DNA of 64,000 nucleotides, from the NCBI RefSeq assembly GCF_001553405.1, contig NZ_KQ960952.1, positions 35,141-99,140 of the forward strand, written 5' to 3'. The notes under the pieces are model-generated. The model had not been told where the DNA came from and made no database searches. It saw nothing but the letters and a program-made list of their open reading frames with translations. Shown in pieces: positions 1 to 64,000 of this stretch. Each line of letters opens with the position of its first letter. Positions within the stretch are counted from its first letter, which is position 1. The DNA comes from Megasphaera hutchinsoni (lineage in GTDB: Bacteria > Bacillota > Negativicutes > Veillonellales > Megasphaeraceae). Both the position numbers and the translations under genes were made by a program.

Positions 1-2
1 GG

Positions 3-200
3 GAGAATGTGGATTGGTTGGTTACGAAAAGCGGTGTGCCGTTTCACTTTGATATGGGCGTAATAGATGAACTGTTTGGTTCCTCTTTTTATATTTCGGC
101 GACGCACCGGGCGGGACCGGAAAGGAGGAGGGCAAAAAAGGCGTCCCGATTGTTGTCGTGTATTGACGGGAAAGGGCGGCACATGATAACATTATTATGA
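3..200 (+). other. Possible 3' end of an upstream reading frame
   Basis: An open frame enters from the left edge and closes at a TAA at 198-200. I recognise no domain in it, it has no visible start, and its C-terminal part is low in complexity and rich in Arg and Lys. It overlaps the -35/-10 region and Fur box of the cupin gene, which argues that at least its last part is not coding. Composition is GC-richer than most of the window, like the cupin and gap fragment that follow. It could be the tail of a real gene or chance. Confidence 0.15.
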
Positions 201-212
201 TAATGATTATTA
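198..212 (+). promoter_or_regulatory. Fur box upstream of the cupin gene
   Basis: TGATAATGATTATTA matches the 7-1-7 Fur consensus TGATAATnATTATCA at all but one defined position. A second, imperfect copy (TGATAACATTATTA) lies immediately upstream at 184-197, so two Fur dimers could bind side by side. A plausible -35 TTGACG is at 163-168 with a weak -10 around 185-192, so bound repressor would cover the -10 and the ribosome-binding site AGGAGG at 216-221. Binding by Fur itself is inferred; a related metalloregulator could use the same site. Confidence 0.7.
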
Positions 213-230
213 TATAGGAGGAAACGCAGT

Positions 231-638
231 ATGAATCTTAAAAAAGTTCTTTCCGTTTTAGCCGTTTCGGCGACTGTTTCAGCATCGGTCGGCGGTAGTA
301 CATGGGCCGCTGCCGCGACGCCGGTCGATGCAACGGCGCAGGCAACGACTGCCGTGCATGCCGTTATAGGAGAAAAAACGGGGTTAGTATTTAATGAATC
401 GTCGTTCAAGGTGGTAAAAAAAGTCTTGCAACGAGGCGACGTGATTCCCCGCCATCATCATCCGGGTGCCACGGTTCTCTTTACCGTAGTCAAAGGACAA
501 ATGAAAGTGTGCATTAACGGCAAAGAAAATTATGAAGTCGTTCCGGGAAAAATGTTGAAATTCAACGGGCAAAATTACATTCAGGCAGTTGCCGCCGCCG
601 ACAGTATAGTCTTTGTAACTTTAATTGAAAATAAATAA
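231..638 (+). CDS. Exported single-domain cupin protein
   Basis: 135 residues. Residues 1-27 form a classic signal peptide (Lys-rich start, hydrophobic core, cleavage near TWAAAA), so the protein should be exported to the periplasm. The rest is a small cupin barrel: GDVIPRHHHPGATVLFTV carries the metal-binding histidines of cupin motif 1, followed by a KGQMKVCINGK segment and a VVPGKML turn. The start is fixed by AGGAGG at 216-221. A Fur box overlaps the promoter and ribosome-binding site, so expression should rise when iron is short, which suggests a role in metal handling or in replacing an iron enzyme. The substrate cannot be told from sequence. The gene is GC-richer than the bulk of the window. 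Confidence 0.8.
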   Translation: MNLKKVLSVLAVSATVSASVGGSTWAAAATPVDATAQATTAVHAVIGEKTGLVFNESSFKVVKKVLQRGDVIPRHHHPGATVLFTVVKGQMKVCINGKENYEVVPGKMLKFNGQNYIQAVAAADSIVFVTLIENK

Positions 639-652
639 GCACGCTTTTTCCG

Positions 653-683
653 GCCCTCTGTTTATTAAATAGAGGGCTTTTTT
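653..683 (+). terminator. Rho-independent terminator after the cupin gene
   Basis: A perfect 7-bp stem GCCCTCT/AGAGGGC with an 11-base loop is followed by six T residues, 14 bases after the cupin stop codon. Confidence 0.85.
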
Positions 684-817
684 ACTTGCAAACGGCCGTA
701 TTTTTGGAGGAGATTTTTATAGAATCGTTTACCAGAGAGGCTTGTACGTGTATATTTTATAGTGGAATTATGAAATACATAGGCGTATAATTATGTGTGC
801 TGTGAGGAGGATGTATA

Positions 818-1033
818 ATGGCAGTAAAAATCGGCATCAGCGGCTTCGGTCGTATCGGCAGATGTACCTTTCGGACTTCGTTGGCACATGCGGAAGTGGA
901 AATTGCCGCCGTCCATAATCGCTCGGTAGGACCGATTATGGCGGATTTATTAAAATTCGATACCGTACACGGTACGTGGGATCACGACGGTTCCTTTGAT
1001 GCGGCCTTTTTGATTTCAGTGCAAGGTTCCTGA
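818..1033 (+). pseudogene. gap: Truncated glyceraldehyde-3-phosphate dehydrogenase, N-terminal fragment
   Basis: The first 60 or so codons encode the NAD-binding start of GAPDH: the Rossmann motif GISGFGRIGR near residue 7, then IAAVHNRSVG and LLKFDTVHGTWDHD, which are typical of bacterial GapA. After about residue 62 the match stops and the frame ends at 1033 with 71 codons against a family length of about 335. The catalytic Cys, the sugar-phosphate site and most of the protein are missing. A good ribosome-binding site (GAGGAGG) is retained before the ATG. The break coincides with a change from GC-richer to AT-rich sequence, so it looks like a deletion or recombination junction. A complete gap is presumably elsewhere. 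Confidence 0.8.
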
Positions 1034-1461
1034 CGGTACCATCGTATTTTTTTATCTTAGTTGTCAACACATATGTTACACGTTGAGAAGTATTCCGATA
1101 CAACTTGGTTAGGATTTTTGAAATTAAGACTGGTCTTCGCGGTTTTATTATACCCGGAAAAGACTCAGAAAAATTATATGGACGTAAGAGTAGTTTTGCA
1201 ACTGGTATGAGGAAATACAAAAATAAGATAAACTCATGTTGTACTTTCTATAGGAGTAGCTTAAAAGGCTGTTTTTTTTTCTAGGAAGTGAGTATATATA
1301 AATTTTAAATATAACTAATAATACAAACTCTGATTCCCGATAAGCCGAAGTCCAGACTTCCGAAAATCGGAGAGTAATTATAATAATATTAGTAATATTG
1401 AGTTAAGAAAGAATAATTTTAGAAAGGGCAAAAGCCTTATGGAATATATAAAAACATATTT

Positions 1462-1647
1462 TTGACTGATGAAGAATACAAGGACTTAACAGATGAGTTA
1501 GGAAGCAGAATTAGTGAATATATTGGTAGGTTGTCGTCATATATGAAAGCAAATAACAGAATTTATCAAGATCCCAAGGTATCGTTTTATTATTTAATGT
1601 TTACGAAATACAACATAAAACCGCTTATAGATGTAGGCGGTTTTTAA
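1462..1647 (+). CDS. Unrecognised small protein or gene remnant
   Basis: 61 codons from a TTG (no ATG in frame nearby). The translation has an acidic start with DEEYKDLTDE, then a helical region and SFYYLMFTKYNIKPL. I do not recognise a family. No convincing ribosome-binding site precedes it, and the region around it looks decayed, so this may be the C-terminal remnant of a larger gene such as a phage or toxin-immunity gene. That origin is a guess from context. Confidence 0.25.
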   Translation: MTDEEYKDLTDELGSRISEYIGRLSSYMKANNRIYQDPKVSFYYLMFTKYNIKPLIDVGGF

Positions 1648-1749
1648 TATTTACGCATAGATTTTTTGATTATGTAGGTGGTGGCAATGATATAAAAGGA
1701 TAGGAATATAACAGAAAGGAGAAAGACTCGTGGTGAGGATTTAAAAAAA

Positions 1750-1777
1750 TTGTCATTCTTGTTATAATACCTATAAT
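1750..1777 (+). promoter_or_regulatory. Candidate promoter upstream of cdaA
   Basis: TTGTCA at 1750-1755 and a perfect TATAAT at 1772-1777 are separated by 16 bases. Transcription from here would give a leader of about 250 bases before cdaA. A second TATAAT at 1991-1996, close to the gene, lacks a good -35, so which start is used is uncertain. Confidence 0.45.
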
Positions 1778-2036
1778 AGAAGTGAGTTTATACTGTTTCG
1801 TGGCTAATATTAGATTGTTGTATATGTTAGCGGTGGTGTTAAAAAGTGCGGTAGCATTGCCTTGGCAGTATATAGTTATTCTGGCAAAGCTAAGAAGGTT
1901 GGTATGTATCATTAGTGCATATGAAAATATATGTGTAAGGCATATTAATAAGACTTTAGACAATAGGTTATATACTTAAAGTATGTGTGTTATAATAAAT
2001 TATATTATGTATACGTCGTAGGGGGTTTAGAAAACC

Positions 2037-2861
2037 ATGTCCATGTATTTTCCATTACAGGGATTGATTAGTAGCTTTAGATTATTGGATATTATTGATA
2101 TTTTATTGGTTGCGTTTGTTTTATATAAATTATATTATTTGATTTATAATACTCGTGCCGTTGCTTTAATCAAAGGACTTTTGGTTTTAGGTATTGTTAC
2201 GGTGGTCAGCAAGGTTTTAGATTTACATGTTATTAATTGGTTGTTGCAACAAGGAATGACGGTTATTTTGGTAGCATTGCCTGTTGTTTTTCAACCTGAA
2301 TTGCGTCGGGCATTAGAGCAAATTGGTCGTGGGCATTTATTTCGTTCAGGACAAGTGATTAATGCAGAAGAGTTGGAACATTTAGTGGATGAGGTAGTAG
2401 CGGTAACGGAATCCTTATCTAAGACGCGGACAGGGGCATTGCTTGTCTTTGAACGGGAAGTTGGTTTAAATGATTATATTGATACGGGTATTTTTATTCA
2501 AGGTATTGTGTCGAGGGAATTGCTGGGAAATATTTTTATTCCCAATACGCCGTTACATGATGGCGCAGTTATTATTCGGGAAAATGAAATTATGGCTGCT
2601 GGGTGTTTACTCCCTTTGACGTCGGATCGTTCTTTATCTACAGAGTTAGGTACGAGACATCGTGCTGCGATTGGTATTAGTGAGATTACGGATGCTGTTG
2701 TGGTAGTTGTGAGTGAGGAAACGGGTGCTATTTCGTATACGTATGGAGGACATATTTATCGTCATTTAGAGGCAAAGAGTTTACATAAAGTGTTGCTTAA
2801 TTTTTTGCGTCCCGCACCGCAGGGCTTGGTAAATATTTTAAAATGGAGGCCCTTAAAGTAA
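2037..2861 (+). CDS. cdaA: Diadenylate cyclase CdaA (c-di-AMP synthase)
   Basis: Makes cyclic di-AMP from two ATP at the membrane. The 274-residue length is usual for CdaA. Three hydrophobic segments occupy roughly residues 12-80, followed by a DAC domain with the catalytic DGA motif in LHDGAVII (residues 175-177) and the RHR motif in GTRHRAAIG (207-209). The ATG at 2037 follows a purine-rich AGGGGG. cdaR starts inside its stop codon, and glmM follows one gene later, the standard cdaA-cdaR-glmM module in which CdaR and GlmM modulate the cyclase. c-di-AMP controls osmolyte and wall homeostasis in Firmicutes. A possible c-di-AMP riboswitch lies at 16430 in this window. Confidence 0.97.
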   Translation: MSMYFPLQGLISSFRLLDIIDILLVAFVLYKLYYLIYNTRAVALIKGLLVLGIVTVVSKVLDLHVINWLLQQGMTVILVALPVVFQPELRRALEQIGRGHLFRSGQVINAEELEHLVDEVVAVTESLSKTRTGALLVFEREVGLNDYIDTGIFIQGIVSRELLGNIFIPNTPLHDGAVIIRENEIMAAGCLLPLTSDRSLSTELGTRHRAAIGISEITDAVVVVVSEETGAISYTYGGHIYRHLEAKSLHKVLLNFLRPAPQGLVNILKWRPLK

Positions 2862-3775
2862 TGATACGAATAGAAAAGAAATGGCAAGTAAAATTAATTT
2901 GTTTATTTGTAGCAATTGTATTGTGGTTTGCTATTATCGGGGAACAAAATCCGATGAGTGAAGGTAGTTATACAGTTCCTGTTGTGGTAGAAAATTTGAA
3001 TTCGCGTTATATCGCCTCTGATGTTCCGCGGTCGGTATATGTTCGTTTAGCAGGTCCGCGTAATACGATTATTAATGTGGATCCATCAATGATTAAAGCT
3101 TATGTAGATTTAGGCGAAGTTAAAGAAGGTGTATCAGAAGTACCGATTCATGTTGAAATTCCGGCTGGTACGGAGTTAAAAAAGCAGGGAACGGTACGTG
3201 CGTCTATCCGAGTTGATTTGTATGCAGTAAAAGAAATTGCAGTTAAACCTCGGTTGCGAGGGCAATTGACGAATACATCGTATGTGAAACAAATTGCGGT
3301 GTTGCCGGAAAAAGTTACGATTAGTGGTGCGGCTCGGCTTCTTCGTCAAGTAGATAAAGCGATTGTAGAAGTAACGTTGCCAGAGGGAGCAGAAAGTTTT
3401 ACAGCGATGGCACCAGTGAAATTAGTTCGTGCTAATGATACGAGAGTGGATGGCGTAACGATTACACCTTGGCAAAGCAGTGTGGCTATTACGATTGGTC
3501 ATGATGGGGTTAGTAAAGAGGTTCCCGTAGTGGTGCATATGCAGGGAAATTTGCCTGCGGGTATACAACAAAGTGATTTTGAGGTAACTCCGAAGACGGT
3601 TACGATTCGCGGTGCAGAAAACACGATTGTTCCTTTTGCACAATTGGATTTACCGCCCATTCATGTAACGGGACGAGGGGATAATAAGCGGTGGCAAGTA
3701 GATATTCCTTTCGCGAATGGTCTTACGGTTATTCCTAATACTGTTCATATTACACTTCGGAAAAATGAGTCATAA
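2861..3775 (+). CDS. cdaR: YbbR-domain regulator CdaR
   Basis: Membrane-anchored, extracytoplasmic partner of CdaA. The chosen start is the ATG at 2861, overlapping the cdaA stop as TAATG, with GGAGG at 2845-2849 inside the end of cdaA; an in-frame ATG at 2843 would precede that site. Residues about 10-28 form one membrane segment (LICLFVAIVLWFAII) followed by the family hallmark GEQNP. About 270 residues of repeated YbbR-type beta domains follow. Length (304) is shorter than the 480-residue B. subtilis protein, so there are fewer repeats. Function is taken from the family and operon position. Confidence 0.9.
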   Translation: MIRIEKKWQVKLICLFVAIVLWFAIIGEQNPMSEGSYTVPVVVENLNSRYIASDVPRSVYVRLAGPRNTIINVDPSMIKAYVDLGEVKEGVSEVPIHVEIPAGTELKKQGTVRASIRVDLYAVKEIAVKPRLRGQLTNTSYVKQIAVLPEKVTISGAARLLRQVDKAIVEVTLPEGAESFTAMAPVKLVRANDTRVDGVTITPWQSSVAITIGHDGVSKEVPVVVHMQGNLPAGIQQSDFEVTPKTVTIRGAENTIVPFAQLDLPPIHVTGRGDNKRWQVDIPFANGLTVIPNTVHITLRKNES

Positions 3776-3788
3776 AGGAGAGTCGAGT

Positions 3789-5390
3789 GTGCTTAGAATT
3801 AGTAATATTCGTGCAGAGGTACCCTTACAAAAAGAGCTAAGCGTGTTGGTGGCAAAACGGTTGCGGTGCAAAAAAAACGATATTTTAGCGTTACGTATAG
3901 TACGCCGTTCTGTTGACGCCCGGCGTAAACCGCATCTCTATTTTGTATTTACGGTGGATGTTAAGGTTCGTAATGAAGAAAAAATTTGGCAAAATGTGGG
4001 CAATCATAATGATATTCATGTCTATGAAGAACCCTCACAACGAGCTATTATACATGGCACTAGTACCTTTGCTCATAGACCTATTGTGGTAGGTATGGGA
4101 CCGGCTGGTTTGGCAGCGGCGTTAGTTTTAGCTCGTGAAGGGTATGCACCACTTGTATTAGAGAGAGGGTGTGAGGTCGATGTACGGGCAAGACATATTG
4201 AGGAATTTTGGCAAACGGGTAAGTTTCGCTCAGCGTCGAATGTACAATTTGGCGAAGGAGGAGCCGGTACGTTTTCGGATGGTAAATTGACTACGCGTGT
4301 TAATCATCCGCTTATTCGTGAGATTTTAAATATTTTAGTGGAAGCAGGAGCACCAAAGGAGATTTTATATGCTTATAATCCGCATATTGGTACAGATAAG
4401 TTACGGGTAGTTGTTAAAAATTTAAGAAATTTGATTATTCAAGCGGGTGGAGATGTTTGTTTTGAAAGTTGTGTGACCGATATAGTATGTAATTGTGAAG
4501 GAAATCTCACGGGTGTAGTGGTTAATGGCACGACTGCATATGATACGGATGTGGTTGTATTAGGCATTGGGCATAGTGCTAGAGATACGTATTATATGTT
4601 GCAACGTCAAGGCGTGGCAATGAATTTTAAACCGTTTGCTATGGGGGTACGGATAGAACATGAACAAGCCGTGATTGATCATAGTCAATATGGTGCAGCA
4701 GCAACAGATATTGGATTAGAACCGGCTTCATATGCACTGGTATATCATAGTCCCGAGGGGAGAGATTGTTACTCTTTTTGTATGTGTCCCGGCGGGATAG
4801 TTGTGGCAGCTGCGTCTGAGGAAAAGCAAGTCGTGACGAATGGTATGAGTTTATATCGCCGTGATAGTGGAGTTGCGAATAGTGCTTTGGTAGTAAATAT
4901 TACACCACAAGATATTGCAGGGGATGATCCATTACGCGGTGTGGCTTATCAGCGTAAATATGAAAGGCTTGCATATGTACAAGGTGGTAACACTTATCGA
5001 GCACCGGCACAAACGGTGGGTGACTTTTTACATTTAGATAAGGGGGTAGCACAAGGGGTTCATACATATAGACCGGGGATAACTTGGACGGATTTACATC
5101 AGGTATTGCCTCCATTTGTATCCCGCACGCTTATGCAGGCTTTGCCGTATTTTGACCGCAAAATAAACGGTTTTGCTGCTCCGCATGCGGTGATGACAGG
5201 GGTGGAAACGAGAACGAGTGCACCCGTTCGATTAGAGAGAGGGCGAGATCGTATGTCTATTTCAACGCCTGGCTTATATCCCATAGGGGAGGGTGCAGGC
5301 TATGCGGGAGGTATTATGAGTGCTTTTTTAGATGGCATGGAAACCGCCTTAGAAATTATTAGTAAATTTAAACCGTGGAGGGATAAGTAA
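3789..5390 (+). CDS. NAD(P)/FAD-dependent oxidoreductase of the COG2509 type
   Basis: A 533-residue flavoprotein of the uncharacterised dehydrogenase family often annotated as FAD-dependent protein. The FAD-binding Rossmann motif is VVGMGPAGLAAALVLAREG near residue 104, after an N-terminal domain of about 95 residues typical of this family. GEGGAGTFSDGKLTTRV and the C-terminal GEGAGYAGGIMSAFLDG are the other conserved blocks. I chose GTG at 3789 because AAAGGAG sits 9 bases upstream, just after the cdaR stop; longer in-frame starts run into cdaR. It lies between cdaR and glmM with no gap before glmM, so it is co-transcribed with the c-di-AMP and cell-wall genes. Its substrate is unknown. Confidence 0.85.
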   Translation: MLRISNIRAEVPLQKELSVLVAKRLRCKKNDILALRIVRRSVDARRKPHLYFVFTVDVKVRNEEKIWQNVGNHNDIHVYEEPSQRAIIHGTSTFAHRPIVVGMGPAGLAAALVLAREGYAPLVLERGCEVDVRARHIEEFWQTGKFRSASNVQFGEGGAGTFSDGKLTTRVNHPLIREILNILVEAGAPKEILYAYNPHIGTDKLRVVVKNLRNLIIQAGGDVCFESCVTDIVCNCEGNLTGVVVNGTTAYDTDVVVLGIGHSARDTYYMLQRQGVAMNFKPFAMGVRIEHEQAVIDHSQYGAAATDIGLEPASYALVYHSPEGRDCYSFCMCPGGIVVAAASEEKQVVTNGMSLYRRDSGVANSALVVNITPQDIAGDDPLRGVAYQRKYERLAYVQGGNTYRAPAQTVGDFLHLDKGVAQGVHTYRPGITWTDLHQVLPPFVSRTLMQALPYFDRKINGFAAPHAVMTGVETRTSAPVRLERGRDRMSISTPGLYPIGEGAGYAGGIMSAFLDGMETALEIISKFKPWRDK

Positions 5391-6746
5391 ATGGCTAGAT
5401 TGTTTGGTACGGATGGTGTACGTGGTGTAGTGAATGATTCATTGACACCGGAATTAGCATATCATTTGGGGAGAGCGGCAGCATATATTTTAGGAAGAGA
5501 GAAAGAACATCCTACATTTTTGATTGGTCGTGATACACGTCGCTCAGGTACGATGCTTGAAAGTATTTTAGCGGCTGGTATTGCATCAGCTGGTGGAAAT
5601 TGCTATATGACGGGGGTGATTCCGACACCAGCTATTGCTTATTTAACACGGGTTCATCATATGGATGCAGGGGTTATGATTTCCGCTTCGCATAATCCGT
5701 TTGAATATAATGGTATTAAATTTTTTGATGCATATGGCTATAAATTGCCGGATAAAACAGAAGATTTGATTGAAGAGTTTATGCTTAAAGATGAACGAAC
5801 GGGAATTAAAAGCAGACCAATCGGTAGTGATATAGGAACGATTACCGTATGGAGCGATTTACAAAAAGAATATGCCGATTTTTTGTTTAAAACGTGTGAT
5901 GTTACATTAAAAGGCTTAAAAGTTGTACATGATGCGGCAAATGGGTCTGCTTCTTTTATTGGTCCCGTCTTGTTTGAACGATTAGGGGCGGAAGTAATTT
6001 CTATTCATCATGAGCCAGATGGTATTAATATTAATGAGCACTGTGGTTCAACTGATATGGAAAGTTTACGTAAAAAAGTGCTTGAAACAGGTGCTGATAT
6101 TGGTATTGCTAATGATGGTGATGCGGACCGTTGTTTGATTATTGATGAAAAAGGGAATACCTTAGATGGTGATCAGATTATGCTGCTATGTGCGTTGCGG
6201 TTACAAGAAGAGGGTAAGTTGAATAAGCAAACCGTAGTAGGTACTGTTATGAGTAATATCGGTTTTCATAAAGCGTTGCAGGAACATGGTTGTCAAAGTG
6301 TTGTTACGGCTGTGGGGGATCGATATGTATTAGAACGGATGCGAAAAGATGGTTACTCTATTGGGGGAGAACAATCGGGGCATATCATTTTTCTTGAACA
6401 TAATACGACGGGCGATGGATTGTTAACAGCTGTACAGGTATTACGCAATATGAAACATTGGCATCGGCCATTATCAGAATTGGGTGCAATGATGGTTAGG
6501 TATCCGCAAATATTAAAGAACGTAATGGTGCAAACCAAGTCGGGCTGGGAAAAGAACAATTTGATTATGGCGGCTATATCAGCGGGCGAAGAAGAATTAG
6601 GCAACGATGGGCGAATTTTAGTAAGACCATCGGGGACAGAACCACTTATCCGCGTTATGGCAGAAGGTCCGGATCTAGAACAATTACAACATATTGTTGA
6701 TGATATTGCGGTGGTTATTGAGCATGAAATGGGGCATAGTAAGTAG
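5391..6746 (+). CDS. glmM: Phosphoglucosamine mutase GlmM
   Basis: Converts glucosamine-6-phosphate to glucosamine-1-phosphate for UDP-GlcNAc synthesis. 451 residues, the usual length. The N-terminal signature MARLFGTDGVRG, the phosphoserine loop ISASHNPFEYNG (active Ser at residue 100), the metal-binding loop NDGDADRC and the C-terminal phosphate-binding loop RPSGTEPLIR are all present. The ATG directly abuts the preceding stop codon, with AGGGATAAG as ribosome-binding site. In other Firmicutes GlmM binds and inhibits CdaA, which fits this operon. glmS, the preceding step in the pathway, lies immediately downstream behind its ribozyme. Confidence 0.97.
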   Translation: MARLFGTDGVRGVVNDSLTPELAYHLGRAAAYILGREKEHPTFLIGRDTRRSGTMLESILAAGIASAGGNCYMTGVIPTPAIAYLTRVHHMDAGVMISASHNPFEYNGIKFFDAYGYKLPDKTEDLIEEFMLKDERTGIKSRPIGSDIGTITVWSDLQKEYADFLFKTCDVTLKGLKVVHDAANGSASFIGPVLFERLGAEVISIHHEPDGININEHCGSTDMESLRKKVLETGADIGIANDGDADRCLIIDEKGNTLDGDQIMLLCALRLQEEGKLNKQTVVGTVMSNIGFHKALQEHGCQSVVTAVGDRYVLERMRKDGYSIGGEQSGHIIFLEHNTTGDGLLTAVQVLRNMKHWHRPLSELGAMMVRYPQILKNVMVQTKSGWEKNNLIMAAISAGEEELGNDGRILVRPSGTEPLIRVMAEGPDLEQLQHIVDDIAVVIEHEMGHSK

Positions 6747-6782
6747 GTATTGACCCTTATAAGTAAATATATTAAAATGTGG

Positions 6783-6816
6783 AAATGGAGTAATATTACT
6801 CTATTTCTGCTTTTTT
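6783..6816 (+). terminator. Probable terminator between glmM and the glmS ribozyme
   Basis: AAATGGAGT and ACTCTATTT pair (one G-T pair) around a 6-base loop, and CTGC then TTTTTT follow. It would end glmM transcripts before the glmS leader, though the stem is AU-rich and probably leaky. Confidence 0.5.
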
Positions 6817-6842
6817 GCAGGCGTTTGGAAATCCTTCGTAAA

Positions 6843-6985
6843 ATGGATAGCGCTGGTACCCTTTGGGTAGACGAGGAAGAGGTGTATCGAAAAGTCAGCG
6901 GATACCTCTCGGCAACTCCGGTCGTTAGGAAATGGCAAAACCTTTTGGCAACAAGAGGGACAAATCTGTTACGGGAGTGAGAATA
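6843..6985 (+). ncRNA. glmS ribozyme: glmS ribozyme (glucosamine-6-phosphate-activated)
   Basis: The 5' leader of glmS carries the conserved segments of the glmS self-cleaving riboswitch in the right order: the cleavage-site region AGCGC (cut expected just before G6850), then GTAGACGAGGA (6868-6877), GTGTATCGA (6882-6890), CAGCGGAT (6896-6903) paired with the ATACCTCT strand, and a 3' pseudoknot half with AATGGCAAAA and CAACAAGAGGGACAAA. It ends about 45 bases before the glmS start. When glucosamine-6-phosphate is abundant the RNA cleaves itself and the mRNA is degraded, giving feedback on glmS. An open frame through this region (6750-6980) is a by-product of the RNA. Confidence 0.9.
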
Positions 6986-7026
6986 AACTCATATAGTTTG
7001 TATGATGAGTTTTAGGAGGTTACAAT

Positions 7027-8856
7027 ATGTGTGGCATTATTGGATATGTTGGTACGCGCAATGCGGCTGATTTTTTACTGGAGGGGTTGTCTAAATTAGA
7101 ATATAGGGGATATGATTCAGCCGGGATTGCCGTATATCATGACCAAAAAATTAGTGTGCGAAAAAAAATGGGACGACTTGTTAATTTAATTGAGGATGTG
7201 AATCAGCATCCTGTAGCGGGTATGATAGGTATTGGTCATACACGTTGGGCAACACATGGGGGACCATCGGATGTTAATTCTCATCCGCATGTAGATGCAA
7301 AGGGCAATTTTGCGATTGTTCATAATGGCATTATTGAAAATTATATGGAATTAAAAGAAGAATTACTTGCAAAAGGCTATGTTTTTAAATCAGAAACAGA
7401 TTCAGAAGTGGTTGCTCATTTATGTGCTGATGAATATGATGGTGATTTTGAACATACGGTGCGGAAGGTATTGAAACGATTGCGAGGGTCCTATTCGCTA
7501 GTGTTTATGAGTCGGTTAGATCCAGATAGGATTATATGCTGTAAAAAAGATAATCCATTGGTTATTGGCCTGGGAGAAGGCGAAAATTATATTGCTTCGG
7601 ATATTCCCGCTATTTTGAAGTATACTCGTAATACATATATTATGAATGATGGAGAAATTGCCATTGTCAAAAAAGATGGTGTATGGGTTACTGATTTTGA
7701 AGGCGTACCTATTTCAAAGAAAGTATTTGTTGTTAATTGGGATGCTGAAGCGGCTGAAAAGGGCGGTTTTGATCATTTCATGCTTAAAGAAATTTTTGAG
7801 CAGCCAAAGGCCATTCGCGATACATTAAGTTGTCGTATAACTCCGGAAAAAACGCAAATTCAATTTGATGAATTGCGGTGGACTTTAGAGGATGTACAGT
7901 CTATTCAGAAAATTATGATTACGGCTTGTGGTACCGCTTATCATGCAGGTTTATTAGCGAAGTATTTTATAGAAAAATTAGCACGTATACCCGTAGAAGT
8001 GGATATTGCTTCGGAATATCGTTATCGTGATCCGTTGACAGATAGTAAAACGTTAAGCATTAGCATTAGTCAATCCGGTGAAACGATTGATACCTTAGCG
8101 GCATTAAAAGAAGCAAAACGAAAAGGTGCACGTACATTAGCTATTACTAATGTTGTTGGCTCATCTATTTCGCGCGAAGCTGATCAAGTGATTTATACAT
8201 GGGCAGGACCGGAAATTGCGGTAGCTTCGACAAAAGCCTATACAACACAGCTTGTTGCATTATTGCTATTAGCAATATATATGGGGCAGAAAAAAGGAAC
8301 ATTGGATCATGAACGGGAAGTGGAAATTATTCGCGATTTGCAACGTGTTCCCGAACAATGTCAGCATATATTTGACCAAGAAACAGAAATAAAGTCTTTG
8401 GCAAATTCATTTAAGCAGAAAGAAGATACTTTCTTTATTGGGAGATCCATGGATTATGGATTAGCTATGGAAGGTGCTTTGAAATTAAAAGAAATTTCTT
8501 ATATTCATGCAGAAGCGTATGCTGGTGGTGAATTAAAGCATGGGACATTAGCACTTATTGTACCGGAAATGCCGGTGATAGCGTTAGCTACACAAAAAGA
8601 TGTAGAAGAGAAAATGATTAGTAATATTAAAGAGGTCAAGGCAAGGGAAGCACGGGTGATAGGGATCGTACAAACGGGTGATACGGAAGTACAAAAAACG
8701 GTTGATTCTATCATTACTATACCTGCGAGTGATTCGTTTGTAGTGCCGATTATATCGGCGATACCCTTGCAATTATTAGCTTATTATACGGCGATTGTAA
8801 AAGGAAATGATGTAGATAAACCTCGTAATTTAGCTAAAAGTGTGACTGTTGAATAA
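7027..8856 (+). CDS. glmS: Glutamine-fructose-6-phosphate aminotransferase (isomerizing) GlmS
   Basis: Makes glucosamine-6-phosphate from fructose-6-phosphate and glutamine, the committed step to cell-wall amino sugars. 609 residues. The N-terminal glutaminase domain starts with the catalytic Cys2 (MCGIIGYVG) and contains LEYRGYDSAG and GHTRWATHG. The C-terminal half has two SIS domains, with TACGTAYHAG and SISQSGETIDT, and ends with the family tail PRNLAKSVTVE. AGGAGGT precedes the ATG. Control is by the ribozyme just upstream; the gene sits next to glmM, which uses its product. Confidence 0.98.
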   Translation: MCGIIGYVGTRNAADFLLEGLSKLEYRGYDSAGIAVYHDQKISVRKKMGRLVNLIEDVNQHPVAGMIGIGHTRWATHGGPSDVNSHPHVDAKGNFAIVHNGIIENYMELKEELLAKGYVFKSETDSEVVAHLCADEYDGDFEHTVRKVLKRLRGSYSLVFMSRLDPDRIICCKKDNPLVIGLGEGENYIASDIPAILKYTRNTYIMNDGEIAIVKKDGVWVTDFEGVPISKKVFVVNWDAEAAEKGGFDHFMLKEIFEQPKAIRDTLSCRITPEKTQIQFDELRWTLEDVQSIQKIMITACGTAYHAGLLAKYFIEKLARIPVEVDIASEYRYRDPLTDSKTLSISISQSGETIDTLAALKEAKRKGARTLAITNVVGSSISREADQVIYTWAGPEIAVASTKAYTTQLVALLLLAIYMGQKKGTLDHEREVEIIRDLQRVPEQCQHIFDQETEIKSLANSFKQKEDTFFIGRSMDYGLAMEGALKLKEISYIHAEAYAGGELKHGTLALIVPEMPVIALATQKDVEEKMISNIKEVKAREARVIGIVQTGDTEVQKTVDSIITIPASDSFVVPIISAIPLQLLAYYTAIVKGNDVDKPRNLAKSVTVE

Positions 8857-8872
8857 TGAGAAAATAGCCTAT

Positions 8873-8928
8873 AAAGAAAGACCGGTTTTGGTAGTGTTTT
8901 TGTATAAACTGGTTCTTTCTTTTTTTTT
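8873..8928 (+). terminator. Terminator after glmS
   Basis: AAAGAAAGACCGGTTT (8873-8888) pairs with AAACTGGTTCTTTCT around an 18-base loop and runs into nine T residues. Confidence 0.85.
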
Positions 8929-9087
8929 GAGGGTTAAGATAATATCGTTTTGAATAATAAAAGAAAATATACTTAAAAGGGCTGTTTTATTTATTGTAAA
9001 AAGAGTAAAAATATGATATTATGGAGAACGTAATATAATATTTTAGAGAATAGGTAGGGCATGACCCATAAGGAGGACATATTTATA

Positions 9088-10422
9088 ATGAATGTAACAG
9101 TTAATGAAGTAGACCGGCATCAAGTAATACTGCATATTGAAGTACCGGAAAAGGAAGCTGCTAAAGCTGCTGTCCGCGCTTGCAATGTGTTAGCAGGTAA
9201 AGTGAATATTCCTGGATTCCGTAAAGGTAAGGCACCACGGAAGGTGTTGGAAAGCTTTCTTGGAAAAGAGGCTGTTAAACAGGAAATTGAAGAAGCCATT
9301 ATGAATAAGGCCTATCCCGATGCATTAAGCGAACAAGCTATTGAACCCGTAACAGATCCAGAAATTCATATTATTTCATCTGAAAAGGGAGCCGATTTTG
9401 TTTTTGAAGCTACGGTAACTAAAAAACCGGAAGTTACATTAGGAGAATACAAGGGAATTAAGATTGGTAAAGACGTTGTTGATATTACCGATGAAGATAT
9501 TGATAAAGAATTAAAAAATTTACAAAAACAACATGCTAAGTTATTAGTGGCACCAGAAGGAACGGTTATTGAAAATGAAGATTTTGCCATCATTGATTTT
9601 AAAGGATCTATTGATGGAGTTGCATTTGAAGGTGGCGAAGGAAAAGCATATCCGCTCGAAATTGGTTCACACAGTTTTATTCCCGGTTTTGAAGAACAGT
9701 TAGTGGGAATGAAAGCGGGCGAATCGAAAGATGTTAAGGTAACTTTCCCTGAAACATATCATGAAGCAAGTTTAGCTGGCAAAGAAGCTGTTTTTGCGGT
9801 TACTGTACAAGATGTAAAGCGGAGAGAATATCCTGAAGTAAATGATGAATTTGCTAAAGAAGCAGGGAAATTTGAAACCATTGCAGAATTACGTGAAGAT
9901 TTACGTAAACGTATTTTTGCACGAGTATCATTGCAAGCTGTAGAAAAATTTAATAATGAAGTATTAAAGACGGTTATTCAAAACGCCGAAGTAGATATTC
10001 CGCAAGTGATGGTTGATAATAAAGTGGATCAGATGATCGATGAAATGGCGATGAAATTAGAAACACAAGGCATGAATATGGATGCGTATCTAAAATATAC
10101 AAAACAGGATATTCAAAAATTGAAAGAACAATACGCTCAACCAGCCAAAGAAAATGTCAAAATGGATTTGGTCTTAGAATGTATCGCTAAAGCAGAAAAT
10201 ATTGATGTAACAGAACAAGATTTGAATGCTGAAATTTTTACGATGTCACAAAATTTTGGTGCTGATCCTAAAGAAGTATATAAAATTATTGTTAAAGAAC
10301 ATCGGGTTCCACTTCTTATTCAATCCGTTCGTCGCAAAAAAGCAGCTAGCTTTATTTTAGGGCAAGCTATTGATACAAATGAAAAGGTTGAAGAAAAACA
10401 AGAAGAAAAACCAGAAGCATAA
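9088..10422 (+). CDS. tig: Trigger factor, ribosome-associated chaperone
   Basis: Binds nascent chains at the ribosome exit tunnel and has prolyl isomerase activity. 444 residues. The N-terminal ribosome-binding domain carries the signature NIPGFRKGKAPRKV near residues 40-53. An FKBP-type domain follows (about 155-240, with GSHSFIPGFEEQLVGMKAGE), then the C-terminal chaperone arms, and the protein ends with an acidic Glu/Lys tail. ATG 9088 is chosen because AGGAGG (9071-9076) precedes it at good spacing; an in-frame ATG at 9061 lies before that site. It is followed closely by clpP and clpX, the common tig-clpP-clpX order. Confidence 0.97.
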   Translation: MNVTVNEVDRHQVILHIEVPEKEAAKAAVRACNVLAGKVNIPGFRKGKAPRKVLESFLGKEAVKQEIEEAIMNKAYPDALSEQAIEPVTDPEIHIISSEKGADFVFEATVTKKPEVTLGEYKGIKIGKDVVDITDEDIDKELKNLQKQHAKLLVAPEGTVIENEDFAIIDFKGSIDGVAFEGGEGKAYPLEIGSHSFIPGFEEQLVGMKAGESKDVKVTFPETYHEASLAGKEAVFAVTVQDVKRREYPEVNDEFAKEAGKFETIAELREDLRKRIFARVSLQAVEKFNNEVLKTVIQNAEVDIPQVMVDNKVDQMIDEMAMKLETQGMNMDAYLKYTKQDIQKLKEQYAQPAKENVKMDLVLECIAKAENIDVTEQDLNAEIFTMSQNFGADPKEVYKIIVKEHRVPLLIQSVRRKKAASFILGQAIDTNEKVEEKQEEKPEA

Positions 10423-10440
10423 TGTCTGGAGGTGCCTAAT

Positions 10441-11037
10441 ATGAATATGTATGTCCCTTTGGTAATAGAACAAACGGAACAGGGAGAACATAGTTACGAT
10501 ATATATTCACGCTTGTTAAAGGATAGAATTGTCTTTTTGAGTGGACAAGTTGAGGATCATATGGCTAATGTGTTGATTGCACAATTACTGTTTTTAGAAG
10601 CAGAAGATCCTGATAAAGATATTTATTTGTATATTAATAGTCCAGGTGGCGTTGTTACGGCAGGGTTAGCTATTTATGATACGATGCAGTATATTAAACC
10701 CGATATTTCTACGATATGCATTGGCTCGGCTGCAAGTATGGCATCCGTGTTATTAGCTGCTGGTACAAGGGGAAAACGATTTGCTTTGCCCCATTCTCAA
10801 GTTATGATTCATCAACCGTTGGGCGGTGTACAAGGACAAGCAACGGATATTGAAATTCATGCACGTGAAATATTGCGAATGCGTAAAGAATTGAATGGTA
10901 TTTTATCTGCTCATACGGGACAACCGTTAGAGGTAATTGAAAAGGATACAGAGCGAGATAATTTTCTTACGGCAGAAGCGGCTAAGGCATATGGGTTAAT
11001 TGATGACATTTTAACTCGTCCGAAGCCAGAGCGGTAG
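10441..11037 (+). CDS. clpP: ATP-dependent Clp protease proteolytic subunit
   Basis: Tetradecameric serine protease fed by ClpX. 198 residues from the ATG at 10441, which has GGAGG nine bases upstream; the in-frame GTG at 10432 is too close to that site. The catalytic triad is visible: Ser99 in GSAASMAS, His124 in VMIHQPLGG and Asp173 in TERDNF. It follows tig by 18 bases and precedes clpX by 19, so the three genes form one unit. Confidence 0.98.
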
Positions 11038-11056
11038 GTAAAAGGGAGGGGACCAG

Positions 11057-12289
11057 ATGACTCATAATGAAGAACCGCGATGCAGTTTTTGTGGCCGCAA
11101 AAAAAAAGAAGTAGAGCGGTTAATTGGAGGCCCTGATAATATATATATATGTAGTGAGTGCGTATCGGTGGCCCGACAGATTATGGATGAAGAAAAGAGA
11201 GCAGAGTCTAGCGGCTTTACTTTGAAAGAATTACCAAAGCCAAAAGAAATTAAAGCAACATTGGATGAATATGTTATTGGTCAAGAAGCTGCGAAAAAGA
11301 CATTATCTGTTGCGGTGTATAATCACTATAAGCGATTGCGATCGAATACAGAAAAAGATGATGTAGAATTGCAAAAATCAAATATTGTCATGTTGGGACC
11401 TACGGGGAGCGGGAAAACTTTATTGGCACAAACGTTGGCTCGATTGTTGGATGTTCCCTTTGCTATTGCCGATGCAACTAGCTTAACTGAGGCTGGCTAT
11501 GTTGGTGAAGATGTTGAAAATTGTTTACTTAAATTAATTCAAGCGGCTGATTTTGATATTGAAAAAGCACAGTGTGGTATTATTTATATTGATGAAATTG
11601 ATAAAATTTCACGAAAATCTGAAAATCCTTCGATTACGCGAGATGTTTCTGGTGAAGGTGTTCAGCAGGCATTATTAAAGATTATAGAAGGAACTGTTGC
11701 GAGTGTACCACCTCAAGGTGGACGAAAGCATCCGAGTCAGGAAATGCTACAAATTGACACTACTAATATTTTATTTATTTGTGGCGGGGCCTTTGATGGA
11801 ATTGAAAAAACGATTCAAAAACGAACGGCCGATAAAAAAATGGGTTTTGGTGCCGATATTCACTCGAAGAGCAAAAAAAAGTTGGAAGAAACTTTGAAAG
11901 AGGTATTACCTACGGACTTACAAAAGTTTGGACTAATTCCTGAATTGGTAGGTCGGTTACCAGTTTTAGTTACGTTAAATCCTTTAGACGAAGAAGCCAT
12001 GGTACATATTTTGACAGAACCTAAGAATGCCTTGGTTAAACAGTATAAAAAAATGCTGGAAATGGATAATGTTGAGTTAAAATTCACAACAGACGCCTTG
12101 CGAGAAATTGCGAAAGAAGCCTTAAAACGTAATACGGGAGCACGGGGACTGCGTTCAATTATAGAACGTATTATGTTAGATATTATGTTTGAAGTACCTA
12201 GTCGTAAGGATGTCAAAAAATGTATCGTCAATAAGTCTTGTGTAACGGATAATCAGAAACCAGAACTGGTATTAAAACAAGGCAGTTGA
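11057..12289 (+). CDS. clpX: ClpX, ATPase unfoldase subunit of ClpXP
   Basis: Recognises, unfolds and feeds substrates to ClpP. 410 residues. A zinc-binding domain at the N-terminus has Cys9, Cys12, Cys32 and Cys35. The AAA+ domain has Walker A GPTGSGKT, Walker [11 protein letters not shown] and the sensor-2 region with [11 protein letters not shown]. The ClpP-docking loop, usually IGF, reads MGF here (KKMGFGADI), a conservative change. The ribosome-binding site is GGGAGGGG. A strong terminator follows 11 bases after the stop. Confidence 0.98.
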
Positions 12290-12300
12290 TATAGCAGTGA

Positions 12301-12340
12301 AAATAAAACTCATTTCTCTTTTTGAAATGAGTTTTATTTT
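12301..12340. terminator. Terminator between clpX and lon, symmetric
   Basis: AAATAAAACTCATTTC and GAAATGAGTTTTATTT form a perfect 16-bp stem around a 7-base loop, with T-rich sequence on the 3' side. It ends 20 bases before the lon ATG, so lon must be transcribed by read-through or from a promoter inside clpX. Confidence 0.75.
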
Positions 12341-12360
12341 AAAATGAAGAAGGTGAGTAC

Positions 12361-14670
12361 ATGGACACAAATACAATTATGACTTTGCCGTTTATTCCTT
12401 TACGTGGCATTGTTGTTTATCCTAAATGGTTAAGTCATGTTGACTTAGGCAGAGAACAATCATTAGCAGCCCTTGATGCGGCAATGGAAGATAATCGTTA
12501 TTTAATTGTTGCTACACAAATAGATCCAGATGAAGATGAGCCATCATTAGAAGATGTATATGATATAGGAACACTTGTACAGGTAGATCAAGTATTGCGT
12601 TTACCGGGAGATCTCGTACGGGTAATGCTCAATGGTATTGCCCGGGTACAGTTGCAAGGTATGCGAAAAAAAGAAAAGTATATTGAAATGATTGCCGTAC
12701 AACAAGAGGAAATACATGATGATGCACAACGGGAAGAAGCGTTGCGTCGTACTGTTATAGAAAAATTTGTCAAGTGGGCAGATAATTTACGTAATTCCGA
12801 TGACCTTGAAGAACGGGCTAAAGATATTACAGAAGCAGGCAGGTTAGCCGATTTTATTGCCAGCCGCTTGCCAATTTCTTATGTGGCACGGCAACAGATT
12901 TTAGAAACTATGAATGTGGTGGACCGGTTGGAATTGGTCCGTAAATTTATTGATTCAGAAATTGAAATTGCGAAATTAGAAATTACGTTAAACCGCGAAG
13001 TGCGAGAAAAGATGGATCAACAACAAAAAGAATATTATTTACGTGAAAAAATAAAAGTGATTCATCAAGAACTGGGAGATACGGTTGATCGAGATTCTGA
13101 AATAGAAGAATTACGATCAAAAATTGCCAAGCTAAAACTACCAAAGAAAATAGAAGAACCTCTATTGAAGGAAGTTTCGCGTTTGGATGGTATGTCGAAT
13201 ATGATGGCTGAATCAGCTGTTGTGCGTACTTACTTAGATTGGGTTTTGGCATTGCCGTGGAAAAAGGAAACACGTGATCGATTAAATTTACAAGAAGCTC
13301 GAAATGCCTTGGATGAAGACCATTACGGTTTAGAAAAGGTAAAAGAACGTATTATTGAATATTTAGCCGTTAAGCAATTGACGAAAACTTTAAAAGGGCC
13401 TATTTTATGTTTAGTGGGGCCTCCTGGAACGGGAAAAACAAGCATTGCTCGCTCAATTGCCCGTGCAATGAATCGTAAATATGTGCGAATCTCTTTAGGC
13501 GGTGTACGTGATGAAGCGGATATTCGTGGGCATCGACGTACATATATTGGTGCTTTACCAGGTCGAATTATTGCAGGATTAAAACAAGTAGGCGTTAAAA
13601 ATCCTGTTTTCTTACTGGATGAAATTGATAAGATGACCTCAGATTTCCGTGGAGATCCTTCATCGGCATTGCTAGAAGTCTTGGATCCGGAACAAAATAA
13701 TTCCTTTGTCGATCACTTTATTGATTTGCCATTTGATTTATCCAAGGTTTTTTGGATTACTACGGCGAATGTGATTAGTGATATTCCCAATCCTTTGCGA
13801 GATCGCATGGAAATCATTGAGTTTTCTAGTTATACTGAAGAAGAAAAGGTAAATATAGCGAAAAAATATTTAGTCCCGAAACAAATTCATGAAAATGGAT
13901 TGACGAAAAAGCAGGCTACTTTTTCTGATGCTGTTTTGCATCATTTAATTAGTGGCTATACGCGCGAAGCGGGCGTACGGAACTTAGAAAAAACTATTGG
14001 TGCAATTTGTCGTAAAGTTGGTAAGTCTCTTTTACTACAAGAAAAACCAGCAATGACGGTATCTGTCAAAAATTTAGAAAAAATGTTGGGACCTGTTAAA
14101 TTCCGTTCGGAAGAAGCCAGTAAAAAAGATGAAGTAGGACGTGTTACGGGCATGGCCTGGACACAAGTTGGTGGCGTTATCTTGGAAACGGAAGCCGTTG
14201 CCGTGAAAGGCAAGGGGGGGCTCACCTTAACCGGACAACTTGGTGATGTCATGAAAGAATCTGCACGTGCCGGTGTGACTTATATTCGTAGTAGAGCAAA
14301 AGAATTGGGCATTGATGAAGACTTTTATAAAACGATGGATTTGCATATTCATCTGCCAGAAGGGGCAATTCCTAAAGATGGTCCTTCAGCGGGAATTACC
14401 ATGGCAACGGCCTTGGCATCGACTTTGTCGGGACGTACGATTCGTCATGATGTGGCTATGACAGGCGAAATTACTTTGCGTGGCAATGTCCTTCCTGTAG
14501 GTGGTATTAAAGAAAAAGTTATCGCTGCACATCAAGCGGGTATAAAGAAAATTTTATTACCTATGGAAAATAAAAGAGACATGCGGGATATTCCAGAAAG
14601 TGTTAAGAAAGATGTCGATTTTGTTTTTGTCAAAACGATGGATGAAGTGTTGGCAGAAGCGTTAGTGTAG
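12361..14670 (+). CDS. lon: ATP-dependent protease Lon (LonA)
   Basis: Degrades misfolded and regulatory proteins. 769 residues, the LonA length. The N-terminal LAN domain starts at [13 protein letters not shown]. The AAA+ module has Walker A GPPGTGKT and Walker [11 protein letters not shown]. The C-terminal protease domain has the catalytic Ser in [12 protein letters not shown] and the Lys in [24 protein letters not shown] precedes the ATG. No CIRCE or CtsR-type operator is evident in the short upstream gap. engB follows almost without a gap. Confidence 0.98.
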
Positions 14671-14678
14671 AGGTGCAT

Positions 14679-15293
14679 ATGGAGTCATTGGAAATTATTA
14701 ATGCTCGGTATACGGCGACAGCAGTGAAAAAAGAGCAATATCCAGCTGAGCAGTTACCGGAAATTGCTTTTTTAGGGCGTTCTAATGTCGGCAAGTCTAG
14801 TTTGATTAACTCGTTGTGTAATTATAAAGGGTTAGCACGGGTAAGTGGTGCACCAGGAAAAACGCAAACTATCAATTATTATCGGGCTGAATTGCGTGCT
14901 GTTGGAGAAGAAGTGCGACATCCTTTTTATTTAGTTGATTTACCTGGATATGGTTATGCTAAGACGGGGATTAAGCAGCGTGAAATGTGGAGCCATTTTA
15001 TTCGTGAATATGTACAAACGTCTCCTTCATTGCGTTTATTATGTCTATTAGTAGATTCTCGGCATCCGGGTCTTGAAATTGATATTCAAGCATATGAATG
15101 GTTGATTACTTCTTCTGTTAAGGTGCAATTGATTGCTACGAAAGCAGATAAATTAAAGGCGAAAGAGCGACAAAAAAATATGTCCCTATATAAAGAAATA
15201 TTTTCACAAACTGAAACTCCTATTTTATATTCATCATTAAAGCGGCAAGGGTCTCAATTGGTATTGCAACGATGTTTAGAACACTTGGCGTAA
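14679..15293 (+). CDS. engB: Ribosome biogenesis GTPase EngB/YsxC
   Basis: Essential small GTPase for 50S subunit assembly. 204 residues from ATG 14679; an in-frame GTG at 14673 is possible, but the AGAGG at the lon stop suits the ATG better. G motifs are in order: G1 GRSNVGKSSL, G3 DLPGYGYAK, G4 TKADK and a G5-like YSSL. The lon-engB (ysxC) pair is a common Firmicute arrangement, and the genes are translationally close. A strong terminator begins at the stop codon. Confidence 0.96.
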   Translation: MESLEIINARYTATAVKKEQYPAEQLPEIAFLGRSNVGKSSLINSLCNYKGLARVSGAPGKTQTINYYRAELRAVGEEVRHPFYLVDLPGYGYAKTGIKQREMWSHFIREYVQTSPSLRLLCLLVDSRHPGLEIDIQAYEWLITSSVKVQLIATKADKLKAKERQKNMSLYKEIFSQTETPILYSSLKRQGSQLVLQRCLEHLA

Positions 15294-15326
15294 AAAGCAT
15301 CTCGACTTATTGTCGAGATGCTTTTT
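15292..15326. terminator. Terminator after engB
   Basis: AAAAAGCATCTCGAC and GTCGAGATGCTTTTT form a perfect 15-bp stem around TTATT. The terminal A and T runs let it work in both directions. Confidence 0.9.
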
Positions 15327-15401
15327 CTATGAGCAAAACTAGAAAAAAATGTTAAATTTTGCTATAATTTATATGTATATAGGCAGTTGCAGGTCCTGTT
15401 T

Positions 15402-15431
15402 TTGACAGTAAAAATAGTAGGATGGTATAAT
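15402..15431 (+). promoter_or_regulatory. Promoter-like element at the start of the glycosyltransferase gene
   Basis: TTGACA (15402-15407) and TATAAT (15426-15431) are both perfect, separated by 18 bases. Transcription would begin at about the ATG at 15437, giving a leaderless or nearly leaderless mRNA. A further TATAAT at 15363-15368 could give a normal leader that includes AGGATGG as a ribosome-binding site. Confidence 0.5.
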
Positions 15432-15436
15432 GAACA

Positions 15437-16393
15437 ATGAATGTTTTTAAGAAAAATGAAAAAAAAATGTTATCCATAGTGGTTCCCGTGTATAATGAAC
15501 AATTAAACATTGAAAAATTTTACACAGAAGTGATAAAAAATGTTGCTACCTTAGATATGGCTTTTGAAATCATTTTCGTTGATGACGGTTCATCAGATAC
15601 AACACCTCTTTTGTTGAGTCGCTTGACTAAACAGGATTTGCATGTGCGTGCATTGATTTTGGCAAGAAATTTTGGACATCAATTAGCCATTACTTGTGGC
15701 ATGGATCATGCACGAGGAGATGCGATCATTACGATGGATGGAGATTTGCAACATCCGCCAGAAATGATTCCTGATTTAGTACAAAAATGGCGAGAAGGGT
15801 ATGATGTTGTGCAGACTGTACGAGAATCTACAGATGATGTGGGGATTTTGAAACGGTTGACATCAAAGTGGTATTATATTTTGCTTAATGCCTTATCACC
15901 TGTTCATATTACGCCAGGTGGTTCGGATTTTCGCTTGATAGATCGGCGGGTATTGGAAACATTTTCTCTCTTCCGGGAACATGATCGCTTTATCCGTGGT
16001 ATGATTGGAGATATAGGGTATCGTCAAATAAAAGTGAACTTTGTAGCACCAAAGCGATTTGCAGGAAAATCGAAGTTTTCTGTTCGGAAGATGATTCATT
16101 TTGCTTTAGACGGGATTACGGCATATTCAAAAATACCCTTACGATTAGCCTTGTACACGGGCCTTATCAGTGGCATGATCAGCATTTTAATTATTTTGCA
16201 TGTGCTATATTGTAAGATTGCGGGAGAAGCTATTCCAGGATGGGCAACGAGTATGGTTGTTGTTTGCCTTATTGGGGGCTTGCAACTTATTTTTTTAGGC
16301 ATCATTGGAGAATATATTGGTCGTATTTTCCAAGAAGTGAAAAATCGACCCTTATATTGGGTACGAGCTGAATTAGGCGAAAAAGAAGAATAA
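15437..16393 (+). CDS. Family 2 glycosyltransferase, polyprenyl-phosphate type (GtrB/YkoT-like)
   Basis: 318 residues. The GT-A fold starts with SIVVPVYNEQ, with FVDDGSSDTT and the DxD-type MDGDLQHPPEM in order, which are the landmarks of the DPM1/ArnC/GtrB group that transfers a sugar to polyprenyl phosphate at the cytoplasmic membrane. Two hydrophobic segments near residues 235-290 should be membrane helices, as in GtrB. The RFAGKSKFS segment is also typical. No flippase or glycan cluster is next to it, so the acceptor product (wall or envelope glycan) is unknown. The start codon is unusual in lying just after a -10 box; a second in-frame ATG at 15467 lacks a ribosome-binding site. Confidence 0.85.
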   Translation: MNVFKKNEKKMLSIVVPVYNEQLNIEKFYTEVIKNVATLDMAFEIIFVDDGSSDTTPLLLSRLTKQDLHVRALILARNFGHQLAITCGMDHARGDAIITMDGDLQHPPEMIPDLVQKWREGYDVVQTVRESTDDVGILKRLTSKWYYILLNALSPVHITPGGSDFRLIDRRVLETFSLFREHDRFIRGMIGDIGYRQIKVNFVAPKRFAGKSKFSVRKMIHFALDGITAYSKIPLRLALYTGLISGMISILIILHVLYCKIAGEAIPGWATSMVVVCLIGGLQLIFLGIIGEYIGRIFQEVKNRPLYWVRAELGEKEE

Positions 16394-16429
16394 GTAGAAT
16401 AAGTATACGATATGGGAAGAAATCATAAA

Positions 16430-16520
16430 AAGAGTCAATCCTGAAAACAGGTACAGAGGAGATCGCTTAGTATCGATGGTAGTTAGGCGTGTTTCGTAGG
16501 TCCTTTGGTGACGGAGAGGA
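16430..16520 (+). ncRNA. Structured leader, possible c-di-AMP (ydaO-type) riboswitch
   Basis: The 133-base gap before the wall hydrolase gene contains AATCCTGAAAACAGG, then TACAGAGGAGATCG. This resembles the conserved 5' part of ydaO/yuaA riboswitches (AAUCC-hairpin-GGUACGGAGGA). It is followed by a small helix ATCG-CTTAGT-ATCGAT. The expected 3' element (GACAGCUAACUCCG type) is not clear; instead there is GTCCTTTGGTGACGGAGAGG just before the start codon. In favour: ydaO riboswitches often precede NlpC/P60 hydrolases, and this window encodes a c-di-AMP synthase. The similarity is partial, so this is a candidate. Confidence 0.35.
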
Positions 16521-16526
16521 ATTTTT

Positions 16527-17351
16527 ATGTGGCATATAGGAAAAATCGCAGTAGTTGGGATCTGTATGATGGTGACGATGGCCGGTAGTAGTGCGGCGGC
16601 AACGACATTAAAAATAGGAAGCACAGGCCGTGATGTGGTGATGTTACAACGCCAATTGCGTAAAATGGGGTATAATATCAAGGATGACGGTATGTATTCT
16701 GCGGAAACATCGAAAGCCGTAGCCGACTTTCAGCAGAAACAACATCTTCAGGCTAGTGGTACTGTAGGCAATTGGACGTATTATTTGCTGACGGGAAAGC
16801 GGCATTCATTATTGGCAGAAGAACAGGTTAAAAATGCTACCTTTGTGAGAGAGGAAACACCGCGAACGAAGAAACATAGTGTATCGATAAGGGATTTAGC
16901 AGATCAGCGAAAACTTATGAAACCGCGGCTTATATTAGCTAAATCGTTAAGAGAGGAACATATTTCTAGCCCGCTTAATAGGTTTGGAAAAAAAGTAGTT
17001 GCTTCGGCATATAAATACTTGGGTGTTCCTTATGTATTTGGAGGCAATACGCCTGATGGTTTTGATTGTTCGGGATTTACGCGTTATGTCTTTTCACATA
17101 ATGGGGTACAATTACCACGCATGGCGAATGAACAGTATCAAGTGGGAGAAAAAATCGAAAAAGAAAAATTACTTCCTGGTGATTTAGTTTTCTTTTCTAC
17201 ATATATCGCGGATGATATATCTCATATAGGTATTTATGTCGGCGAACATCAATTTATCAGTGCTACAACGAGTGGCGGGATTCGCGTAGATGATTTAGAA
17301 AGTGAATATTGGTCTACTCGTTATATTGGTGCAAAGCGGATTCGCTTATAA
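16527..17351 (+). CDS. Exported peptidoglycan hydrolase with PG-binding and NlpC/P60 domains
   Basis: 274 residues. A signal peptide spans about residues 1-27 (VVGICMMVTMAGSSAAA). A peptidoglycan-binding type 1 domain follows (about 30-88, KIGSTGRDVVMLQRQLRKMG). After a linker, the C-terminal NlpC/P60 domain (about 152-274) has the catalytic Cys in PDGFDCSGFTRYVF and the His in DDISHIGIYVG, so it should cleave stem peptides (D-Glu-meso-DAP type bonds) of peptidoglycan. The ribosome-binding site is GGAGAGGA. The structured leader upstream suggests control by RNA folding. Neighbours are a glycosyltransferase and alaS. Confidence 0.92.
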   Translation: MWHIGKIAVVGICMMVTMAGSSAAATTLKIGSTGRDVVMLQRQLRKMGYNIKDDGMYSAETSKAVADFQQKQHLQASGTVGNWTYYLLTGKRHSLLAEEQVKNATFVREETPRTKKHSVSIRDLADQRKLMKPRLILAKSLREEHISSPLNRFGKKVVASAYKYLGVPYVFGGNTPDGFDCSGFTRYVFSHNGVQLPRMANEQYQVGEKIEKEKLLPGDLVFFSTYIADDISHIGIYVGEHQFISATTSGGIRVDDLESEYWSTRYIGAKRIRL

Positions 17352-17406
17352 TAAAATAATACATAAGTGTATGTGAGTGAATATAAGATTATAGAGGAGT
17401 GTTAGC

Positions 17407-20016
17407 ATGAAGTACATGACAGGGAATGAAATACGTAAAGCTTATTTAGAATTTTTTAAGGGAAAGGAACATTTGCCATTACATAGCTTTCCTCTAATTC
17501 CCGATAATGATCCCAGTTTATTATTGATTGGTGCTGGTATGGCTCCTTTAAAACCTTATTTTACGGGAAAATTAATACCTCCGTCTTATCGCGTAACGAC
17601 GAGTCAAAAATGTATTCGGACGGGCGATATTGATAATGTAGGACGAACGGCAAGACATCATACTTTTTTTGAAATGTTGGGTAATTTTTCGTTTGGGGAT
17701 TATTTTAAAAAAGAAGCCATTGCTTGGGCATGGGAATTTTTGACTGAAGTATTGCAATTGGATACGGATAAATTATATGTAACGGTCTATCCTGATGACG
17801 AAGAGGCTTATTCTTATTGGCATGATATGATTGGGTTAAGCAAAGATCGTATTTTTAAATGTAAAGATAATTTTTGGGAAATTGGCGAAGGCCCCTGTGG
17901 ACCTGATAGTGAAATTTTTTATGATTTAGGACCCGAACGGGGATGTGGAAAAGATACTTGTACAGTTGGTTGTGATTGTGATCGGTATTTAGAAATTTGG
18001 AATTTGGTGTTTTCTCAATTTAATCGTACGGCTGAAGGTGAATATAAACCATTAGCGAAGAAAAATATTGATACGGGTGCAGGGTTAGAACGCTTGGCAT
18101 CAGTTATTCAAAAGAAAGAATCTAATTTTGAAACCGATTTAATTTTCCCAATCATTGAAAAGGTACGGGATATCTGTCAGGGTAATTATGATGATCCTCA
18201 ACAAAAAATTGCTATGAAGGTTATTGCAGATCATCTTCGTGCTATTACCATGATGATTAGTGATGGTATTTTACCTTCTAATGAAGGGCGAGGGTATGTA
18301 TTACGACGTGTGTTGCGTAGAGCGGTACGTTTTGGACGTTTATTAGGGATTGAACAGTTATTTTTGAGTAGTTTAGTGGATACGGTATTGACTATTATGT
18401 CTGATGGCTATCCTGAATTACGTGAACATGAAGCGTTAATTAAAAAAGTAATTGAAACGGAAGAAAAACAATTTAGTATGACCTTGGTTCAAGGCATGGA
18501 ATTACTCGATTCGTTAATTGCAGAAGCAAGTAAGACCAAAACATTATCAGGAAGTGCGGTTTTCAAGTTATATGATACTTATGGTTTCCCCGTAGAATTA
18601 ACAGAAGAAATGGCTGGAGAAAAGGGCATTTCTATTGATATGGATGGGTTTGCAACAGCGATGAAAGAACAGCAAGACAGAGCGAGAGCCGCTCGTGCGG
18701 ATGTGGTTGCAAAAGTCTTAACGCCAGATACGACGGCGTTGAATTCAGCCGAATTGATCTTTGATGAAACGGCTACGGAAGCACACCTTCTTATGTTGGG
18801 AAAAGATGGACAGGAAGTTGAAGCCGCTCATGATGGTGAAACGGTAACGATTATTTTGGATCGCACGCCATTTCACGCAGAAGGTGGCGGACAGATGGGC
18901 GATACAGGCGTTATTTCTACGGCGTCAGGACGTGCGGTTGTAACCGATACGAAGGTGTTGCCGAATGGTATTTTATATCTTATTGCAACGGTGATGGAAG
19001 GATATTTAAAGACGGATACAATTGTTTCTTTAGCAGTTGATACGGAACGGCATCTTGCCTTGGCACGCAATCATACGGCTACGCATTTATTGCATGCAGC
19101 GTTGCGTCGTGTCTTGGGTAATCATGTTAATCAAGCGGGCTCCTTAGTTACACCGGAACGCTTACGGTTTGATTTTACTCATTTTTCACCGGTTACGACA
19201 GATGAGTTATATGAAGTAGAAACCTTGGTTAATGAAGAAATTTTGAAAAATATACCAGTTACATTAGCTGAAATGAGTCAAGCCGAAGCAAAAGAAAAAG
19301 GTGCGATGGCTTTATTTGGTGAAAAGTATGGAGATGTCGTTCGAGTGGTTTCCATTGGTGATTTTAGTTGTGAATTATGTGGTGGTTCTCACGTGCATTC
19401 TACGGGGATTATTGGTCCCTTTCGCATTGTGAGTGAAGCTGGAACGGGTACAGGTGTACGACGGATTGAAGCTATTACAGGCAAGGCCGCTTTAGAAAAG
19501 GCACGGCAAGATGCTATATGTTTGCAAGAAGTGGCACATATATTAAAAACACAATCAGATGGAGTCGTACAACGTGTACAGCAGCTGACAGCAGAATTAA
19601 AAGACAAAGAACATGAGTTGCAGCAATTGAAAAAGGATGCGGCTTTATCGGATATGGAATCATTGTTGGCACAACAGGAACAGTGTGGCGATGTATCTAT
19701 ATTAGTGGCAGAGGTGCATTGTGATTCTATGGATAGTTTGCGTGAATTAGCTGATGCGTTAATGGACAAGCAGCATCAAGGTGTTATTCTTTTAGGTATG
19801 GTTCACGGAGATAAAGTTAATTTTGTATGCAAGGTTGCTAAGAATGATACAAAACGTGGTTTGCATGCAGGTAATATTATTAAAGTGGCAGCACAGAAAG
19901 CCGGTGGTAATGGTGGCGGGCGTCCTGATATGGCGCAAGCTGGGGGTAAAAATACCGATAATATCGCAGTGGCACTGGCTGCAGGTAAAGAAACAATATA
20001 TCATATACTGAAATAA
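17407..20016 (+). CDS. alaS: Alanyl-tRNA synthetase
   Basis: 869 residues, full length. The class II catalytic core is at the N-terminus (GNEIRKAYLEFF start, TFFEMLGNFSFGDYF, then TGAGLERLASV). The editing domain has the zinc-site motifs HTATHLLHAALR and CELCGGSHV. The C-terminal C-Ala domain ends with GGGRPDMAQAGGK. The ATG follows GAGGAGTGTTAGC. The 55-base gap before it is too short for a T-box leader and none is visible. ireB and ruvX follow closely, the usual Firmicute alaS-ireB-ruvX order. Confidence 0.98.
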   Translation: MKYMTGNEIRKAYLEFFKGKEHLPLHSFPLIPDNDPSLLLIGAGMAPLKPYFTGKLIPPSYRVTTSQKCIRTGDIDNVGRTARHHTFFEMLGNFSFGDYFKKEAIAWAWEFLTEVLQLDTDKLYVTVYPDDEEAYSYWHDMIGLSKDRIFKCKDNFWEIGEGPCGPDSEIFYDLGPERGCGKDTCTVGCDCDRYLEIWNLVFSQFNRTAEGEYKPLAKKNIDTGAGLERLASVIQKKESNFETDLIFPIIEKVRDICQGNYDDPQQKIAMKVIADHLRAITMMISDGILPSNEGRGYVLRRVLRRAVRFGRLLGIEQLFLSSLVDTVLTIMSDGYPELREHEALIKKVIETEEKQFSMTLVQGMELLDSLIAEASKTKTLSGSAVFKLYDTYGFPVELTEEMAGEKGISIDMDGFATAMKEQQDRARAARADVVAKVLTPDTTALNSAELIFDETATEAHLLMLGKDGQEVEAAHDGETVTIILDRTPFHAEGGGQMGDTGVISTASGRAVVTDTKVLPNGILYLIATVMEGYLKTDTIVSLAVDTERHLALARNHTATHLLHAALRRVLGNHVNQAGSLVTPERLRFDFTHFSPVTTDELYEVETLVNEEILKNIPVTLAEMSQAEAKEKGAMALFGEKYGDVVRVVSIGDFSCELCGGSHVHSTGIIGPFRIVSEAGTGTGVRRIEAITGKAALEKARQDAICLQEVAHILKTQSDGVVQRVQQLTAELKDKEHELQQLKKDAALSDMESLLAQQEQCGDVSILVAEVHCDSMDSLRELADALMDKQHQGVILLGMVHGDKVNFVCKVAKNDTKRGLHAGNIIKVAAQKAGGNGGGRPDMAQAGGKNTDNIAVALAAGKETIYHILK

Positions 20017-20040
20017 TTCAGTATGAAAGGACGTGAGTGT

Positions 20041-20301
20041 ATGGCAGTAAAAGATGAAACGATGATTGTACGGAATCGAAATGAAGAACAAAACGTGGCA
20101 TCGATGATTCTGGAAGATGTATATCATGCATTAGTGGAAAAAGGATATAATCCAGTGGATCAAATTGCAGGATATCTCCTTTCAGGCGATCCCGCCTATA
20201 TTACCAGCCATAATAATGCACGAAGTAACATTCGTCGATTAAATCGTGATGAGCTATTAGAAGAATTAATTCAATCTTATATACAACAGAAAGGGCTATA
20301 A
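20041..20301 (+). CDS. ireB: IreB family regulatory phosphoprotein (UPF0297)
   Basis: 86 residues from ATG 20041, chosen over an in-frame ATG at 20023 because AAAGGACG lies between them. The family pattern is clear: [20 protein letters not shown], then [17 protein letters not shown] and a C-terminal helix. In Enterococcus the homologue is a substrate of the Ser/Thr kinase IreK; the cellular role is still poorly defined. A Thr near residue 7 (DETMIV) lies in the N-terminal segment where phosphorylation occurs in the family; that it is phosphorylated here is inference. It sits between alaS and ruvX. Confidence 0.93.
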
Positions 20302-20304
20302 TGC

Positions 20305-20718
20305 ATGAGAATTATAGGATTGGATATTGGGTCTAAAACGATTGGGGTAGCTTGTAGTGATGCATTGCAGATTACGGCACAAGGTGTGTATACGATTAAG
20401 CGAAAAAATGAAAAAGAAGATTGGTTAGCATTACAAGCCGTAGCAACAGAACGACAAGTTACACGTATCGTTGTCGGACGACCACGTCATATGAATGGAA
20501 CGGATGGTGACAATGTTAAGGCTATTGAAGTATTTGTCCGTTATTTGCAAAAAAAAATGCCCCAAATGGAGTTTGTGTATTGGGATGAACGCTTGACTAC
20601 CATTATGGCTGAACAGGTACTTATGGAAGGTGGCGTTCGTCGTGAAAAGCGGAAACAATTTTTGGATACGATGGCAGCTGTTCTTATTTTACAAAATTAT
20701 TTAGATGCACAAAAATAG
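20305..20718 (+). CDS. ruvX: Putative Holliday junction resolvase YqgF/RuvX
   Basis: 137 residues, the usual length. An RNase H-like fold with the first acidic motif IGLDIGSKTIGVA, then the VVGRPRHMNGTDG block and WDERLTTIMAEQVL near the C-terminus. Family members act in pre-16S rRNA 5' end processing or as Holliday junction nucleases. The ATG lies 3 bases after the ireB stop codon, so the two genes are probably translationally coupled. Confidence 0.95.
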   Translation: MRIIGLDIGSKTIGVACSDALQITAQGVYTIKRKNEKEDWLALQAVATERQVTRIVVGRPRHMNGTDGDNVKAIEVFVRYLQKKMPQMEFVYWDERLTTIMAEQVLMEGGVRREKRKQFLDTMAAVLILQNYLDAQK

Positions 20719-20821
20719 ATTCATAAGTTCTCTTTTAGCAGATGAAATGTAAAAAATAATTTTTTATAAAATTATTATTGCATATTGATAAAATAACGAT
20801 TAAAATAAATATACTAATAAG

Positions 20822-20863
20822 AAAGGAGCATAACGAGAATGACTCGTTATACTAGTATAGATG
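20822..20863 (+). promoter_or_regulatory. Ribosome-binding site separated from its start codon by a hairpin
   Basis: AAAGGAG at 20822-20828 is followed by a perfect 8-bp hairpin, ATAACGAG (20830-20837) AATGA CTCGTTAT (20843-20850), then ACTAGTATAG and the ATG at 20861. Linear spacing from AAAGGAG to this ATG is about 32 bases, too long, but folding the 21-base hairpin reduces it to about 11. An ATG inside the loop (20839) has normal spacing and opens a 13-codon frame, 20839-20880, that overlaps the gene start. Either a structure-bridged initiation site or a leader peptide that controls the gene. Confidence 0.55.
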
Positions 20864-21178
20864 GAACATACTGTAGATAAGTCAAACGAGGTAATAGAAG
20901 TAGAATTGGTTACCATGGTTGGCGAAGATGGATCAGAAGTTTATTGTCTTGAAAAAGAACATTTTACATATGCAGGTAAAGAGTTTGCGATGTTAGTACC
21001 CGTTGCAGATGATAGTGATGATTTTTCTGTAGATAAAGATATTTTAGCAGCCGAAGAAGAAGAAGGTATTATAGCTCGAGTCGAAGAGGAAGATGGTAAG
21101 ACTATTTTTGTATCACCAACGGACGAAGAGTTTGATGGTGTCCTTCAAGTTATACAAGAACTTGAAACAGTAGACTAA
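20861..21178 (+). CDS. DUF1292 family acidic protein (YrzB-like)
   Basis: 105 residues, very acidic. The family pattern is present: VELVTMVGEDGSEVYC, FTYAGKEFAMLVPV and the final DEEFDGVLQVIQELE. DUF1292 genes regularly follow ireB and ruvX in Firmicutes, as here; the function is unknown. The initiation region is unusual, with a hairpin between ribosome-binding site and ATG. Translation may instead be coupled to a 13-codon leader frame starting at 20839 in another phase. A terminator follows at 21231. Confidence 0.88.
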   Translation: MEHTVDKSNEVIEVELVTMVGEDGSEVYCLEKEHFTYAGKEFAMLVPVADDSDDFSVDKDILAAEEEEGIIARVEEEDGKTIFVSPTDEEFDGVLQVIQELETVD

Positions 21179-21230
21179 ATATATTGTCTGTGTCCAATGA
21201 TGATATGTTTAATTTACTGAATATATATCT

Positions 21231-21259
21231 GCCGGCACGATGGGGTGTCGGCTTTTTTT
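21231..21259 (+). terminator. Terminator after the DUF1292 gene
   Basis: GCCGGCAC and GTGTCGGC (one G-T pair) form an 8-bp stem with a 6-base loop followed by seven T residues. Confidence 0.85.
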
Positions 21260-21290
21260 GCGATTAGTACATGAAGACATGGAGGAGTAA

Positions 21291-22205
21291 ATGATGTCAG
21301 AATTGCCGAGTATTCAACAATTAAAGAATTTTATTACCTATGGAAAATATCAGAATTTTACGTCTGCTGCCCGTGCTGCTAATATTACGCAATCGGCATT
21401 TAGTTTTCAGATGAAGCGCTTAGAAGAATTAGTAGGAATACAGCTTATTGAACGCTCTAATCGGGGCAGTCATTTAACAAAAGATGGAGAACTATTTTAT
21501 GAACGAATTTCACCTTTGGTGAGTGAATTAGAAACTTGTTTGTGTGATATACGGGCATTAAGTGGAGATATTGAGACACTTTCGGTAGGGACGATGCTTT
21601 CCCTTGGCGATGTGCAAATGAATCGACATTTGGCGTATTTTCAAAAGCATCATCATAGTGCCGCGTTGCGTGTATATAATATGGAAGCACGGGAAATGTT
21701 ACAGTGGTTGAGTGAAGACAAATTGGATATTATTTCCTTATTTGAATTACCTCCATTAGATATTAGTGCATATGAAAAGGCTTTTTTTTGCAATGAAGAT
21801 TTAGTGTATTACGCACCTCATTTAGATGGATTGGAAGAACCGATTACGGCAGATACAATTGCATCTAATCCGTTGGCACAATATTCGCCACAGTATGTGA
21901 TGCATGATTATATTGATCACTATTTTTCTGTATATAGTAGTGTGCGTCCAAAAACACAAGCGTGGTTTTCAACGCCCTATGCGATTATGAATTATTGTCA
22001 GCAAAATCGAATGGGCTCGCTTTTACCAAAACGATTTTTACATGCTATGGGCGTAGAACGGGGATATTATGATTTAATTCCGCCGATTACATTGCCCTGT
22101 TATTTGTTGTACAAAAAGACGAATCCTAATTATAACGCCATTCAACTTTTTGTTTCTTACATTCAAGAAACGTATCATGTATATGATGCGCATGATAAAC
22201 AATAG
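21291..22205 (+). CDS. LysR family transcriptional regulator
   Basis: 304 residues. The N-terminal winged helix-turn-helix of LysR regulators is clear (IQQLKNFITYGKYQNFTSAA, then ITQSAFSFQMKRLEELVG and LIERSNRGSHLT). A substrate-binding-like effector domain follows (about 95-300). GGAGGAG precedes two adjacent ATG codons (21291 and 21294). An MFS transporter gene starts 111 bases downstream on the same strand and is a plausible target, although LysR genes are more often divergent from their targets. The effector is unknown. Confidence 0.9.
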   Translation: MMSELPSIQQLKNFITYGKYQNFTSAARAANITQSAFSFQMKRLEELVGIQLIERSNRGSHLTKDGELFYERISPLVSELETCLCDIRALSGDIETLSVGTMLSLGDVQMNRHLAYFQKHHHSAALRVYNMEAREMLQWLSEDKLDIISLFELPPLDISAYEKAFFCNEDLVYYAPHLDGLEEPITADTIASNPLAQYSPQYVMHDYIDHYFSVYSSVRPKTQAWFSTPYAIMNYCQQNRMGSLLPKRFLHAMGVERGYYDLIPPITLPCYLLYKKTNPNYNAIQLFVSYIQETYHVYDAHDKQ

Positions 22206-22316
22206 ACATATATTATCACATTTTCTTATGAATGATATCATATATTTTTTGTTATACAAAGCGGAATATTAGGTATACAATCAATGGTATCAAATAAAAG
22301 GAGATGTAAGTAAGTT

Positions 22317-23504
22317 ATGTCTGAAGAATCACTTTGGAATAAAGATTTTCTCTTAGATACGGGGATTAACTTTATTGTCTTTTTAATTTATTATTTATTG
22401 ATGGTTATTATTGCCGTGGTGGCAAAGGATCAACTTCATGCTAGTTTGGGACAAGCTGGATTAGCATCGGGAATTTTTATCGTTGGTACCTTATTAGCAC
22501 GTTTACAAATTGGGAAAGCGATAGAATTATATGGAAGAAAACGAACTCTTTATGGCGGCACGATATTTTATTTTATCACCATGTTATTATATTTTTATAT
22601 GCCGTCATTAAGCATTATGTTATTAGTACGTTTTTTAAACGGGTTGGCTTATGGAATGGTATCGACGGCGACTAATACGATTGTTGCACAGTGTATTCCT
22701 GCATCGAAACGAGGACAAGGTATTAATTATTATGGGTTAAGTACGAGCTTAGCTGCAGCTATTGGCCCCTTTTTAGGTATGTTGTTAATGCAGATTACTA
22801 ATTTCCGTTTTATTGTAGGTTTCTGTTGTGTGTTATTGGTTCTATGTATGATTGGGAACTTGTTCTTACGGGTAGAAGAGATAGACTTGACTGATGAAGA
22901 ACGGGAAAGAATGAAGAAAGTTTCTTTAGAAAATTATGTCGAACCAAAAGTATTGTTAATTTCTTTTGTGGGCTTTTTAATGGGTTTCGCTTATTCGAGC
23001 GTGGTTGCTTTTTTAGCAGCCTATGCAAGAGAAATTAACTTAGTTGCAGCAGGTACTTTTTTCTTTGTCGTATATGCCGTAGTCATTACGATTACTCGTC
23101 CATTGAGCGGCGTTATTTTTGATAGTAAAGGGGAAAATTATGTTTTATATCCCTGTTATGTATGTCTTGCTGTGGGATTGTTAATTTTGGCGAAAACGAC
23201 TATGTCTTGGCAATTACTGTTAGCGGGTGTATTTATTGGACTAGGTTATGGTACATTTATGTCTAATGGTCAGGCTGTATGTATTAAAATTACGGAACCT
23301 CATCGTGTTAGTGTCGCCTTATCAACTTATTTTGTTACATTGGATTTAGGCATTGGCGTAGGTCCGTATGTATTGGGATCTTTGCATGGTATATTGACAT
23401 TACCGCAATTATATATGGTAGCAGCAGTTGTAGCGGTAGTTTGTCTAGTTATTTATTACCTTGGGTATGGGAGAAAAGTAAGTAAACAAGCTAACTTGTA
23501 TTAA
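22317..23504 (+). CDS. Major facilitator superfamily transporter
   Basis: 395 residues with about 12 hydrophobic segments in two groups of six, split by a charged cytoplasmic loop (EEIDLTDEERERMKK near residue 190). The MFS motif A region reads GKAIELYGRKRTLYGG, and the motif C-like segment GINYYGLSTSLAAAIGPFLG marks drug/metabolite exporters of the 12-TM group. The substrate cannot be told. The gap to the LysR gene contains two TATACAA elements (22253-22259 and 22273-22279) that might be part of a regulator site. A strong terminator follows. Confidence 0.88.
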   Translation: MSEESLWNKDFLLDTGINFIVFLIYYLLMVIIAVVAKDQLHASLGQAGLASGIFIVGTLLARLQIGKAIELYGRKRTLYGGTIFYFITMLLYFYMPSLSIMLLVRFLNGLAYGMVSTATNTIVAQCIPASKRGQGINYYGLSTSLAAAIGPFLGMLLMQITNFRFIVGFCCVLLVLCMIGNLFLRVEEIDLTDEERERMKKVSLENYVEPKVLLISFVGFLMGFAYSSVVAFLAAYAREINLVAAGTFFFVVYAVVITITRPLSGVIFDSKGENYVLYPCYVCLAVGLLILAKTTMSWQLLLAGVFIGLGYGTFMSNGQAVCIKITEPHRVSVALSTYFVTLDLGIGVGPYVLGSLHGILTLPQLYMVAAVVAVVCLVIYYLGYGRKVSKQANLY

Positions 23505-23536
23505 TTTATGAATTAATTAAATAGGATGGAATAAGG

Positions 23537-23587
23537 AAAAGAACAGGCAAACGTTGAAGAAAAAGAATGACGTTTGTCTGTTCTTTT
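23537..23587. terminator. Bidirectional terminator between convergent genes
   Basis: AAAAGAACAGGCAAACGT (23537-23554) pairs with ACGTTTGTCTGTTCTTTT (23570-23587) with one G-T pair around a 15-base loop. It lies between the MFS gene (plus) and the SHOCT gene (minus) and serves both. Confidence 0.85.
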
Positions 23588-23607
23588 GGTATTGGGCATA
23601 GTTGTTA

Positions 23608-24201
23608 TTAGAGATGATCTACTATTTTTTTTGCCTTATCTTTGTATTCTTCTTCGGTGAGGATGTCATGGTCTTTTAATATTTTTAAATAACTCAGTAG
23701 TACAGCCGGATCGACATCGCATGTAGCGGTAGAAGGATCACCGCTAGTAGCCTCGCCTATGCTCTTTGGGCGTATGTCGGATGTACGCTCATTTATAGGA
23801 ACGACTTCGCCGGAGGTATCGGATTCAGTAAAAGACTTCAGATATTCGTTATAAAATTTTTTATACGTTTTTGTATCGCATTCAGCAATAAATTTTTCTT
23901 GTGTTTTTAATTGCACGGCAATGGTAATATATTTTTTATGTCCACCCAATAAAAGCCCTGCTAATAATCCGGCTGGACCGAACGCCAGCTCCCCTAAAGT
24001 TCCCCAGCCGGCTTTAGCAAAGATTTTGTTTTTGTTTTCTTCGGTAATTTTTTCCAGTAAGGCAATATTGTTTTTTAAGTTGTACGTATTTGTTTTTAGT
24101 GTAAAAGTACCACGCGGAGCCGAGAGTTCAAATGCTCCGAATATAGATAGCAGTGCGGTGGTATTGGGCAAATCACCATGTAGAATTTTAAAATGTGCCA
24201 T
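23608..24201 (-). CDS. SHOCT domain protein of unknown function
   Basis: 197 residues. The last 33 residues (VLLSYLKILKDHDILTEEEY and on) are a SHOCT domain, a short helical oligomerisation module. The N-terminal part has a beta-rich region with a Gly/Leu-rich hydrophobic stretch at about residues 75-95 (LAFGPAGLLAGLLLGG), as in PH-like plus SHOCT stress proteins. The middle is a low-complexity, Ser/Thr/Asp-rich linker. The start is placed at the ATG ending at 24201, with GAAGGTG eight bases before it; an upstream in-frame start at 24237 lacks a site. It is a lone minus-strand gene between plus-strand blocks, so it may be an acquired accessory gene. Confidence 0.65.
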   Translation of the reverse strand: MAHFKILHGDLPNTTALLSIFGAFELSAPRGTFTLKTNTYNLKNNIALLEKITEENKNKIFAKAGWGTLGELAFGPAGLLAGLLLGGHKKYITIAVQLKTQEKFIAECDTKTYKKFYNEYLKSFTESDTSGEVVPINERTSDIRPKSIGEATSGDPSTATCDVDPAVLLSYLKILKDHDILTEEEYKDKAKKIVDHL

Positions 24202-24237
24202 TGATAGGACACCTTCTTTCTTATAGTTATTAATCAA

Positions 24238-25001
24238 TAAAGCAGTTGATAATATTAATTATTCTTATAATTTGATGATATATTTATTGTAGCATGATAA
24301 GGGAAGAAGAGACATGATTTTTTACGAGCTTGGTTATCCTTTGTTATGATATGGGAAGAAGAATGTTAGGTAAGTAATGGATACAGCGGAGCCAATATAG
24401 CAAGTAATTAAAAAGACAGGCTTATCTTAGCTGTTATCGTGCACTTGTCTGGAGGATTGGGATATGTAAAAGAAAGGTGTATTAACGGTCGTACAGAGAT
24501 GTAATCTAGTGCAAAAACGAGTATAACAATGTTATATTCGTTTTTGCAATTGAACAACGATAGCAGGCGATATTATTTTTGTTAAGTTTGCAAGTATGCA
24601 TGTGCCAATAGATATGTATTGTTTTAGAATAGATCGCTAGGTGTAAGCTTTGAAAAAATATAAGGGCTAAACGATAGTGCAATATATGTTATATGGGTAA
24701 TCTTCATGAATTGTGGTGCAAGGGGGAGATAATTATAATAATATACAAGTGATGTAGGTTTTGGGGATTACTTTTTTGATAACTATAGTGTACAAAATAT
24801 AGCCGTTTATACGAAAATATAAAAATACTGAATGGTGTGATAGCATAATATATTTATGTCAATAATTAAAAGGGGATAATTGATAGATAGATTTTTTATT
24901 ATTATAAAAAGAGATAAAAGGATTTTGCATAGACGTATCGAATACTATAAATAAGCAATGAAAATCGATTGTTGATTTTCAAGGAAAGGAAGGGATGACT
25001 T
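24238..25001. other. Long AT-rich intergenic region before hpf
   Basis: No protein gene is visible in about 760 bases. It contains a possible small RNA (24340-24547) ending in a strong hairpin, several long A/T runs, and at its right end a hairpin (TGAAAATC-GATTGTT-GATTTTCA, 24959-24981) directly before the hpf ribosome-binding site AAGGAAAGGAAGG. A weak promoter for hpf may be TTGCAT (24925-24930) with TATAAA (24946-24951). Confidence 0.5.
24340..24547 (+). ncRNA. Candidate small RNA with terminator hairpin
   Basis: A TATGAT at about 24345 with TTTACG 18 bases upstream could start a transcript of about 190 bases that ends at a strong hairpin (GCAAAAACGA-g-TATAAC, loop, GTTATA-t-TCGTTTTTGC; 24511-24547). 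No open frame fits. Internal complementarity exists (AGACAG near 24411 with TTGTCT near 24445). The size matches 6S RNA, but I could not recognise the 6S consensus or its central bubble, so the identity is open. The hairpin could equally end a minus-strand transcript. Confidence 0.25.
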
Positions 25002-25526
25002 ATGGCAATGATCGTTCGTGGTAAAAATTTGGAGATTACACCAGCTTTGAAAGAGTATGTATTAAAAAATGAGAAAAAATTATTGAAATACTTTGACAAT
25101 GAAGTGCAATCTCAAACGATGTTGTCTATCGAAAAAGAACGCAAGATTGCAGAAATTACACTGCGTATTGATGGCGTTGTGTTACGTAGTATTGAAGCTA
25201 ATGAAGATATGTATGCTTCGATTGACTTGGCATATGACAAATTGGTTCGGCAAATCCATAAATATAAAACTCGGTTGGCACGACGGATGAAAGAAAGCGT
25301 TTTTCATGCTTCCTTAATTGAAGGTAAGGTAGAACCGGAAGAAAAATTTGAAATAGCACGGGTTAAAAAATTTGCGGCACGCCCGATGGATACGGAAGAA
25401 GCCATTTTACAAATGAACTTAGTAGGACATGATTTCTTTGTATTCTTAAATGCTGAAACGGATAAAATTAATGTTGTGTATAAACGAAAACATGGAAAGT
25501 ATGGACTTATTGAACCAGAATTTTAA
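25002..25526 (+). CDS. hpf: Ribosome hibernation promoting factor, long form
   Basis: 174 residues, the long HPF form that dimerises 70S ribosomes into inactive 100S particles. The N-terminal S30AE/YfiA domain (about 1-98) starts MAMIVRGKNLEITPALKEYV. After a short linker the C-terminal dimerisation domain (about 118-174) has KFAARPMDTEEAILQMNLVG and VVYKRKHGKYGLIEP. AGGAAAGGAAGG precedes the ATG, and a hairpin lies just upstream of that site. It is followed by a long perfect hairpin. Confidence 0.96.
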   Translation: MAMIVRGKNLEITPALKEYVLKNEKKLLKYFDNEVQSQTMLSIEKERKIAEITLRIDGVVLRSIEANEDMYASIDLAYDKLVRQIHKYKTRLARRMKESVFHASLIEGKVEPEEKFEIARVKKFAARPMDTEEAILQMNLVGHDFFVFLNAETDKINVVYKRKHGKYGLIEPEF

Positions 25527-25528
25527 GG

Positions 25529-25569
25529 GTATAGAAACAGGACTGCCAGTGGTAGTCCTGTTTCTATAC
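25529..25569 (+). terminator. Long hairpin after hpf, lacking a T tract
   Basis: GTATAGAAACAGGACT and AGTCCTGTTTCTATAC form a perfect 16-bp stem around a 9-base loop, starting two bases after the hpf stop. TCCCC follows and not a T run, so intrinsic termination is doubtful; mRNA 3' end stabilisation is another reading. Confidence 0.5.
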
Positions 25570-25599
25570 TCCCCATTATAGGTAAAGGATGTGCAAGGT

Positions 25600-26286
25600 A
25601 TGATAGTAACGGGACGATTATTCGTAACGGCGAAATTGATTCCTCATGGAAAAACGTTTGCTGATATTGGCACGGATCATGCGTATATTCCCATTTATAT
25701 GTGTCAAAAACAATATACGCCGCGTGCTATTGCTGCGGATATCCGATTAGGACCGTTACAAGCGGCTCAAGCACATATTCGAGAATTTCAGTTAGAGGAA
25801 CGCATTACTTGCCGTTTAGGGGATGGGCTTACGTGCATTCAGCAAGGTGAAGTAGAAGGTGCCGTGATAGCTGGTATGGGCGGTTATTTAATACGGGATA
25901 TATTAGCTAAATCGATTTCTTTATGGCAGACATTTTCTTTTATGGTATTACAGCCTATGCGAGATGCGATAGCTGTGCGGCGTTTTATTAGTGAACATGA
26001 TTGGCATATTGAAGATGAAATACTAGTGCAAGATGGTCATTTATATGATGTTATGCGAGTCTGTCCAGGAAAAGGGAAAAAATTATCGTATGGGGAAATG
26101 GAAGTAGGTCCGATAAATTGGCAACGGCAAGATAAATTGGTAGAACGTAAATTATATTTACTTATTTCGCAAAAAAAACGTATTTTGCATGGCTTTCAAC
26201 GAAGCCGACAAAATATGGAAGAGCAAATTCGTAAATTACAATGGGAAGTAGAACAATTGGAGGCAATGAAATGGCAACTACCGTAG
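25600..26286 (+). CDS. trmK: tRNA (adenine(22)-N1)-methyltransferase TrmK
   Basis: 229 residues. Methylates N1 of A22 in tRNA. The SAM-binding motif is FADIGTDHAYIPIYM, followed by the conserved GDGL and VIAGMGGYLIRDIL blocks and QPMRDA. The start is ATG 25600 because AAAGGA (25584-25589) is spaced correctly for it and too close to the in-frame GTG at 25591. It overlaps the next gene by 16 bases, the standard trmK-nif3 (yqfN-yqfO) pair of Firmicutes. Confidence 0.93.
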   Translation: MIVTGRLFVTAKLIPHGKTFADIGTDHAYIPIYMCQKQYTPRAIAADIRLGPLQAAQAHIREFQLEERITCRLGDGLTCIQQGEVEGAVIAGMGGYLIRDILAKSISLWQTFSFMVLQPMRDAIAVRRFISEHDWHIEDEILVQDGHLYDVMRVCPGKGKKLSYGEMEVGPINWQRQDKLVERKLYLLISQKKRILHGFQRSRQNMEEQIRKLQWEVEQLEAMKWQLP

Positions 26287-27389
26287 GGGATATCGTTACA
26301 TATTTACAAGGGATAGCACCTCTTTATTTAAAGGAGGAGTGGGATAACCCAGGCTTATTGCTAGGGAATCAGGGAGATCCCGTTTCTTCGGTTTTGGTTA
26401 CGTTAGATGTGATGGAAGGTACGGTTGACTATGCGATTGCAGAAGGAATATCGTTTATTTTTAGCCACCATCCACTTATTATGAAGGGAATAAAGGCTAT
26501 TCGCACCGATTCGTATGATGGTCGGATGTATCAAAAATTACTTTCTCATCATATTGCGGTGTATGCGGCACATACGAATTTAGATAGTGCTACGGGTGGA
26601 GTTAACGATGTCCTTGCCGAGCATTTGCAATTACAGCATGTGCGTCCATTTATTCCAGGTGTGTCGGAATCGTTATATAAGATTGCCATATACGTGCCAA
26701 AGGGATATGGTGATGCTATTCGTGAAGTCTTAGGCAAGCATGATGCGGGACATCTTGGTGCATATAGTTATTGCTCATTTAGTGTAGCCGGGCAGGGGCG
26801 ATTTAAACCGTTAGCAGGGACTCATCCTTTTATTGGCAAACGGGATGTTTTGGAAACAGTCGAAGAAGAGCGGATAGAAACTATTGTTGAAGGTTCGCGT
26901 TTAGGCGAAGTTATTACAGCGATGCTTGCTGTACATCCTTATGAAGAACCGGCTTATGACATTTATCCATTATATCAGCAACGTACTGCATTGGGATTGG
27001 GGCGTTTAGGTGAGTTGGCAACTCCTTTATCTTCTATGGCGGCGGTACAATGGGTTAAAGAGGCATTACATTTAACGCATGTGTCCTATGCTGGACCGAT
27101 GGATCGACAGATTCAGACAATCGCTGTTTTAGGCGGTAGTGGTGCAGAATTTATTGCTACGGCTAAAGCCGCTGGGGCAACCTTATACGTCACAGGTGAT
27201 ATGAAATATCATGCCGCACAAGAAGCAATCAAACAGGGGATATTAGTGGTGGATGCTGGCCATTTTGGTACGGAATTTCCTGTTATCGATAGGATGAAAC
27301 AGAATATAGAAGCTGAAAACGAAAAGCAAGGTTGGCATATTCAGTGTGTTGTTGATCCGACGGCAATGGATATGATACAAAGGCTATAA
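26271..27389 (+). CDS. Nif3-like dinuclear metal centre hexameric protein (YqfO type)
   Basis: 372 residues from ATG 26271 (GGAGG eight bases upstream, inside trmK). Metal ligands of the Nif3 fold are visible: FSHHPLI, the HTNLDSATGG block and the C-terminal GHFGTE. The length includes the PII/CutA-like middle insertion (about residues 135-235) seen in the Gram-positive YqfO subgroup. It is often annotated as a GTP cyclohydrolase 1 type 2 homologue, but that activity is not established for most members. Coupled to trmK. Confidence 0.92.
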   Translation: MATTVGDIVTYLQGIAPLYLKEEWDNPGLLLGNQGDPVSSVLVTLDVMEGTVDYAIAEGISFIFSHHPLIMKGIKAIRTDSYDGRMYQKLLSHHIAVYAAHTNLDSATGGVNDVLAEHLQLQHVRPFIPGVSESLYKIAIYVPKGYGDAIREVLGKHDAGHLGAYSYCSFSVAGQGRFKPLAGTHPFIGKRDVLETVEEERIETIVEGSRLGEVITAMLAVHPYEEPAYDIYPLYQQRTALGLGRLGELATPLSSMAAVQWVKEALHLTHVSYAGPMDRQIQTIAVLGGSGAEFIATAKAAGATLYVTGDMKYHAAQEAIKQGILVVDAGHFGTEFPVIDRMKQNIEAENEKQGWHIQCVVDPTAMDMIQRL

Positions 27390-27401
27390 GGAGGTAATGC
27401 T

Positions 27402-28064
27402 ATGATGAAGCATGATGACCATGTTCATCAAATCCGAACAGAGCCCATATATGCTATTTTAGGTGAAACTTTTTCTAGAGGGCGTACGAATCGACAAGTA
27501 GCAAAAGCGTTATTAGGTGCAGGTGTACGTATTATTCAATATCGAGAAAAGGAAAAAAGTTGGCAAGAAAAATATGAAGAAGCTCGCGATATTTGTCAGT
27601 GGTGTAATGAATATGGGGCGACATTTATTATGAATGATTCTATTGATTTAGCCATAGCTTGTGAAGCACCGGTAATTCACGTTGGGCAAGATGATGCTCC
27701 GGTTGCGTGGGTGCGACGTTTGGCACAGAGAGATATTGTGGTAGGTGTATCAACGCATACGATAGCAGAAATGAAAAAGGCTGTTCGTGATGGTGCTGAT
27801 TATGTAGGATTAGGACCGATGTATCAGACAACATCAAAAATGGATGTGCATGATATTGTTGCAGATGTAGATAAAGCCTATGCGTTGACGTTGCCTATTC
27901 CTGTGGTGACAATTGGTGGGATTGATCTTATACATATACGGCAATTATATACGGAAGGATTTCGTTCCTTTGCCATGATTAGTGCCTTGGTAGGTGCTAC
28001 GGATATAGTAGAACAGATAGGTGCTTTTCGTCAGGTATTGCAAGAAAAAATTGACGAATGCTAG
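27402..28064 (+). CDS. thiE: Thiamine phosphate synthase-like protein
   Basis: 220 residues, TIM-barrel. ThiE motifs are present in order: IIQYREKEKSWQEKYEEA, FIMNDSIDLA, HVGQDDAP, VGVSTHTIAE, ADYVGLGPMYQTTSK and PVVTIGGID. It would join HMP pyrophosphate and thiazole phosphate to thiamine phosphate. No other thi gene is adjacent, so a TenI-like or salvage role cannot be excluded. AAGGAGG precedes the ATG. The rnpB promoter overlaps the last codons of this gene. Confidence 0.85.
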   Translation: MMKHDDHVHQIRTEPIYAILGETFSRGRTNRQVAKALLGAGVRIIQYREKEKSWQEKYEEARDICQWCNEYGATFIMNDSIDLAIACEAPVIHVGQDDAPVAWVRRLAQRDIVVGVSTHTIAEMKKAVRDGADYVGLGPMYQTTSKMDVHDIVADVDKAYALTLPIPVVTIGGIDLIHIRQLYTEGFRSFAMISALVGATDIVEQIGAFRQVLQEKIDEC

Positions 28065-28079
28065 CAAGTAAGATACAAT
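28051..28079 (+). promoter_or_regulatory. rnpB promoter
   Basis: TTGACG (28051-28056) and TACAAT (28074-28079) are separated by 17 bases. The expected start, about 28086, agrees with the 5' end of the RNase P RNA deduced from its terminal pairing. The -35 lies inside the thiE-like gene. Confidence 0.8.
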
Positions 28080-28085
28080 AAACAA

Positions 28086-28430
28086 ATGAGTATGAAAGAC
28101 AATCGCTGGTGGAATACATCAGAGGAAAGTCCGAGCTCCATAGGGCAGGATGCCGGATAACGCCCGGCGAAGGTGACTTTAGGGATAGTGCCACAGAAAT
28201 GTGTACCGCCACGTATGTGGTAAGGGTGGAACGGTGCGGTAAGAGCGCACCAGCGGTATGGTAACATATCGGCTAGGTAAACCCCATCTGGAGCAAGACC
28301 GAATAGGGAAGAGATGAAGCGGCCCGCTGATCTTCCGGGTTGTGTCGCTGGATCATGTCAGTAATGGCATGACTAGATAGATGATTGTCGCTGCAGTAGC
28401 AGAACAAAACTCGGCTTATTGATTACTCAT
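28086..28430 (+). ncRNA. rnpB: RNase P RNA
   Basis: The catalytic RNA that trims the 5' leader of pre-tRNA. The universally conserved blocks are present in order: GAGGAAAGTCCGAGCTCC (CR I), GGATAACGCCCGGC, AGTGCCACAGAAA...ACCGCC, GGTAAGAGCGCACC, GGTAAACCCC, GGAGCAAGACC and the 3' CR V region AGATAGATGATTGTC...ACAAAACTCGGCTTA. The ends ATGAGTA and TACTCAT pair to form P1. A promoter and a terminator flank it exactly. Confidence 0.97.
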
Positions 28431-28431
28431 A

Positions 28432-28465
28432 CAAAAAAACCTCTCACATGAGAGGTTTTTTTTTG
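28432..28465. terminator. Terminator shared by rnpB and the converging receptor gene
   Basis: AAAAAAACCTCTCA and TGAGAGGTTTTTTTT form a 14-bp stem with a 2-base CA spacer at the apex. The A run on one side and T run on the other make it work in both directions, ending rnpB (plus) and the giant receptor gene (minus, stop at 28478). Confidence 0.9.
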
Positions 28466-28477
28466 TATATCTGATAT

Positions 28478-31400
28478 TTAAAATTTATACGTAAGTTGCA
28501 GGCGGGTGTAATTGCCGAGTTTGAATTGTTCCGGCCCGTATAACGTATCCCGCTTGCCCGTACTTTGGGCATCAAAGGTATAGTATGCTTCCAAGAGCAT
28601 ATTCTTTCTCGGCACATAGGCACCGCCGAGCGTGAAGCTCTTGACGCCGTCCAAATAGCGATCCGGCAAGCCTTCCGTACCGTTGCCGCCGAAGAAGGCG
28701 CCGTGTTCAAAATACTTGTAGTCGCCGAAGGCGCTCCAGGAGCCCGGCAGACGGTAATCGTGGCGACCGAAGTCAAAACGAATATCGAAGAATTTGGGAT
28801 TCTTGCCCAAGGTTCGACCATTCATGAGGAACCGAGACGTATAGATGGAGCTGTTGGGATCGGAAATACTCGGATCGATATATTGTTCACTCTTGGTGTT
28901 GCCGTTGAGATAACGTCCCAACTCGGAGCGGTTTATTCCGAAATCAAAGGAAATAGAGGAGAGGGAGTTTAATTGATACTTTGCACCGATGGCAAACACA
29001 TTGACCGCTTTGCGGAATACATGGGTATCGTTGCGATTATCGACAATTTTATGGCCCATTTTGTCATAGCCTTTGAGATCATAGTCGGCAATCTTGTATT
29101 GCTGTTCCTGATTGCCTACGGAGCGGAAGAACCACCCCGTAAGGCCGAGACGATTCGTCGCTTTACGACGATATTGGAAGAATATAGCCCGCTTAATCGG
29201 ATCAATCGTATCGCGGCGCAGTAGATTTCCCTTGGTCAATATAGGGCGACCTACTTCTTTTTCAAAGGCTTCACGGGGCAGCGGACTATTTCCGTCACCT
29301 TCGGTAAGGGCAGCCTGAATGCCTTTAAAGTAATTGGCAATTACAGAAGAATGTTCACCGTCAAAAAGACTATTATAGGAGGCTGTTTTTGTGAAATTTT
29401 CTTCGTATAATTTATCGACATAATGCATGTCATCGAGATCTTTTTCGGTCAACTTATTTATTTTTGCGATAGTCTGATTATTGGACTTGGCCTTACTTTT
29501 AGCGAATTCCTCTATCTTATTGTTATAGTAAGCAAGGAGCTGTTTTTTGTTTGTTTGATACCATTCTTGTAAGTAGGCTTTTCCGTCTGTGAGCATGCGT
29601 GTGTCATCTAAAGATACTTCATACTTCTTTCTCATGGCAATATCTTTGGCATCTGTGTTATTCGGCTTAGCATAGCCCGGAACGGTAAAGGTTTCCGTAT
29701 CTTCATAGTCTTGGCCGTCATCCTCATCATGGGTCGTATGGGTATACGATGCCGTTACTTCAGGGGTTTCTATAAAATATTTTTTAGTATGCAATTCTTT
29801 GCTGTACGTTCTTTTTGCCAAGGATTGTAAGCGTTGTACTACTTCGAGTCGGGTTGATAAATCATGCGGATATAATTCTTTTTCAGTCTGCTCTATTTTT
29901 GTCTTCAGTTCTTCTGCTTTGGCTAACTCTTTATTCATTTTTGCATCGTAGTCTATACATTCCGGATCCTTGCCAGCGTTGTTTAAACCTATTTTATCGG
30001 CACGTTCACTGTATTTTTTATACCACTCATTGGCTGAGTCCTCGGCCTGTTGTTTTTCGGCTTTTAATTGGTTTAAGGAAGAAGCTTCCGCATCTCGTAT
30101 GTTGGCAAGTTGCCGATAGTAATTGAGTTTGTTCCCATAGGTTTCTTTAGACTCTGTAAGTTTAAGCTGTCCGCCCTCATAGTATACACCCATTAATTCG
30201 TTAACTGTCGGTGTACGGTAAAATACATCGTATTCGGCATGCGTATAGGCGGAGTCCGTGACTCCCGTACTGTGGGAAAAGTCGCCGAACCCGACACGGA
30301 ATTGCGAATTTTTGTCGGTGTATAGTAGGCGGGCACCGTCGAAAGATTGATTAAACCAATACCCGGTGATGCCCATTTTTTCGTTCAGCCGTCCGAGGGA
30401 TACATCCCAAGCAGCCGTATGTTTGGTAATATCGGCTTTTTCAATCCGTACTTTGTTGATACTGCGGTTATCAATGGCGGTTTGGGCAGTATCCGGTTCT
30501 TTTAAGGCGGCAGCACTGCCGACAAGCGTTAAGTGGGTATGGTTATCTAATATTGCGTTGAGACCTAAGCGTATCCGCTGAGAGAAACCGTGGTCTTCTT
30601 TATTTTGCAGGGCTTTTACGGCACCTTCGTCAATGGAACTGGATTCGGTAACTCGTACGGCAGGACGGTTTTCCCCGAGGTGGCTGTCCATACGGGCACG
30701 ATAGTCGCCGAAGATGCGGATGGTAGTCGTTTGACTGTCATCAAAAGGACGATCTAAAAATCCGGTGAGAATTAAGGGAGAAATCTTTCCTTTTAATTCT
30801 TTCGGGATAAAATCTTCCAATTTTTGCTTCGCACTTAAGCCCAGTTTGAAGTTGGCACCGAAACGGAAGGTGCGAGCAGAAAAGGCACGGTCATCGTCAC
30901 GATGGTTAAAGATGTTGTCAATACCGAAGTAGGCGAGGGAGTCTTTATTTATTTTCTTTTGGATCATGATGTTCCACATGCCATAGGTTTTCCGTTGATA
31001 CATGTCTACGGTTTTTTTGTCCAGAATGTCATAATGTAATTTAGCTTTATCAAAAAGAGAATCACCTGTTTGTTTGGGATTTTTTATGCGTTCCGTCGTT
31101 AGCGTATTTTTATTGCCCGCCACGGAATTGCTGTCGAGCATGTTAATATAGTATTCTCCCCAGATACTGCCGCTCCAACCGGTTTTTTTATTTTCATAAT
31201 CCAAGCCTATATTGATTTTATGTTTGGGTTTATCTAATAATTGACGAGGCATGGTAGGATCGCTGGTGTTAATGGCATGAAGCCAGGTATAGCCGATACG
31301 ACCTTTGAGGGAAGTGTTAAATTGATGTTTGATTTCCAGTTCGGCACCGGTAATTTCGGCACGACCGATGTTTTTGAAACTGTAAATACGATCGGGTGCA

Positions 31401-33967
31401 TGGAAATATTTGAAAATACCGAGAATGGTCGATTCATCCGCTTCGGGATTAAAATCGATTAATTTGCCCGTATTATAGAGGGTTAAATAATTATCAATCT
31501 TGTTGTGGAACAGGGTCAGTTTCGTGTAGGTTTTCGCATTTTCTCCTTCAATGGAAACATCCACATTAAAGCCTTTTTCCGGTTTTAAGTCGGGATTTCC
31601 CTGCCAATACCAACCGAGACGAGCCGTACCGCTGCCGTCGGGATTGGCTTTTAACACATGCGGCCCGAACATTTCCCAACAATAGTATAATTCGCCCAAC
31701 CCGGGAGCCGTGTAGGAGGTGCCGACATTGGCTTTAAAGCGACGATGCACATTACCGCCGAGAGTATGCGTCACGCCCATATTAAAGGATACATTATTGC
31801 CGAAAAGGTTCGTGTGATCCAGACGGATAATGGGGTATAACATGGTATTTTCATTGAGTTGCCACGTATCTTGCAGGAAGACGTGCGCTTTATTGAGTGC
31901 CGCTTTGCCGACGAGTTGTTTATTTTGATTTTGATTATATTCTTCCCGGAAAATTTTACCGTTGGCTTTCATGAATGCCGAAGGGAAGTTCCACGTTGTG
32001 CCGTAGTACAAGAGGGCGTAATAATCTTTCAGATCATTTGTGCCGTAATTATCGGTGAGATCTTTAGCATTCCCGTAGGTTGTCCCATAATCTTTCATAG
32101 TGGGTTTATAATTTTCAGGAAACGCATTATGTTTTTTGACATAATTGAGGATATATGTTTCGTATTTTTTTTCGTTGCCGCCGAATTCCGTGTCTATAAT
32201 ATATTTATTATAGGCTTGGCGTGCTGTTTCCAGATTGTTTAACGTTTCATTAAAGGCTTTGTACCGATAGTAGGCGTCGGGATTACGGGAAAATAAAGAA
32301 CGCCGTTCTTTATCCGTATTTGTACCGTCACCGCCGGTGAGTGTCAGATGAGAAGAGGAGCCTTTACCGGCAAAAGAGGGATCTAAGTATTGTTTCCATT
32401 CTTCATAGGTAAACTGGGGTAAAAACTTACGTTCCGTATCATAGCCCCAGGGTTTGCTTTTATCGACAAAGGAATAGGCTTTATAGCGATCGGGATTTTT
32501 GGCGAGCATTTTTTTTGTTTCCGCTGCATTGCCGATGGGATCCCCCCAATTGTCCGCCACTCCCATATTCCGCTCCTCTTTGTCGGTCATTTCGGGTTTA
32601 TACTTTTCATCATAAGGGGGGTGTTCTTCCCCGTGATATCCATAATATTCGGATTCTTTATCCCAGATGAGAGAACCGTTTTTATCGATTTTTAAATTAT
32701 GCTTATGTATTTTAGAAGACGCTTCGCCATGATGTACATACAAACTTTTATCGTAGTCATATGGGTTGATCGAACGAAGGTAGGTTTCAGGCGCCATTTT
32801 CACACGACTTCCTTCGCCGTCTTCATGGGCATAGCCGAAGCCGTAGGACAGAAGATGCTTGTCGTTGACTTGGCGATTCATGGTAAATTCGCCCTTCCAT
32901 TCACCGTGATTGACTTCATCGACAGCATCCAAGGTGTTTTTTCCTTCGTAGGTGCTTTTGCCGTAATCACTAGTTAAAGTAATATCGGCTTCTTTGGTGC
33001 GGGTATAGTTGAATTCTGCTTTCCAATCACTTTTATCATTTTTTCCGGAATAAGCAATATTACCGGTATTTCGTTTTAGATCCCGTTTATAATGTACTTG
33101 TGGTTCTAAGTAGGAAGTGGTTCTTTTGACGAAACGTTCGAGCGATTCTTGATAATGATCAACCCGTGTATCTAACTTATGATTAGCATCTATGTCATAA
33201 TGGGTAGATAAGCCGATGTTGGCATTTGTACCATAAAAACGAAGGGAGTTTTTTTCATAGGCATTGGCGGCCGCTTCTTCTTGGGTGGCCAATACTTCCC
33301 GCCGCATACGATTTGAATAAATTGGTGCTAAATCACGTTTATTACCATATATGGCAAAACGGAAATTTCCAATTTTGCCTGAATCGGCACGTAAGTATAA
33401 ATTACTATGGGGGGTTCTTTGTGCGGATTCACGGTCACGACGACCTTCAACGTTGAATTTTATACCAGCTTTTTTATTGGGTTTTGAAGTGATAACGTTG
33501 ATGACACCGCCCATGGCACCGGAACCATATTTGGCACTAGCGGCACCTTGGATAATTTCAATGTGATCGACATTTTCCGTACCGATACGTTGTAATTCAT
33601 CACCGGCACCGCTGTATTTGCCAAGGCCACCAAGGGCTTCTTGACCGTCTACTAAGATGAGCGTATGACGAGGTTCAGCACCACGAATGGAGACGCCTAC
33701 ATTACCCATGCCGTCGACCGTACGGGTTACGCCGGTTTCCTGGAAGACGATATCTTCCGCTGATTTTGCTTGCTTTTTGGTAATTTCTTGTTTTGTAATA
33801 ATTGTTTTTTGTTGTGATTCTACTTTTGCCTCTTCTTCTGCTACGGTGGCTTTTACGAAGACATCTTTTGTGGATACGTTTGCTCCGTAACTAGGTAAGG
33901 GCATCGACATCCAAGCGACTATTGCACAGGATAGTAAGGCTGCATGACGATGAGTGATATAATTCAT
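28478..33967 (-). CDS. Giant outer-membrane protein: TonB-dependent receptor joined to a second porin-like barrel
   Basis: 1829 residues, about two to three times a normal receptor. Residues 1-29 are a signal peptide (SMPLPSYGA). A TonB-box-like DVFVKATV lies near 36, and a plug domain follows at about 50-165 (VSIRGAEPRHTLILVDGQ, KYGSGAMGGVINVIT). A beta-barrel then runs to about 1045, ending in the strand FRFGANFKLG. It contains an insertion of about 300 residues (about 390-690) rich in Tyr, Lys and Asp. After a linker (1046-1070) the chain enters a second barrel-like half, starting TIRIFGDYRARM and then SQRIRLGLNAILD, the style of OmpM-like porins of Negativicutes. This half carries an insertion (about 1280-1570) with coiled-coil character, and ends with the aromatic strand YTRLQLTYKF. 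Codons are GC-richer than the neighbours. The ligand is unknown. The second half being a separate barrel is inferred from strand pattern. Confidence 0.85.
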   Translation of the reverse strand: MNYITHRHAALLSCAIVAWMSMPLPSYGANVSTKDVFVKATVAEEEAKVESQQKTIITKQEITKKQAKSAEDIVFQETGVTRTVDGMGNVGVSIRGAEPRHTLILVDGQEALGGLGKYSGAGDELQRIGTENVDHIEIIQGAASAKYGSGAMGGVINVITSKPNKKAGIKFNVEGRRDRESAQRTPHSNLYLRADSGKIGNFRFAIYGNKRDLAPIYSNRMRREVLATQEEAAANAYEKNSLRFYGTNANIGLSTHYDIDANHKLDTRVDHYQESLERFVKRTTSYLEPQVHYKRDLKRNTGNIAYSGKNDKSDWKAEFNYTRTKEADITLTSDYGKSTYEGKNTLDAVDEVNHGEWKGEFTMNRQVNDKHLLSYGFGYAHEDGEGSRVKMAPETYLRSINPYDYDKSLYVHHGEASSKIHKHNLKIDKNGSLIWDKESEYYGYHGEEHPPYDEKYKPEMTDKEERNMGVADNWGDPIGNAAETKKMLAKNPDRYKAYSFVDKSKPWGYDTERKFLPQFTYEEWKQYLDPSFAGKGSSSHLTLTGGDGTNTDKERRSLFSRNPDAYYRYKAFNETLNNLETARQAYNKYIIDTEFGGNEKKYETYILNYVKKHNAFPENYKPTMKDYGTTYGNAKDLTDNYGTNDLKDYYALLYYGTTWNFPSAFMKANGKIFREEYNQNQNKQLVGKAALNKAHVFLQDTWQLNENTMLYPIIRLDHTNLFGNNVSFNMGVTHTLGGNVHRRFKANVGTSYTAPGLGELYYCWEMFGPHVLKANPDGSGTARLGWYWQGNPDLKPEKGFNVDVSIEGENAKTYTKLTLFHNKIDNYLTLYNTGKLIDFNPEADESTILGIFKYFHAPDRIYSFKNIGRAEITGAELEIKHQFNTSLKGRIGYTWLHAINTSDPTMPRQLLDKPKHKINIGLDYENKKTGWSGSIWGEYYINMLDSNSVAGNKNTLTTERIKNPKQTGDSLFDKAKLHYDILDKKTVDMYQRKTYGMWNIMIQKKINKDSLAYFGIDNIFNHRDDDRAFSARTFRFGANFKLGLSAKQKLEDFIPKELKGKISPLILTGFLDRPFDDSQTTTIRIFGDYRARMDSHLGENRPAVRVTESSSIDEGAVKALQNKEDHGFSQRIRLGLNAILDNHTHLTLVGSAAALKEPDTAQTAIDNRSINKVRIEKADITKHTAAWDVSLGRLNEKMGITGYWFNQSFDGARLLYTDKNSQFRVGFGDFSHSTGVTDSAYTHAEYDVFYRTPTVNELMGVYYEGGQLKLTESKETYGNKLNYYRQLANIRDAEASSLNQLKAEKQQAEDSANEWYKKYSERADKIGLNNAGKDPECIDYDAKMNKELAKAEELKTKIEQTEKELYPHDLSTRLEVVQRLQSLAKRTYSKELHTKKYFIETPEVTASYTHTTHDEDDGQDYEDTETFTVPGYAKPNNTDAKDIAMRKKYEVSLDDTRMLTDGKAYLQEWYQTNKKQLLAYYNNKIEEFAKSKAKSNNQTIAKINKLTEKDLDDMHYVDKLYEENFTKTASYNSLFDGEHSSVIANYFKGIQAALTEGDGNSPLPREAFEKEVGRPILTKGNLLRRDTIDPIKRAIFFQYRRKATNRLGLTGWFFRSVGNQEQQYKIADYDLKGYDKMGHKIVDNRNDTHVFRKAVNVFAIGAKYQLNSLSSISFDFGINRSELGRYLNGNTKSEQYIDPSISDPNSSIYTSRFLMNGRTLGKNPKFFDIRFDFGRHDYRLPGSWSAFGDYKYFEHGAFFGGNGTEGLPDRYLDGVKSFTLGGAYVPRKNMLLEAYYTFDAQSTGKRDTLYGPEQFKLGNYTRLQLTYKF

Positions 33968-34281
33968 AGACCATCTCTCCTTTTGTGATTGATTTTCCTT
34001 ATCAGGATAACAGAAAACATGTTATAAATCTACTCCAAACGGTAAAAAAACAATCCAAATGGACATTTTTTTTTCCTTTTTGTGCGGGATGATAGGAGAA
34101 AATATCGCCTTATATAAGTGTTTTTTGTATATAATTATCTGTATCATAATAGAGATAGACATAAGTAGAAAAATATATTTTATGGTATTAAAGATAAGCT
34201 TATTTATTACAGTTTGGTTATATCCATTTTCCCCTATGACAAAGCATAGTATAATAAAGAATACACGAAGGAGGAAAAAAT
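33968..34281. other. Divergent intergenic region between the giant receptor and the TonB/B12 block
   Basis: 314 AT-rich bases. On the minus side, AAAGGAGAG precedes the receptor ATG, and an exact palindrome TTATCAGGATAA-like element (TTATC-AG-GATAA) lies at 33999-34010, a possible operator. On the plus side, a TATAAT at 34250-34255 lies just before the ThiF-like gene with no good -35. No B12 riboswitch box or other leader RNA is visible. Confidence 0.5.
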
Positions 34282-35037
34282 ATGTTATCAACATTTCAAA
34301 AAATGCGATATGAGCGTAATATATTAGTTGCTACGCTAGGAGAACAGGGACAAGAAAAGTTATTGCAGAGTAAGGTTCTCCTTATTGGGGCAGGTGGTTT
34401 AGGTTCTCCTGTGGCCTTATATTTAACGGCTGCAGGTATTGGAACTTTAGGGATTGTCGATGATGATGTGGTCGATTCATCGAATTTGCAACGGCAAATT
34501 TTGCATGGCGAAGATTGTCTTGGTATAAGTAAAGTAGAATCGGCACGTCAGCGATTGATGACGTTGAATAGTCAGGTGCATCTCCACACTTATCAAGAAC
34601 GAGTGACCAAAGAGGTGTTACGACAATTGCTAGTGGCGGATGAATATGATATTGTCGTGGATGGTACGGACAATTTTGCTACGAAGTTTTTGATTAACGA
34701 TGTTTGTGTAGAAGAGGAAAAAACGTTTGTACATGCGGGGGTATTGGCTATGCAAGGGCAATTGATGACATATGTTCCACATAAGTCGCCTTGTTATCGT
34801 TGTGTATTTGAGGATGAACCGGCACCAGGTACGGTTCCGACAAGCAAGGATGTGGGTATTATTGGGGCGATTGCAGGCACGCTTGGTACGTTGCAAGCAA
34901 TGGAAGTGATTAAGTATGTAACGGGAATGGGAGAGTTGCTATTGGGAAGAATGTTAATTTATGATGGACTTTCGATGACTTTCCGGCAAATGAAATTTCA
35001 TAAAAATGAACATTGTCAGGCTTGTCATAAAGGATAG
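34282..35037 (+). CDS. HesA/MoeB/ThiF family E1-like adenylyltransferase
   Basis: 251 residues. The ATP-binding Rossmann motif is LLIGAGGLGSPVALYL (about 34-49), followed by SSNLQRQIL and the DGTDNFATK block. Zinc ligands are Cys171/Cys174 (CYRC) and Cys245/Cys248 (CQAC). Such proteins adenylate the C-terminus of a ThiS, MoaD or similar carrier. The position that holds the catalytic Cys in ThiF and MoeB relatives (SC or TC before the AGV segment) reads PTSKDVG here, so the Cys appears replaced by Ser188. No carrier protein gene is near. It is 12 bases before exbB and so likely in the same transcript. AAGGAGG precedes the ATG. Confidence 0.88.
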   Translation: MLSTFQKMRYERNILVATLGEQGQEKLLQSKVLLIGAGGLGSPVALYLTAAGIGTLGIVDDDVVDSSNLQRQILHGEDCLGISKVESARQRLMTLNSQVHLHTYQERVTKEVLRQLLVADEYDIVVDGTDNFATKFLINDVCVEEEKTFVHAGVLAMQGQLMTYVPHKSPCYRCVFEDEPAPGTVPTSKDVGIIGAIAGTLGTLQAMEVIKYVTGMGELLLGRMLIYDGLSMTFRQMKFHKNEHCQACHKG

Positions 35038-35049
35038 AGAGGGTAGCGG

Positions 35050-35658
35050 ATGGAATGGATAAAGGTTATTCAGCCATGGTTTATGGCTGGTGGTACAGTA
35101 ATGTATGTATTGTGTGTATGTTCATTGGTGGTCATTTTTTTGGGGTGTGAACGATATCTTGTATTTGCACGGTTGGATTCGGGACATATGTTTGCGGTAC
35201 GATTTTATCATGTGATGATGCGTCGGCAATATAAAGAGGCAGTAGATATGGCACGAGAAACTCGAGGGGCATTGGCCCATATGATTATGGTAGCGGCACA
35301 AATGGAAACAGTAGCACAACGTCAAGCATATATTGAGTTGGAAACGGGACGCGTGCTTACTCTTTTGCAAGAGCGCTTATATTACATAAGTTTGATAGTT
35401 ACGGCAGCCCCCTTATTGGGATTGTTAGGTACGATTCATGGGATGATGTATTCTTTTCAATTGCTTTCAACGGGTGGAGAACACGCATTAGTTGTTACGG
35501 GGGGAGTAAGCGAAGCGTTGGTGGCAACGTCCTTTGGCATTATTATTGCGTTAGTAGCGATGGTTATGCATACGTATTTTCGACAACGTCATGATCGTAT
35601 TATCGGGGATATAGAACTTTGTTTTTCTGCTTGGGAATGGTATCAAAAGGAAGGATAG
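35050..35658 (+). CDS. exbB: ExbB-type proton channel subunit
   Basis: 202 residues of the MotA/TolQ/ExbB family. One membrane segment near residues 15-33 is followed by a cytoplasmic stretch, and two further helices (about 112-135 and 155-180) have the family pattern APLLGLLGTIHGMMYSF and GVSEALVATSFGIIIALVAM. With ExbD it uses the proton gradient to drive TonB. The genes exbB-exbD-tonB are contiguous and followed by a receptor and an ABC importer, so this set probably powers that receptor. Confidence 0.93.
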   Translation: MEWIKVIQPWFMAGGTVMYVLCVCSLVVIFLGCERYLVFARLDSGHMFAVRFYHVMMRRQYKEAVDMARETRGALAHMIMVAAQMETVAQRQAYIELETGRVLTLLQERLYYISLIVTAAPLLGLLGTIHGMMYSFQLLSTGGEHALVVTGGVSEALVATSFGIIIALVAMVMHTYFRQRHDRIIGDIELCFSAWEWYQKEG

Positions 35659-35662
35659 GTCG

Positions 35663-36058
35663 ATGCGATTACGAAAGAAGATGGTTGAAAAACCGGAAGT
35701 TATGATTATTCCGATGATTGATATTATGTTTTTTTTAGTGGTGTTTTTTATGCTTGCTGTTGTAGGTACTTCAGCGTTACATGTTGTTCCCGTACAATTG
35801 CCCGTCATATCACAGGGACAATCTGCAAAGGATGAGGTATATGTTATTACGTTGCGTCAAAATCACCGGTTATATGTGGAGGATCAGCCTATTACATTGC
35901 GTGATTTGTCAAAGAAGTTGTCTGAACATCCGAAAGTTTCGATTGTATTACGGGCGAATAAGGATGTATCGTATAGTGAAGTTATGCAGGTCTTAGATAG
36001 ATTGCGGCAAGAAGGTATTTCGCGTGTTGGTTTGGGCGTGGAGCAAAGACAAAGATGA
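35663..36058 (+). CDS. exbD: ExbD-type energy transducer subunit
   Basis: 131 residues. A short cytoplasmic N-terminus precedes the single membrane helix IPMIDIMFFLVVFFMLA, which carries the conserved proton-relay Asp. A periplasmic domain follows, with VVLRANKDVSYSEVMQVLDRLRQEGI typical of ExbD/TolR. It overlaps tonB by 4 bases (ATGA). Confidence 0.93.
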   Translation: MRLRKKMVEKPEVMIIPMIDIMFFLVVFFMLAVVGTSALHVVPVQLPVISQGQSAKDEVYVITLRQNHRLYVEDQPITLRDLSKKLSEHPKVSIVLRANKDVSYSEVMQVLDRLRQEGISRVGLGVEQRQR

Positions 36059-36714
36059 AACGACAAGATTTTTTTATTTCCTTGGGCATAACTATGGTAG
36101 TGCATTTGTTGCTTTTGGGTATATGGGTATATCAAGCGGGGGATTTTCCTAAGTCGGATAAGTCCGCTATCGTTTCTGAGATGACTGCCTATGTAGCGGA
36201 TGTTCCTACTCTTGTTGATGGTGGTGAGAAGGGAACTATGCGTTCAGATCGTGCAGAATTAACTGAAAATAAAGGGCGTCCAACATCAACAGCAACTGTT
36301 GTTAAGACGGGTACTATGGTGATAGAAAAAAAGTTTGGGAAAACGGTGGCAGAGGAGAGCGTTGTCAGCTCTTTTGGACAGGGAGGCGTTACGGCGACAG
36401 GTAACGAGATGAAAAAAAATGGAATAGAAGGGGCTGTTATAGCACCACAATTGGTATATGCACCTGCTGCTAGGTATCCTGAAAAAAGTAAACAGAAAGG
36501 CATTACGGGCGTAGTCTGCGTTCATTTTATTGTTACGGATAGAGGGCATGTAGTAGGTGATTCGATTCGATTGTTATCCTCATCGGGAAGTCATGAGTTA
36601 GATGAGAGTGCGATTGATGCGGTACGGAAATATCAATTTATAGCAGCTAAAAATGAAGCTGGTAATGCGATGTCTTGTGGGGTAACTATTTCGGTTGGCT
36701 TTAGAAAAAAATAA
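36055..36714 (+). CDS. tonB: TonB energy-coupling protein
   Basis: 219 residues. An N-terminal signal anchor (about 9-27, LGITMVVHLLLLGIWVY) is followed by a periplasmic spacer and a C-terminal TonB domain (about 130-219) with YPEKSKQKGITGVVCVHFIV, ESAIDAVRKYQF and the final VGFRKK. The spacer is Ser/Thr/Gly-rich and lacks the usual Pro-rich repeats. Transmits energy from ExbBD to outer-membrane receptors, presumably including the next gene and perhaps the giant receptor. Confidence 0.92.
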   Translation: MKRQDFFISLGITMVVHLLLLGIWVYQAGDFPKSDKSAIVSEMTAYVADVPTLVDGGEKGTMRSDRAELTENKGRPTSTATVVKTGTMVIEKKFGKTVAEESVVSSFGQGGVTATGNEMKKNGIEGAVIAPQLVYAPAARYPEKSKQKGITGVVCVHFIVTDRGHVVGDSIRLLSSSGSHELDESAIDAVRKYQFIAAKNEAGNAMSCGVTISVGFRKK

Positions 36715-36733
36715 GTGGAAATGAGGTTTTGTG

Positions 36734-38623
36734 ATGAAAGAAATATATGCACTGGGGGTAATCGTTGCTTTAACTACTGTTTGTACAGTGGCGCAGGGGC
36801 AAGGTGAATTTGAATTACCGGAACAGACAACGTGGATGGAGATGAATCGTCATTTTTACGAAGAGAAAGAACAACCATTTTGTAAGACCATTATTACGGC
36901 AGAACAAATACAACAGCGACATTATACAACGGTTAAAGAAGCGGTTGCAGCTATTCCCGGTGTAACCGTATCGGAGCAGATACCTGGTGGTGATACGTAT
37001 GCTCGTTTGCAAGGTACGGATCGAGTTGTCGTGCTCGTTGATGGACAAAATATAGGTAATACAGGGCAGGCTGCTTATGGAAGAGGAACCGTTGATTTAT
37101 CTTTAGTGCCGGATATCGCTCAAATTGAACGGATTGAAGTTATGCAAGGGGTGTTATCCGTACGTTATGGAAGTGGTGCTGTGGGTGGTGTAATTCATAT
37201 TATTACGAAAAAAGGGGCACACCGAGAACAGCGGTTAGATGTATTTGGTGGTACGGGCGATCAATGGGGAAGGCGGATTGCCTTTGGTGGCGAGCATCAA
37301 GCACTATCGTGGTATGTGACGGGGAGTCGCACACAACGGTCGTATTATCCGATTCGTTCGCATGGAATATATGCAACGGAACGGGTATATAGTGATTATA
37401 TGAAAGATAATATAGCTGTGCGGATACGACGATGCCTAACGGATCAAACTTCATTAGATATGCAAGCTCAATATACTCAGTTTGATGGACATGGTACGAC
37501 GGTCATCCGTACGAAACAACCGTATACGTTTATGCATAAAGAACGCAAACGGAAACAATATCGTGTACAACTCGCTTATCAGTATGATACATATACGATG
37601 AATCCAGGTTATGTACAATATTATCAGCAAGTGAATAAGGCGGCAGGAGAAACGCAATTTTCTACGCGTACACAAGGTGTTAGGGGGGAAAAGGTTTTTT
37701 GTATTACGGCACAGCATAAGATTACCTTAGGTGGTGAATGGCGCTGGGAAGAAGCAATACATGAAACGGCAAATATTCATCATAAACGTCGTACACAACG
37801 AGCTTTTTTTTTGGAAGATGAGTGGAAACAAGGAAAGTGGACTTTGCTGACCGGGGTGCGAGGAGATGATAATTCTTATTTTGGTTTTTATCCTACCGCA
37901 CGAGTTAGTGTATTATATGATACGCAAAAAAGATTTAGTGGGTATGCTTCGTGGGGACGTGTTTTTTCTGTTCCTAAAATGAATGATTTGTTTTATACGA
38001 AAAAGGTACGTCGACAAATACAGCAACATGGAAAAACAAAATGGGTTGAAAAATGGGTAAAAGGGGATCCTTCCTTGCGTCCTGAAAATGGGTATACCGC
38101 AACGTTGGGTATGACGTACCGTTTATCGCCTCAGGCTTCATTACAGGCACAAGTATTTCGTAATGAAATACATCAAGCCATTCGCTGGAACCATGGTTTA
38201 GGTCGGGTGGAACAATTGGATACGGAAGCCGTTACGGGTGGAACTCTATCCTTTTTCCGTCAAGTAAACTCACATTGGCAGTATTCGTTGGGGTATGGAT
38301 ATACGGATTATCGCATATATACGAAAAAGGGGATCGATCATAAACGCACGTATAATCGGCCGCATGGGTATGTAGGGGAAATAACTTATACGGCAGGAAA
38401 ATGGAGAGGCAACCTTTCTTTTGATGGCGGTGCAGGGCGAGATACGACGGATTATAATACGGGGGCCTTTGTACAATGGAATGGAAATGTTCAATATGCA
38501 GCGAATGATTCACTGTTATGGTATGTAGAAGTTCGCAACATAAACAATGCAGGGTATGATTTATTTCATCAATATCCCGTTGCGGGCAGACAATGGTTAG
38601 TGGGTATGCATTGTTCGTGGTAA
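36734..38623 (+). CDS. TonB-dependent receptor, probably for corrinoids (BtuB-like)
   Basis: 629 residues from ATG 36734. A signal peptide covers about residues 1-22. The plug domain lies at about 48-160, with TVKEAVAAIPGVTVSEQ, ARLQGTDRVVVLVDGQ and RYGSGAVGGVIHIITKKG. The rest is a 22-strand-type barrel with SLRPENGYTATLGMTYR and a C-terminal aromatic end (MHCSW). The size is close to BtuB. Substrate assignment to cobalamin or cobinamide rests on the location: tonB upstream, a BtuFCD-type importer and eight cbi genes downstream in one run. Siderophore or cobalt-chelate uptake is possible. Confidence 0.85.
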   Translation: MKEIYALGVIVALTTVCTVAQGQGEFELPEQTTWMEMNRHFYEEKEQPFCKTIITAEQIQQRHYTTVKEAVAAIPGVTVSEQIPGGDTYARLQGTDRVVVLVDGQNIGNTGQAAYGRGTVDLSLVPDIAQIERIEVMQGVLSVRYGSGAVGGVIHIITKKGAHREQRLDVFGGTGDQWGRRIAFGGEHQALSWYVTGSRTQRSYYPIRSHGIYATERVYSDYMKDNIAVRIRRCLTDQTSLDMQAQYTQFDGHGTTVIRTKQPYTFMHKERKRKQYRVQLAYQYDTYTMNPGYVQYYQQVNKAAGETQFSTRTQGVRGEKVFCITAQHKITLGGEWRWEEAIHETANIHHKRRTQRAFFLEDEWKQGKWTLLTGVRGDDNSYFGFYPTARVSVLYDTQKRFSGYASWGRVFSVPKMNDLFYTKKVRRQIQQHGKTKWVEKWVKGDPSLRPENGYTATLGMTYRLSPQASLQAQVFRNEIHQAIRWNHGLGRVEQLDTEAVTGGTLSFFRQVNSHWQYSLGYGYTDYRIYTKKGIDHKRTYNRPHGYVGEITYTAGKWRGNLSFDGGAGRDTTDYNTGAFVQWNGNVQYAANDSLLWYVEVRNINNAGYDLFHQYPVAGRQWLVGMHCSW

Positions 38624-38639
38624 AGGGGATAAACGTACA

Positions 38640-39617
38640 ATGAAGAAAATAGTATATATTGGTTTTATTGTGGTAGTACTTATGACACTGGTATTAGGGG
38701 GATGTAGAAATGCCGCATCTATTTCTAGGCCTAGAACGAATGCAAAACCGTATGCTGTTGTTACGGATGATTTGCGGCGGACAATTACACTGTATCAAAA
38801 GCCTAAACGTGTCGTAGTATTAACGGCTTCGCTCCTTACTTTTTGTGATGTATTTCAAGCACCAGTAGTGGGGCGGACGACGATTCGTTCCACTCAAGTT
38901 AAGGTTCCACGGGCATATCAACAGGCGGTAGAACTGGGACCCGTATACCAAATTAGCATGGAAAAAGTCATATCGTTGCAACCAGATTTGATTATTTTAG
39001 GTAGTCGTACACAAAAAAAGTTAATCCGTCCGTATGAAGAAAAAGGGATTCCTGTTATTGCACTTCAAGGAAAGACGTTCCAGGATGAAAAAAATGCGTT
39101 ACAAGTATTGGGGATGGTTTTTGGACAGTCTCAACAGGCAACACAGATATGTAAGCAATTAGATGATGATGTCGCAAAGATTCGCATGAAGATACCGAAA
39201 AAAAAGAAAAAAATTGCTATCTTACATGTCACTCCAAGTGCAGTTACGGTAGAATTATCGCAAAGTATTGCTGGCAATATGGCAGAATTGTTATATGCTG
39301 AAAATGTAGCGGTGCAACATGAAAAAAAAAGGGGTGATGTAGAGAAAGTCCCATATAGTTTAGAAGTTCTTTTGGAAGAAGATCCTGATGTGATTTTATT
39401 TACTCCTATGGGATCACCCGAAAAAATTGAAAAGAGATTGCAGCAAGAATTAAAAGGAAAGGCAGCTTGGAATCATTTGCGAGCCGTTCAGAGAAATAAG
39501 GTGTATGTTTTACCTGAACAGTATTTTTTAGTTAGCCCAGGCTTAGCGTATGGCAAAGCTATGGCGTATATGGCTTCACTTATTTATGGAGTAAAAGAGG
39601 ATGAGTTCTATCAATAA
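38640..39617 (+). CDS. btuF: Periplasmic substrate-binding lipoprotein of a BtuF/FecB-type ABC importer
   Basis: 325 residues. A lipoprotein signal with lipobox LVLGGC is at residues 17-22. Two lobes of the class III binding-protein fold follow: KRVVVLTASLLTF and ISMEKVISLQPDLIILG in lobe 1, and DVILFTPMGSPEKIEKRL and NKVYVLPEQYFL in lobe 2. It overlaps the permease gene by 17 bases. The corrinoid assignment is by context; the family also binds ferric siderophores and haem. Confidence 0.85.
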   Translation: MKKIVYIGFIVVVLMTLVLGGCRNAASISRPRTNAKPYAVVTDDLRRTITLYQKPKRVVVLTASLLTFCDVFQAPVVGRTTIRSTQVKVPRAYQQAVELGPVYQISMEKVISLQPDLIILGSRTQKKLIRPYEEKGIPVIALQGKTFQDEKNALQVLGMVFGQSQQATQICKQLDDDVAKIRMKIPKKKKKIAILHVTPSAVTVELSQSIAGNMAELLYAENVAVQHEKKRGDVEKVPYSLEVLLEEDPDVILFTPMGSPEKIEKRLQQELKGKAAWNHLRAVQRNKVYVLPEQYFLVSPGLAYGKAMAYMASLIYGVKEDEFYQ

Positions 39618-40611
39618 ACCAATATTACGTCAACACAATCGCATATGGGCAAGTATTATTTTAGTTGTCTTGGGCATAGTTTTCGTTACTTCTTTTGTCC
39701 TTTCTATTATGTATGGGGCAGCAGACGTATCTATTACGCGCGTTATTCATATTTTATGGGCACCCACAACAGGTGTGACTGATACTATTATTTGGGATGT
39801 ACGCTTGCCGAGAGGTATTGCTGGTGTGCTTGTAGGTACAGATTTAGCTTTAGCTGGATTGTTATTGCAAGGTATTTTGCGTAATCCTTTGGCAGATCCG
39901 CATATTATGGGCATTTCGTCCGGCGCGGGGTTAATGGGAGTGGTTGTTTTAATCTTGTGTCCAGCGTTGACTTACCTTATAACGCCTGTCGCCTTTATAG
40001 GTGCTATGCTGGCGGCAGTGTGGGTATATGGATTAGCATGGAAAAATGGTATTCGTCCAGTGCGGGTTATTTTAGCAGGCGTGGCCGTAGCTTCATTATT
40101 AGGATCAATTATTTCGGGGATTCTTATTTTTTATAGCGATCGTGTCCATGGCGCATTGATGTGGATGGCCGGTGGACTTGGTAATGTCGGTTGGGATTCG
40201 GTCGGTTTATTGTGGCCTTATACGCTGGTTGGCATTATTCTTACGATGGTTAGTTCGTATTATTTGAATTTATTGCAGTTGGGAGATGATATGGCACGTG
40301 GATTAGGGTTACCAGTTGAACGAACACGATTTTTATTAACGGCATTAGCATCGTTATTAGCTGCTAGTGCTGTGAGTGTGGTCGGGTTATTAGGGTTCGT
40401 TGGTTTAATTGTTCCGCATATGGCGAGACTTTTATTGGGGGGCGATTATCGACTGATGGTGCCGGGAACGATTCTTTTAGGGTCGTCGTTAGTATTATTT
40501 AGTGATACGGTTGCACGAGTTATGTTTGCACCAGTGGAAATTCCTGTGGGATTAATTACGGCTATATTGGGAACCCCATTTTTTCTCTTTTTGTTGCGTA
40601 AGGAGATGTAA
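39601..40611 (+). CDS. btuC: FecCD/BtuC-type ABC transporter permease
   Basis: 336 residues with about ten hydrophobic segments. Family blocks: WDVRLPRGIAGVLVGTDLAL (the RLPR motif), GILRNPLADPHIMGISSGAG and the C-terminal LLGFVGLIVPHMARLLLGGD with the EAA-like coupling region. The ribosome-binding site lies within the end of the binding-protein gene. Confidence 0.92.
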   Translation: MSSINKPILRQHNRIWASIILVVLGIVFVTSFVLSIMYGAADVSITRVIHILWAPTTGVTDTIIWDVRLPRGIAGVLVGTDLALAGLLLQGILRNPLADPHIMGISSGAGLMGVVVLILCPALTYLITPVAFIGAMLAAVWVYGLAWKNGIRPVRVILAGVAVASLLGSIISGILIFYSDRVHGALMWMAGGLGNVGWDSVGLLWPYTLVGIILTMVSSYYLNLLQLGDDMARGLGLPVERTRFLLTALASLLAASAVSVVGLLGFVGLIVPHMARLLLGGDYRLMVPGTILLGSSLVLFSDTVARVMFAPVEIPVGLITAILGTPFFLFLLRKEM

Positions 40612-41394
40612 GTGAAAGCGATTATAGAAGTAGATAATATTGATGTTTATCGTCAAAAACGGCATGTGTTACGGCATCTTTCTTTTACGGTTGCACCAGG
40701 AGAAATAGTAGCTGTAATTGGACCAAATGGTTGTGGTAAAAGTACGTTGTTACAAACGGTGGGACGTCTATTGCCATATAGTAAGGGAAATATTTATTTG
40801 TATGAACAAGTGCTACGACAATATACACGTAAAGAATTGGCACGGCATATAGCTATTTTACCGCAATTTCATGAACTTCCAGATATGATGACTTGTCGTG
40901 AATTAGTGCGATTAGGTAGGTTTCCATATCATCGTTTTTTACGGGGACTTACTTCGTATGATGAAACATGGGTTACGGACTCATTGAAAGCAGTTCAGAT
41001 GGAAAATATGGATAATGTGTTGGTTCGCACTCTATCGGGGGGGGAACAGCAACGTATATGGTTGGCTGTTTTATTAGCACAACAAGCACCGATTTTGTTA
41101 TTAGATGAACCAACAACGTATTTAGATATGTATCATCAAATACATATGATGAATGTATTACGTCAAGCTTGTATAAAACGAGGTCTTACGATTATCTTAG
41201 TGTTACATGATATGAATCAGGTGTTGCAATTTGCTTCTCGTGTACTGGCTTTAAAAGAGGGGGTAATAGTGGCGGATGGAACGCCGCAGGAGGTGATTAC
41301 ACCTGCGTTGATGCGAGATATTTTTGGTATACGGGGAGAATGTATGGCTACTGGGGATCATTCATTTGCTTGGATTGGAAAAGATATTTTTTAG
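40612..41394 (+). CDS. btuD: ABC importer ATP-binding subunit (BtuD/FecE type)
   Basis: 260 residues. Walker A GPNGCGKST, Q-loop ILPQF, signature LSGGEQQR, Walker B ILLLDEPTTYLD and H-loop VLHDMN are all present. Starts with GTG 40612, directly after the permease stop, with AAGGAGA (40600-40606) as ribosome-binding site. Forms the importer with the two preceding genes. Confidence 0.93.
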   Translation: MKAIIEVDNIDVYRQKRHVLRHLSFTVAPGEIVAVIGPNGCGKSTLLQTVGRLLPYSKGNIYLYEQVLRQYTRKELARHIAILPQFHELPDMMTCRELVRLGRFPYHRFLRGLTSYDETWVTDSLKAVQMENMDNVLVRTLSGGEQQRIWLAVLLAQQAPILLLDEPTTYLDMYHQIHMMNVLRQACIKRGLTIILVLHDMNQVLQFASRVLALKEGVIVADGTPQEVITPALMRDIFGIRGECMATGDHSFAWIGKDIF

Positions 41395-41403
41395 GAGAAT
41401 AGT

Positions 41404-42540
41404 ATGAATTTATTTACCGTCAAAGAGGGAAAACAGTTACGTTGCGGATATACGACAGGTAGTTGTGCAGCTGGTGCAGTGCGAGCGGCAGCAACGATGT
41501 TACTTACGGGGGAAGCGGTTGAATTAGTGCGATTGCTTGTGCCGTCTGGAGATGTTTTGGTCTTATCGGTTGAACATATTTTGCGTACGAATGACCGTGT
41601 GTCTTGTGCAATCTGCAAAGATAGTGGGGATGATCCCGATGCAACAGATGGAATATACGTATATGCTACTGTACAGAAGAGCGATACTTATGTCTTAACG
41701 GGGGGTGAAGGTATAGGCAAGATAACTAAACCTGGCTTAGCTTGTGCTGTGGGAGAATGGGCCATTAATCCGATACCGCGTCAGATGATTGAACGGGCAT
41801 TAACTGATGTGGCGGAGCAGTATGGTTATAATGGTCAGTTTTCCGTACAATTATCAATTCCTGGTGGCGAAGAAATAGCGAAAAAGACATTTAATCCTCG
41901 TTTGGGTGTGCAAGGGGGGTTATCCATTTTAGGTACAACGGGAATTGTAGAGCCGATGAGTGAAAAGGCACTTATTCATACGATACATATGGAAATGGAC
42001 AGCCAATACGCTGCAGGAATTCGACATTTATTAGCTTTTTTTGGTAATTATGGAGTGTCATTTAGTCAAGCTCAATGGGGTCTTGATACGACTAAGCGGA
42101 TCACGTGTAGTAATTATGTTGGTGAAATGTTGGATTATGCTGTATATAAAGAATTTTCTGATGTGTTGTTAATTGGTCATATTGGGAAGGTTGTGAAATT
42201 AGCTCAAGGAATTATGAATACACATTCTCGATATGGTGATGGACGGATGTCTTTTTTAGCGTTAGCCGCATTGTTAGGTGGTGCTACGTCACAGGTAGGA
42301 CAAGCCATCTATGATTGTGTGACAACAGATGGGGCGTTGGAGATTTTAGCTAAGCAAGGACTGTTGAAACGGGTTATGTCATTTATGTGTAAAAAAATAG
42401 AATTTTATGTGCAATATAGAGTACAGGAAAAAATGCCCGTAGGGGTTATCGCTTTTTCACAAGAATGGGGCGTACTGGGTATGACTAAACAGGCAAAAGC
42501 GATATTAGCGGTACATGAAAGGCGGAAACAAGATGAGTAG
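41404..42540 (+). CDS. cbiD: Cobalt-precorrin-5B C1-methyltransferase CbiD
   Basis: 378 residues. Methylates C1 of the corrin ring in the anaerobic B12 route. Family blocks: LRCGYTTGSCAAGAVRAA at the start, AICKDSGDDPDATDG, GGEGIGKITKPGLACAVGEWAINP, and GILGTTG-type sequence (LSILGTTGIVEPMSEKAL). First of eight contiguous cbi genes, eight bases after the ABC subunit gene, with AGGAG before the ATG. Confidence 0.96.
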   Translation: MNLFTVKEGKQLRCGYTTGSCAAGAVRAAATMLLTGEAVELVRLLVPSGDVLVLSVEHILRTNDRVSCAICKDSGDDPDATDGIYVYATVQKSDTYVLTGGEGIGKITKPGLACAVGEWAINPIPRQMIERALTDVAEQYGYNGQFSVQLSIPGGEEIAKKTFNPRLGVQGGLSILGTTGIVEPMSEKALIHTIHMEMDSQYAAGIRHLLAFFGNYGVSFSQAQWGLDTTKRITCSNYVGEMLDYAVYKEFSDVLLIGHIGKVVKLAQGIMNTHSRYGDGRMSFLALAALLGGATSQVGQAIYDCVTTDGALEILAKQGLLKRVMSFMCKKIEFYVQYRVQEKMPVGVIAFSQEWGVLGMTKQAKAILAVHERRKQDE

Positions 42541-43333
42541 TACGGGTGACAAGATAGGGCAAGTTTATTTTGTAGGAGCTGGTCCAGGTGCAGTTGATTT
42601 AATTACGGTGCGTGGAAAAAATTTGCTCGAAAAGGCGGATTGTGTCATTTATGCAGGCTCTTTGGTAAATCCAGAAATATTATCATATGTTCCTTCCGTT
42701 TGTCGTATATATAATAGTGCTATAATGACATTAGAAGAAGTACTGGTGGTTATGTGTAGAGAGTATAAAAAGGGAAGTCGAGTTATTCGTTTGCATACAG
42801 GTGACCCGTCTGTATATGGAGCTATTCGTGAACAAATGGATGCGTTGAGACAGGCTGGTATTCCTTTTTCTATTGTACCAGGGGTAAGTTCTTTTTGTGC
42901 AGCTGCTGCGGCGGCACAGCTTGAATATACACTTCCGGGTGTAAGTCAGTCTGTTATTATTACACGGATGCAAGGTCGTACGCCTGTGCCAGATAAACAG
43001 CAGATACAGGATTATGTGGAACATGGAGCTACATTAGTTATTTTTTTGAGTAGTCATATGTTACGGGAATTACAATCCGTGTTATTGAAAAGTGGAATGG
43101 CTGCTGATATGCCTGCGATGATTGTGTATAAGGCATCTTGGCCAGAGGAAAAAGTGTTGTCGTGTACCGTGCAGACCCTAGCGGATACAGGAGAAAAAGA
43201 AGAAATTCATCATACGGCATTGATTGTTATTGGTAGGGTGTTATTGGATGGATATGAGCGTAGTTTATTGTATCATCCGAATTTTAGTCATCATTTTAGA
43301 AAGGGAAAAAAGGGCGAAAAAGATTATGACTAA
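42533..43333 (+). CDS. cbiF: Cobalt-precorrin-4 C11-methyltransferase CbiF
   Basis: 266 residues. SAM-dependent corrin methyltransferase with the family start VYFVGAGPGAVDLITVRG, then VIYAGSLVNPE, the RLHTGDPSVYGAIREQMD block and PGVSSFCAAAAA. The start is ATG 42533, overlapping the cbiD stop by 8 bases with AAAGGCGG upstream; the in-frame ATG at 42515 lies before that site. Acts after CbiH in the pathway order. Confidence 0.95.
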   Translation: MSSTGDKIGQVYFVGAGPGAVDLITVRGKNLLEKADCVIYAGSLVNPEILSYVPSVCRIYNSAIMTLEEVLVVMCREYKKGSRVIRLHTGDPSVYGAIREQMDALRQAGIPFSIVPGVSSFCAAAAAAQLEYTLPGVSQSVIITRMQGRTPVPDKQQIQDYVEHGATLVIFLSSHMLRELQSVLLKSGMAADMPAMIVYKASWPEEKVLSCTVQTLADTGEKEEIHHTALIVIGRVLLDGYERSLLYHPNFSHHFRKGKKGEKDYD

Positions 43334-44393
43334 AGGAGATGCTATTTTTTTAATTTCGGTTTCTTCCCGGGGACGAGACACGAGTATTCAATTAGCACAG
43401 GCTTTACAAGGGAAGCATCAGGATATACGCTTGTATACATTAGCGGCATATAAGATTGAGGGCGTGGCAGAAATTAAGGGCGACGTGAGTACCTTTGTTA
43501 AGTCGATTTTTTATCAGGCGAAGGCGATCATTTTTTGCTGTGCTATGGGAATTGTTGTGCGTAGTATTGCACCTTACTTAAAAGGTAAAGATGTTGATCC
43601 AGCAGTGTTATGTATGGATGAAAAAGGAGCGTTTGTCATTCCTGTTATTTCGGGTCATTTAGGCGGGGCGAATAGTTTAGCTAGACAAGTGGCACGCTTA
43701 ATTAAGGGAAAAGCGATTATTACGACGGCAACGGATATCAATCATGAATTTGCTATTGATGAGTGGAGTGTACAACAACATTGTTTATTAGAACCATTAG
43801 CCATGATAAAACGGTTTTCTGCTACTTTATTAGAAAAAGGGTGTGTGGGCATAAATAGTGAATTTCCTGTAGAAAAACCATTGCCACAAGGATTGTCGTG
43901 GGAAGCAGAGGACATTGGCATGGTAGTTACGGCACGTATGAATTATCGACCGTTTAAGAAAAATTTGTTGGTTCATCCGCAGGTATTACATGTAGGAATC
44001 GGGTGTCGTGCTGGTATATCGAAGCAACAGATTGATAGTGCTTTTTTTGCGGTTGTTGATAAATTTCATTTATCGACAGGTTCCGTTAAAGCACTTCATA
44101 CGATTGATATTAAGAAGGACGAAGTAGGTTTGTCCGAGTTTGCTAGTTCTTGGCATTGGCCAATTTATTATCATAGTGCAGAGATGTTAAAAAAAGTTAA
44201 AGGGAGCAAGTCATCGTCTTCTTTTGTCACGCAAACAGTAGGCGTAGATAATGTTTGTGAAAGAGCAGCATTATGTGGTATAGAGGGAAAACTTATTGTG
44301 GAAAAGCAAAAACATGAAGGCGTTACCATTGCTATTGTACAAGAAGATTATATGGTATTATGGTCAAAAGAGGAGAGTATATGCAGAAAATAG
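43326..44393 (+). CDS. cbiG: Cobalt-precorrin-5A hydrolase CbiG
   Basis: 355 residues from ATG 43326, overlapping the cbiF stop by 8 bases; a longer in-frame extension into cbiF is not needed. The N-terminal domain has AKAIIFCCAMGIVVRSIAP and VIPVISGHLGGAN, the C-terminal domain has VGIGCRAGISKQQID and ALHTIDIKKDEVGL, as in CbiG. It opens the delta-lactone of cobalt-precorrin-5A and releases acetaldehyde, the ring-contraction step of the anaerobic pathway. Confidence 0.94.
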   Translation: MTKGDAIFLISVSSRGRDTSIQLAQALQGKHQDIRLYTLAAYKIEGVAEIKGDVSTFVKSIFYQAKAIIFCCAMGIVVRSIAPYLKGKDVDPAVLCMDEKGAFVIPVISGHLGGANSLARQVARLIKGKAIITTATDINHEFAIDEWSVQQHCLLEPLAMIKRFSATLLEKGCVGINSEFPVEKPLPQGLSWEAEDIGMVVTARMNYRPFKKNLLVHPQVLHVGIGCRAGISKQQIDSAFFAVVDKFHLSTGSVKALHTIDIKKDEVGLSEFASSWHWPIYYHSAEMLKKVKGSKSSSSFVTQTVGVDNVCERAALCGIEGKLIVEKQKHEGVTIAIVQEDYMVLWSKEESICRK

Positions 44394-45112
44394 TATATGT
44401 AGTGGGCATTGGACCTGGTGATTCCAGGATGATGACAAGAGAGGCTTGGGATATATTAACACAGTGTGAGTATATTGTAGGGTATACGACATATGTAGCA
44501 TTAATTCGTTCGCTTTTTCCGCAAGCTACTTTTGTTACGATGGGAATGAGAAAAGAAAAAGAGCGTTGTCGAGAGGCACTTCGTTTAGCTGAATTGGGAC
44601 ATAAAGTTGCTCTTATTTCAAGTGGTGATGCCGGGGTTTATGGCATGGCGGGGATTATCCGTGAATTAGGCGTGGATTATCCTCATGTCACCATTCAAGG
44701 TGTGCCAGGGGTGACTGTTGCTTTATCAGGAGCGGCGTTGTTAGGAGCACCGTTAGTTCATGACACGTGTTTTATCTCTTTAAGTGATGCCTTAACATCA
44801 TGGGAAATCATTGAAAAGAGGCTGAAGTATGCGGCAATGGGTGATTTTGTTATTGTATTGTATAATCCGGCAAGTAAACGTAGACCGGATTATGTTCAAC
44901 GGGCTTATCACCTCATTGCTCCTTATAGGCAACAGACAACACCTATAGGAATAGTGCAGCAAGTAGGACGCATAGGGGAAAAAGCATGGATAGCGACATT
45001 AAAAGCGATGGAAACACTGGCAGTAGATATGTTTACGACTATTTTTATTGGTAATAGTCAAACTAAAGTTATCGAGGGTAAGATGGTAACACCTCGTGGA
45101 TATTCTTTGTAG
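44381..45112 (+). CDS. cbiH: Cobalt-factor III/precorrin-3B C17-methyltransferase CbiH
   Basis: 243 residues. Start ATG 44381 with AGAGGAGAG upstream, overlapping cbiG by 13 bases. Family motifs: VYVVGIGPGDSRMMT, YIVGYTTYVALI, VALISSGDAGVYGMAG, VTIQGVPGVTVALSGAALLGAPL and FVIVLYNPASKRRPDY. Methylates C17 with ring contraction. This single-domain form is the usual length. Confidence 0.95.
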   Translation: MQKIVYVVGIGPGDSRMMTREAWDILTQCEYIVGYTTYVALIRSLFPQATFVTMGMRKEKERCREALRLAELGHKVALISSGDAGVYGMAGIIRELGVDYPHVTIQGVPGVTVALSGAALLGAPLVHDTCFISLSDALTSWEIIEKRLKYAAMGDFVIVLYNPASKRRPDYVQRAYHLIAPYRQQTTPIGIVQQVGRIGEKAWIATLKAMETLAVDMFTTIFIGNSQTKVIEGKMVTPRGYSL

Positions 45113-45122
45113 GAGGTATAAG

Positions 45123-45887
45123 ATGGCAGTATGGGTTGTAGGGGGGACAACGGAAGGTAGAAAGATCGCTTGTTGGTTAGCGGAGCAACATATTCCCGTG
45201 ATACTTACAGTAGCAACGGGTTATGGTGCTGCCGTTTTACCTTCATTATCGTATCTTACGGTGGTTGTTGGTCGCTTAGCGGTAGCTGAAATGGATGCTT
45301 TTTTAGTACAATATCAGCCAGTTTTGGTGATTGATGCAACACATCCATATGCCCGTGAAGTGACGATTAATGTACAGCAAGCATGCAAAAGAGGAGGATA
45401 TGATTATATCCGTGTGGTTCGACCTAAAAGTAAAACGGGGGATTGGCTTACGGTGGATTCTGCAACAGAAGCGGTAGAAGTATTAAGTCATACGCAGGGA
45501 AATATATTTTTGACTACCGGTAGTAAAGACCTGGAGTTTTTTGCACGTTTGCCTGATTATCAGAAACGGATTTTTTTACGCATTTTACCGTCACGTCTAT
45601 CATTGGACAAGGCGTTGACTTTAGGGTTTCCTCCTAGTCGAATTATTTGCATGCAAGGACCGTTTTCTCAAGCGTTAAATCAGTTGATGTTTCAGGAGTG
45701 CAAAGCTATGTATGTTGTCACTAAAGATTCAGGTATTACTGGCGGTTTTCCTGAAAAGGTAAGAGCTGCAAAGGAAGTAGGAAGTTTGCTGATGGTATTA
45801 AAACGAACGGAAGAAGACGGCATTTTATATAGGGAGATCGTAGACAAAGTTCAACGTTATTTTCCCAATATAGGAGGACCAATATGA
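45123..45887 (+). CDS. cbiJ: Cobalt-precorrin-6A reductase CbiJ
   Basis: 254 residues from ATG 45123, which has AGGAGG at 45112-45117; an in-frame ATG at 45096 lies within cbiH. Family motifs: VWVVGGTTEGRKIACWLAE, DATHPYAREVT, NIFLTTGSKDLEFF, RILPS and VTKDSGITGGFPEKVRAA. Reduces the ring with NAD(P)H. Confidence 0.94.
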   Translation: MAVWVVGGTTEGRKIACWLAEQHIPVILTVATGYGAAVLPSLSYLTVVVGRLAVAEMDAFLVQYQPVLVIDATHPYAREVTINVQQACKRGGYDYIRVVRPKSKTGDWLTVDSATEAVEVLSHTQGNIFLTTGSKDLEFFARLPDYQKRIFLRILPSRLSLDKALTLGFPPSRIICMQGPFSQALNQLMFQECKAMYVVTKDSGITGGFPEKVRAAKEVGSLLMVLKRTEEDGILYREIVDKVQRYFPNIGGPI

Positions 45888-47104
45888 GTATTTTTATTGT
45901 TGGTATGGGTATGGGAAATCCTGAATTATTGACACAAGAAGCAGTGTCAATAATTAAACAAAGCACGATTGTTATTGGAGCGGAACGATTAGTTCGTATG
46001 GTCGATACGACAGAGAAAAAAGTTTATATCTCGACACGAGCGAGTGATATTTATGATTATGTAAAAACACTCGTAGACGAAGTGGTAGTTATTTTGGTAT
46101 CGGGGGATGTAGGCTTTTACAGTTTAGCTTCTTTGTTGACCAAGTTTCCAAAGCATGCGGTACGTCGTATTTGTGGTATTAGCAGTTTGGTTTATTTTGC
46201 GTCATTATTGCAAATTCCTTGGCAAGATGTGTTTACTGTAAGTAGGCATGGGCGTCAAGCGGATATTATATCTGCTGTTATGGCACATCCAAAGGTTTTT
46301 TGCTTGACTGGTGGATCGCAGACCGTATCCTCTATTTGTCAAGAGTTATGTAGACATGGATTAGGTGCATTGAAGGTATATGCAGGTGAAAATTTATCCT
46401 ATAAAACGGAACGATTAATGGAAGGACAGGCAGAGGAATTATGCAGTTGTCCCTTTGGTGATCCTTCGGTGTTACTAATTTCTTATACGCCGACATGTAT
46501 ACCCTCATTTCCTCGATATGGATTAGATGATTCTCTTTTTTTACGAAGTCATGTGCCGATGACGAAACAGGAGGTTCGGGCCGTTGCTTTGGCTAAGTTG
46601 GGAGTTACGATGGGAGCGACCGTATTTGATATTGGCTCGGGAACAGGAGCTTGTACGGTGGAATTAGCAAGGCAAGCGTTGGCAGGACATGTTTATGCGA
46701 TAGAAAGTGATCCGGAAGCACAGGCGTTGACTCGTGAAAATATAATGCGATTTGGTTTAACTAATGTGACTGTTGTAGAAGGGATGGCTCCGTTTGCTTT
46801 TTCATCTATACAGGCTATACCAGATTATATTTTTATTGGTGGAACAAAGGGGTATATGCGAGATATTTTAGATAGTATATATGAAAAAAATAAGCAGTGT
46901 CAGGTAGTTATTACGGCGATTACATTAGAAACGGTACAGCATGTGTTGTCGTATTATGAAGAAAGAAATGAATATAGTGTAGATATTACGCAAATACAAG
47001 CTTCGCGTTCTAGGTTAATTGCAAAAGCTCATATGATGATTGGACACAATCCTGTATACATTATGCGGGCAATATATAAGGAGGTCAGTCATGGTGACTT
47101 GTAA
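45884..47104 (+). CDS. cbiET: Fused CbiE-CbiT: precorrin-6B C5,C15-methyltransferase and C12-decarboxylase
   Basis: 406 residues with two domains. The N-terminal CbiE part (about 1-200) has IFIVGMGMGNPELLTQEA, VVILVSGDVGFYSLASLL and SRHGRQ. The C-terminal CbiT part (about 215-406) has MTKQEVRAVALAKLG, the SAM motif VFDIGSGTGACTVELA and DYIFIGGTKG. The fusion corresponds to CobL of the aerobic route; in several anaerobic producers CbiE and CbiT are separate. ATG overlaps the cbiJ stop by 4 bases. Confidence 0.95.
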   Translation: MSIFIVGMGMGNPELLTQEAVSIIKQSTIVIGAERLVRMVDTTEKKVYISTRASDIYDYVKTLVDEVVVILVSGDVGFYSLASLLTKFPKHAVRRICGISSLVYFASLLQIPWQDVFTVSRHGRQADIISAVMAHPKVFCLTGGSQTVSSICQELCRHGLGALKVYAGENLSYKTERLMEGQAEELCSCPFGDPSVLLISYTPTCIPSFPRYGLDDSLFLRSHVPMTKQEVRAVALAKLGVTMGATVFDIGSGTGACTVELARQALAGHVYAIESDPEAQALTRENIMRFGLTNVTVVEGMAPFAFSSIQAIPDYIFIGGTKGYMRDILDSIYEKNKQCQVVITAITLETVQHVLSYYEERNEYSVDITQIQASRSRLIAKAHMMIGHNPVYIMRAIYKEVSHGDL

Positions 47105-48470
47105 TGTGCCTCGCTTGATGGTAACGGGGACACATAGTGGCTGTGGTAAAACTACGGTTATGTGTGCGTTATTAGCTGCTTTAAAAGCACGTGGTCATAG
47201 TGTAGTTGCATATAAGAGCGGACCTGATTATATTGATCCCTTATTTCATAAGACGGTATTACATGTGCCGTCTTATAATTTAGATCTATTTTTGTTAGGA
47301 CGAGGTATCATTGGTAGACAACGAGCAATGTATTTATTTGCGACACATGCTCAGCAAGCAGATATTGCTATCTGTGAAGGGGCTATGGGTTTTTTTGATG
47401 GAGTAGGAACATCGCGTGAAGCTTCTTCGTATGAAGTGGCAGATACGTTGCAGTTACCGACGATTTTAGTGGTAGATGGAAAGCATGCATCTGCTTCGTT
47501 AGGAGCGGTAATTCAGGGATTTTTGCAAGGTCCGAATAAGAGTCATATTGTAGGTTTTATCGTAAATCGGTGTAAGCCTATGGTTTATATGTATTTTAAA
47601 GAACAGTGGGAATCTTGTACGGGTATACGGGCTTTAGGGTATTTGCCTGATATAGAAGAATGTCGTATAGAAAGTAGACATTTAGGTCTAGTCACACCTT
47701 ATGATATGTTTCAATTGCAGGAAAAGATACAGCGATTACGCCGGCAAGCGGAGCAGACATTGGCCTTAGACGATTTAGTTGGTCTGGCACGCACAGCGAG
47801 AACGTTACGTTATCCTTCTTTTACGTATACCACTAGTGCTGCTGTACGTATTGGGGTGGCACAAGATGAGGCTTTTTGTTTTTACTATGCCGATAGTTTA
47901 GCATTATTGCAACAATTAGGGGCGACATTAGTACCTTTTAGTCCTCTGCGTGATTTACATTTGCCCGATTGTGATGGTATATATTTAGGTGGGGGTTATC
48001 CAGAATTATATGCGGAACAATTAGCAGATAATATAAGTATGAAACGTCGTATTCGAGTAGCACTTTTGTCGGGAATGCCTTGTTTTGCTGAATGCGGTGG
48101 CTTTTTATATTTGTTATCGACATGGCAGTCGCAAGAAAAATCATATACGTGGAGTGGTTTAATCGAGGGAACGGGTGAAATGAAATCTCGGTTAGTACGT
48201 TTTGGTTATCAAACGCTTCATTTTTTAAAGGATACCGCGTTAGGAAAAAAAGGGATGTGTTGGCCAGCACATGAATTTCATTATTCCGATACGACAAATA
48301 ATGGTGCGGCTTGTTTAGCTATCAAAGCTGCACGTTCAACCCATTGGTTGTTAGGACACGGAACAAAAACACTGTTTGCAAGTTATGCACATTTGCATTT
48401 ATGGGGAAATCCAGTAGGAGCAGCTCGGTTTATTCATAACTGTTGGCGGTATCAACAGGGGAGGTTGTAA
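47091..48470 (+). CDS. cbiA: Cobyrinate a,c-diamide synthase CbiA
   Basis: 459 residues from ATG 47091 with GGAGG upstream, overlapping cbiET by 14 bases. The N-terminal dethiobiotin-synthetase-like ATPase domain has the P-loop GTHSGCGKTTVM and YKSGPDYIDP. The C-terminal glutaminase domain (GATase3) has GIYLGGGYPELYAEQL and the catalytic Cys in CFAECGGFLYL. Amidates the a and c carboxylates of cobyrinic acid with glutamine. Confidence 0.95.
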   Translation: MVTCNVPRLMVTGTHSGCGKTTVMCALLAALKARGHSVVAYKSGPDYIDPLFHKTVLHVPSYNLDLFLLGRGIIGRQRAMYLFATHAQQADIAICEGAMGFFDGVGTSREASSYEVADTLQLPTILVVDGKHASASLGAVIQGFLQGPNKSHIVGFIVNRCKPMVYMYFKEQWESCTGIRALGYLPDIEECRIESRHLGLVTPYDMFQLQEKIQRLRRQAEQTLALDDLVGLARTARTLRYPSFTYTTSAAVRIGVAQDEAFCFYYADSLALLQQLGATLVPFSPLRDLHLPDCDGIYLGGGYPELYAEQLADNISMKRRIRVALLSGMPCFAECGGFLYLLSTWQSQEKSYTWSGLIEGTGEMKSRLVRFGYQTLHFLKDTALGKKGMCWPAHEFHYSDTTNNGAACLAIKAARSTHWLLGHGTKTLFASYAHLHLWGNPVGAARFIHNCWRYQQGRL

Positions 48471-48473
48471 AGT

Positions 48474-49109
48474 ATGGATATTGAATATGTATTGCCTCAA
48501 GATATTGAAGCACGGAGTATGGAAATTATTGAAGCTGAATTAGGGGAGATTATATTACCAGAGAAAGTAGCTCCTATTGTTAAACGGGTTATTCATACGA
48601 GTGCAGATTTTGAATATGCACGTACGTTATGTTTTAGTGAAGATGCGGTGTCATCGGCTTTACAAGCATTGCAACAGGGAGCGACGATTGTTACCGATAC
48701 AAATATGGGGCTGATGGGAATTAATTCGGCTGGGGTACAGCAGTTGGGATGTCAAAAATATTGTTTTATGGCCGATGCAGAGGTAGCGAAAAAGGCGAAA
48801 GAAAAGGGGACGACACGGGCGATGGCAGCTATTGATAAAGCGTGTCACATAACGACTCCGCTTATTTTTGCTATTGGCAATGCACCGACCGCTTTATTGC
48901 GCTTAGAAGAGCATATCAAGTGCGGTCGTATAAAACCAGCACTGATCATCGGGGTACCCGTTGGCTTTGTGAATGTAGTGGCGGCTAAAGAAAGAATTAT
49001 GCAATGCGGCGTTCCTTTTATTGTGGCGAGAGGGCGCAAGGGAGGCAGTCCGATTGCAGCGGCTATTTGTAATGCTTTAATTTATATGCTGACAAGAAAA
49101 ACAAAGTGA
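48474..49109 (+). CDS. cbiC: Precorrin-8X/cobalt-precorrin-8 methylmutase CbiC
   Basis: 211 residues. Moves the methyl group from C11 to C12. Family motifs: IEARSMEIIEAELGE, RVIHTSADFEYA, GATIVTDTNMGLMGIN, FAIGNAPTALLRL, VGFVNVVAAKE and ARGRKGGSPIAAAICNAL. Last gene of the block. cbiL, a cobalt chelatase, cbiP and the lower-ligand genes are not in this window and must be elsewhere for a complete pathway. Confidence 0.96.
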   Translation: MDIEYVLPQDIEARSMEIIEAELGEIILPEKVAPIVKRVIHTSADFEYARTLCFSEDAVSSALQALQQGATIVTDTNMGLMGINSAGVQQLGCQKYCFMADAEVAKKAKEKGTTRAMAAIDKACHITTPLIFAIGNAPTALLRLEEHIKCGRIKPALIIGVPVGFVNVVAAKERIMQCGVPFIVARGRKGGSPIAAAICNALIYMLTRKTK

Positions 49110-49122
49110 CAAGTAAAAATAC

Positions 49123-49151
49123 TTGACACCATTTTCTTTTTTTGCTACACT
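49123..49151 (+). promoter_or_regulatory. Promoter of the ylxM-ffh operon
   Basis: Perfect TTGACA (49123-49128), 17-base spacer, TACACT (49146-49151). It lies in the short gap after cbiC and 33 bases before ylxM. No terminator is visible between cbiC and this promoter, so read-through from the B12 block is possible. Confidence 0.8.
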
Positions 49152-49183
49152 TAATGAGCAATCAAAACTAGGGCGGTGAGTAT

Positions 49184-49510
49184 ATGGTAGAAGATGTGAT
49201 CCGCAGAGGTAGATTATTAGATCTGTATGGTATGTTATTAACAGCAAAACAACAAAAATGTATGTGTTTGTATTATGAGCAAGATTGGTCTTTAAGTGAA
49301 ATTAGTGAAGCGTTAGCAATATCTCGTCAAGGGGTATATGATTTAGTGAAACGATCTGTGCAGATATTGGAGAATTATGAATTGCATTTAGGTTTTCTAG
49401 ATAAGCAAGATAAGATAAAGCGAGTAAGGGAAGAGAGCCTTGCTTTGTTACGACAAGAAAAACCAGATATCAAGAAAGTCTGTCAGCTATTAGAAGCGGT
49501 AGACTTATAA
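49184..49510 (+). CDS. ylxM: YlxM family DNA-binding protein (UPF0122)
   Basis: 108 residues, sigma-70 region 4-like helix-turn-helix: LLTAKQQKCMCLYYEQDWSL and EISEALAISRQGVYDLVKR. YlxM sits before ffh in nearly all Firmicutes and is thought to be linked to signal-recognition-particle function; in streptococci it modulates SRP GTPase activity. It precedes ffh by 10 bases. Confidence 0.92.
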   Translation: MVEDVIRRGRLLDLYGMLLTAKQQKCMCLYYEQDWSLSEISEALAISRQGVYDLVKRSVQILENYELHLGFLDKQDKIKRVREESLALLRQEKPDIKKVCQLLEAVDL

Positions 49511-49520
49511 AGGAGAGCAT

Positions 49521-50876
49521 ATGGCTTTTGAGAATTTATCGGAGCGGTTTCAAGAAGCATTTAAAAAATTACGTGGCAAGGGTAAATTACAGGAAGAAGA
49601 TGTTCAAGAAGTATTAAAGGCAATGCGTAGAGCATTGTTAGAAGCCGATGTTAATTTTACCGTTACGAAAGATTTTATTAATCGAATTAAAGAAAAAGCC
49701 GTAGGGGAAGAAGTTTTTGGCAGTTTAAATGCTTCTCAAACGGTTATTAAAATTGTACGAGATGAATTAACAGAATTATTAGGGGGCACACAGAGTCGAA
49801 TTATGGTTGCTTCTAAGCCCCCGACGATTATTATGCTCGTTGGTTTGCAAGGGGCGGGGAAAACTACGACGGCCGCTAAATTGGCGAAGCAATTACAACG
49901 TAAGGGAAAGACGCCTTTATTAGTGGCAGCTGACGTATATAGACCCGCAGCTATTACGCAGTTACAAGTATTAGGGCAGGAATTAGATATGCCTGTTTAT
50001 ACAGAAGAGGATTGTCAAGATCCGGTGGGTATTTCTTCTCGTGCTATTTCGTATGCTACATCTCATTTACGTGATACCGTTATTATTGATACAGCTGGGC
50101 GGCTGCATATAAATGAAATGTTGATGGATGAATTAAAGCATATTCGGGAGTCCGTACATCCGCATGAAATTTTATTGGTTGTTGATGCAATGACCGGACA
50201 AGATGCAGTAACGGCAGCATCAGCGTTTGATGAAGCATTAGGGATTGACGGTATGATTATGACAAAGTTGGATGGTGATGCTCGTGGTGGAGCGGCGTTA
50301 TCTATTAAAGCCGTTACAGGGAAGCCTATTAAATTCATTGGGGTTTCTGAAAAATTAGATGGGCTAGAAGAATTCCATCCCAATCGATATGCTTCGCGAA
50401 TTTTGGATTTAGGTGATGTAGAAACTATTATTGAAAAGGCGCAAGCAGCATTTGATGAAGAATCATTGGCAACGATGAAAAAAACGTTACGCAGTGGATC
50501 CTATACATTTGAAGATTTTTTGGGTCATTTGCAAACGTTGAAAAAAATGGGAAATATGAGCACTTTATTGGGACTCATCCCAGGTATTGGCAAATATAAA
50601 AAAGAGTTAGAAAAAGTTAATATGGATGGTAGCGAATTTAAACATCTTGAAGCGATTATTACTTCAATGACGATAGAAGAACGGACGAGTCCGAATCCTA
50701 AACTATTGATAAAAGATAGTCGAAAGCGACGTATTGCAAAAGGTAGCGGTACACGCGTACAAGATGTAAATAGATTATTAAAGCAGTTTGTGGAAATGCA
50801 AAAAATGATGAAACAAGCAAAAAAAATGCAAGGTGGTAAAAAAAGACCTGGATTTTTGCCGAAGTTTCCTTTTTGA
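49521..50876 (+). CDS. ffh: Signal recognition particle protein Ffh
   Basis: 451 residues. N-terminal helical N domain, then the G domain with P-loop GLQGAGKTTTAAKLA, the DVYRPAAITQL insertion-box start, DTAGRLHIN and TKLDGDARGGAALS. The C-terminal M domain (about 305-450) is Met-rich and binds 4.5S RNA and signal sequences (SGTRVQDVNRLLKQF). Targets membrane proteins co-translationally. Standard ylxM-ffh-rpsP order. Confidence 0.98.
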   Translation: MAFENLSERFQEAFKKLRGKGKLQEEDVQEVLKAMRRALLEADVNFTVTKDFINRIKEKAVGEEVFGSLNASQTVIKIVRDELTELLGGTQSRIMVASKPPTIIMLVGLQGAGKTTTAAKLAKQLQRKGKTPLLVAADVYRPAAITQLQVLGQELDMPVYTEEDCQDPVGISSRAISYATSHLRDTVIIDTAGRLHINEMLMDELKHIRESVHPHEILLVVDAMTGQDAVTAASAFDEALGIDGMIMTKLDGDARGGAALSIKAVTGKPIKFIGVSEKLDGLEEFHPNRYASRILDLGDVETIIEKAQAAFDEESLATMKKTLRSGSYTFEDFLGHLQTLKKMGNMSTLLGLIPGIGKYKKELEKVNMDGSEFKHLEAIITSMTIEERTSPNPKLLIKDSRKRRIAKGSGTRVQDVNRLLKQFVEMQKMMKQAKKMQGGKKRPGFLPKFPF

Positions 50877-50909
50877 ATATAATTATTTTATAGAGGAGGT
50901 GAGTAAAAT

Positions 50910-51179
50910 ATGATTAAAATTCGTTTAGCCCGTTTAGGTGCTAAAAAGAAACCCGTATATCGTGTGGTTGTAGCAGATTCACGCAATGCTCGTAATAATG
51001 GGCGTCCTGTAGCTACTATTGGCACGTATGATCCTGCTAAAGATGCAGCAACTCGTTTAACCATTGATGCTGAATCAGCTTTGGCATGGCTCGGTAAAGG
51101 TGCACAACCAACGGATACGATTCGTTCTTTGTTTAAAAAAGCAGGTATTATGGCTCAATTTGAAGCATCTAAAAAATAA
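50910..51179 (+). CDS. rpsP: 30S ribosomal protein S16
   Basis: 89 residues, start MIKIRLARLGAKKKPVYRVV, with VADSRNARNNGRPVATIGTYDP, as in all S16 proteins. AGGAGGTG precedes the ATG. Confidence 0.98.
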   Translation: MIKIRLARLGAKKKPVYRVVVADSRNARNNGRPVATIGTYDPAKDAATRLTIDAESALAWLGKGAQPTDTIRSLFKKAGIMAQFEASKK

Positions 51180-51192
51180 GTGAGGCAGACTT

Positions 51193-51420
51193 ATGGAAGA
51201 GTTAATTGCAGGTATTGCTAAAGCATTGGTTACACAACCAGATGCAGTTACAGTTACTAAAATTCAAAAACAAGGCCTCGAAGTATATGAGCTTCATGTC
51301 GCTCCCGGTGATATGGGAAAAGTTATTGGCAAGCAAGGTAGAATTGCGAGAGCATTTCGCCTTGTTGTCAAAGCGGCAGCGGTGAAGGCGAATAAAAGGG
51401 TATCCTTAGATATCGTATAG
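51193..51420 (+). CDS. khpA: KH-domain RNA-binding protein KhpA
   Basis: 75 residues, one KH domain with the GXXG loop in VIGKQGRIARAFRLVVKAAA. Homologues pair with KhpB/Jag to bind RNA and affect cell division and elongation. Sits between rpsP and ylqD-rimM as in most Firmicutes. Confidence 0.94.
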   Translation: MEELIAGIAKALVTQPDAVTVTKIQKQGLEVYELHVAPGDMGKVIGKQGRIARAFRLVVKAAAVKANKRVSLDIV

Positions 51421-51428
51421 GAGGAAGA

Positions 51429-51836
51429 ATGGATCGAATCACATTACGTGTGCCTGTTACGGTCAAAGCAAAGGTGACACAATCTTTAAAAGAAAAAATT
51501 TTGCACAATGTTGATCAGACATTAGCTGATATCGATCGTGAAATGCAAAATTTAGAAGAACAAGCAAAACGCATGATGGCAGAACAAGCGAAAATTGATG
51601 CACAAGGGCTTATTTCTTTACGCTCTCAAGTGGAAGAACAAAAACAACGTTTGTTAACAGCACGTGCTAAAGGTGAAAATGATCGCGATGCAGCTCAACA
51701 GCTGACAATTGGTTCAGAAATTGTACAAGGTACGACAGAACAAATGGTAGAAGTAAAAGTGGGCGATGATTTAGATGCAATGACAAGGGTAGAAGTTTTA
51801 TTGGAAGATGGAAAAGTCATTGCTATTCGTCAATAG
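51429..51836 (+). CDS. YlqD family protein
   Basis: 135 residues with a central coiled coil (about 20-85, MQNLEEQAKRMMAEQ and on) and a small C-terminal beta domain (VEVKVGDDLDAMTRVEVLLE). Matches the YlqD family found between khpA and rimM in Firmicutes; function unknown. AGGAGGAAGA precedes the ATG, overlapping the khpA stop. Confidence 0.85.
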   Translation: MDRITLRVPVTVKAKVTQSLKEKILHNVDQTLADIDREMQNLEEQAKRMMAEQAKIDAQGLISLRSQVEEQKQRLLTARAKGENDRDAAQQLTIGSEIVQGTTEQMVEVKVGDDLDAMTRVEVLLEDGKVIAIRQ

Positions 51837-51842
51837 TATACG

Positions 51843-52346
51843 ATGGCTTCTTTAGATTTATTTACCATTGGTCAAATTGTTGCCCCGCACGGTGTGCGGG
51901 GTGATGTTCGTATATATCCAGATACGGATTTTCCCGAGCGGTTTTTAAAAATGAAGTATGGATATATTGGCGGACGGCGCTATAAGGTAATGGCCGCTCG
52001 TTTTCATAAACGCGTTGTGCTAATGAAATTTGCCGGGGTTGATGATAGAAATAGTGCAGAATTGTTAGTACAGCAAGCATTACAAGTCCCACGTGAAGAG
52101 CTTATGCCGTTGCCTAAAGGTACGTATTATATATTTGATATTATTGGTGCAAGTGTATATGATACACAAAATGCTTATTTAGGAGTACTTACAGAGGTAT
52201 TAAAAACAGGTAGCAATGATGTGTATGTGGTGACAGACGATGACGGGCAAGAGCAATTATTTGCGGCTATTCCATCGGTTGTCAAAGAGATTGATATAGA
52301 ACATAAAAAAGTGGTATTAGATCCTCCAGAATGGGTGGAAGCATGA
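51843..52346 (+). CDS. rimM: Ribosome maturation factor RimM
   Basis: 167 residues. Helps assemble the 30S head around S19. N-terminal RimM domain starts FTIGQIVAPHGVRGDVRIYP; the PRC-barrel domain begins at about residue 94 (KGTYYIFDIIGASVYD). Overlaps trmD by 4 bases (ATGA). Confidence 0.96.
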   Translation: MASLDLFTIGQIVAPHGVRGDVRIYPDTDFPERFLKMKYGYIGGRRYKVMAARFHKRVVLMKFAGVDDRNSAELLVQQALQVPREELMPLPKGTYYIFDIIGASVYDTQNAYLGVLTEVLKTGSNDVYVVTDDDGQEQLFAAIPSVVKEIDIEHKKVVLDPPEWVEA

Positions 52347-53077
52347 AAATAGATATTATTTCTTTATTTCCTGATTTTATTCAAGCCTTTTATCAGCATA
52401 GTATTATTGGACGTGCAGTGGCATCTGGGGTGATAGATTTAGATGTGACTAATCCACGGCAATTTACCTATGATCGACATCGCATGGTAGATGATACCAT
52501 TTATGGTGGCGGTCAGGGCATGTTGATGAAAGCGGCACCTTTATTTACGGCAGTTGAAGTGGTACGGCGTAGTGTGGAGAAACGACGCATTATTTTTATG
52601 GGACCAACGGGATGCCCTTTTACACAGCAAAAGGCTAGGGAATTAGCTACATATGATCAGTTGATTTTGGTATGTGGTCATTATGAAGGTGTGGATTATC
52701 GTGTGGAAACAGAATTAGTTGATGAAGTTATTTCAATTGGTGATTACGTTCTCACGGGTGGTGAAATTCCAGCGATGGTAGTTACTGATGCGGTAGTACG
52801 TATGATTCCAGGTGTTTTAGGAACGCATGCTAGTGCTACAGATGATTCATTTTATACATCATTGTTAGAATGTCCACAATATACCAAACCATCTATATTT
52901 AGACAATGGGCTGTTCCAGATGTTTTATGTAATGGTGATCATAAAAAAATAGCTAGTTGGCGGCGCCAAGCTTCGTTACAGCGAACGGCTATGTTGCGAC
53001 CAGATTTATTGATTCACGCTTCATTGACGCCACAAGAACGTCTATGGCTCAGTTCTGAGAAAGAGGAGATAGAGTAA
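52343..53077 (+). CDS. trmD: tRNA (guanine-N1)-methyltransferase TrmD
   Basis: 244 residues from ATG 52343. SPOUT-class enzyme that methylates G37 of tRNA to prevent frameshifting. Motifs: DIISLFPDFIQAF, DTIYGGGQGMLMK, CGHYEGVDYRVE and the knot ISIGDYVLTGGEIPAMVV. Its last base is shared with the next ATG (TAATG). Confidence 0.98.
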   Translation: MKIDIISLFPDFIQAFYQHSIIGRAVASGVIDLDVTNPRQFTYDRHRMVDDTIYGGGQGMLMKAAPLFTAVEVVRRSVEKRRIIFMGPTGCPFTQQKARELATYDQLILVCGHYEGVDYRVETELVDEVISIGDYVLTGGEIPAMVVTDAVVRMIPGVLGTHASATDDSFYTSLLECPQYTKPSIFRQWAVPDVLCNGDHKKIASWRRQASLQRTAMLRPDLLIHASLTPQERLWLSSEKEEIE

Positions 53078-53649
53078 TGTTGTCACCTTTGTATGTTGGG
53101 TTAGTACATTATCCGGTGTATGATAAAAATTTTGATGTGATTACAACCGCTATAACGAATTATGATTTGCATGATATTTCCCGATCAGCGAAGACGTATG
53201 GCGTAAAAAAATATATTATTATTCATTATGTTCAAGGACAGGTGGATATGATTCATAAGATTATGAACTTTTGGGAAAGTCCCGTAGGTAGAAAGTATAA
53301 TGGATATCGGACACAGGCTTTTGATATCGTTGATATTAAAGCAACGATACAAGAAACTGTAGATATGATTACGTGTGAAGAAGGTGTACGACCGTACGTG
53401 GTTACTACGGATGCACGTACATATGCTCAGTCTATTTCGTATAAAGAATTACGGAAGAGACGGGAAACGGATGGACGTCCCATCTTGGTGTTACTGGGAA
53501 CGGGATATGGTATGACAAAAGAAGTGATGGAAGAATTTGATTTTATATTAGAACCTATTCACGGAACAGGAACATATAACCATTTATCTGTTCGTTCAGC
53601 TGCAGCTATTATTTTAGACCGCTTAGCTGGTTCTTCGTGGTGGGAATAA
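53077..53649 (+). CDS. SPOUT-type RNA methyltransferase (COG4752 family)
   Basis: 190 residues. Matches the short SPOUT family next to trmD in many Firmicutes and Thermotogae: start LYVGLVHYPVYDKNFDVITT, middle HDISRSAKTYGVKKYIIIH, and the C-terminal knot PILVLLGTGYGMTKEVM with EPIHGTGTYNHLSVRSA. The RNA target is not established for the family. Start codon overlaps the trmD stop by one base. Confidence 0.88.
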   Translation: MLSPLYVGLVHYPVYDKNFDVITTAITNYDLHDISRSAKTYGVKKYIIIHYVQGQVDMIHKIMNFWESPVGRKYNGYRTQAFDIVDIKATIQETVDMITCEEGVRPYVVTTDARTYAQSISYKELRKRRETDGRPILVLLGTGYGMTKEVMEEFDFILEPIHGTGTYNHLSVRSAAAIILDRLAGSSWWE

Positions 53650-53664
53650 AGGAGGAAAGTATAT

Positions 53665-54393
53665 ATGTCCGGACATTCAAAGTGGGCTAATATTAAACGT
53701 AAAAAAGGTAAGAATGATGCGATTCGTGCAAAGATTACGACAAAAATAAGTCGTGAAATTACTATTGCTGTACGGATGGGAGGATCCGATCCCGTTGGTA
53801 ATATGCGCCTTAAATTAGCATTGCAAAAAGCAAAAGAAAATAATATTCCCAAAGATAATATTAAACGGGCTATACAAAAAGGTGCAGGTGCGACAGAAGG
53901 ACAAAAATATGAAGATATCGTGTATGAAGGCTATGGTCCAGCTGGTGTAGCTGTTACGGTAAATGTATTGACAGATAATCGGAATCGTGCCGCGGCTGAA
54001 GTGCGTCACGTTTTTTCAAAATATGGTAGCGGTATGGGTGAAACAGGATGTGTTGGCTGGATGTTTCATAGCAAAGGCATATTTATCGTATCGAAAACAC
54101 AAGCGGACGAAGATACGGTTATGGAAGTGGCGTTAGATGCAGGTGCAGATGATGTTAAAACAGGAGATAATGAATTTGAAATTGTTACGGCTCCAGATGT
54201 GTTTGATGCGGTAGAACAGGCATTAGTAGAACATCAGATTGAAACAGAACACGCACAAATTACGATGGTTCCCGATACTATGATTACATTAAATGAGCAA
54301 GATGCAGAAAAAATGGAGACACTCATTGATGCATTAGAAGATTTAGATGATGTACAAGATGTGTATCACAATGGGGATTTTCCAGAAGAATAA
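53665..54393 (+). CDS. yebC: YebC/PmpR family regulator or translation factor
   Basis: 242 residues. Starts MSGHSKWANIKRKKGKNDA, then the acidic-basic domain with ALQKAKENNIPKDNIKRAIQ and YEGYGPAGVAVTVNVLTDN. YebC was first described as a transcription regulator; some members are now linked to relief of ribosome stalling at proline stretches. AAGGAGG precedes the ATG. Ends the operon before a strong terminator. Confidence 0.95.
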   Translation: MSGHSKWANIKRKKGKNDAIRAKITTKISREITIAVRMGGSDPVGNMRLKLALQKAKENNIPKDNIKRAIQKGAGATEGQKYEDIVYEGYGPAGVAVTVNVLTDNRNRAAAEVRHVFSKYGSGMGETGCVGWMFHSKGIFIVSKTQADEDTVMEVALDAGADDVKTGDNEFEIVTAPDVFDAVEQALVEHQIETEHAQITMVPDTMITLNEQDAEKMETLIDALEDLDDVQDVYHNGDFPEE

Positions 54394-54400
54394 AAAAATG

Positions 54401-54439
54401 AAATAGGTGAGGGTGCAGGTATGTACCTCACCTATTTTT
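54401..54439 (+). terminator. Terminator after yebC
   Basis: AAATAGGTGAGG and CCTCACCTATTT form a perfect 12-bp stem around a 13-base loop, followed by TT. The T tract is short, because most T residues are inside the stem. Confidence 0.75.
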
Positions 54440-54504
54440 ATGTTTGTAGAAAATAGGCAATGAAAAGGTTTTAGCATATAATATAAGTATAAAAGGGGAG
54501 GCAT

Positions 54505-54759
54505 ATGAATTTATTAACATATCGAAATGAGATAGATGCGTTGGATAAACAAATTATAGCGTTGTTAGAACAGCGGTTTGCCGTGGTTGAACAGGTAGGA
54601 AAGTATAAGCAAAAAGCGGATTTAGGTGTGCAGGATCTGAAGCGAGAGCAAGCGGTATTGGAAGGGATAGCAATGGTAGTTCAGAATCGCCAGTTGGTTC
54701 AGTCTATTCAACATATATATGAGCAAATTCTTGCTGAAAGTAGGGCGTGGGAGTATTAA
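54505..54759 (+). CDS. Chorismate mutase, AroQ type
   Basis: 84 residues, all helical. The AroQ pattern is clear: YRNEIDALDKQIIALLEQRF with the active-site Arg, VGKYKQKADLGVQDLKREQ with the Lys, and a third helix. Converts chorismate to prephenate for Phe and Tyr. No other aromatic pathway gene is adjacent. AGGGGAGG precedes the ATG; recD2 starts 15 bases later. Confidence 0.88.
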   Translation: MNLLTYRNEIDALDKQIIALLEQRFAVVEQVGKYKQKADLGVQDLKREQAVLEGIAMVVQNRQLVQSIQHIYEQILAESRAWEY

Positions 54760-54773
54760 TTTCAGGAGGATAT

Positions 54774-56918
54774 ATGAGTGAACTAAATGAGTGGGTTGGA
54801 ATTGTAGAACGGATACTGTTTATATCTAAAGAAAAAGATTTTTATATTTTTGTTATGTCACAAGACGGTGGACCCAAAAAAGTTACTGTGAAGGGATCGG
54901 GGCGTGCTGTAACGGTAGGTGAACGTATACGCGTTCATGGTAAGTGGGTACAACATCGCAAATATGGGCGACAAATAGCTGCTCAAGCGTGGCAAATTTT
55001 AGTATCTGATACACTTGAAGGAACGAAGCGTTTTCTTGCCTCATCGTATATACCAGGTATGGGTCCGGTATTGGCACAACGTATTGTTGATACTTTTGGC
55101 AATAAGGCTATGGATATTTTGCAGAATGAGCCGGAACGGTTACTCCAAATCGAAGGTATGGGTAAACAAAAACTGGAAAGTATACGAAAAGCTTTAGCGG
55201 ATAAAGAATGGGATTATCAACTAGCACTGGACTTAGAACAACATGGTATTTCAGGTAAGTACGCTATCCACTTGATTAATGCATATGAGTCACATGTATT
55301 AGAGGTATTAAAGACAGATGCCTATCGTTTGATACAAGATATTCAAGGTATTGGTTTTATTGTGGCTGATAAAATTGCCTTGGCTTATGGAATGGATACA
55401 CATCATAAAAAAAGAATTTGTGCAGCGTTGTATTATGTGTTGGAAGGAGAAACTTACAATGGAAATGTATGTGTACCGCAAGAATTATTGATACAAGAAA
55501 CGGTGAAGTTGTTACATGTAGAAGAAGCGGTAGTGGCGGATACATTAACGTCACTAGTGGAAGGTCAGTTTTTAAAAACAGAAGAATATCAACATCAGGT
55601 ATATGTATATCTAATAGAAAAATATTGCGAAGAGGTAGCCGTAGCACGGCGTATTCGTGAAATGAGTAAGATCCGGGATAAGAATATGTGTGGTGTTGAA
55701 TTATTCTTGAAAACGTGGCAAAAAGAATCTGATTTTACCTTGGCAAAAGAACAGCAACAAGCTGTAAAAGCATCTGTTCGTTCTCCTATATTGGTCATTA
55801 CGGGGGGGCCTGGTACAGGGAAAACGACAATTATTCAAGCGGTTATTAAATTAGCAGAACAACGACAGGAACGCATTGCTTTATGTGCACCGACTGGTCG
55901 TGCAGCGAAGCGTTTACATGAGGCAACATCGCATAAGGCGGAAACTGTACATCGCTTATTAGGTGCCAATGGTAAATCTTTTGAATATGATGAAGATAAT
56001 TTGCTTTCGGTAGATTTAGTTATTGTCGATGAAGTATCTATGCTTGATATGAATATGTGTTATCATTTATTTCAAGCTCTACCTGAAGGATGCCGATGTA
56101 TTTTTGTGGGAGATGCCGATCAATTACCCTCAGTTGGTGTAGGGCGTGTATTACATGATTTGATTCGGTCAGAACAAATTCCCGTAGTGCGATTAAAAAC
56201 GATTTTTCGGCAGAAAAATGGTGGACGTATTGTGACAAATGCACATTTAATTAATCAAGGTCAATTTCCTATTTGTAACGAAGATTCTGAGTTTACTTGG
56301 ATTGAAGTTGATTCAGAAGAAGAAGGGGCAGCACAGATTACTGCTTTATATGGCGAAATCATGAAAAAAGAGGATGATTTGTTTAGCGTGCAAGTATTAT
56401 CGCCTATGTATAAAAATCCTTGTGGTGTTGACAATTTAAATGCGTTGATTCAAGAAAAATATAATCCTTCGCAGCCGAATAAGAGTGAATATTGTACAGA
56501 AAAGTGGACGTTTCGTGTAGGTGATAAAGTAATGCAGCGACAAAATAATTATGATGAAGGTATCTTTAATGGCGATATGGGCACTGTTTTTTCAGTTCAA
56601 GCGGAGCGTGTTTTTGTTCGGTTTGCTGAACGGGATGTGTCGTATACGAGTAAAGATATTTCGCAAATAACACCGGCTTATGCTACGACTGTTCATAAGA
56701 GTCAAGGGAGTGAATATGGAACCGTGATTTTAGCATTTGTAAATAGCCAGTATATTATGTTGCAACGCAACTTATTTTATACGGCTGTAACACGAGCAAA
56801 AAAAAGAGTCATTTTAGTAGGCATGGAAGCAGCAATACAACGAGCAGTTACTAACGTGAGAAATAATCAGAGGTATACTTTGTTAGCAGAACGTTTACGT
56901 GGGAAAGAATTATGGTAA
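54774..56918 (+). CDS. recD2: RecD2-type ATP-dependent DNA helicase
   Basis: 714 residues from ATG 54774 (CAGGAGG upstream). An N-terminal OB-like region and helix-hairpin-helix repeats (YIPGMGPVLAQRIVDTFG, LLQIEGMGKQKLESIRKAL, IQDIQGIGFIVADKIA) mark the RecBC-independent RecD2 form. Superfamily 1 motifs follow: Walker A TGGPGTGKTT, motif II VIVDEVSMLD, GDADQLPSVGVGRV, and the C-terminal ATTVHKSQGSEYGTVIL. A 5'-3' helicase for repair and fork restart. Overlaps comFC by 7 bases. Confidence 0.95.
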   Translation: MSELNEWVGIVERILFISKEKDFYIFVMSQDGGPKKVTVKGSGRAVTVGERIRVHGKWVQHRKYGRQIAAQAWQILVSDTLEGTKRFLASSYIPGMGPVLAQRIVDTFGNKAMDILQNEPERLLQIEGMGKQKLESIRKALADKEWDYQLALDLEQHGISGKYAIHLINAYESHVLEVLKTDAYRLIQDIQGIGFIVADKIALAYGMDTHHKKRICAALYYVLEGETYNGNVCVPQELLIQETVKLLHVEEAVVADTLTSLVEGQFLKTEEYQHQVYVYLIEKYCEEVAVARRIREMSKIRDKNMCGVELFLKTWQKESDFTLAKEQQQAVKASVRSPILVITGGPGTGKTTIIQAVIKLAEQRQERIALCAPTGRAAKRLHEATSHKAETVHRLLGANGKSFEYDEDNLLSVDLVIVDEVSMLDMNMCYHLFQALPEGCRCIFVGDADQLPSVGVGRVLHDLIRSEQIPVVRLKTIFRQKNGGRIVTNAHLINQGQFPICNEDSEFTWIEVDSEEEGAAQITALYGEIMKKEDDLFSVQVLSPMYKNPCGVDNLNALIQEKYNPSQPNKSEYCTEKWTFRVGDKVMQRQNNYDEGIFNGDMGTVFSVQAERVFVRFAERDVSYTSKDISQITPAYATTVHKSQGSEYGTVILAFVNSQYIMLQRNLFYTAVTRAKKRVILVGMEAAIQRAVTNVRNNQRYTLLAERLRGKELW

Positions 56919-57571
56919 ATTGGCGATCTTATATTATGACGATGTTATATCCGTCCCTTTGTCCAGGTTGTGGCGCTTCGTTATTATGGGGAGAAACATG
57001 GTGTAATGCATGTCGTCGGCAATGGGGGATGGGGAGAAGAATTCAACGAACAAGTGCTATTCCACATGTTGATAGTGTTTATTGTGTAGCCTCTTATCGT
57101 GGTCCAGTGGGGCGAGGGTTAAGACGGTTAAAATATCGGCGGCATTTAGGTAATCAAAAAGCATGGCAGGAATTATTAGATTCATTTCCCTTTATTGATA
57201 GATTGTGTTTATATTCTTTTGTTATGCCAATTCCTTTAGTATGGCAACGACAAGCGGAGAGAGGATTTAATCAAAGTGAATGGTTATTTCGTCCTTGGGC
57301 AAAACGACAGGGAATTTGTTGGTTAGATGGGTTACAGCGTATTCGTAAAACACAAGAACAATATGGCCTTAAGCGAAAGGCACGTCAGGAGAATTTAAAA
57401 AGTGCATTTGCTATGAAGGGTTCTTTCATAAAGGCTATATACGGGAAAAAAATTATTTTAGTGGATGATATTTATACAACTGGCGCGACGATGGAGGCCT
57501 GTGCTAGTGTATTAAAAAAACATGGGGCTTCGACAGTGACTGGTTTAGTCGTTGCGAGTAATGCCCCGTGA
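56912..57571 (+). CDS. comFC: ComFC/GntX family phosphoribosyltransferase-like competence protein
   Basis: 219 residues. An N-terminal zinc finger (CPGCGASLLWGETWCNACRR) precedes a PRTase fold with the pyrophosphate-binding signature KIILVDDIYTTGATMEAC near residue 180. ComFC acts with ComFA in DNA uptake in naturally competent Firmicutes; no comFA is adjacent. An in vivo competence role is inferred only from the family. Confidence 0.9.
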   Translation: MVNWRSYIMTMLYPSLCPGCGASLLWGETWCNACRRQWGMGRRIQRTSAIPHVDSVYCVASYRGPVGRGLRRLKYRRHLGNQKAWQELLDSFPFIDRLCLYSFVMPIPLVWQRQAERGFNQSEWLFRPWAKRQGICWLDGLQRIRKTQEQYGLKRKARQENLKSAFAMKGSFIKAIYGKKIILVDDIYTTGATMEACASVLKKHGASTVTGLVVASNAP

Positions 57572-57590
57572 TAAAGAGACTATGGGTAGG

Positions 57591-57633
57591 AAAAAATCCC
57601 CCACATATATTTTTTAAATATATGTGGGGGATT
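57591..57633 (-). terminator. Terminator of the HD-GYP-like gene
   Basis: AATCCCCCACATATAT and ATATATGTGGGGGATT form a perfect 16-bp stem. On the minus strand it is followed by a run of T residues (A run at 57591-57596 on the plus strand), so it serves the minus-strand gene; it may also slow transcription from comFC. Confidence 0.85.
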
Positions 57634-57657
57634 GAAAATAAGTATATATAACAGTAA

Positions 57658-58263
57658 TTAAGTTCCTAATATTTCAATAAACGCTTTTACTACTTCTGGA
57701 TCAAATAATAATCCAGAGGCACTAAATAATTCTTTAATCGCTTGTTGTTTGGTTTTTGCCCAAAATTGAGCGGCAGGATTAATGATGGTGTCATAATAAT
57801 CTGCCACGGCAATGATACGGGCACCAAAAGGAATATTAGAACCGCATAAATGACGAGGAAATCCAGAACCATCCCACCGTTCATGATGTGAACGAATGTA
57901 AGGAATAATATCCTGACAACAAGGGATGTTTTCTATCATATTGCTACCGGCTACTGCGTGACGCTTGTAAAGTGATTTTTCCGTTCGATTTAAATAGGGA
58001 TATTTGGATAACAATTGATTAGATAGAAATAATAAACCAATATCATGTAATAAGGCGGCATGTTTTATTTGGTCTATTTCACGTTTGGGCAAGGCTAATT
58101 TAGTTGCTATACTGACACTGTAATTAGCTACTTGTAGGCTGTGCATATATAAGCGTTGATTTTTTAATTGAATGAATTTTAACAGTTCGGCTGTAATTGT
58201 TTCCAATGAAGTTAGTTCTTCTTTGGCGATTCCAGCATACTGATTTAATGATAGCATATACAT
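57658..58263 (-). CDS. HD-GYP-like phosphohydrolase domain protein
   Basis: 201 residues, almost entirely one HD domain of the HD-GYP type. Visible ligands: His41, His73-Asp74 in LLHDIGLL, His102, His126-His127-Glu128 in RSHHERWDGSGFP and Asp155 in IIAVADYYD. Two signature positions differ from classic c-di-GMP phosphodiesterases: HDIGK is HDIGL, and GYP is GFP. The metal-binding residues are kept, so hydrolase activity is possible, but c-di-GMP as substrate is uncertain. There is no receiver or other sensory domain. It lies 33 bases downstream of the SpeD-like gene and is probably co-transcribed with it. Confidence 0.82.
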   Translation of the reverse strand: MYMLSLNQYAGIAKEELTSLETITAELLKFIQLKNQRLYMHSLQVANYSVSIATKLALPKREIDQIKHAALLHDIGLLFLSNQLLSKYPYLNRTEKSLYKRHAVAGSNMIENIPCCQDIIPYIRSHHERWDGSGFPRHLCGSNIPFGARIIAVADYYDTIINPAAQFWAKTKQQAIKELFSASGLLFDPEVVKAFIEILGT

Positions 58264-58296
58264 AACACAGACCCTTTCTGTAATGATGACATAAAA

Positions 58297-58791
58297 CTAT
58301 TTTCTTTTTTTGCGGTGAGATTGGTGTGGATGTCGTAACATGTGAAACATGGTTACACTTGTTTTTCGAATTTTTGATCCCGTTGTTTTCATGCGTCGAA
58401 TAGGGGTTATTTTAGTTCTTCTTTTGGGCTTCATATCACGAATGATGCCAAAATCTCCACGACGAATACTGGTGGCTTTAATACTATCTGAATGGAGAAG
58501 TAACTTTAAGGATCCCATCATATGGTTGATAGATAAGTCTGTATTAAAGCTATAAATGTCGATAGCTGCATAGGATAAAATCGTATAAAAATGAATACAT
58601 ATGTGTGCATTTTCCGAGATAGCGATACCTACTAGATCGCCATTACAAGGATAAGATTGCCAACTTAATAAGGGTAATTGAACGACTTCCAATGCACGTT
58701 GAGCCAAAGGCTTTAAATCATCAGGAGTGGTTAAATTGACCTTACAGTTGTAAAAATCGATGATCAAATGTTTACCTAATGTGTTTTTCAT
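58297..58791 (-). CDS. SpeD-like protein lacking the pyruvoyl-forming serine, with a basic tail
   Basis: 164 residues from the ATG ending at 58791 (GGGTGGG upstream). Residues 1-115 follow S-adenosylmethionine decarboxylase of the bacterial type: NTLGKHLIIDFYNC, then AISENAHICIHFYTILSYAA, and TSIRRGDFG at the end. In active enzymes the motif ESHLxIHxxPExGYAxxDV supplies the Ser that cleaves itself to form the pyruvoyl group. Here it reads ENAHICIH, so no Ser follows the Glu; the His (residue 67) is kept, and the catalytic Cys of the VYTCG segment is lost (IYSFN). Residues 121-164 form a tail with 17 Lys/Arg in 44 residues. It is probably not a decarboxylase; binding of SAM, polyamine or nucleic acid is speculation. 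Confidence 0.7.
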   Translation of the reverse strand: MKNTLGKHLIIDFYNCKVNLTTPDDLKPLAQRALEVVQLPLLSWQSYPCNGDLVGIAISENAHICIHFYTILSYAAIDIYSFNTDLSINHMMGSLKLLLHSDSIKATSIRRGDFGIIRDMKPKRRTKITPIRRMKTTGSKIRKTSVTMFHMLRHPHQSHRKKRK

Positions 58792-58820
58792 AAATCCCAC
58801 CCGTACTATGTTTACAACTT

Positions 58821-58849
58821 ATTATATACTTTTTCAGCTTTTTTGTAAA
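58821..58849 (-). promoter_or_regulatory. Promoter of the SpeD-like/HD-GYP-like pair
   Basis: On the minus strand TTTACA (58849-58844) and a perfect TATAAT (58826-58821) are separated by 17 bases, about 30 bases before the gene. Inverted copies of an 8-mer, GTTTACAA (58810-58817) and TTGTAAAC (58843-58850), bracket the promoter and could be a repressor site. Confidence 0.65.
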
Positions 58850-59048
58850 CGTATTTTTAGAAGCAAAGTGAAGTCTTGATAAAAGATAAAAAAGGCTAGC
58901 ACACAAAAAAAGATACGCAAAAAATAAGCATATATTTTACGTAGTAGGATAGAATAAATTCGCTTAAAATACAGAAATGAAGAGATAAAAAAGAAATACA
59001 AATAAGAAATAATATGCATGAATAAAGATAAAAAATTCATATGTAGAT

Positions 59049-59086
59049 AAAAAAAGAGTTGTGATTATATATCACAACTCTTTTGC
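59049..59086 (-). terminator. Terminator of clpB
   Basis: AAAAGAGTTGTGAT and ATCACAACTCTTTT form a perfect 14-bp stem; on the minus strand it ends in a run of T residues. Found 18 bases beyond the clpB stop codon. Confidence 0.9.
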
Positions 59087-59103
59087 TTTTACAGCATAAC
59101 TCT

Positions 59104-61698
59104 TTAATTTTGGGGTCCTTCAGGTGTTAGGGGAGTGAAGGTAAATGCTGAATTAGTATAATCAATGCGAACAGTATTACCTTCTTTTATAGTACCCGCG
59201 ATAATATCTCGACTCAGGGCAGTTTCTATCGTACGAGCAATTACACGGCGTAAAGGTCTAGCACCAAATTGTGGATCAAATCCTTGTTCAGCCAATTGTT
59301 TTAAGGCTGCATCAGAACATTGTAACCGGATATTAATTTGTTTTTCAAGGCGTTGGCTAAGACGGCGTAACAACATGTCTGCAATATGTAATACTTGTTC
59401 TTTTTGGAGTCCTTTGAATATAATACAATCGTCTACGCGATTTAAAAATTCTGGACGAAAATATTGTTTTAATAACTGGTGTACAGATGCTTCGGCTGTT
59501 TGATTATCTTTTGCATTTAAGATTTCATGAGAACCTAAGTTACTAGTCATAATTATAATGGTATTTTTAAAGTTTACCATGCGACCTTTACCATCGGTTA
59601 AACGACCGTCATCCAATATTTGTAAAAGAACATTAAAAATGTCAGGATGAGCTTTTTCAATTTCATCTAATAAAATTACGCTGTAGGGATGACGCCTTAC
59701 GGCCTCCGTAAGTTGGCCGCCTTCATCATAGCCGACATATCCGGGAGGTGCTCCAATAAGCCGAGATACGGTGTGCTTTTCCATATATTCGGACATATCA
59801 ATGCGAACAATATTGCGTTCATCATTAAAGAGTACTTCTGCCAAGGCTTTAGCTAATTCTGTTTTGCCGACACCCGTAGGTCCTAAAAAAATAAAGGAGC
59901 CAATGGGGCGTTGCGGATCTTTTATACCTGCCCGAGCACGCAAGATTGCATCACTTACAATTTGTACTGCTTCATCTTGTCCAATTAATCGTTGGTGTAA
60001 TGTTTCTTCAAGGTGTAGTAATTTTTCTCGTTCTCCCGTTAGCATTTTGGCAACAGGAATACCGGTCCAACGACTTACGACTTGTGCAATATCTTCTTCA
60101 CTTACTTCTTCTTTTAGTAATTGGGCATCTTGGTGATTAGAGAGATAGGTTTCTTGTTCCTTCAATTTTTTTTCTAGTTCTGGTAATTTCCCATATTTTA
60201 ATTCCGATGCCTTTTCTAAATTATATTCTCGTTCGGCCTTTGTCATTTCTCCTTTTACGGCATCAATTTCTTTTTTTATCGCTTGGGTACGTAAAATTGC
60301 TTGTTTTTCTGTATCCCATTTTTCATTTAACGATTTTTCTTCTTCCTGTAATTCTACTTTTTTCTTTTGGATTTTAGATAGTCGTTCTTTTGATGCGTCA
60401 TCGGTTTCTTTGTTCAATGATTGTTCTTCGATTTCTAGTTGCATTACTTTGTGACGTAACTCATCTAACGGAGCTGGCATAGATTCAATTTCTGTACGTA
60501 ATTTAGCGGCTGCTTCATCGACCAAATCGATGGCCTTATCGGGAAGAAACCGATCTGAAATATAACGGTCTGAGAGTACGGCTGCAGCAACTAAAGCGTT
60601 GTCACGAATACGTACACCATGATGAACTTCATAGCGATCTTTCAATCCCCGTAAGATAGTGATTGTATCTTCAACATTAGGCTGATTTACCATAACGGGT
60701 TGAAAACGCCGTTCTAAGGCAGCATCTTTTTCAATATATTTTTGATATTCGTTTAAGGTTGTTGCCCCGATACAACGAAGTTCGCCTCGGGCTAACATCG
60801 GTTTTAAAATATTGCCAGCATCCATAGAGCCTTCTGAGGCACCAGCCCCAACTACTGTATGTATTTCATCAATGAATAATAAAATTTGTCCATCCGATTG
60901 TGCGATTTCATTTAGTACAGATTTTAGGCGTTCTTCAAATTCGCCCCGGTATTTTGCTCCGGCAATCAAGGAACCCATATCTAGTGAATATAGGGTTTTG
61001 TTTTTTAATGATTCTGGTACATCACCACTGACAATACGCCGAGCAAGACCTTCGGCGATAGCCGTCTTGCCTACACCAGGTTCTCCGATTAATACAGGGT
61101 TATTTTTGGTGCGACGGGATAAAATTTCAATGGTACGGCGAATTTCATCGTCTCTTCCGATTACGGGATCTAATTTGTTTTTTTGTGCCGCTTCGGTTAA
61201 ATTGGTACCGTATTTTTGTAAGGCGTTATAACTGTCTTCTGGATTATCGCTGCCAATTCTTCCTTTGCGATGTTGTTTTAATGAGGTTAGTACACTATCT
61301 TTGGTTAAACCAAAGGTACGACAAATGGATTTGATTTCTTCATCACCGTCCTGAACAATCCCCGCTAAAAGATGTTCCGTACTTATATAATCATCTTTAA
61401 GCGAATCGGCGAGTTGTTTGGCACGACCTAAAACTCTTATCATTTCGGTTGCCATGGAGAGGCGGCTTTGTCCTTGAACGGCAGGTATTGCGTTTAAGTA
61501 TTTTTCAAGGCGAGCTTGTAGCATGGGAAGATCCGTATGACAATCTTGATATATGCTAGTTAATATACCTTCTGGGGTGGTAATGAGGGATAATAATAAA
61601 TGGGCTGACGTTATTTCTTGATGATAACGTAACGCCGCATTTTGTTGAGCATTTTGTAATGCTGTTAAGGCTTTTTGTGTATATTTTTCATTATCCAT
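59104..61698 (-). CDS. clpB: ClpB protein disaggregase
   Basis: 864 residues from the ATG ending at 61698, preceded by AAGGAGG; an in-frame upstream start at 61719 lies before that site. Clp N-domain at about 1-145 ([11 protein letters not shown]), first AAA+ module with [15 protein letters not shown] and [14 protein letters not shown], a middle coiled-coil M-domain at about 405-520, and a second AAA+ module with [16 protein letters not shown] and [13 protein letters not shown]. Works with DnaK to rescue aggregated proteins. The promoter region carries AGTC repeats that could be a heat-shock operator. Confidence 0.98.
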
Positions 61699-61762
61699 AT
61701 ATATGACCTCCTTATCCAATATATTGGATATATATCATTGTTGAATTCTTATTACATTTTTT

Positions 61763-61821
61763 ATTATAATCGCAAAAGTCGAAAAGTCAATAGAAAAAAA
61801 ACAAAAAAGTCAAAAAGTCAA
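61763..61821 (-). promoter_or_regulatory. clpB promoter with paired AGTC direct repeats
   Basis: On the minus strand TTGACT (61790-61785) and TATAAT (61768-61763) are 16 bases apart. The plus strand shows AAAAGTCGAAAAGTCAA (61774-61790) and AAAAGTCAAAAAGTCAA (61805-61821): two pairs of AAAAGTC with an 8-base period inside each pair. The first pair overlaps the -35 and spacer. It resembles CtsR half-sites (GGTCAAA) but lacks the usual 10-base period, so the cognate regulator is unclear. Confidence 0.6.
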
Positions 61822-61919
61822 AAAAACGGTGAAAATATAAAAAAAAGACAAAATAGGAGAGAGCGTGTATAATAAAAATAGTAAGATTATATCGTGTTTA
61901 TGTATAAAGAGGAAGAGAT

Positions 61920-62549
61920 ATGGTAACAAAGAAAATAAAATTAGAAATGTTAGAAAGATTTCAACAGCAATATGGTATTTTAAAACCGGCATTACATTAT
62001 AATACGCCGTTTGAATTATTGGTGGCGGTTGTTTTATCGGCCCAATGTACAGATGAACGTGTCAATATTGTTACGGCGGGTTTATTTCCTATGTATAGTG
62101 GACCAGAAAAAATATTATCGTTAGGGCTTATGGGATTAGAAGAAAAAATACATACTTGCGGACTATATCGAAGTAAAGCTAAAAATATTTTGGCTACGTG
62201 TGCTATCTTATGTGAACAATATCATGGTGAAGTGCCCTGTACTTTTGATGAATTAGTAAAATTACCTGGTGTCGGCAGAAAAACAGCGAATGTATTAGTT
62301 AGTGTGTTATTTAATGTGCCGGCTATTGCTGTTGATACACATGTATTTCGAGTAGCTAATCGGTTGCAGCTGGCCGTAGGAAAAACACCTTTAGAAGTAG
62401 AACGTGGATTGAAAAAAGCAATTCCTAAGATGTGGTGGAGTCGTGCTCATCATTGGCTAATATGGCATGGCCGAAAGATTTGTAAAGCGAGAAAACCACT
62501 GTGCAACCAATGTTTTCAAGAAGATCTCTGTCCATATGGAAAAGCATAA
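61920..62549 (+). CDS. nth: Endonuclease III
   Basis: 209 residues. DNA glycosylase/AP lyase for oxidised pyrimidines. Helix-hairpin-helix LPGVGRKTANVLVS with the catalytic Lys, the catalytic Asp in AVDTHVFRVANRL, and the 4Fe-4S ligands in the spacing C-x6-C-x2-C-x5-C near the C-terminus (CKARKPLCNQCFQEDLC). AAGAGGAAG precedes the ATG. Confidence 0.97.
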   Translation: MVTKKIKLEMLERFQQQYGILKPALHYNTPFELLVAVVLSAQCTDERVNIVTAGLFPMYSGPEKILSLGLMGLEEKIHTCGLYRSKAKNILATCAILCEQYHGEVPCTFDELVKLPGVGRKTANVLVSVLFNVPAIAVDTHVFRVANRLQLAVGKTPLEVERGLKKAIPKMWWSRAHHWLIWHGRKICKARKPLCNQCFQEDLCPYGKA

Positions 62550-62594
62550 GGAAAAAGGCGAAGTGATTTGATATATTTTTTTTACATATATTCA

Positions 62595-62623
62595 TTGACA
62601 AATAAGAAACGATAACATACGAT
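62595..62623 (+). promoter_or_regulatory. Promoter upstream of the unrecognised gene at 62671
   Basis: Perfect TTGACA (62595-62600), 17-base spacer, TACGAT (62618-62623), 48 bases before the ATG. Confidence 0.7.
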
Positions 62624-62670
62624 AAAAAAGTAACATACTTAAAATATGCAATGGGGAGGTTGGTCGTCCG

Positions 62671-63066
62671 ATGGAGTTGAACTATATGAAGGGAACCTAT
62701 GTAGATGAACTTTTATGGAACGGACACCCAGTGTTATTTGTTCTTGAAGGATTAGGCAAAGAAGAGAAGATAAAAGCACAACAGTATGGGGAAATGATTT
62801 GGCATTGGATTGTTACACATAGCCATGAGTTTGCCAAAAAAGCTTCTCGTATTGCTGCTTTTAAAAATAAAAAATGGCGAGCTGAGGAAGAAGGGGAAGT
62901 TTCTTCTGCTGATGTTATGCGGTGTTTTGAAAGCATTACTTCTGTACATTCAACGTATGAAAAAGGATTTGACGTGTTTTTTGATGGGAGATCTTTGTTT
63001 AGAGAACGATCGATTGTTATTCATGTGGGTAGAAACTATGTATTAGAAGGGGTGCAGTTATTATAG
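62671..63066 (+). CDS. Unrecognised cytoplasmic protein
   Basis: 131 residues, no signal peptide or membrane helix. The predicted pattern is a beta strand pair (WNGHPVLFVLEGL), a long helix (HEFAKKASRIAAFKN), then strands (GFDVFFDGRSLF, IVIHVGRNYVLEGVQL). The charged, helical middle and the beta ends recall small DUF2262-like proteins, but I cannot assign a family. It has its own good promoter and GGGGAGG 13 bases before the ATG; a second ATG at 62686 is possible. It sits directly before scfA, with only the scfA promoter between. Confidence 0.6.
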   Translation: MELNYMKGTYVDELLWNGHPVLFVLEGLGKEEKIKAQQYGEMIWHWIVTHSHEFAKKASRIAAFKNKKWRAEEEGEVSSADVMRCFESITSVHSTYEKGFDVFFDGRSLFRERSIVIHVGRNYVLEGVQLL

Positions 63067-63095
63067 TTGTAGATTTTAAATAGGTATGGTAAAAT
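63067..63095 (+). promoter_or_regulatory. scfA promoter
   Basis: TTGTAG (63067-63072), 17-base spacer, and an extended -10 TGGTAAAAT (63087-63095). It lies directly after the preceding stop codon and 33 bases before scfA. Confidence 0.6.
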
Positions 63096-63127
63096 AAAAA
63101 AGTATTGACAGTGAGGTGAATAAAACG

Positions 63128-63268
63128 ATGGCAAAACATATTATCACGATTAACACGGAATCTATTCAAAAGACCACGCAGCATGCGGGCTGTAGTGAAT
63201 GTCAAACATCATGCCAGTCTGCTTGCAAAACGTCTTGTACCGTAGGCAATCAGGTTTGCAATAAATAA
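63128..63268 (+). CDS. scfA: SCIFF peptide precursor (six cysteines in forty-five residues)
   Basis: 46 residues, too short for many gene finders. The N-terminal leader (MAKHIITINTESIQKT) is followed by the core with six Cys at 22, 25, 29, 33, 37 and 44, including the signature CSECQTSCQSACKTSC. This ribosomally made peptide is the substrate of the adjacent radical SAM enzyme, which in characterised cases forms a Cys-to-Thr thioether; here T36 or T38 in the core are candidates. GAGGTG precedes the ATG. Its biological role is unknown although it is near-universal in Clostridia. Confidence 0.93.
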   Translation: MAKHIITINTESIQKTTQHAGCSECQTSCQSACKTSCTVGNQVCNK

Positions 63269-63286
63269 GTGTTTATTGAAGGGACG

Positions 63287-63319
63287 CCCTTTACCTTGCG
63301 GTAAAGGGTATTCTTTTTT
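63287..63319 (+). terminator. Attenuator-like hairpin between scfA and scfB
   Basis: CCCTTTACC and GGTAAAGGG form a perfect 9-bp stem around TTGC, followed by TATTCTTTTTT. It lies 18 bases after scfA and just before the ribosome-binding site of scfB. It should end most transcripts after the peptide gene and let a minority reach the maturase gene. Confidence 0.75.
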
Positions 63320-63329
63320 AGGAGGAACA

Positions 63330-64000
63330 ATGGCGAGTAAGATAAAACCGATGATTCATAAATATTATCATAAAGGCACGTATATGTTATTAGACGTGAA
63401 TAGTGGTATTATCAATGTTATAGATAAAATTACATACGATGTATTAGATGTCTACGATGGAACGAACAAGGCACAAGTATATGATACGTTTGCTTTACGG
63501 TATACAAAAAAAGAATTAACTGAAACATTAGAAGAGCTAGATGAATTGATAAAAGAGCAATTGTTATTTGCACCTATGTGTGAATCATTTGAGGTCGTTG
63601 CAAAAGAAAAACCGATTGTTAAATCGTTGTGTTTAAATATTGCTCATGATTGTAATTTGCGATGCCAATATTGTTTCGCTTCACAGGGAGATTATGATAC
63701 GCATAAGCGAGAATTGATGAGTTTTGATGTGGCAAAACGTGCCGTAGATTTGTTAATTCAAAGTACGGAGGGCAAAAGGCAGCATTGTGAAATTGACTTT
63801 TTTGGTGGCGAGCCATTAATGAATTTTGATGTTGTCAAACAGACGATTGAGTATGTTCGAGAACAAGAAAAAAGGCATGATAAGGTATTTAAATTGTCAT
63901 TAACGACAAATGGTATGCTGTTAACGCCAGATAAGGTTAAGTTTTTAACGGATAATCATATTAGTCTTATTTTAAGTTTAGATGGTAGACGAGAAGTTCA
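63330..64000 (+). CDS. scfB: Radical SAM SCIFF maturase (thioether-forming), N-terminal part
   Basis: About 223 residues are present before the window ends; the full protein should be about 450. The N-terminal region (about 1-95) is the peptide-recognition (RRE-like) part typical of the family, starting MIHKYYHKGTYMLLDVNSG. The radical SAM core starts near residue 98 with the 4Fe-4S motif C-x3-C-x2-C in HDCNLRCQYCF, followed by EIDFFGGEPLMNFD and LTTNGMLL. The C-terminal SPASM domain lies outside. GGAGGAAC precedes the ATG at 63330. It modifies the ScfA peptide. Confidence 0.93.
   Translation, partial: MASKIKPMIHKYYHKGTYMLLDVNSGIINVIDKITYDVLDVYDGTNKAQVYDTFALRYTKKELTETLEELDELIKEQLLFAPMCESFEVVAKEKPIVKSLCLNIAHDCNLRCQYCFASQGDYDTHKRELMSFDVAKRAVDLLIQSTEGKRQHCEIDFFGGEPLMNFDVVKQTIEYVREQEKRHDKVFKLSLTTNGMLLTPDKVKFLTDNHISLILSLDGRREV

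Follow-up and report, generated by a model that had tools for sequence, protein, structure and literature searches.

A predicted two-barrel outer membrane protein of Negativicutes that joins a TonB-dependent receptor to an OmpM-type porin

A single gene of Megasphaera hutchinsoni is predicted to encode one protein with two complete outer membrane barrels, and it represents a real and probably overlooked family found across the Negativicutes. The chain of 1829 amino acids is predicted to be a two-barrel outer membrane protein, with a plugged TonB-type receptor first and then a 16-stranded porin domain of OmpM type; this prediction comes from models of the two halves made separately and not from a model of the single chain. 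Computation shows that the two barrels are complete, that their arrangement is conserved and that the two halves evolved together. The gene lies in the window, by which we mean the whole stretch of 64,000 nucleotides that was analysed. The features of the gene and its surroundings are as follows.

28478..33967, minus strand: two-barrel gene, TonB-dependent receptor plus OmpM-type porin, 1829 amino acids (open frame; three full-length paralogs; orthologs in 42 of 380 Negativicutes genomes)
33988..34003, minus strand: weak Fur-box-like site GATAAGGAAAATCAAT, 13 of 16 positions matching (score reached by 12 of 200 shuffles)
33975..33981, minus strand: ribosome-binding site AGGAGAG of the fused gene, rated good
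33881..33967, minus strand: signal peptide, about residues 1-29 (by eye and paralog alignment, no prediction program)
33503..33814, minus strand: Plug domain, residues 52-155 (Pfam PF07715, E 7e-19, above cut-off)
30842..33502, minus strand: first barrel, residues 156-1042 (Pfam PF00593 to the last profile position; BtuB alignment)
31922..32641, minus strand: long extracellular loop insert of the first barrel, residues 443-682 (alignment lengths; low model confidence)
30722..30841, minus strand: linker between the barrels, residues 1043-1082, 40 residues (34-69 in relatives; ends in a partly conserved FIxRPFD motif)
28481..30721, minus strand: second barrel, OmpM-type, residues 1083-1829, 16 strands counted (AlphaFold2, OmpM1 fold match, hhalign)
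30347..30382, minus strand: loop 3 of the porin (about EKMGITGYWFNQ), conserved, with invariant columns (ortholog alignment)
29198..30277, minus strand: loop 4 of the porin with a large, mostly helical insert, residues 1231-1590 (model; alignment lengths)
28646..28708, minus strand: loop 7 of the porin (EHGAFFGGNGTEGLPDRYLDG), nearly invariant (ortholog alignment)
28433..28462, no strand: symmetric terminator at the end of the fused gene, common to the RNase P RNA gene on the opposite strand
35050..36714, plus strand: exbB, exbD and tonB, neighbours that are not part of the protein (ExbD identified by size, order and sequence)

The reading frame is open from the ATG at 33967 to the stop codon ending at 28478 and contains no ambiguous bases. 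The source genome (1.57 Mb, 99.3% complete) has three full-length paralogs on other contigs, of 1733, 1628 and 1582 amino acids. A single signal peptide had been proposed from sequence alone, and this was agreed by eye only. It is followed at about residues 33-41 by a TonB-box-like stretch, TKDVFVKAT, which is similar in the paralogs; TonB dependence has not been shown experimentally. No riboswitch lies near the fused gene. The window also holds a glmS ribozyme at 6838-6982 (Rfam, 76.9 bits).

Residues from about 30 to 1042 are predicted to form a complete TonB-dependent receptor with plug and barrel, from which no part is missing that the second half would have to supply. The TonB_dep_Rec family (PF00593) matches at residues 523-1019 over profile positions 23-436 of 436, and the motif FRFGANFKLG lies at residues 1034-1043. 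The AlphaFold2 model of this half covers residues 27-1062 with a mean pLDDT of 63.7, low mainly in the extracellular loops. In a fold comparison 532 of the 551 residues of BtuB align with the model (Z about 35), CirA and others align too, and the last strand of the model, at residue 1042, meets the C-terminal residue of BtuB. The criterion of a complete 22-stranded receptor barrel is met both by the profile, which is matched to position 436 of 436, and by the BtuB alignment, which runs to the last residue. The loop insert of the first barrel is 240 amino acids long here, compared with 85-133 in relatives. One of the best-scoring sequence profiles for the fused protein is TIGR01786, which describes receptors of hemoglobin/transferrin type.

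The second half is less easily recognised in sequence searches. No Pfam family matches it when it is searched alone (residues 1046-1829), and a sequence search of solved structures with the profile of the second half returned no porin; only the fold search did so. The Porin_5 family (PF16930) does match 13 of 16 orthologous second halves, with a best E-value of 6.8e-8. The AlphaFold2 model of the second half is a barrel with a mean pLDDT of 80, in which the turns of one side are short and the loops of the opposite side long. Its alignment with Veillonella parvula OmpM1 (8bys residues 115-420) covers 287 residues with a Z of 27.6 and an rmsd of 2.7, and runs end to end over residues 36-784 of the modelled segment. 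OmpF-type porins score well below this, with a Z of about 21. Comparison of profiles by hhalign against OmpMs that carry an SLH domain gave 99.7% and 99.5%, and the C-terminal 130 residues are homologous. Pfam and profile searches found no SLH domain in the fused protein. We do not class it as an OmpM because it lacks the SLH domain and coiled-coil stalk and because a receptor precedes the barrel.

The constriction of OmpM1 is formed by loops 3 and 7 (PMC10628300), and in the family alignment these two loops rank among the most conserved stretches of the porin half. The extracellular loop 4, between strands 7 and 8, carries an insert of around 300 residues consisting mainly of long helices, most of which are modelled at a pLDDT of about 80-95. 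The stretch between these two strands is 257-421 amino acids long in every aligned relative, and a helical insert is found at the same place in some SLH-OmpMs, for example in genome L086. Outward-facing conservation of the porin half was 0.76 versus 0.72, with no clear trimer interface.

On the models of the separate halves, the 1829-residue protein meets the criterion for a multi-barrel protein, that is, at least two complete barrel domains in one chain. The first-pass annotation had proposed that a TonB-dependent receptor and a second outer membrane barrel are joined in one chain, that the first barrel ends at about residue 1045 with FRFGANFKLG and that the second half is OmpM-like. The first proposal is borne out by the structure predictions, profiles and trees, the second by the position of the motif given above, and the third by the OmpM1 and hhalign scores.

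The family is found in 42 of the 380 Negativicutes genomes searched (41 if one fragment of 103 amino acids is left out), which represent seven genera in five families. The relatives are mostly single frames of around 1450-1750 amino acids and often occur as tandem pairs; on the complete chromosome of V. parvula SKV38 the tandem fused genes encode proteins of 1694 and 1690 amino acids. In 199 genomes spread over the phylum no match was found outside the source genome; most of the phylum is without an outer membrane. In a tree of porins, all 19 fused halves group in a clade of their own, to the exclusion of 12 OmpMs (100/100), and in the receptor tree the fused receptor halves also form one clade (SH-aLRT 81). 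In both trees the fused gene of the window groups with its ortholog, the first of the two tandem genes of Veillonella, and the paralog on contig C16 falls into the group of the second. The distance matrices of the two halves are correlated (Mantel r 0.92, reached in 0 of 2000 permutations). These trees and correlated distances are consistent with one fusion followed by joint inheritance and duplication.

Two short frames, of 1104 and 1133 amino acids, were considered as compact versions of the protein and rejected; they are frameshift-broken copies, which left no full-length chain of fewer than 1200 amino acids. Copies of the fused gene in three genomes, L088 (of Centipeda periodontii type), L089 and L080, are frameshifted or lack a long frame, and sequencing error, decay and phase variation cannot be distinguished as the cause.

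The genes around the family point towards heme. In V. parvula the tandem fused genes are directly followed by genes for ExbB, ExbD, TonB, a BilS-like flavodoxin and HutW, the last of which scores above the curated cut-off of TIGR04107. HutW (HmuW), an anaerobilin synthase, is a radical-SAM enzyme of anaerobic heme degradation. In genome L091, which belongs to another family, the fused genes occur with ExbB, ExbD, a flavodoxin, HutW and a relative of IsdE-like heme-binding proteins. HutW lies about 2-3 kb from the fused gene in 15 genomes, which belong to four genera. Of the 42 genomes that carry the fusion, 41 contain HutW, as against 69 of the 338 that lack it. These genome counts are inflated by shared ancestry; counted by genus, HutW is present in seven of seven with the fusion and in 40 of 102 overall. 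Similar heme operons with a TonB-dependent receptor, HmuR, have independently been drawn for Veillonella dispar and V. atypica, without mention of a porin or a fusion (PMC10404700). Heme or hemoprotein uptake is therefore the best-supported role of the family, inferred from gene neighbourhood; there are no binding, import or growth data, and no heme-binding residue was identified in the receptor.

In the source genome the exbB-exbD-tonB-flavodoxin-HutW operon sits on another contig, away from the fused gene. The nearest operon to the fused gene of the window resembles one for vitamin B12 uptake and cobalamin synthesis: 315 bp away lies a divergent thiF, and after it come exbBD-tonB, the gene for a BtuB-like receptor, an ABC importer and cbiD. 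The ligand of the window copy is less sure than that of its orthologs because the heme operon is on another contig and a B12-type operon is adjacent. No data on the expression of this copy were found. The BtuB-like receptor of this divergent exbBD-tonB/ABC importer/cbi run (window 36731-38623) is 630 amino acids long and has Plug as its sole Pfam match.

The explanation that we prefer, with only a modest lean in its favour, is that of a heme receptor joined to a porin that provides both a loop-4 co-receptor or lid and a pore. With ExbBD-TonB as its source of power, the receptor would take up heme or strip it from hemoproteins. The porin domain would hold the large helical insert of loop 4 beside the mouth of the receptor as a membrane-anchored co-receptor or lid, and would keep an OmpM-like pore for small molecules next to it; if the porin is trimeric like OmpM1, it may gather three receptors. 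In the cell HutW would open the heme, releasing its iron without oxygen. The role of the porin half, whether co-receptor platform, pore or trimer scaffold, is an inference. The first-pass annotation had suggested that one barrel captures a ligand and the other passes a product or balances flow; gene neighbours point to heme or hemoprotein for the first part, and the second part is without evidence. In a bolder reading, which we think unlikely, a porin trimer is ringed by three receptors with the loop-4 arms as built-in co-receptors, so that a single gene provides an island of heme or hemoprotein uptake with its own diffusion pores. If true, such an assembly of transporters would be of a new kind in the outer membrane, and Veillonella would have a source of porin activity that has gone unrecognised.

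Several other explanations can be weighed against the preferred one. The porin half may be mainly a scaffold, which trimerises and clusters three receptors or simply places the loop-4 insert as a surface co-receptor, with transport through the pore irrelevant. The long loop-4 region of every aligned relative, the confidence with which most of its helices are modelled and the trimeric state of OmpM1 (PMC10628300) speak for this; the conservation of loops 3 and 7, the constriction of OmpM1, suggests a working pore, however, and no conserved trimer face was found. We hold the scaffold to be rather less likely than not. It is also possible that the ligand is not heme but a cobamide, another tetrapyrrole or an iron chelate, in which case the linkage to HutW would reflect general scavenging of iron and tetrapyrroles. 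BtuB is the nearest structure to the receptor half, the B12-type genes lie 315 bp from the fused gene, and the presence of four paralogs in the genome hints at several ligands. Against this, the ligand can hardly be read from how receptors rank by structure, TIGR01786 is among the best profiles, and heme-degradation genes are recurrent neighbours in four genera. We hold this reading, too, to be less likely than not.

The remaining explanations concern whether there are two barrels in one chain at all. Giant barrels such as SlpA exist (PMC10628300), but a single very large barrel for the whole chain is very unlikely and can be rejected as far as prediction can do so: for each half there is a closed and complete reference barrel that it matches from one end to the other, last strand included, and the linker is variable in length, at 34-69 residues. 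A soluble second half is rejected by the barrel model that aligns end to end with OmpM1. An assembly or sequencing error that joined two genes is all but excluded by the three paralogs in the same genome and by dozens of orthologs, including those on the complete SKV38 chromosome; nothing supports such an error for the fused gene, and the few relatives that are split by frameshifts represent the opposite error. These three outcomes had been named beforehand as those that would refute the two-barrel proposal, and none was borne out.

Outer membrane proteins with several barrels per chain already form a recognised class (Solan et al. 2021, as cited in other papers; GfcD and YjbH in PMC11494523 and PMC9603273), with which the fused protein shares the presence of two complete barrels in one polypeptide. 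GfcD pairs barrels of 12 and 13 strands with a periplasmic domain in polysaccharide export (PMC11494523), whereas here a plugged, energy-driven receptor is paired with a porin. The literature searched, a partial set without Solan et al. 2021 itself, contained no description of a receptor-porin fusion. The earlier claim that no example had been described is thus at most true for this combination, two-barrel chains such as GfcD and YjbH having been described already.

With TonB-dependent receptors (BtuB, CirA, FepA and ChuA/HmuR) the protein shares the plug, a complete barrel, ExbB-ExbD-TonB nearby and, in its relatives, heme-type neighbours. Receptors normally end at their last strand, whereas the fused chain continues through a linker into a second barrel. 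With OmpM (V. parvula OmpM1, PDB 8bys/8bym/8byt), its best structural match, it shares the 16-stranded porin barrel and the conserved loops 3 and 7. It differs from OmpM in having a whole receptor in place of the SLH domain and the periplasmic coiled-coil stalk, and the fused porin half has a very large loop 4 and a clade of its own. A loose parallel comes from Escherichia coli, where a 22-stranded receptor is found beside a 16-stranded porin in BtuB-OmpF (the colicin E9 translocon and lipid-mediated clusters, PMC9629720); those are separate proteins held by lipid and ligand, whereas in the fused protein the connection is covalent.

As a rule, porins are regarded as one machine and energy-driven receptors as another. 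In this family the two make up one conserved chain, found in anaerobes associated with humans, Veillonella, Megasphaera and Selenomonas among them, and the BAM machinery has to fold both barrels of this single polypeptide. A study of the OmpMs in V. parvula SKV38 listed, besides four OmpMs, two further genes for putative porins, and concluded that there are probably no porins other than the OmpMs (PMC10628300). The two OmpM-type barrels within the SKV38 receptors are absent from the genes named in the relevant passages of that paper. SKV38 encodes two more OmpM-type barrels, inside receptors, which bears on the conclusion about its only porins. It is also a genetically accessible case in which to ask why a cell ties a TonB receptor to a pore.

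The source genome contains another arrangement of the same two kinds of protein. On contig C5 (L112:4017-8110) the end of an SLH-OmpM gene and the start of a gene for a single-barrel TonB-dependent receptor overlap by one base. From this gene layout it can be inferred that the same organism has a second, independent pairing of OmpM porin and receptor, one without fusion. About 130 bases upstream of the SLH-OmpM gene (L112:4066-4195) are 96% identical to the leader of another single-barrel receptor gene (contig C17:108461-108589), and weaker copies of this leader occur on two other contigs; we read it as a duplicated promoter or leader. Upstream of the OmpM-receptor operon (L112:634-3513) there are two tandem unidentified proteins of 466-475 amino acids, which start with NDLxTYRYxxxDGT and have a barrel-like C-terminal part.

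Follow-up and report, generated by a model that had tools for sequence, protein, structure and literature searches.

A SpeD-like protein with a class-wide basic tail in Negativicutes is probably a non-enzymatic derivative of AdoMet decarboxylase

Introduction

What becomes of an S-adenosylmethionine (AdoMet) decarboxylase once the serine from which its pyruvoyl cofactor is formed has been replaced? The question is raised by a gene in a 64,000-nucleotide stretch of Megasphaera hutchinsoni DNA, the whole of which is referred to here as the window. A sequence-only reading of this DNA had described its product as a SpeD-like protein without the self-cleaving serine and with a basic C-terminal tail, possibly a sensor of AdoMet or polyamines or a protein binding RNA or DNA. 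PMC10407285 names Ser63, H68 and C83 as essential for self-processing. Here, the fold, the active-site residues, the tail, the distribution and the genomic context of the protein are considered together with those of its relatives in the class Negativicutes.

Gene, fold and active site

The SpeD-like open reading frame and its features are collected in Table 1. A GTG codon 9 bases upstream of the ATG is a possible alternative start, and relatives align with the ATG. Residues 8-112 match Pfam AdoMet_dc with 58 bits (cut-off 25), and TIGR03330, the NCBIfam equivalog of the B. subtilis-type SpeD, gives 44 bits, which falls short of its 75.65 cut-off. The AlphaFold2 model of the window protein, built from 42 sequences, has pLDDT values mostly above 90 in the core and of about 45-60 in the tail. 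Its best PDB matches by Foldseek are the T. maritima SpeD structures 1vr7, 1tmi and 1tlu (E 2.3e-9 to 2.9e-9; TM-score by target 0.81-0.82), and the prozyme structures 5tvm and 6bm7 are also among the fold matches. The model thus shows a protein that keeps the SpeD fold, and the earlier statement that the fold-defining parts are present agrees with both the Pfam match and the closeness of the model to T. maritima SpeD.

Table 1. Features of the tailed SpeD-like gene and its two neighbours (positions in the window)
Feature	Position	Strand	Remark
SpeD-like ORF	58297..58791	-	164 aa; ATG at 58791, stop 58297-58299
Class 1b SpeD-fold core, residues 1-111	58459..58791	-	AlphaFold2 and Foldseek
Residues 60-63, ENAH	58603..58614	-	Asn at Glu62, Ala at Ser63, His64 retained
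Phe82 replacing catalytic Cys83	58546..58548	-	alignment with T. maritima SpeD
Class-specific C-terminal tail, residues 112-164	58300..58458	-	alignments; RGDFGxxxDMKP from Arg111, basic segment after
HD-GYP-type phosphohydrolase-like gene	57658..58263	-	HD_5 120 bits; neighbour mainly in own family
clpB, upstream neighbour	59104..61719	-	TIGR03346 1317.7 bits, cut-off 1232.1

Residues were referred to T. maritima SpeD, with which the window protein was aligned. Asn61 of the window protein takes the place of Glu62 and Ala62 that of the pyruvoyl-forming Ser63, and both His63 (His64) and His67 (His68) are retained. The reading of the ESH motif as ENAH is correct in that the serine is gone, but there is no insertion, and the glutamate of ENAH lies one place upstream of Glu62. 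The loss of the catalytic cysteine, also claimed earlier, is seen as phenylalanine at its position. Judged by these residues, the window protein is very unlikely to act as an AdoMet decarboxylase.

The same positions were then counted over the family, for which 161 loci yielded 123 distinct proteins after identical ones had been merged. The Ser63 position is occupied by Ser in 44, Gly in 40, Cys in 13, Ala in 10, Phe in 9, Thr in 5, and Val and His in one each, and the complete E-S-H-H-C set is found in just 24 of the 123. Within the order of the window's genome, serine remains in only 12 of 48 distinct proteins and the Cys83 position is Phe in all 48, while outside it the 75 proteins include 40 with Gly and 32 with Ser at Ser63.

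These residues bear on a ligand-sensing regulator, in which occupation of the old pocket by AdoMet, a polyamine or a nucleotide would alter what the tail holds. The persistence of His64 (138 of 142 tailed proteins) and His68 (137 of 142) even where Ser63 and Cys83 are lost is consistent with such a role, as is the constraint on both core and tail. However, Phe49, Glu62 and Cys83 are not retained across the tailed family as a whole, and the residues that are retained may be structural only. The position of T. maritima Phe49, which we take to be the SAM-stacking residue, is Phe in all 18 canonical proteins and in only 41 of 142 tailed ones, which weakens the earlier suggestion of SAM sensing. 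Ligand sensing is regarded as unlikely.

A class-specific basic tail

The tailed family is defined here by Arg111, the stretch RGDFGxxxDMKP and a basic tail some 37-62 residues long; the window protein, which carries the motif RGDFGIIRDMKP and a tail of 53 residues, belongs to it. The 17 Lys/Arg counted previously in the C-terminal 44 residues are confirmed (residues 121-164), the extension recurs class-wide in relatives, and the calculated pI is 12.0 for the tail (112-164) versus 6.95 for the core (1-111). Arg111 is present in 142 of 142 tailed proteins. Among the 123 distinct proteins, the DMKP core is near-constant and RGDFG is replaced in part of the order (e.g., by RGNINP and RGKVDP), and the mean fraction of the commonest residue is 0.64 for residues 104-138 versus 0.48 for 1-103. 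By this alignment, RGDFGxxxDMKP and the basic segment are the best-conserved part of the family. The tail is absent from all 18 other homologues compared, 15 from outside the class and three second copies within it, every one of which has E-S-H-H-C.

A helix is possible at residues 140-153 of the AlphaFold2 model, at low confidence, and the tail is again of low confidence in a second model, that of a member from a Negativicutes metagenome-assembled genome (MAG; locus L124). The idea that the tail is a known or mobile domain was rejected. Its best match in the PDB, an entry named PLZ2.3 that aligns in four short repeated stretches, was judged to be due to chance, every Pfam match is below the cut-off, and a search of 16 relatives with the tail only found the SpeD-like gene in 15, with one weak second match (genome G006, E 0.003). 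An amphipathic membrane helix was likewise rejected, as the observed hydrophobic moment was reached in 13 to 625 of 1000 shuffles for nine proteins, of which two (L001 and L030, with 140 and 79 residues used) include pre-tail residues and are not tail-only. No signal peptide or membrane segment was noticed in the window protein when its sequence was inspected by eye.

Distribution and evolution

A protein search detected orthologues in 58 of 60 relatives, including all 52 complete ones. With a profile of 29 sequences, the tailed gene was found in 283 of the 300 genomes sampled from the class, 223 of the 227 complete ones and 92 of 97 genera. A scan with one genome per species gave 51 confirmed loci, among them Veillonella, Megasphaera, Anaeroglobus, Pelosinus, Propionispira and Phascolarctobacterium, as well as some soil MAGs titled 'Bacillota bacterium'. 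In a sample of the phylum, 195 of 299 genomes have a match; among the matches listed outside the class, all end at or before model position 125, save two that cross a stop codon. These two (G499 and G420) were considered as tail bearers and rejected, the genes themselves being tail-less. The tailed SpeD-like protein is a near-universal, class-wide marker of Negativicutes and is not indispensable, because four complete genomes of the class lack the gene. The conservation in related genomes that had been proposed as a check thus extends to both the serine loss and the basic tail across the class, though the residue at Ser63 varies.

In a FastTree phylogeny of the core only, the 142 tailed proteins form a group of their own, separate with a support of 0.70 from the 18 that have no tail. 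Changes between Ser and non-Ser at position 63 number 10 by Fitch parsimony and 23 if regain of serine is disallowed, both being rough counts in view of that support. The tree indicates that the residues for self-processing and decarboxylation have been lost repeatedly within the tailed branch. The tail was most likely acquired before the serine was lost, because it is found in every branch and the losses are scattered.

The ratio dN/dS is 0-0.18 in the core (17 of 18 close pairs computable) and 0-0.19 in the tail (15 of 18), the remaining pairs having saturated synonymous sites. Purifying selection acts on the core and the tail alike. A functionless relic in slow decay might be suspected from the repeated loss of catalytic residues; it is contradicted by these ratios, by the near-universal retention of the gene and by the invariant residues of the tail, and is considered extremely improbable. 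Recent random decay, which the sequence-only reading had named as the outcome that would refute it, is not what is seen: serine loss and tail are both class-wide and dN/dS does not exceed 0.19. Its central proposal, a non-enzymatic SpeD derivative with a real basic tail, gains support from the residue loss, the class-wide tail and the same ratios. As a member of the tailed branch, the window protein is probably such a derivative, with a role that differs from that of the decarboxylase.

Polyamine genes in the same genomes

Besides the tailed gene, the window's genome encodes an intact SpeD of the E. coli type (TIGR03331, 430 bits; cut-off 255.8) and SpeE. This arrangement recalls the trypanosome prozyme, in which, as reported in PMC5201418, a dead SpeD paralogue can control the active SpeD, and it could be imagined that the tailed protein likewise binds and controls the active enzyme of its genome. 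However, that enzyme is of the longer class 1a and not a close paralogue, and no operon shared by the two genes was seen. Over 120 genomes of the class, PF02675 matches number at least two in 87, one in 31 and none in two; three of the 31 lack a tailed match, so the tailed protein is the only SpeD homologue in 28. Ser63 is absent in all 26 of these that were read (G104 and G118 were left out). Because it stands without another SpeD homologue in those 28 genomes, the tailed family does not serve generally to activate AdoMet decarboxylase, and the activator role, drawn by analogy, seems improbable.

Of the tailed-only genomes, 24, all at least 90% complete, were checked for polyamine genes: NspC is present in 16, SpeE in 15 and neither in 8, and all 15 with SpeE also have NspC. 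Occurring without another SpeD homologue in 28 genomes, and without both SpeE and NspC in 8 of the 24, the tailed protein is independent of AdoMet decarboxylation genes and outlives spermidine synthesis. In the 15 genomes with SpeE (including G001, G069, G089 and G098; loci L234-L239), nothing was seen that would supply decarboxylated AdoMet, so their SpeE may use another donor.

The same gap could be taken to favour a decarboxylase that derives its cofactor from another residue or works without one. Against this, the Ser63 position is Gly in all 20 tailed-only proteins compared for this purpose, and in the 123-protein alignment a conservation of 85% is not attained by any further Ser, Thr or Cys within residues 50-82. 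The co-occurrence with NspC also counts against it, as does the single cluster annotated in full with NCBIfam (L235), where SpeE lies beside nspC and a carboxynorspermidine synthase-like gene. The carboxynorspermidine synthase/nspC route needs no decarboxylated AdoMet. An alternative decarboxylase is thus very improbable.

Genomic neighbourhood

The gene had been described as paired with an HD-GYP-like protein. The two are indeed same-strand neighbours in the window, but a shared system is not supported, the HD-GYP gene being near the tailed gene in only 10 of 61 loci; nine of these belong to the window's own family, and in all nine it follows the tailed gene. By eye, the HD-GYP-like protein has the HD residues and GFP where GYP is usual. 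The commonest neighbours over the 61 loci are ctsR (26), mcsA (23) and mcsB (22), mostly oriented away from the gene; others are tRNA synthetases, SUF genes and rubrerythrin. The neighbours give no consistent partner, and guilt by association says little.

Membership of the CtsR regulon was considered and rejected: matches to the operator sequence that we assumed for CtsR number 3 in the window against 2.43 expected, none of them near the gene, and the ctsR of the window's genome lies elsewhere. At Rfam gathering level, no known regulatory RNA such as a SAM riboswitch precedes the gene in the window, and no riboswitch adjoins the tailed gene in 24 further loci. The sole Rfam matches in the window, a glmS ribozyme aptamer and an RNase P RNA (6838-6982 and 28087-28433), are far away and ordinary. 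In one member of the class, the tailed gene and a raiA RNA (L121:10340-10543, 193.7 bits) are about 3.8 kb apart.

An rRNA operon is found about 1-6 kb from the tailed gene in five of the 24 loci scanned (L103, L104, L110, L115 and L116). In draft genomes, 16 of 32 contigs of at least 20 kb have the tailed gene within 4 kb of an end, against 5.2 expected; the excess looks as if rRNA repeats break the assemblies there.

The context also concerns an envelope factor for polyamine-modified peptidoglycan, which might, for instance, handle putrescine or cadaverine for lipid II. Polyamine-modified peptidoglycan is typical of Negativicutes, which carry putrescine and cadaverine on it (PMC10628300). 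The distribution of the tailed gene coincides with the class, and the gene is present even where spermidine synthesis is missing. However, no envelope genes occur among its conserved neighbours, neither export signal nor membrane segment was noticed by eye, the amphipathicity of the tail lies mostly within shuffled controls, and distribution alone is weak evidence. This role is rated as quite unlikely.

Comparison with known SpeD relatives

The class 1b AdoMet decarboxylases (SpeD/SpeH of T. maritima and B. subtilis; TIGR03330) share with the window protein the fold, the core length, His64/His68 and an RG motif at the domain end. Unlike them, the window protein lacks Ser63, Glu62 and Cys83, carries the class-specific tail and falls below the TIGR03330 cut-off. 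The likeness to the trypanosome prozyme is that an inactive protein of the SpeD family exists beside an active SpeD of the same genome, a co-occurrence that holds in the window's genome and fails in 28 of 120 genomes of the class; in contrast to the prozyme, the tailed protein is bacterial, of class 1b size and tailed.

SpeDA and SpeDC are described in PMC10407285 as SpeD homologues neofunctionalised to pyruvoyl-dependent arginine and ornithine decarboxylases, in which S63, H68 and C83 would be expected to persist. The window protein resembles them as a SpeD homologue with a changed role, but has lost two of the three residues. The same paper reports fusions in Victivallis vadensis (Lentisphaerota) with a degraded C-terminal SpeD domain, which resembles the window protein in being bacterial and in lacking critical residues of the active site; it is a fused second domain, whereas the window protein is free-standing, tailed and class-wide. 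A text search of the paper returned no mention of Veillonella, Negativicutes or prozyme. Judged by titles and the beginnings of abstracts, mostly outside subscription papers, no description of a serine-less tailed SpeD family of Negativicutes was found.

A possible role in polyanion binding

Our preferred reading, put forward tentatively and at a little less than an even chance, is that the tailed protein serves as a scaffold with the SpeD fold and no catalytic activity. Its basic tail would bind RNA or some other polyanion, and the protein would have a housekeeping function that has nothing to do with making spermidine. SpeD proteins are dimeric in general, and the core would probably act as a dimeric scaffold presenting disordered, strongly basic tails. 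These tails might bind a polyanion, most likely RNA in the form of ribosomal RNA, tRNA or mRNA. The RGDFGxxxDMKP stretch could anchor the tail on the core or on a partner, with the Lys/Arg-rich segment after it making contact with the target. Nucleic-acid binding by the tail, as suggested in the earlier reading, is a plausible candidate function, and the RNA-binding reading as a whole is of moderate probability. Counting against it are the failure of the tail to match any known domain, the low confidence of its predicted helix and the want of a partner that recurs among the neighbours. Alternative targets of the basic tail could be membrane, an acidic protein or precursors of peptidoglycan. 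In lineages with E-S-H-H-C, the tailed protein may still also be an enzyme.

Conclusions

Tailed proteins pass the Pfam AdoMet_dc cut-off and can hence be annotated and counted as AdoMet decarboxylases, which would falsely imply spermidine synthesis in species of the class without it. Running from E-S-H-H-C by way of Gly to full loss, with the tail present at each stage, the series offers a natural record of an enzyme becoming a non-enzyme, and the order of events is testable because the tail is found in every branch, including those with an intact active site. It is possible, though doubtful, that this class of diderm Firmicutes recast a polyamine enzyme as a non-enzymatic core protein that binds RNA or the ribosome: the basic tail would have been added before the active site was lost and would have fixed the gene, after which Ser63 would have been lost many times independently, including in species without recognisable spermidine synthesis. 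The finding also marks a conserved, class-specific protein in human-dwelling genera such as Veillonella and Megasphaera.
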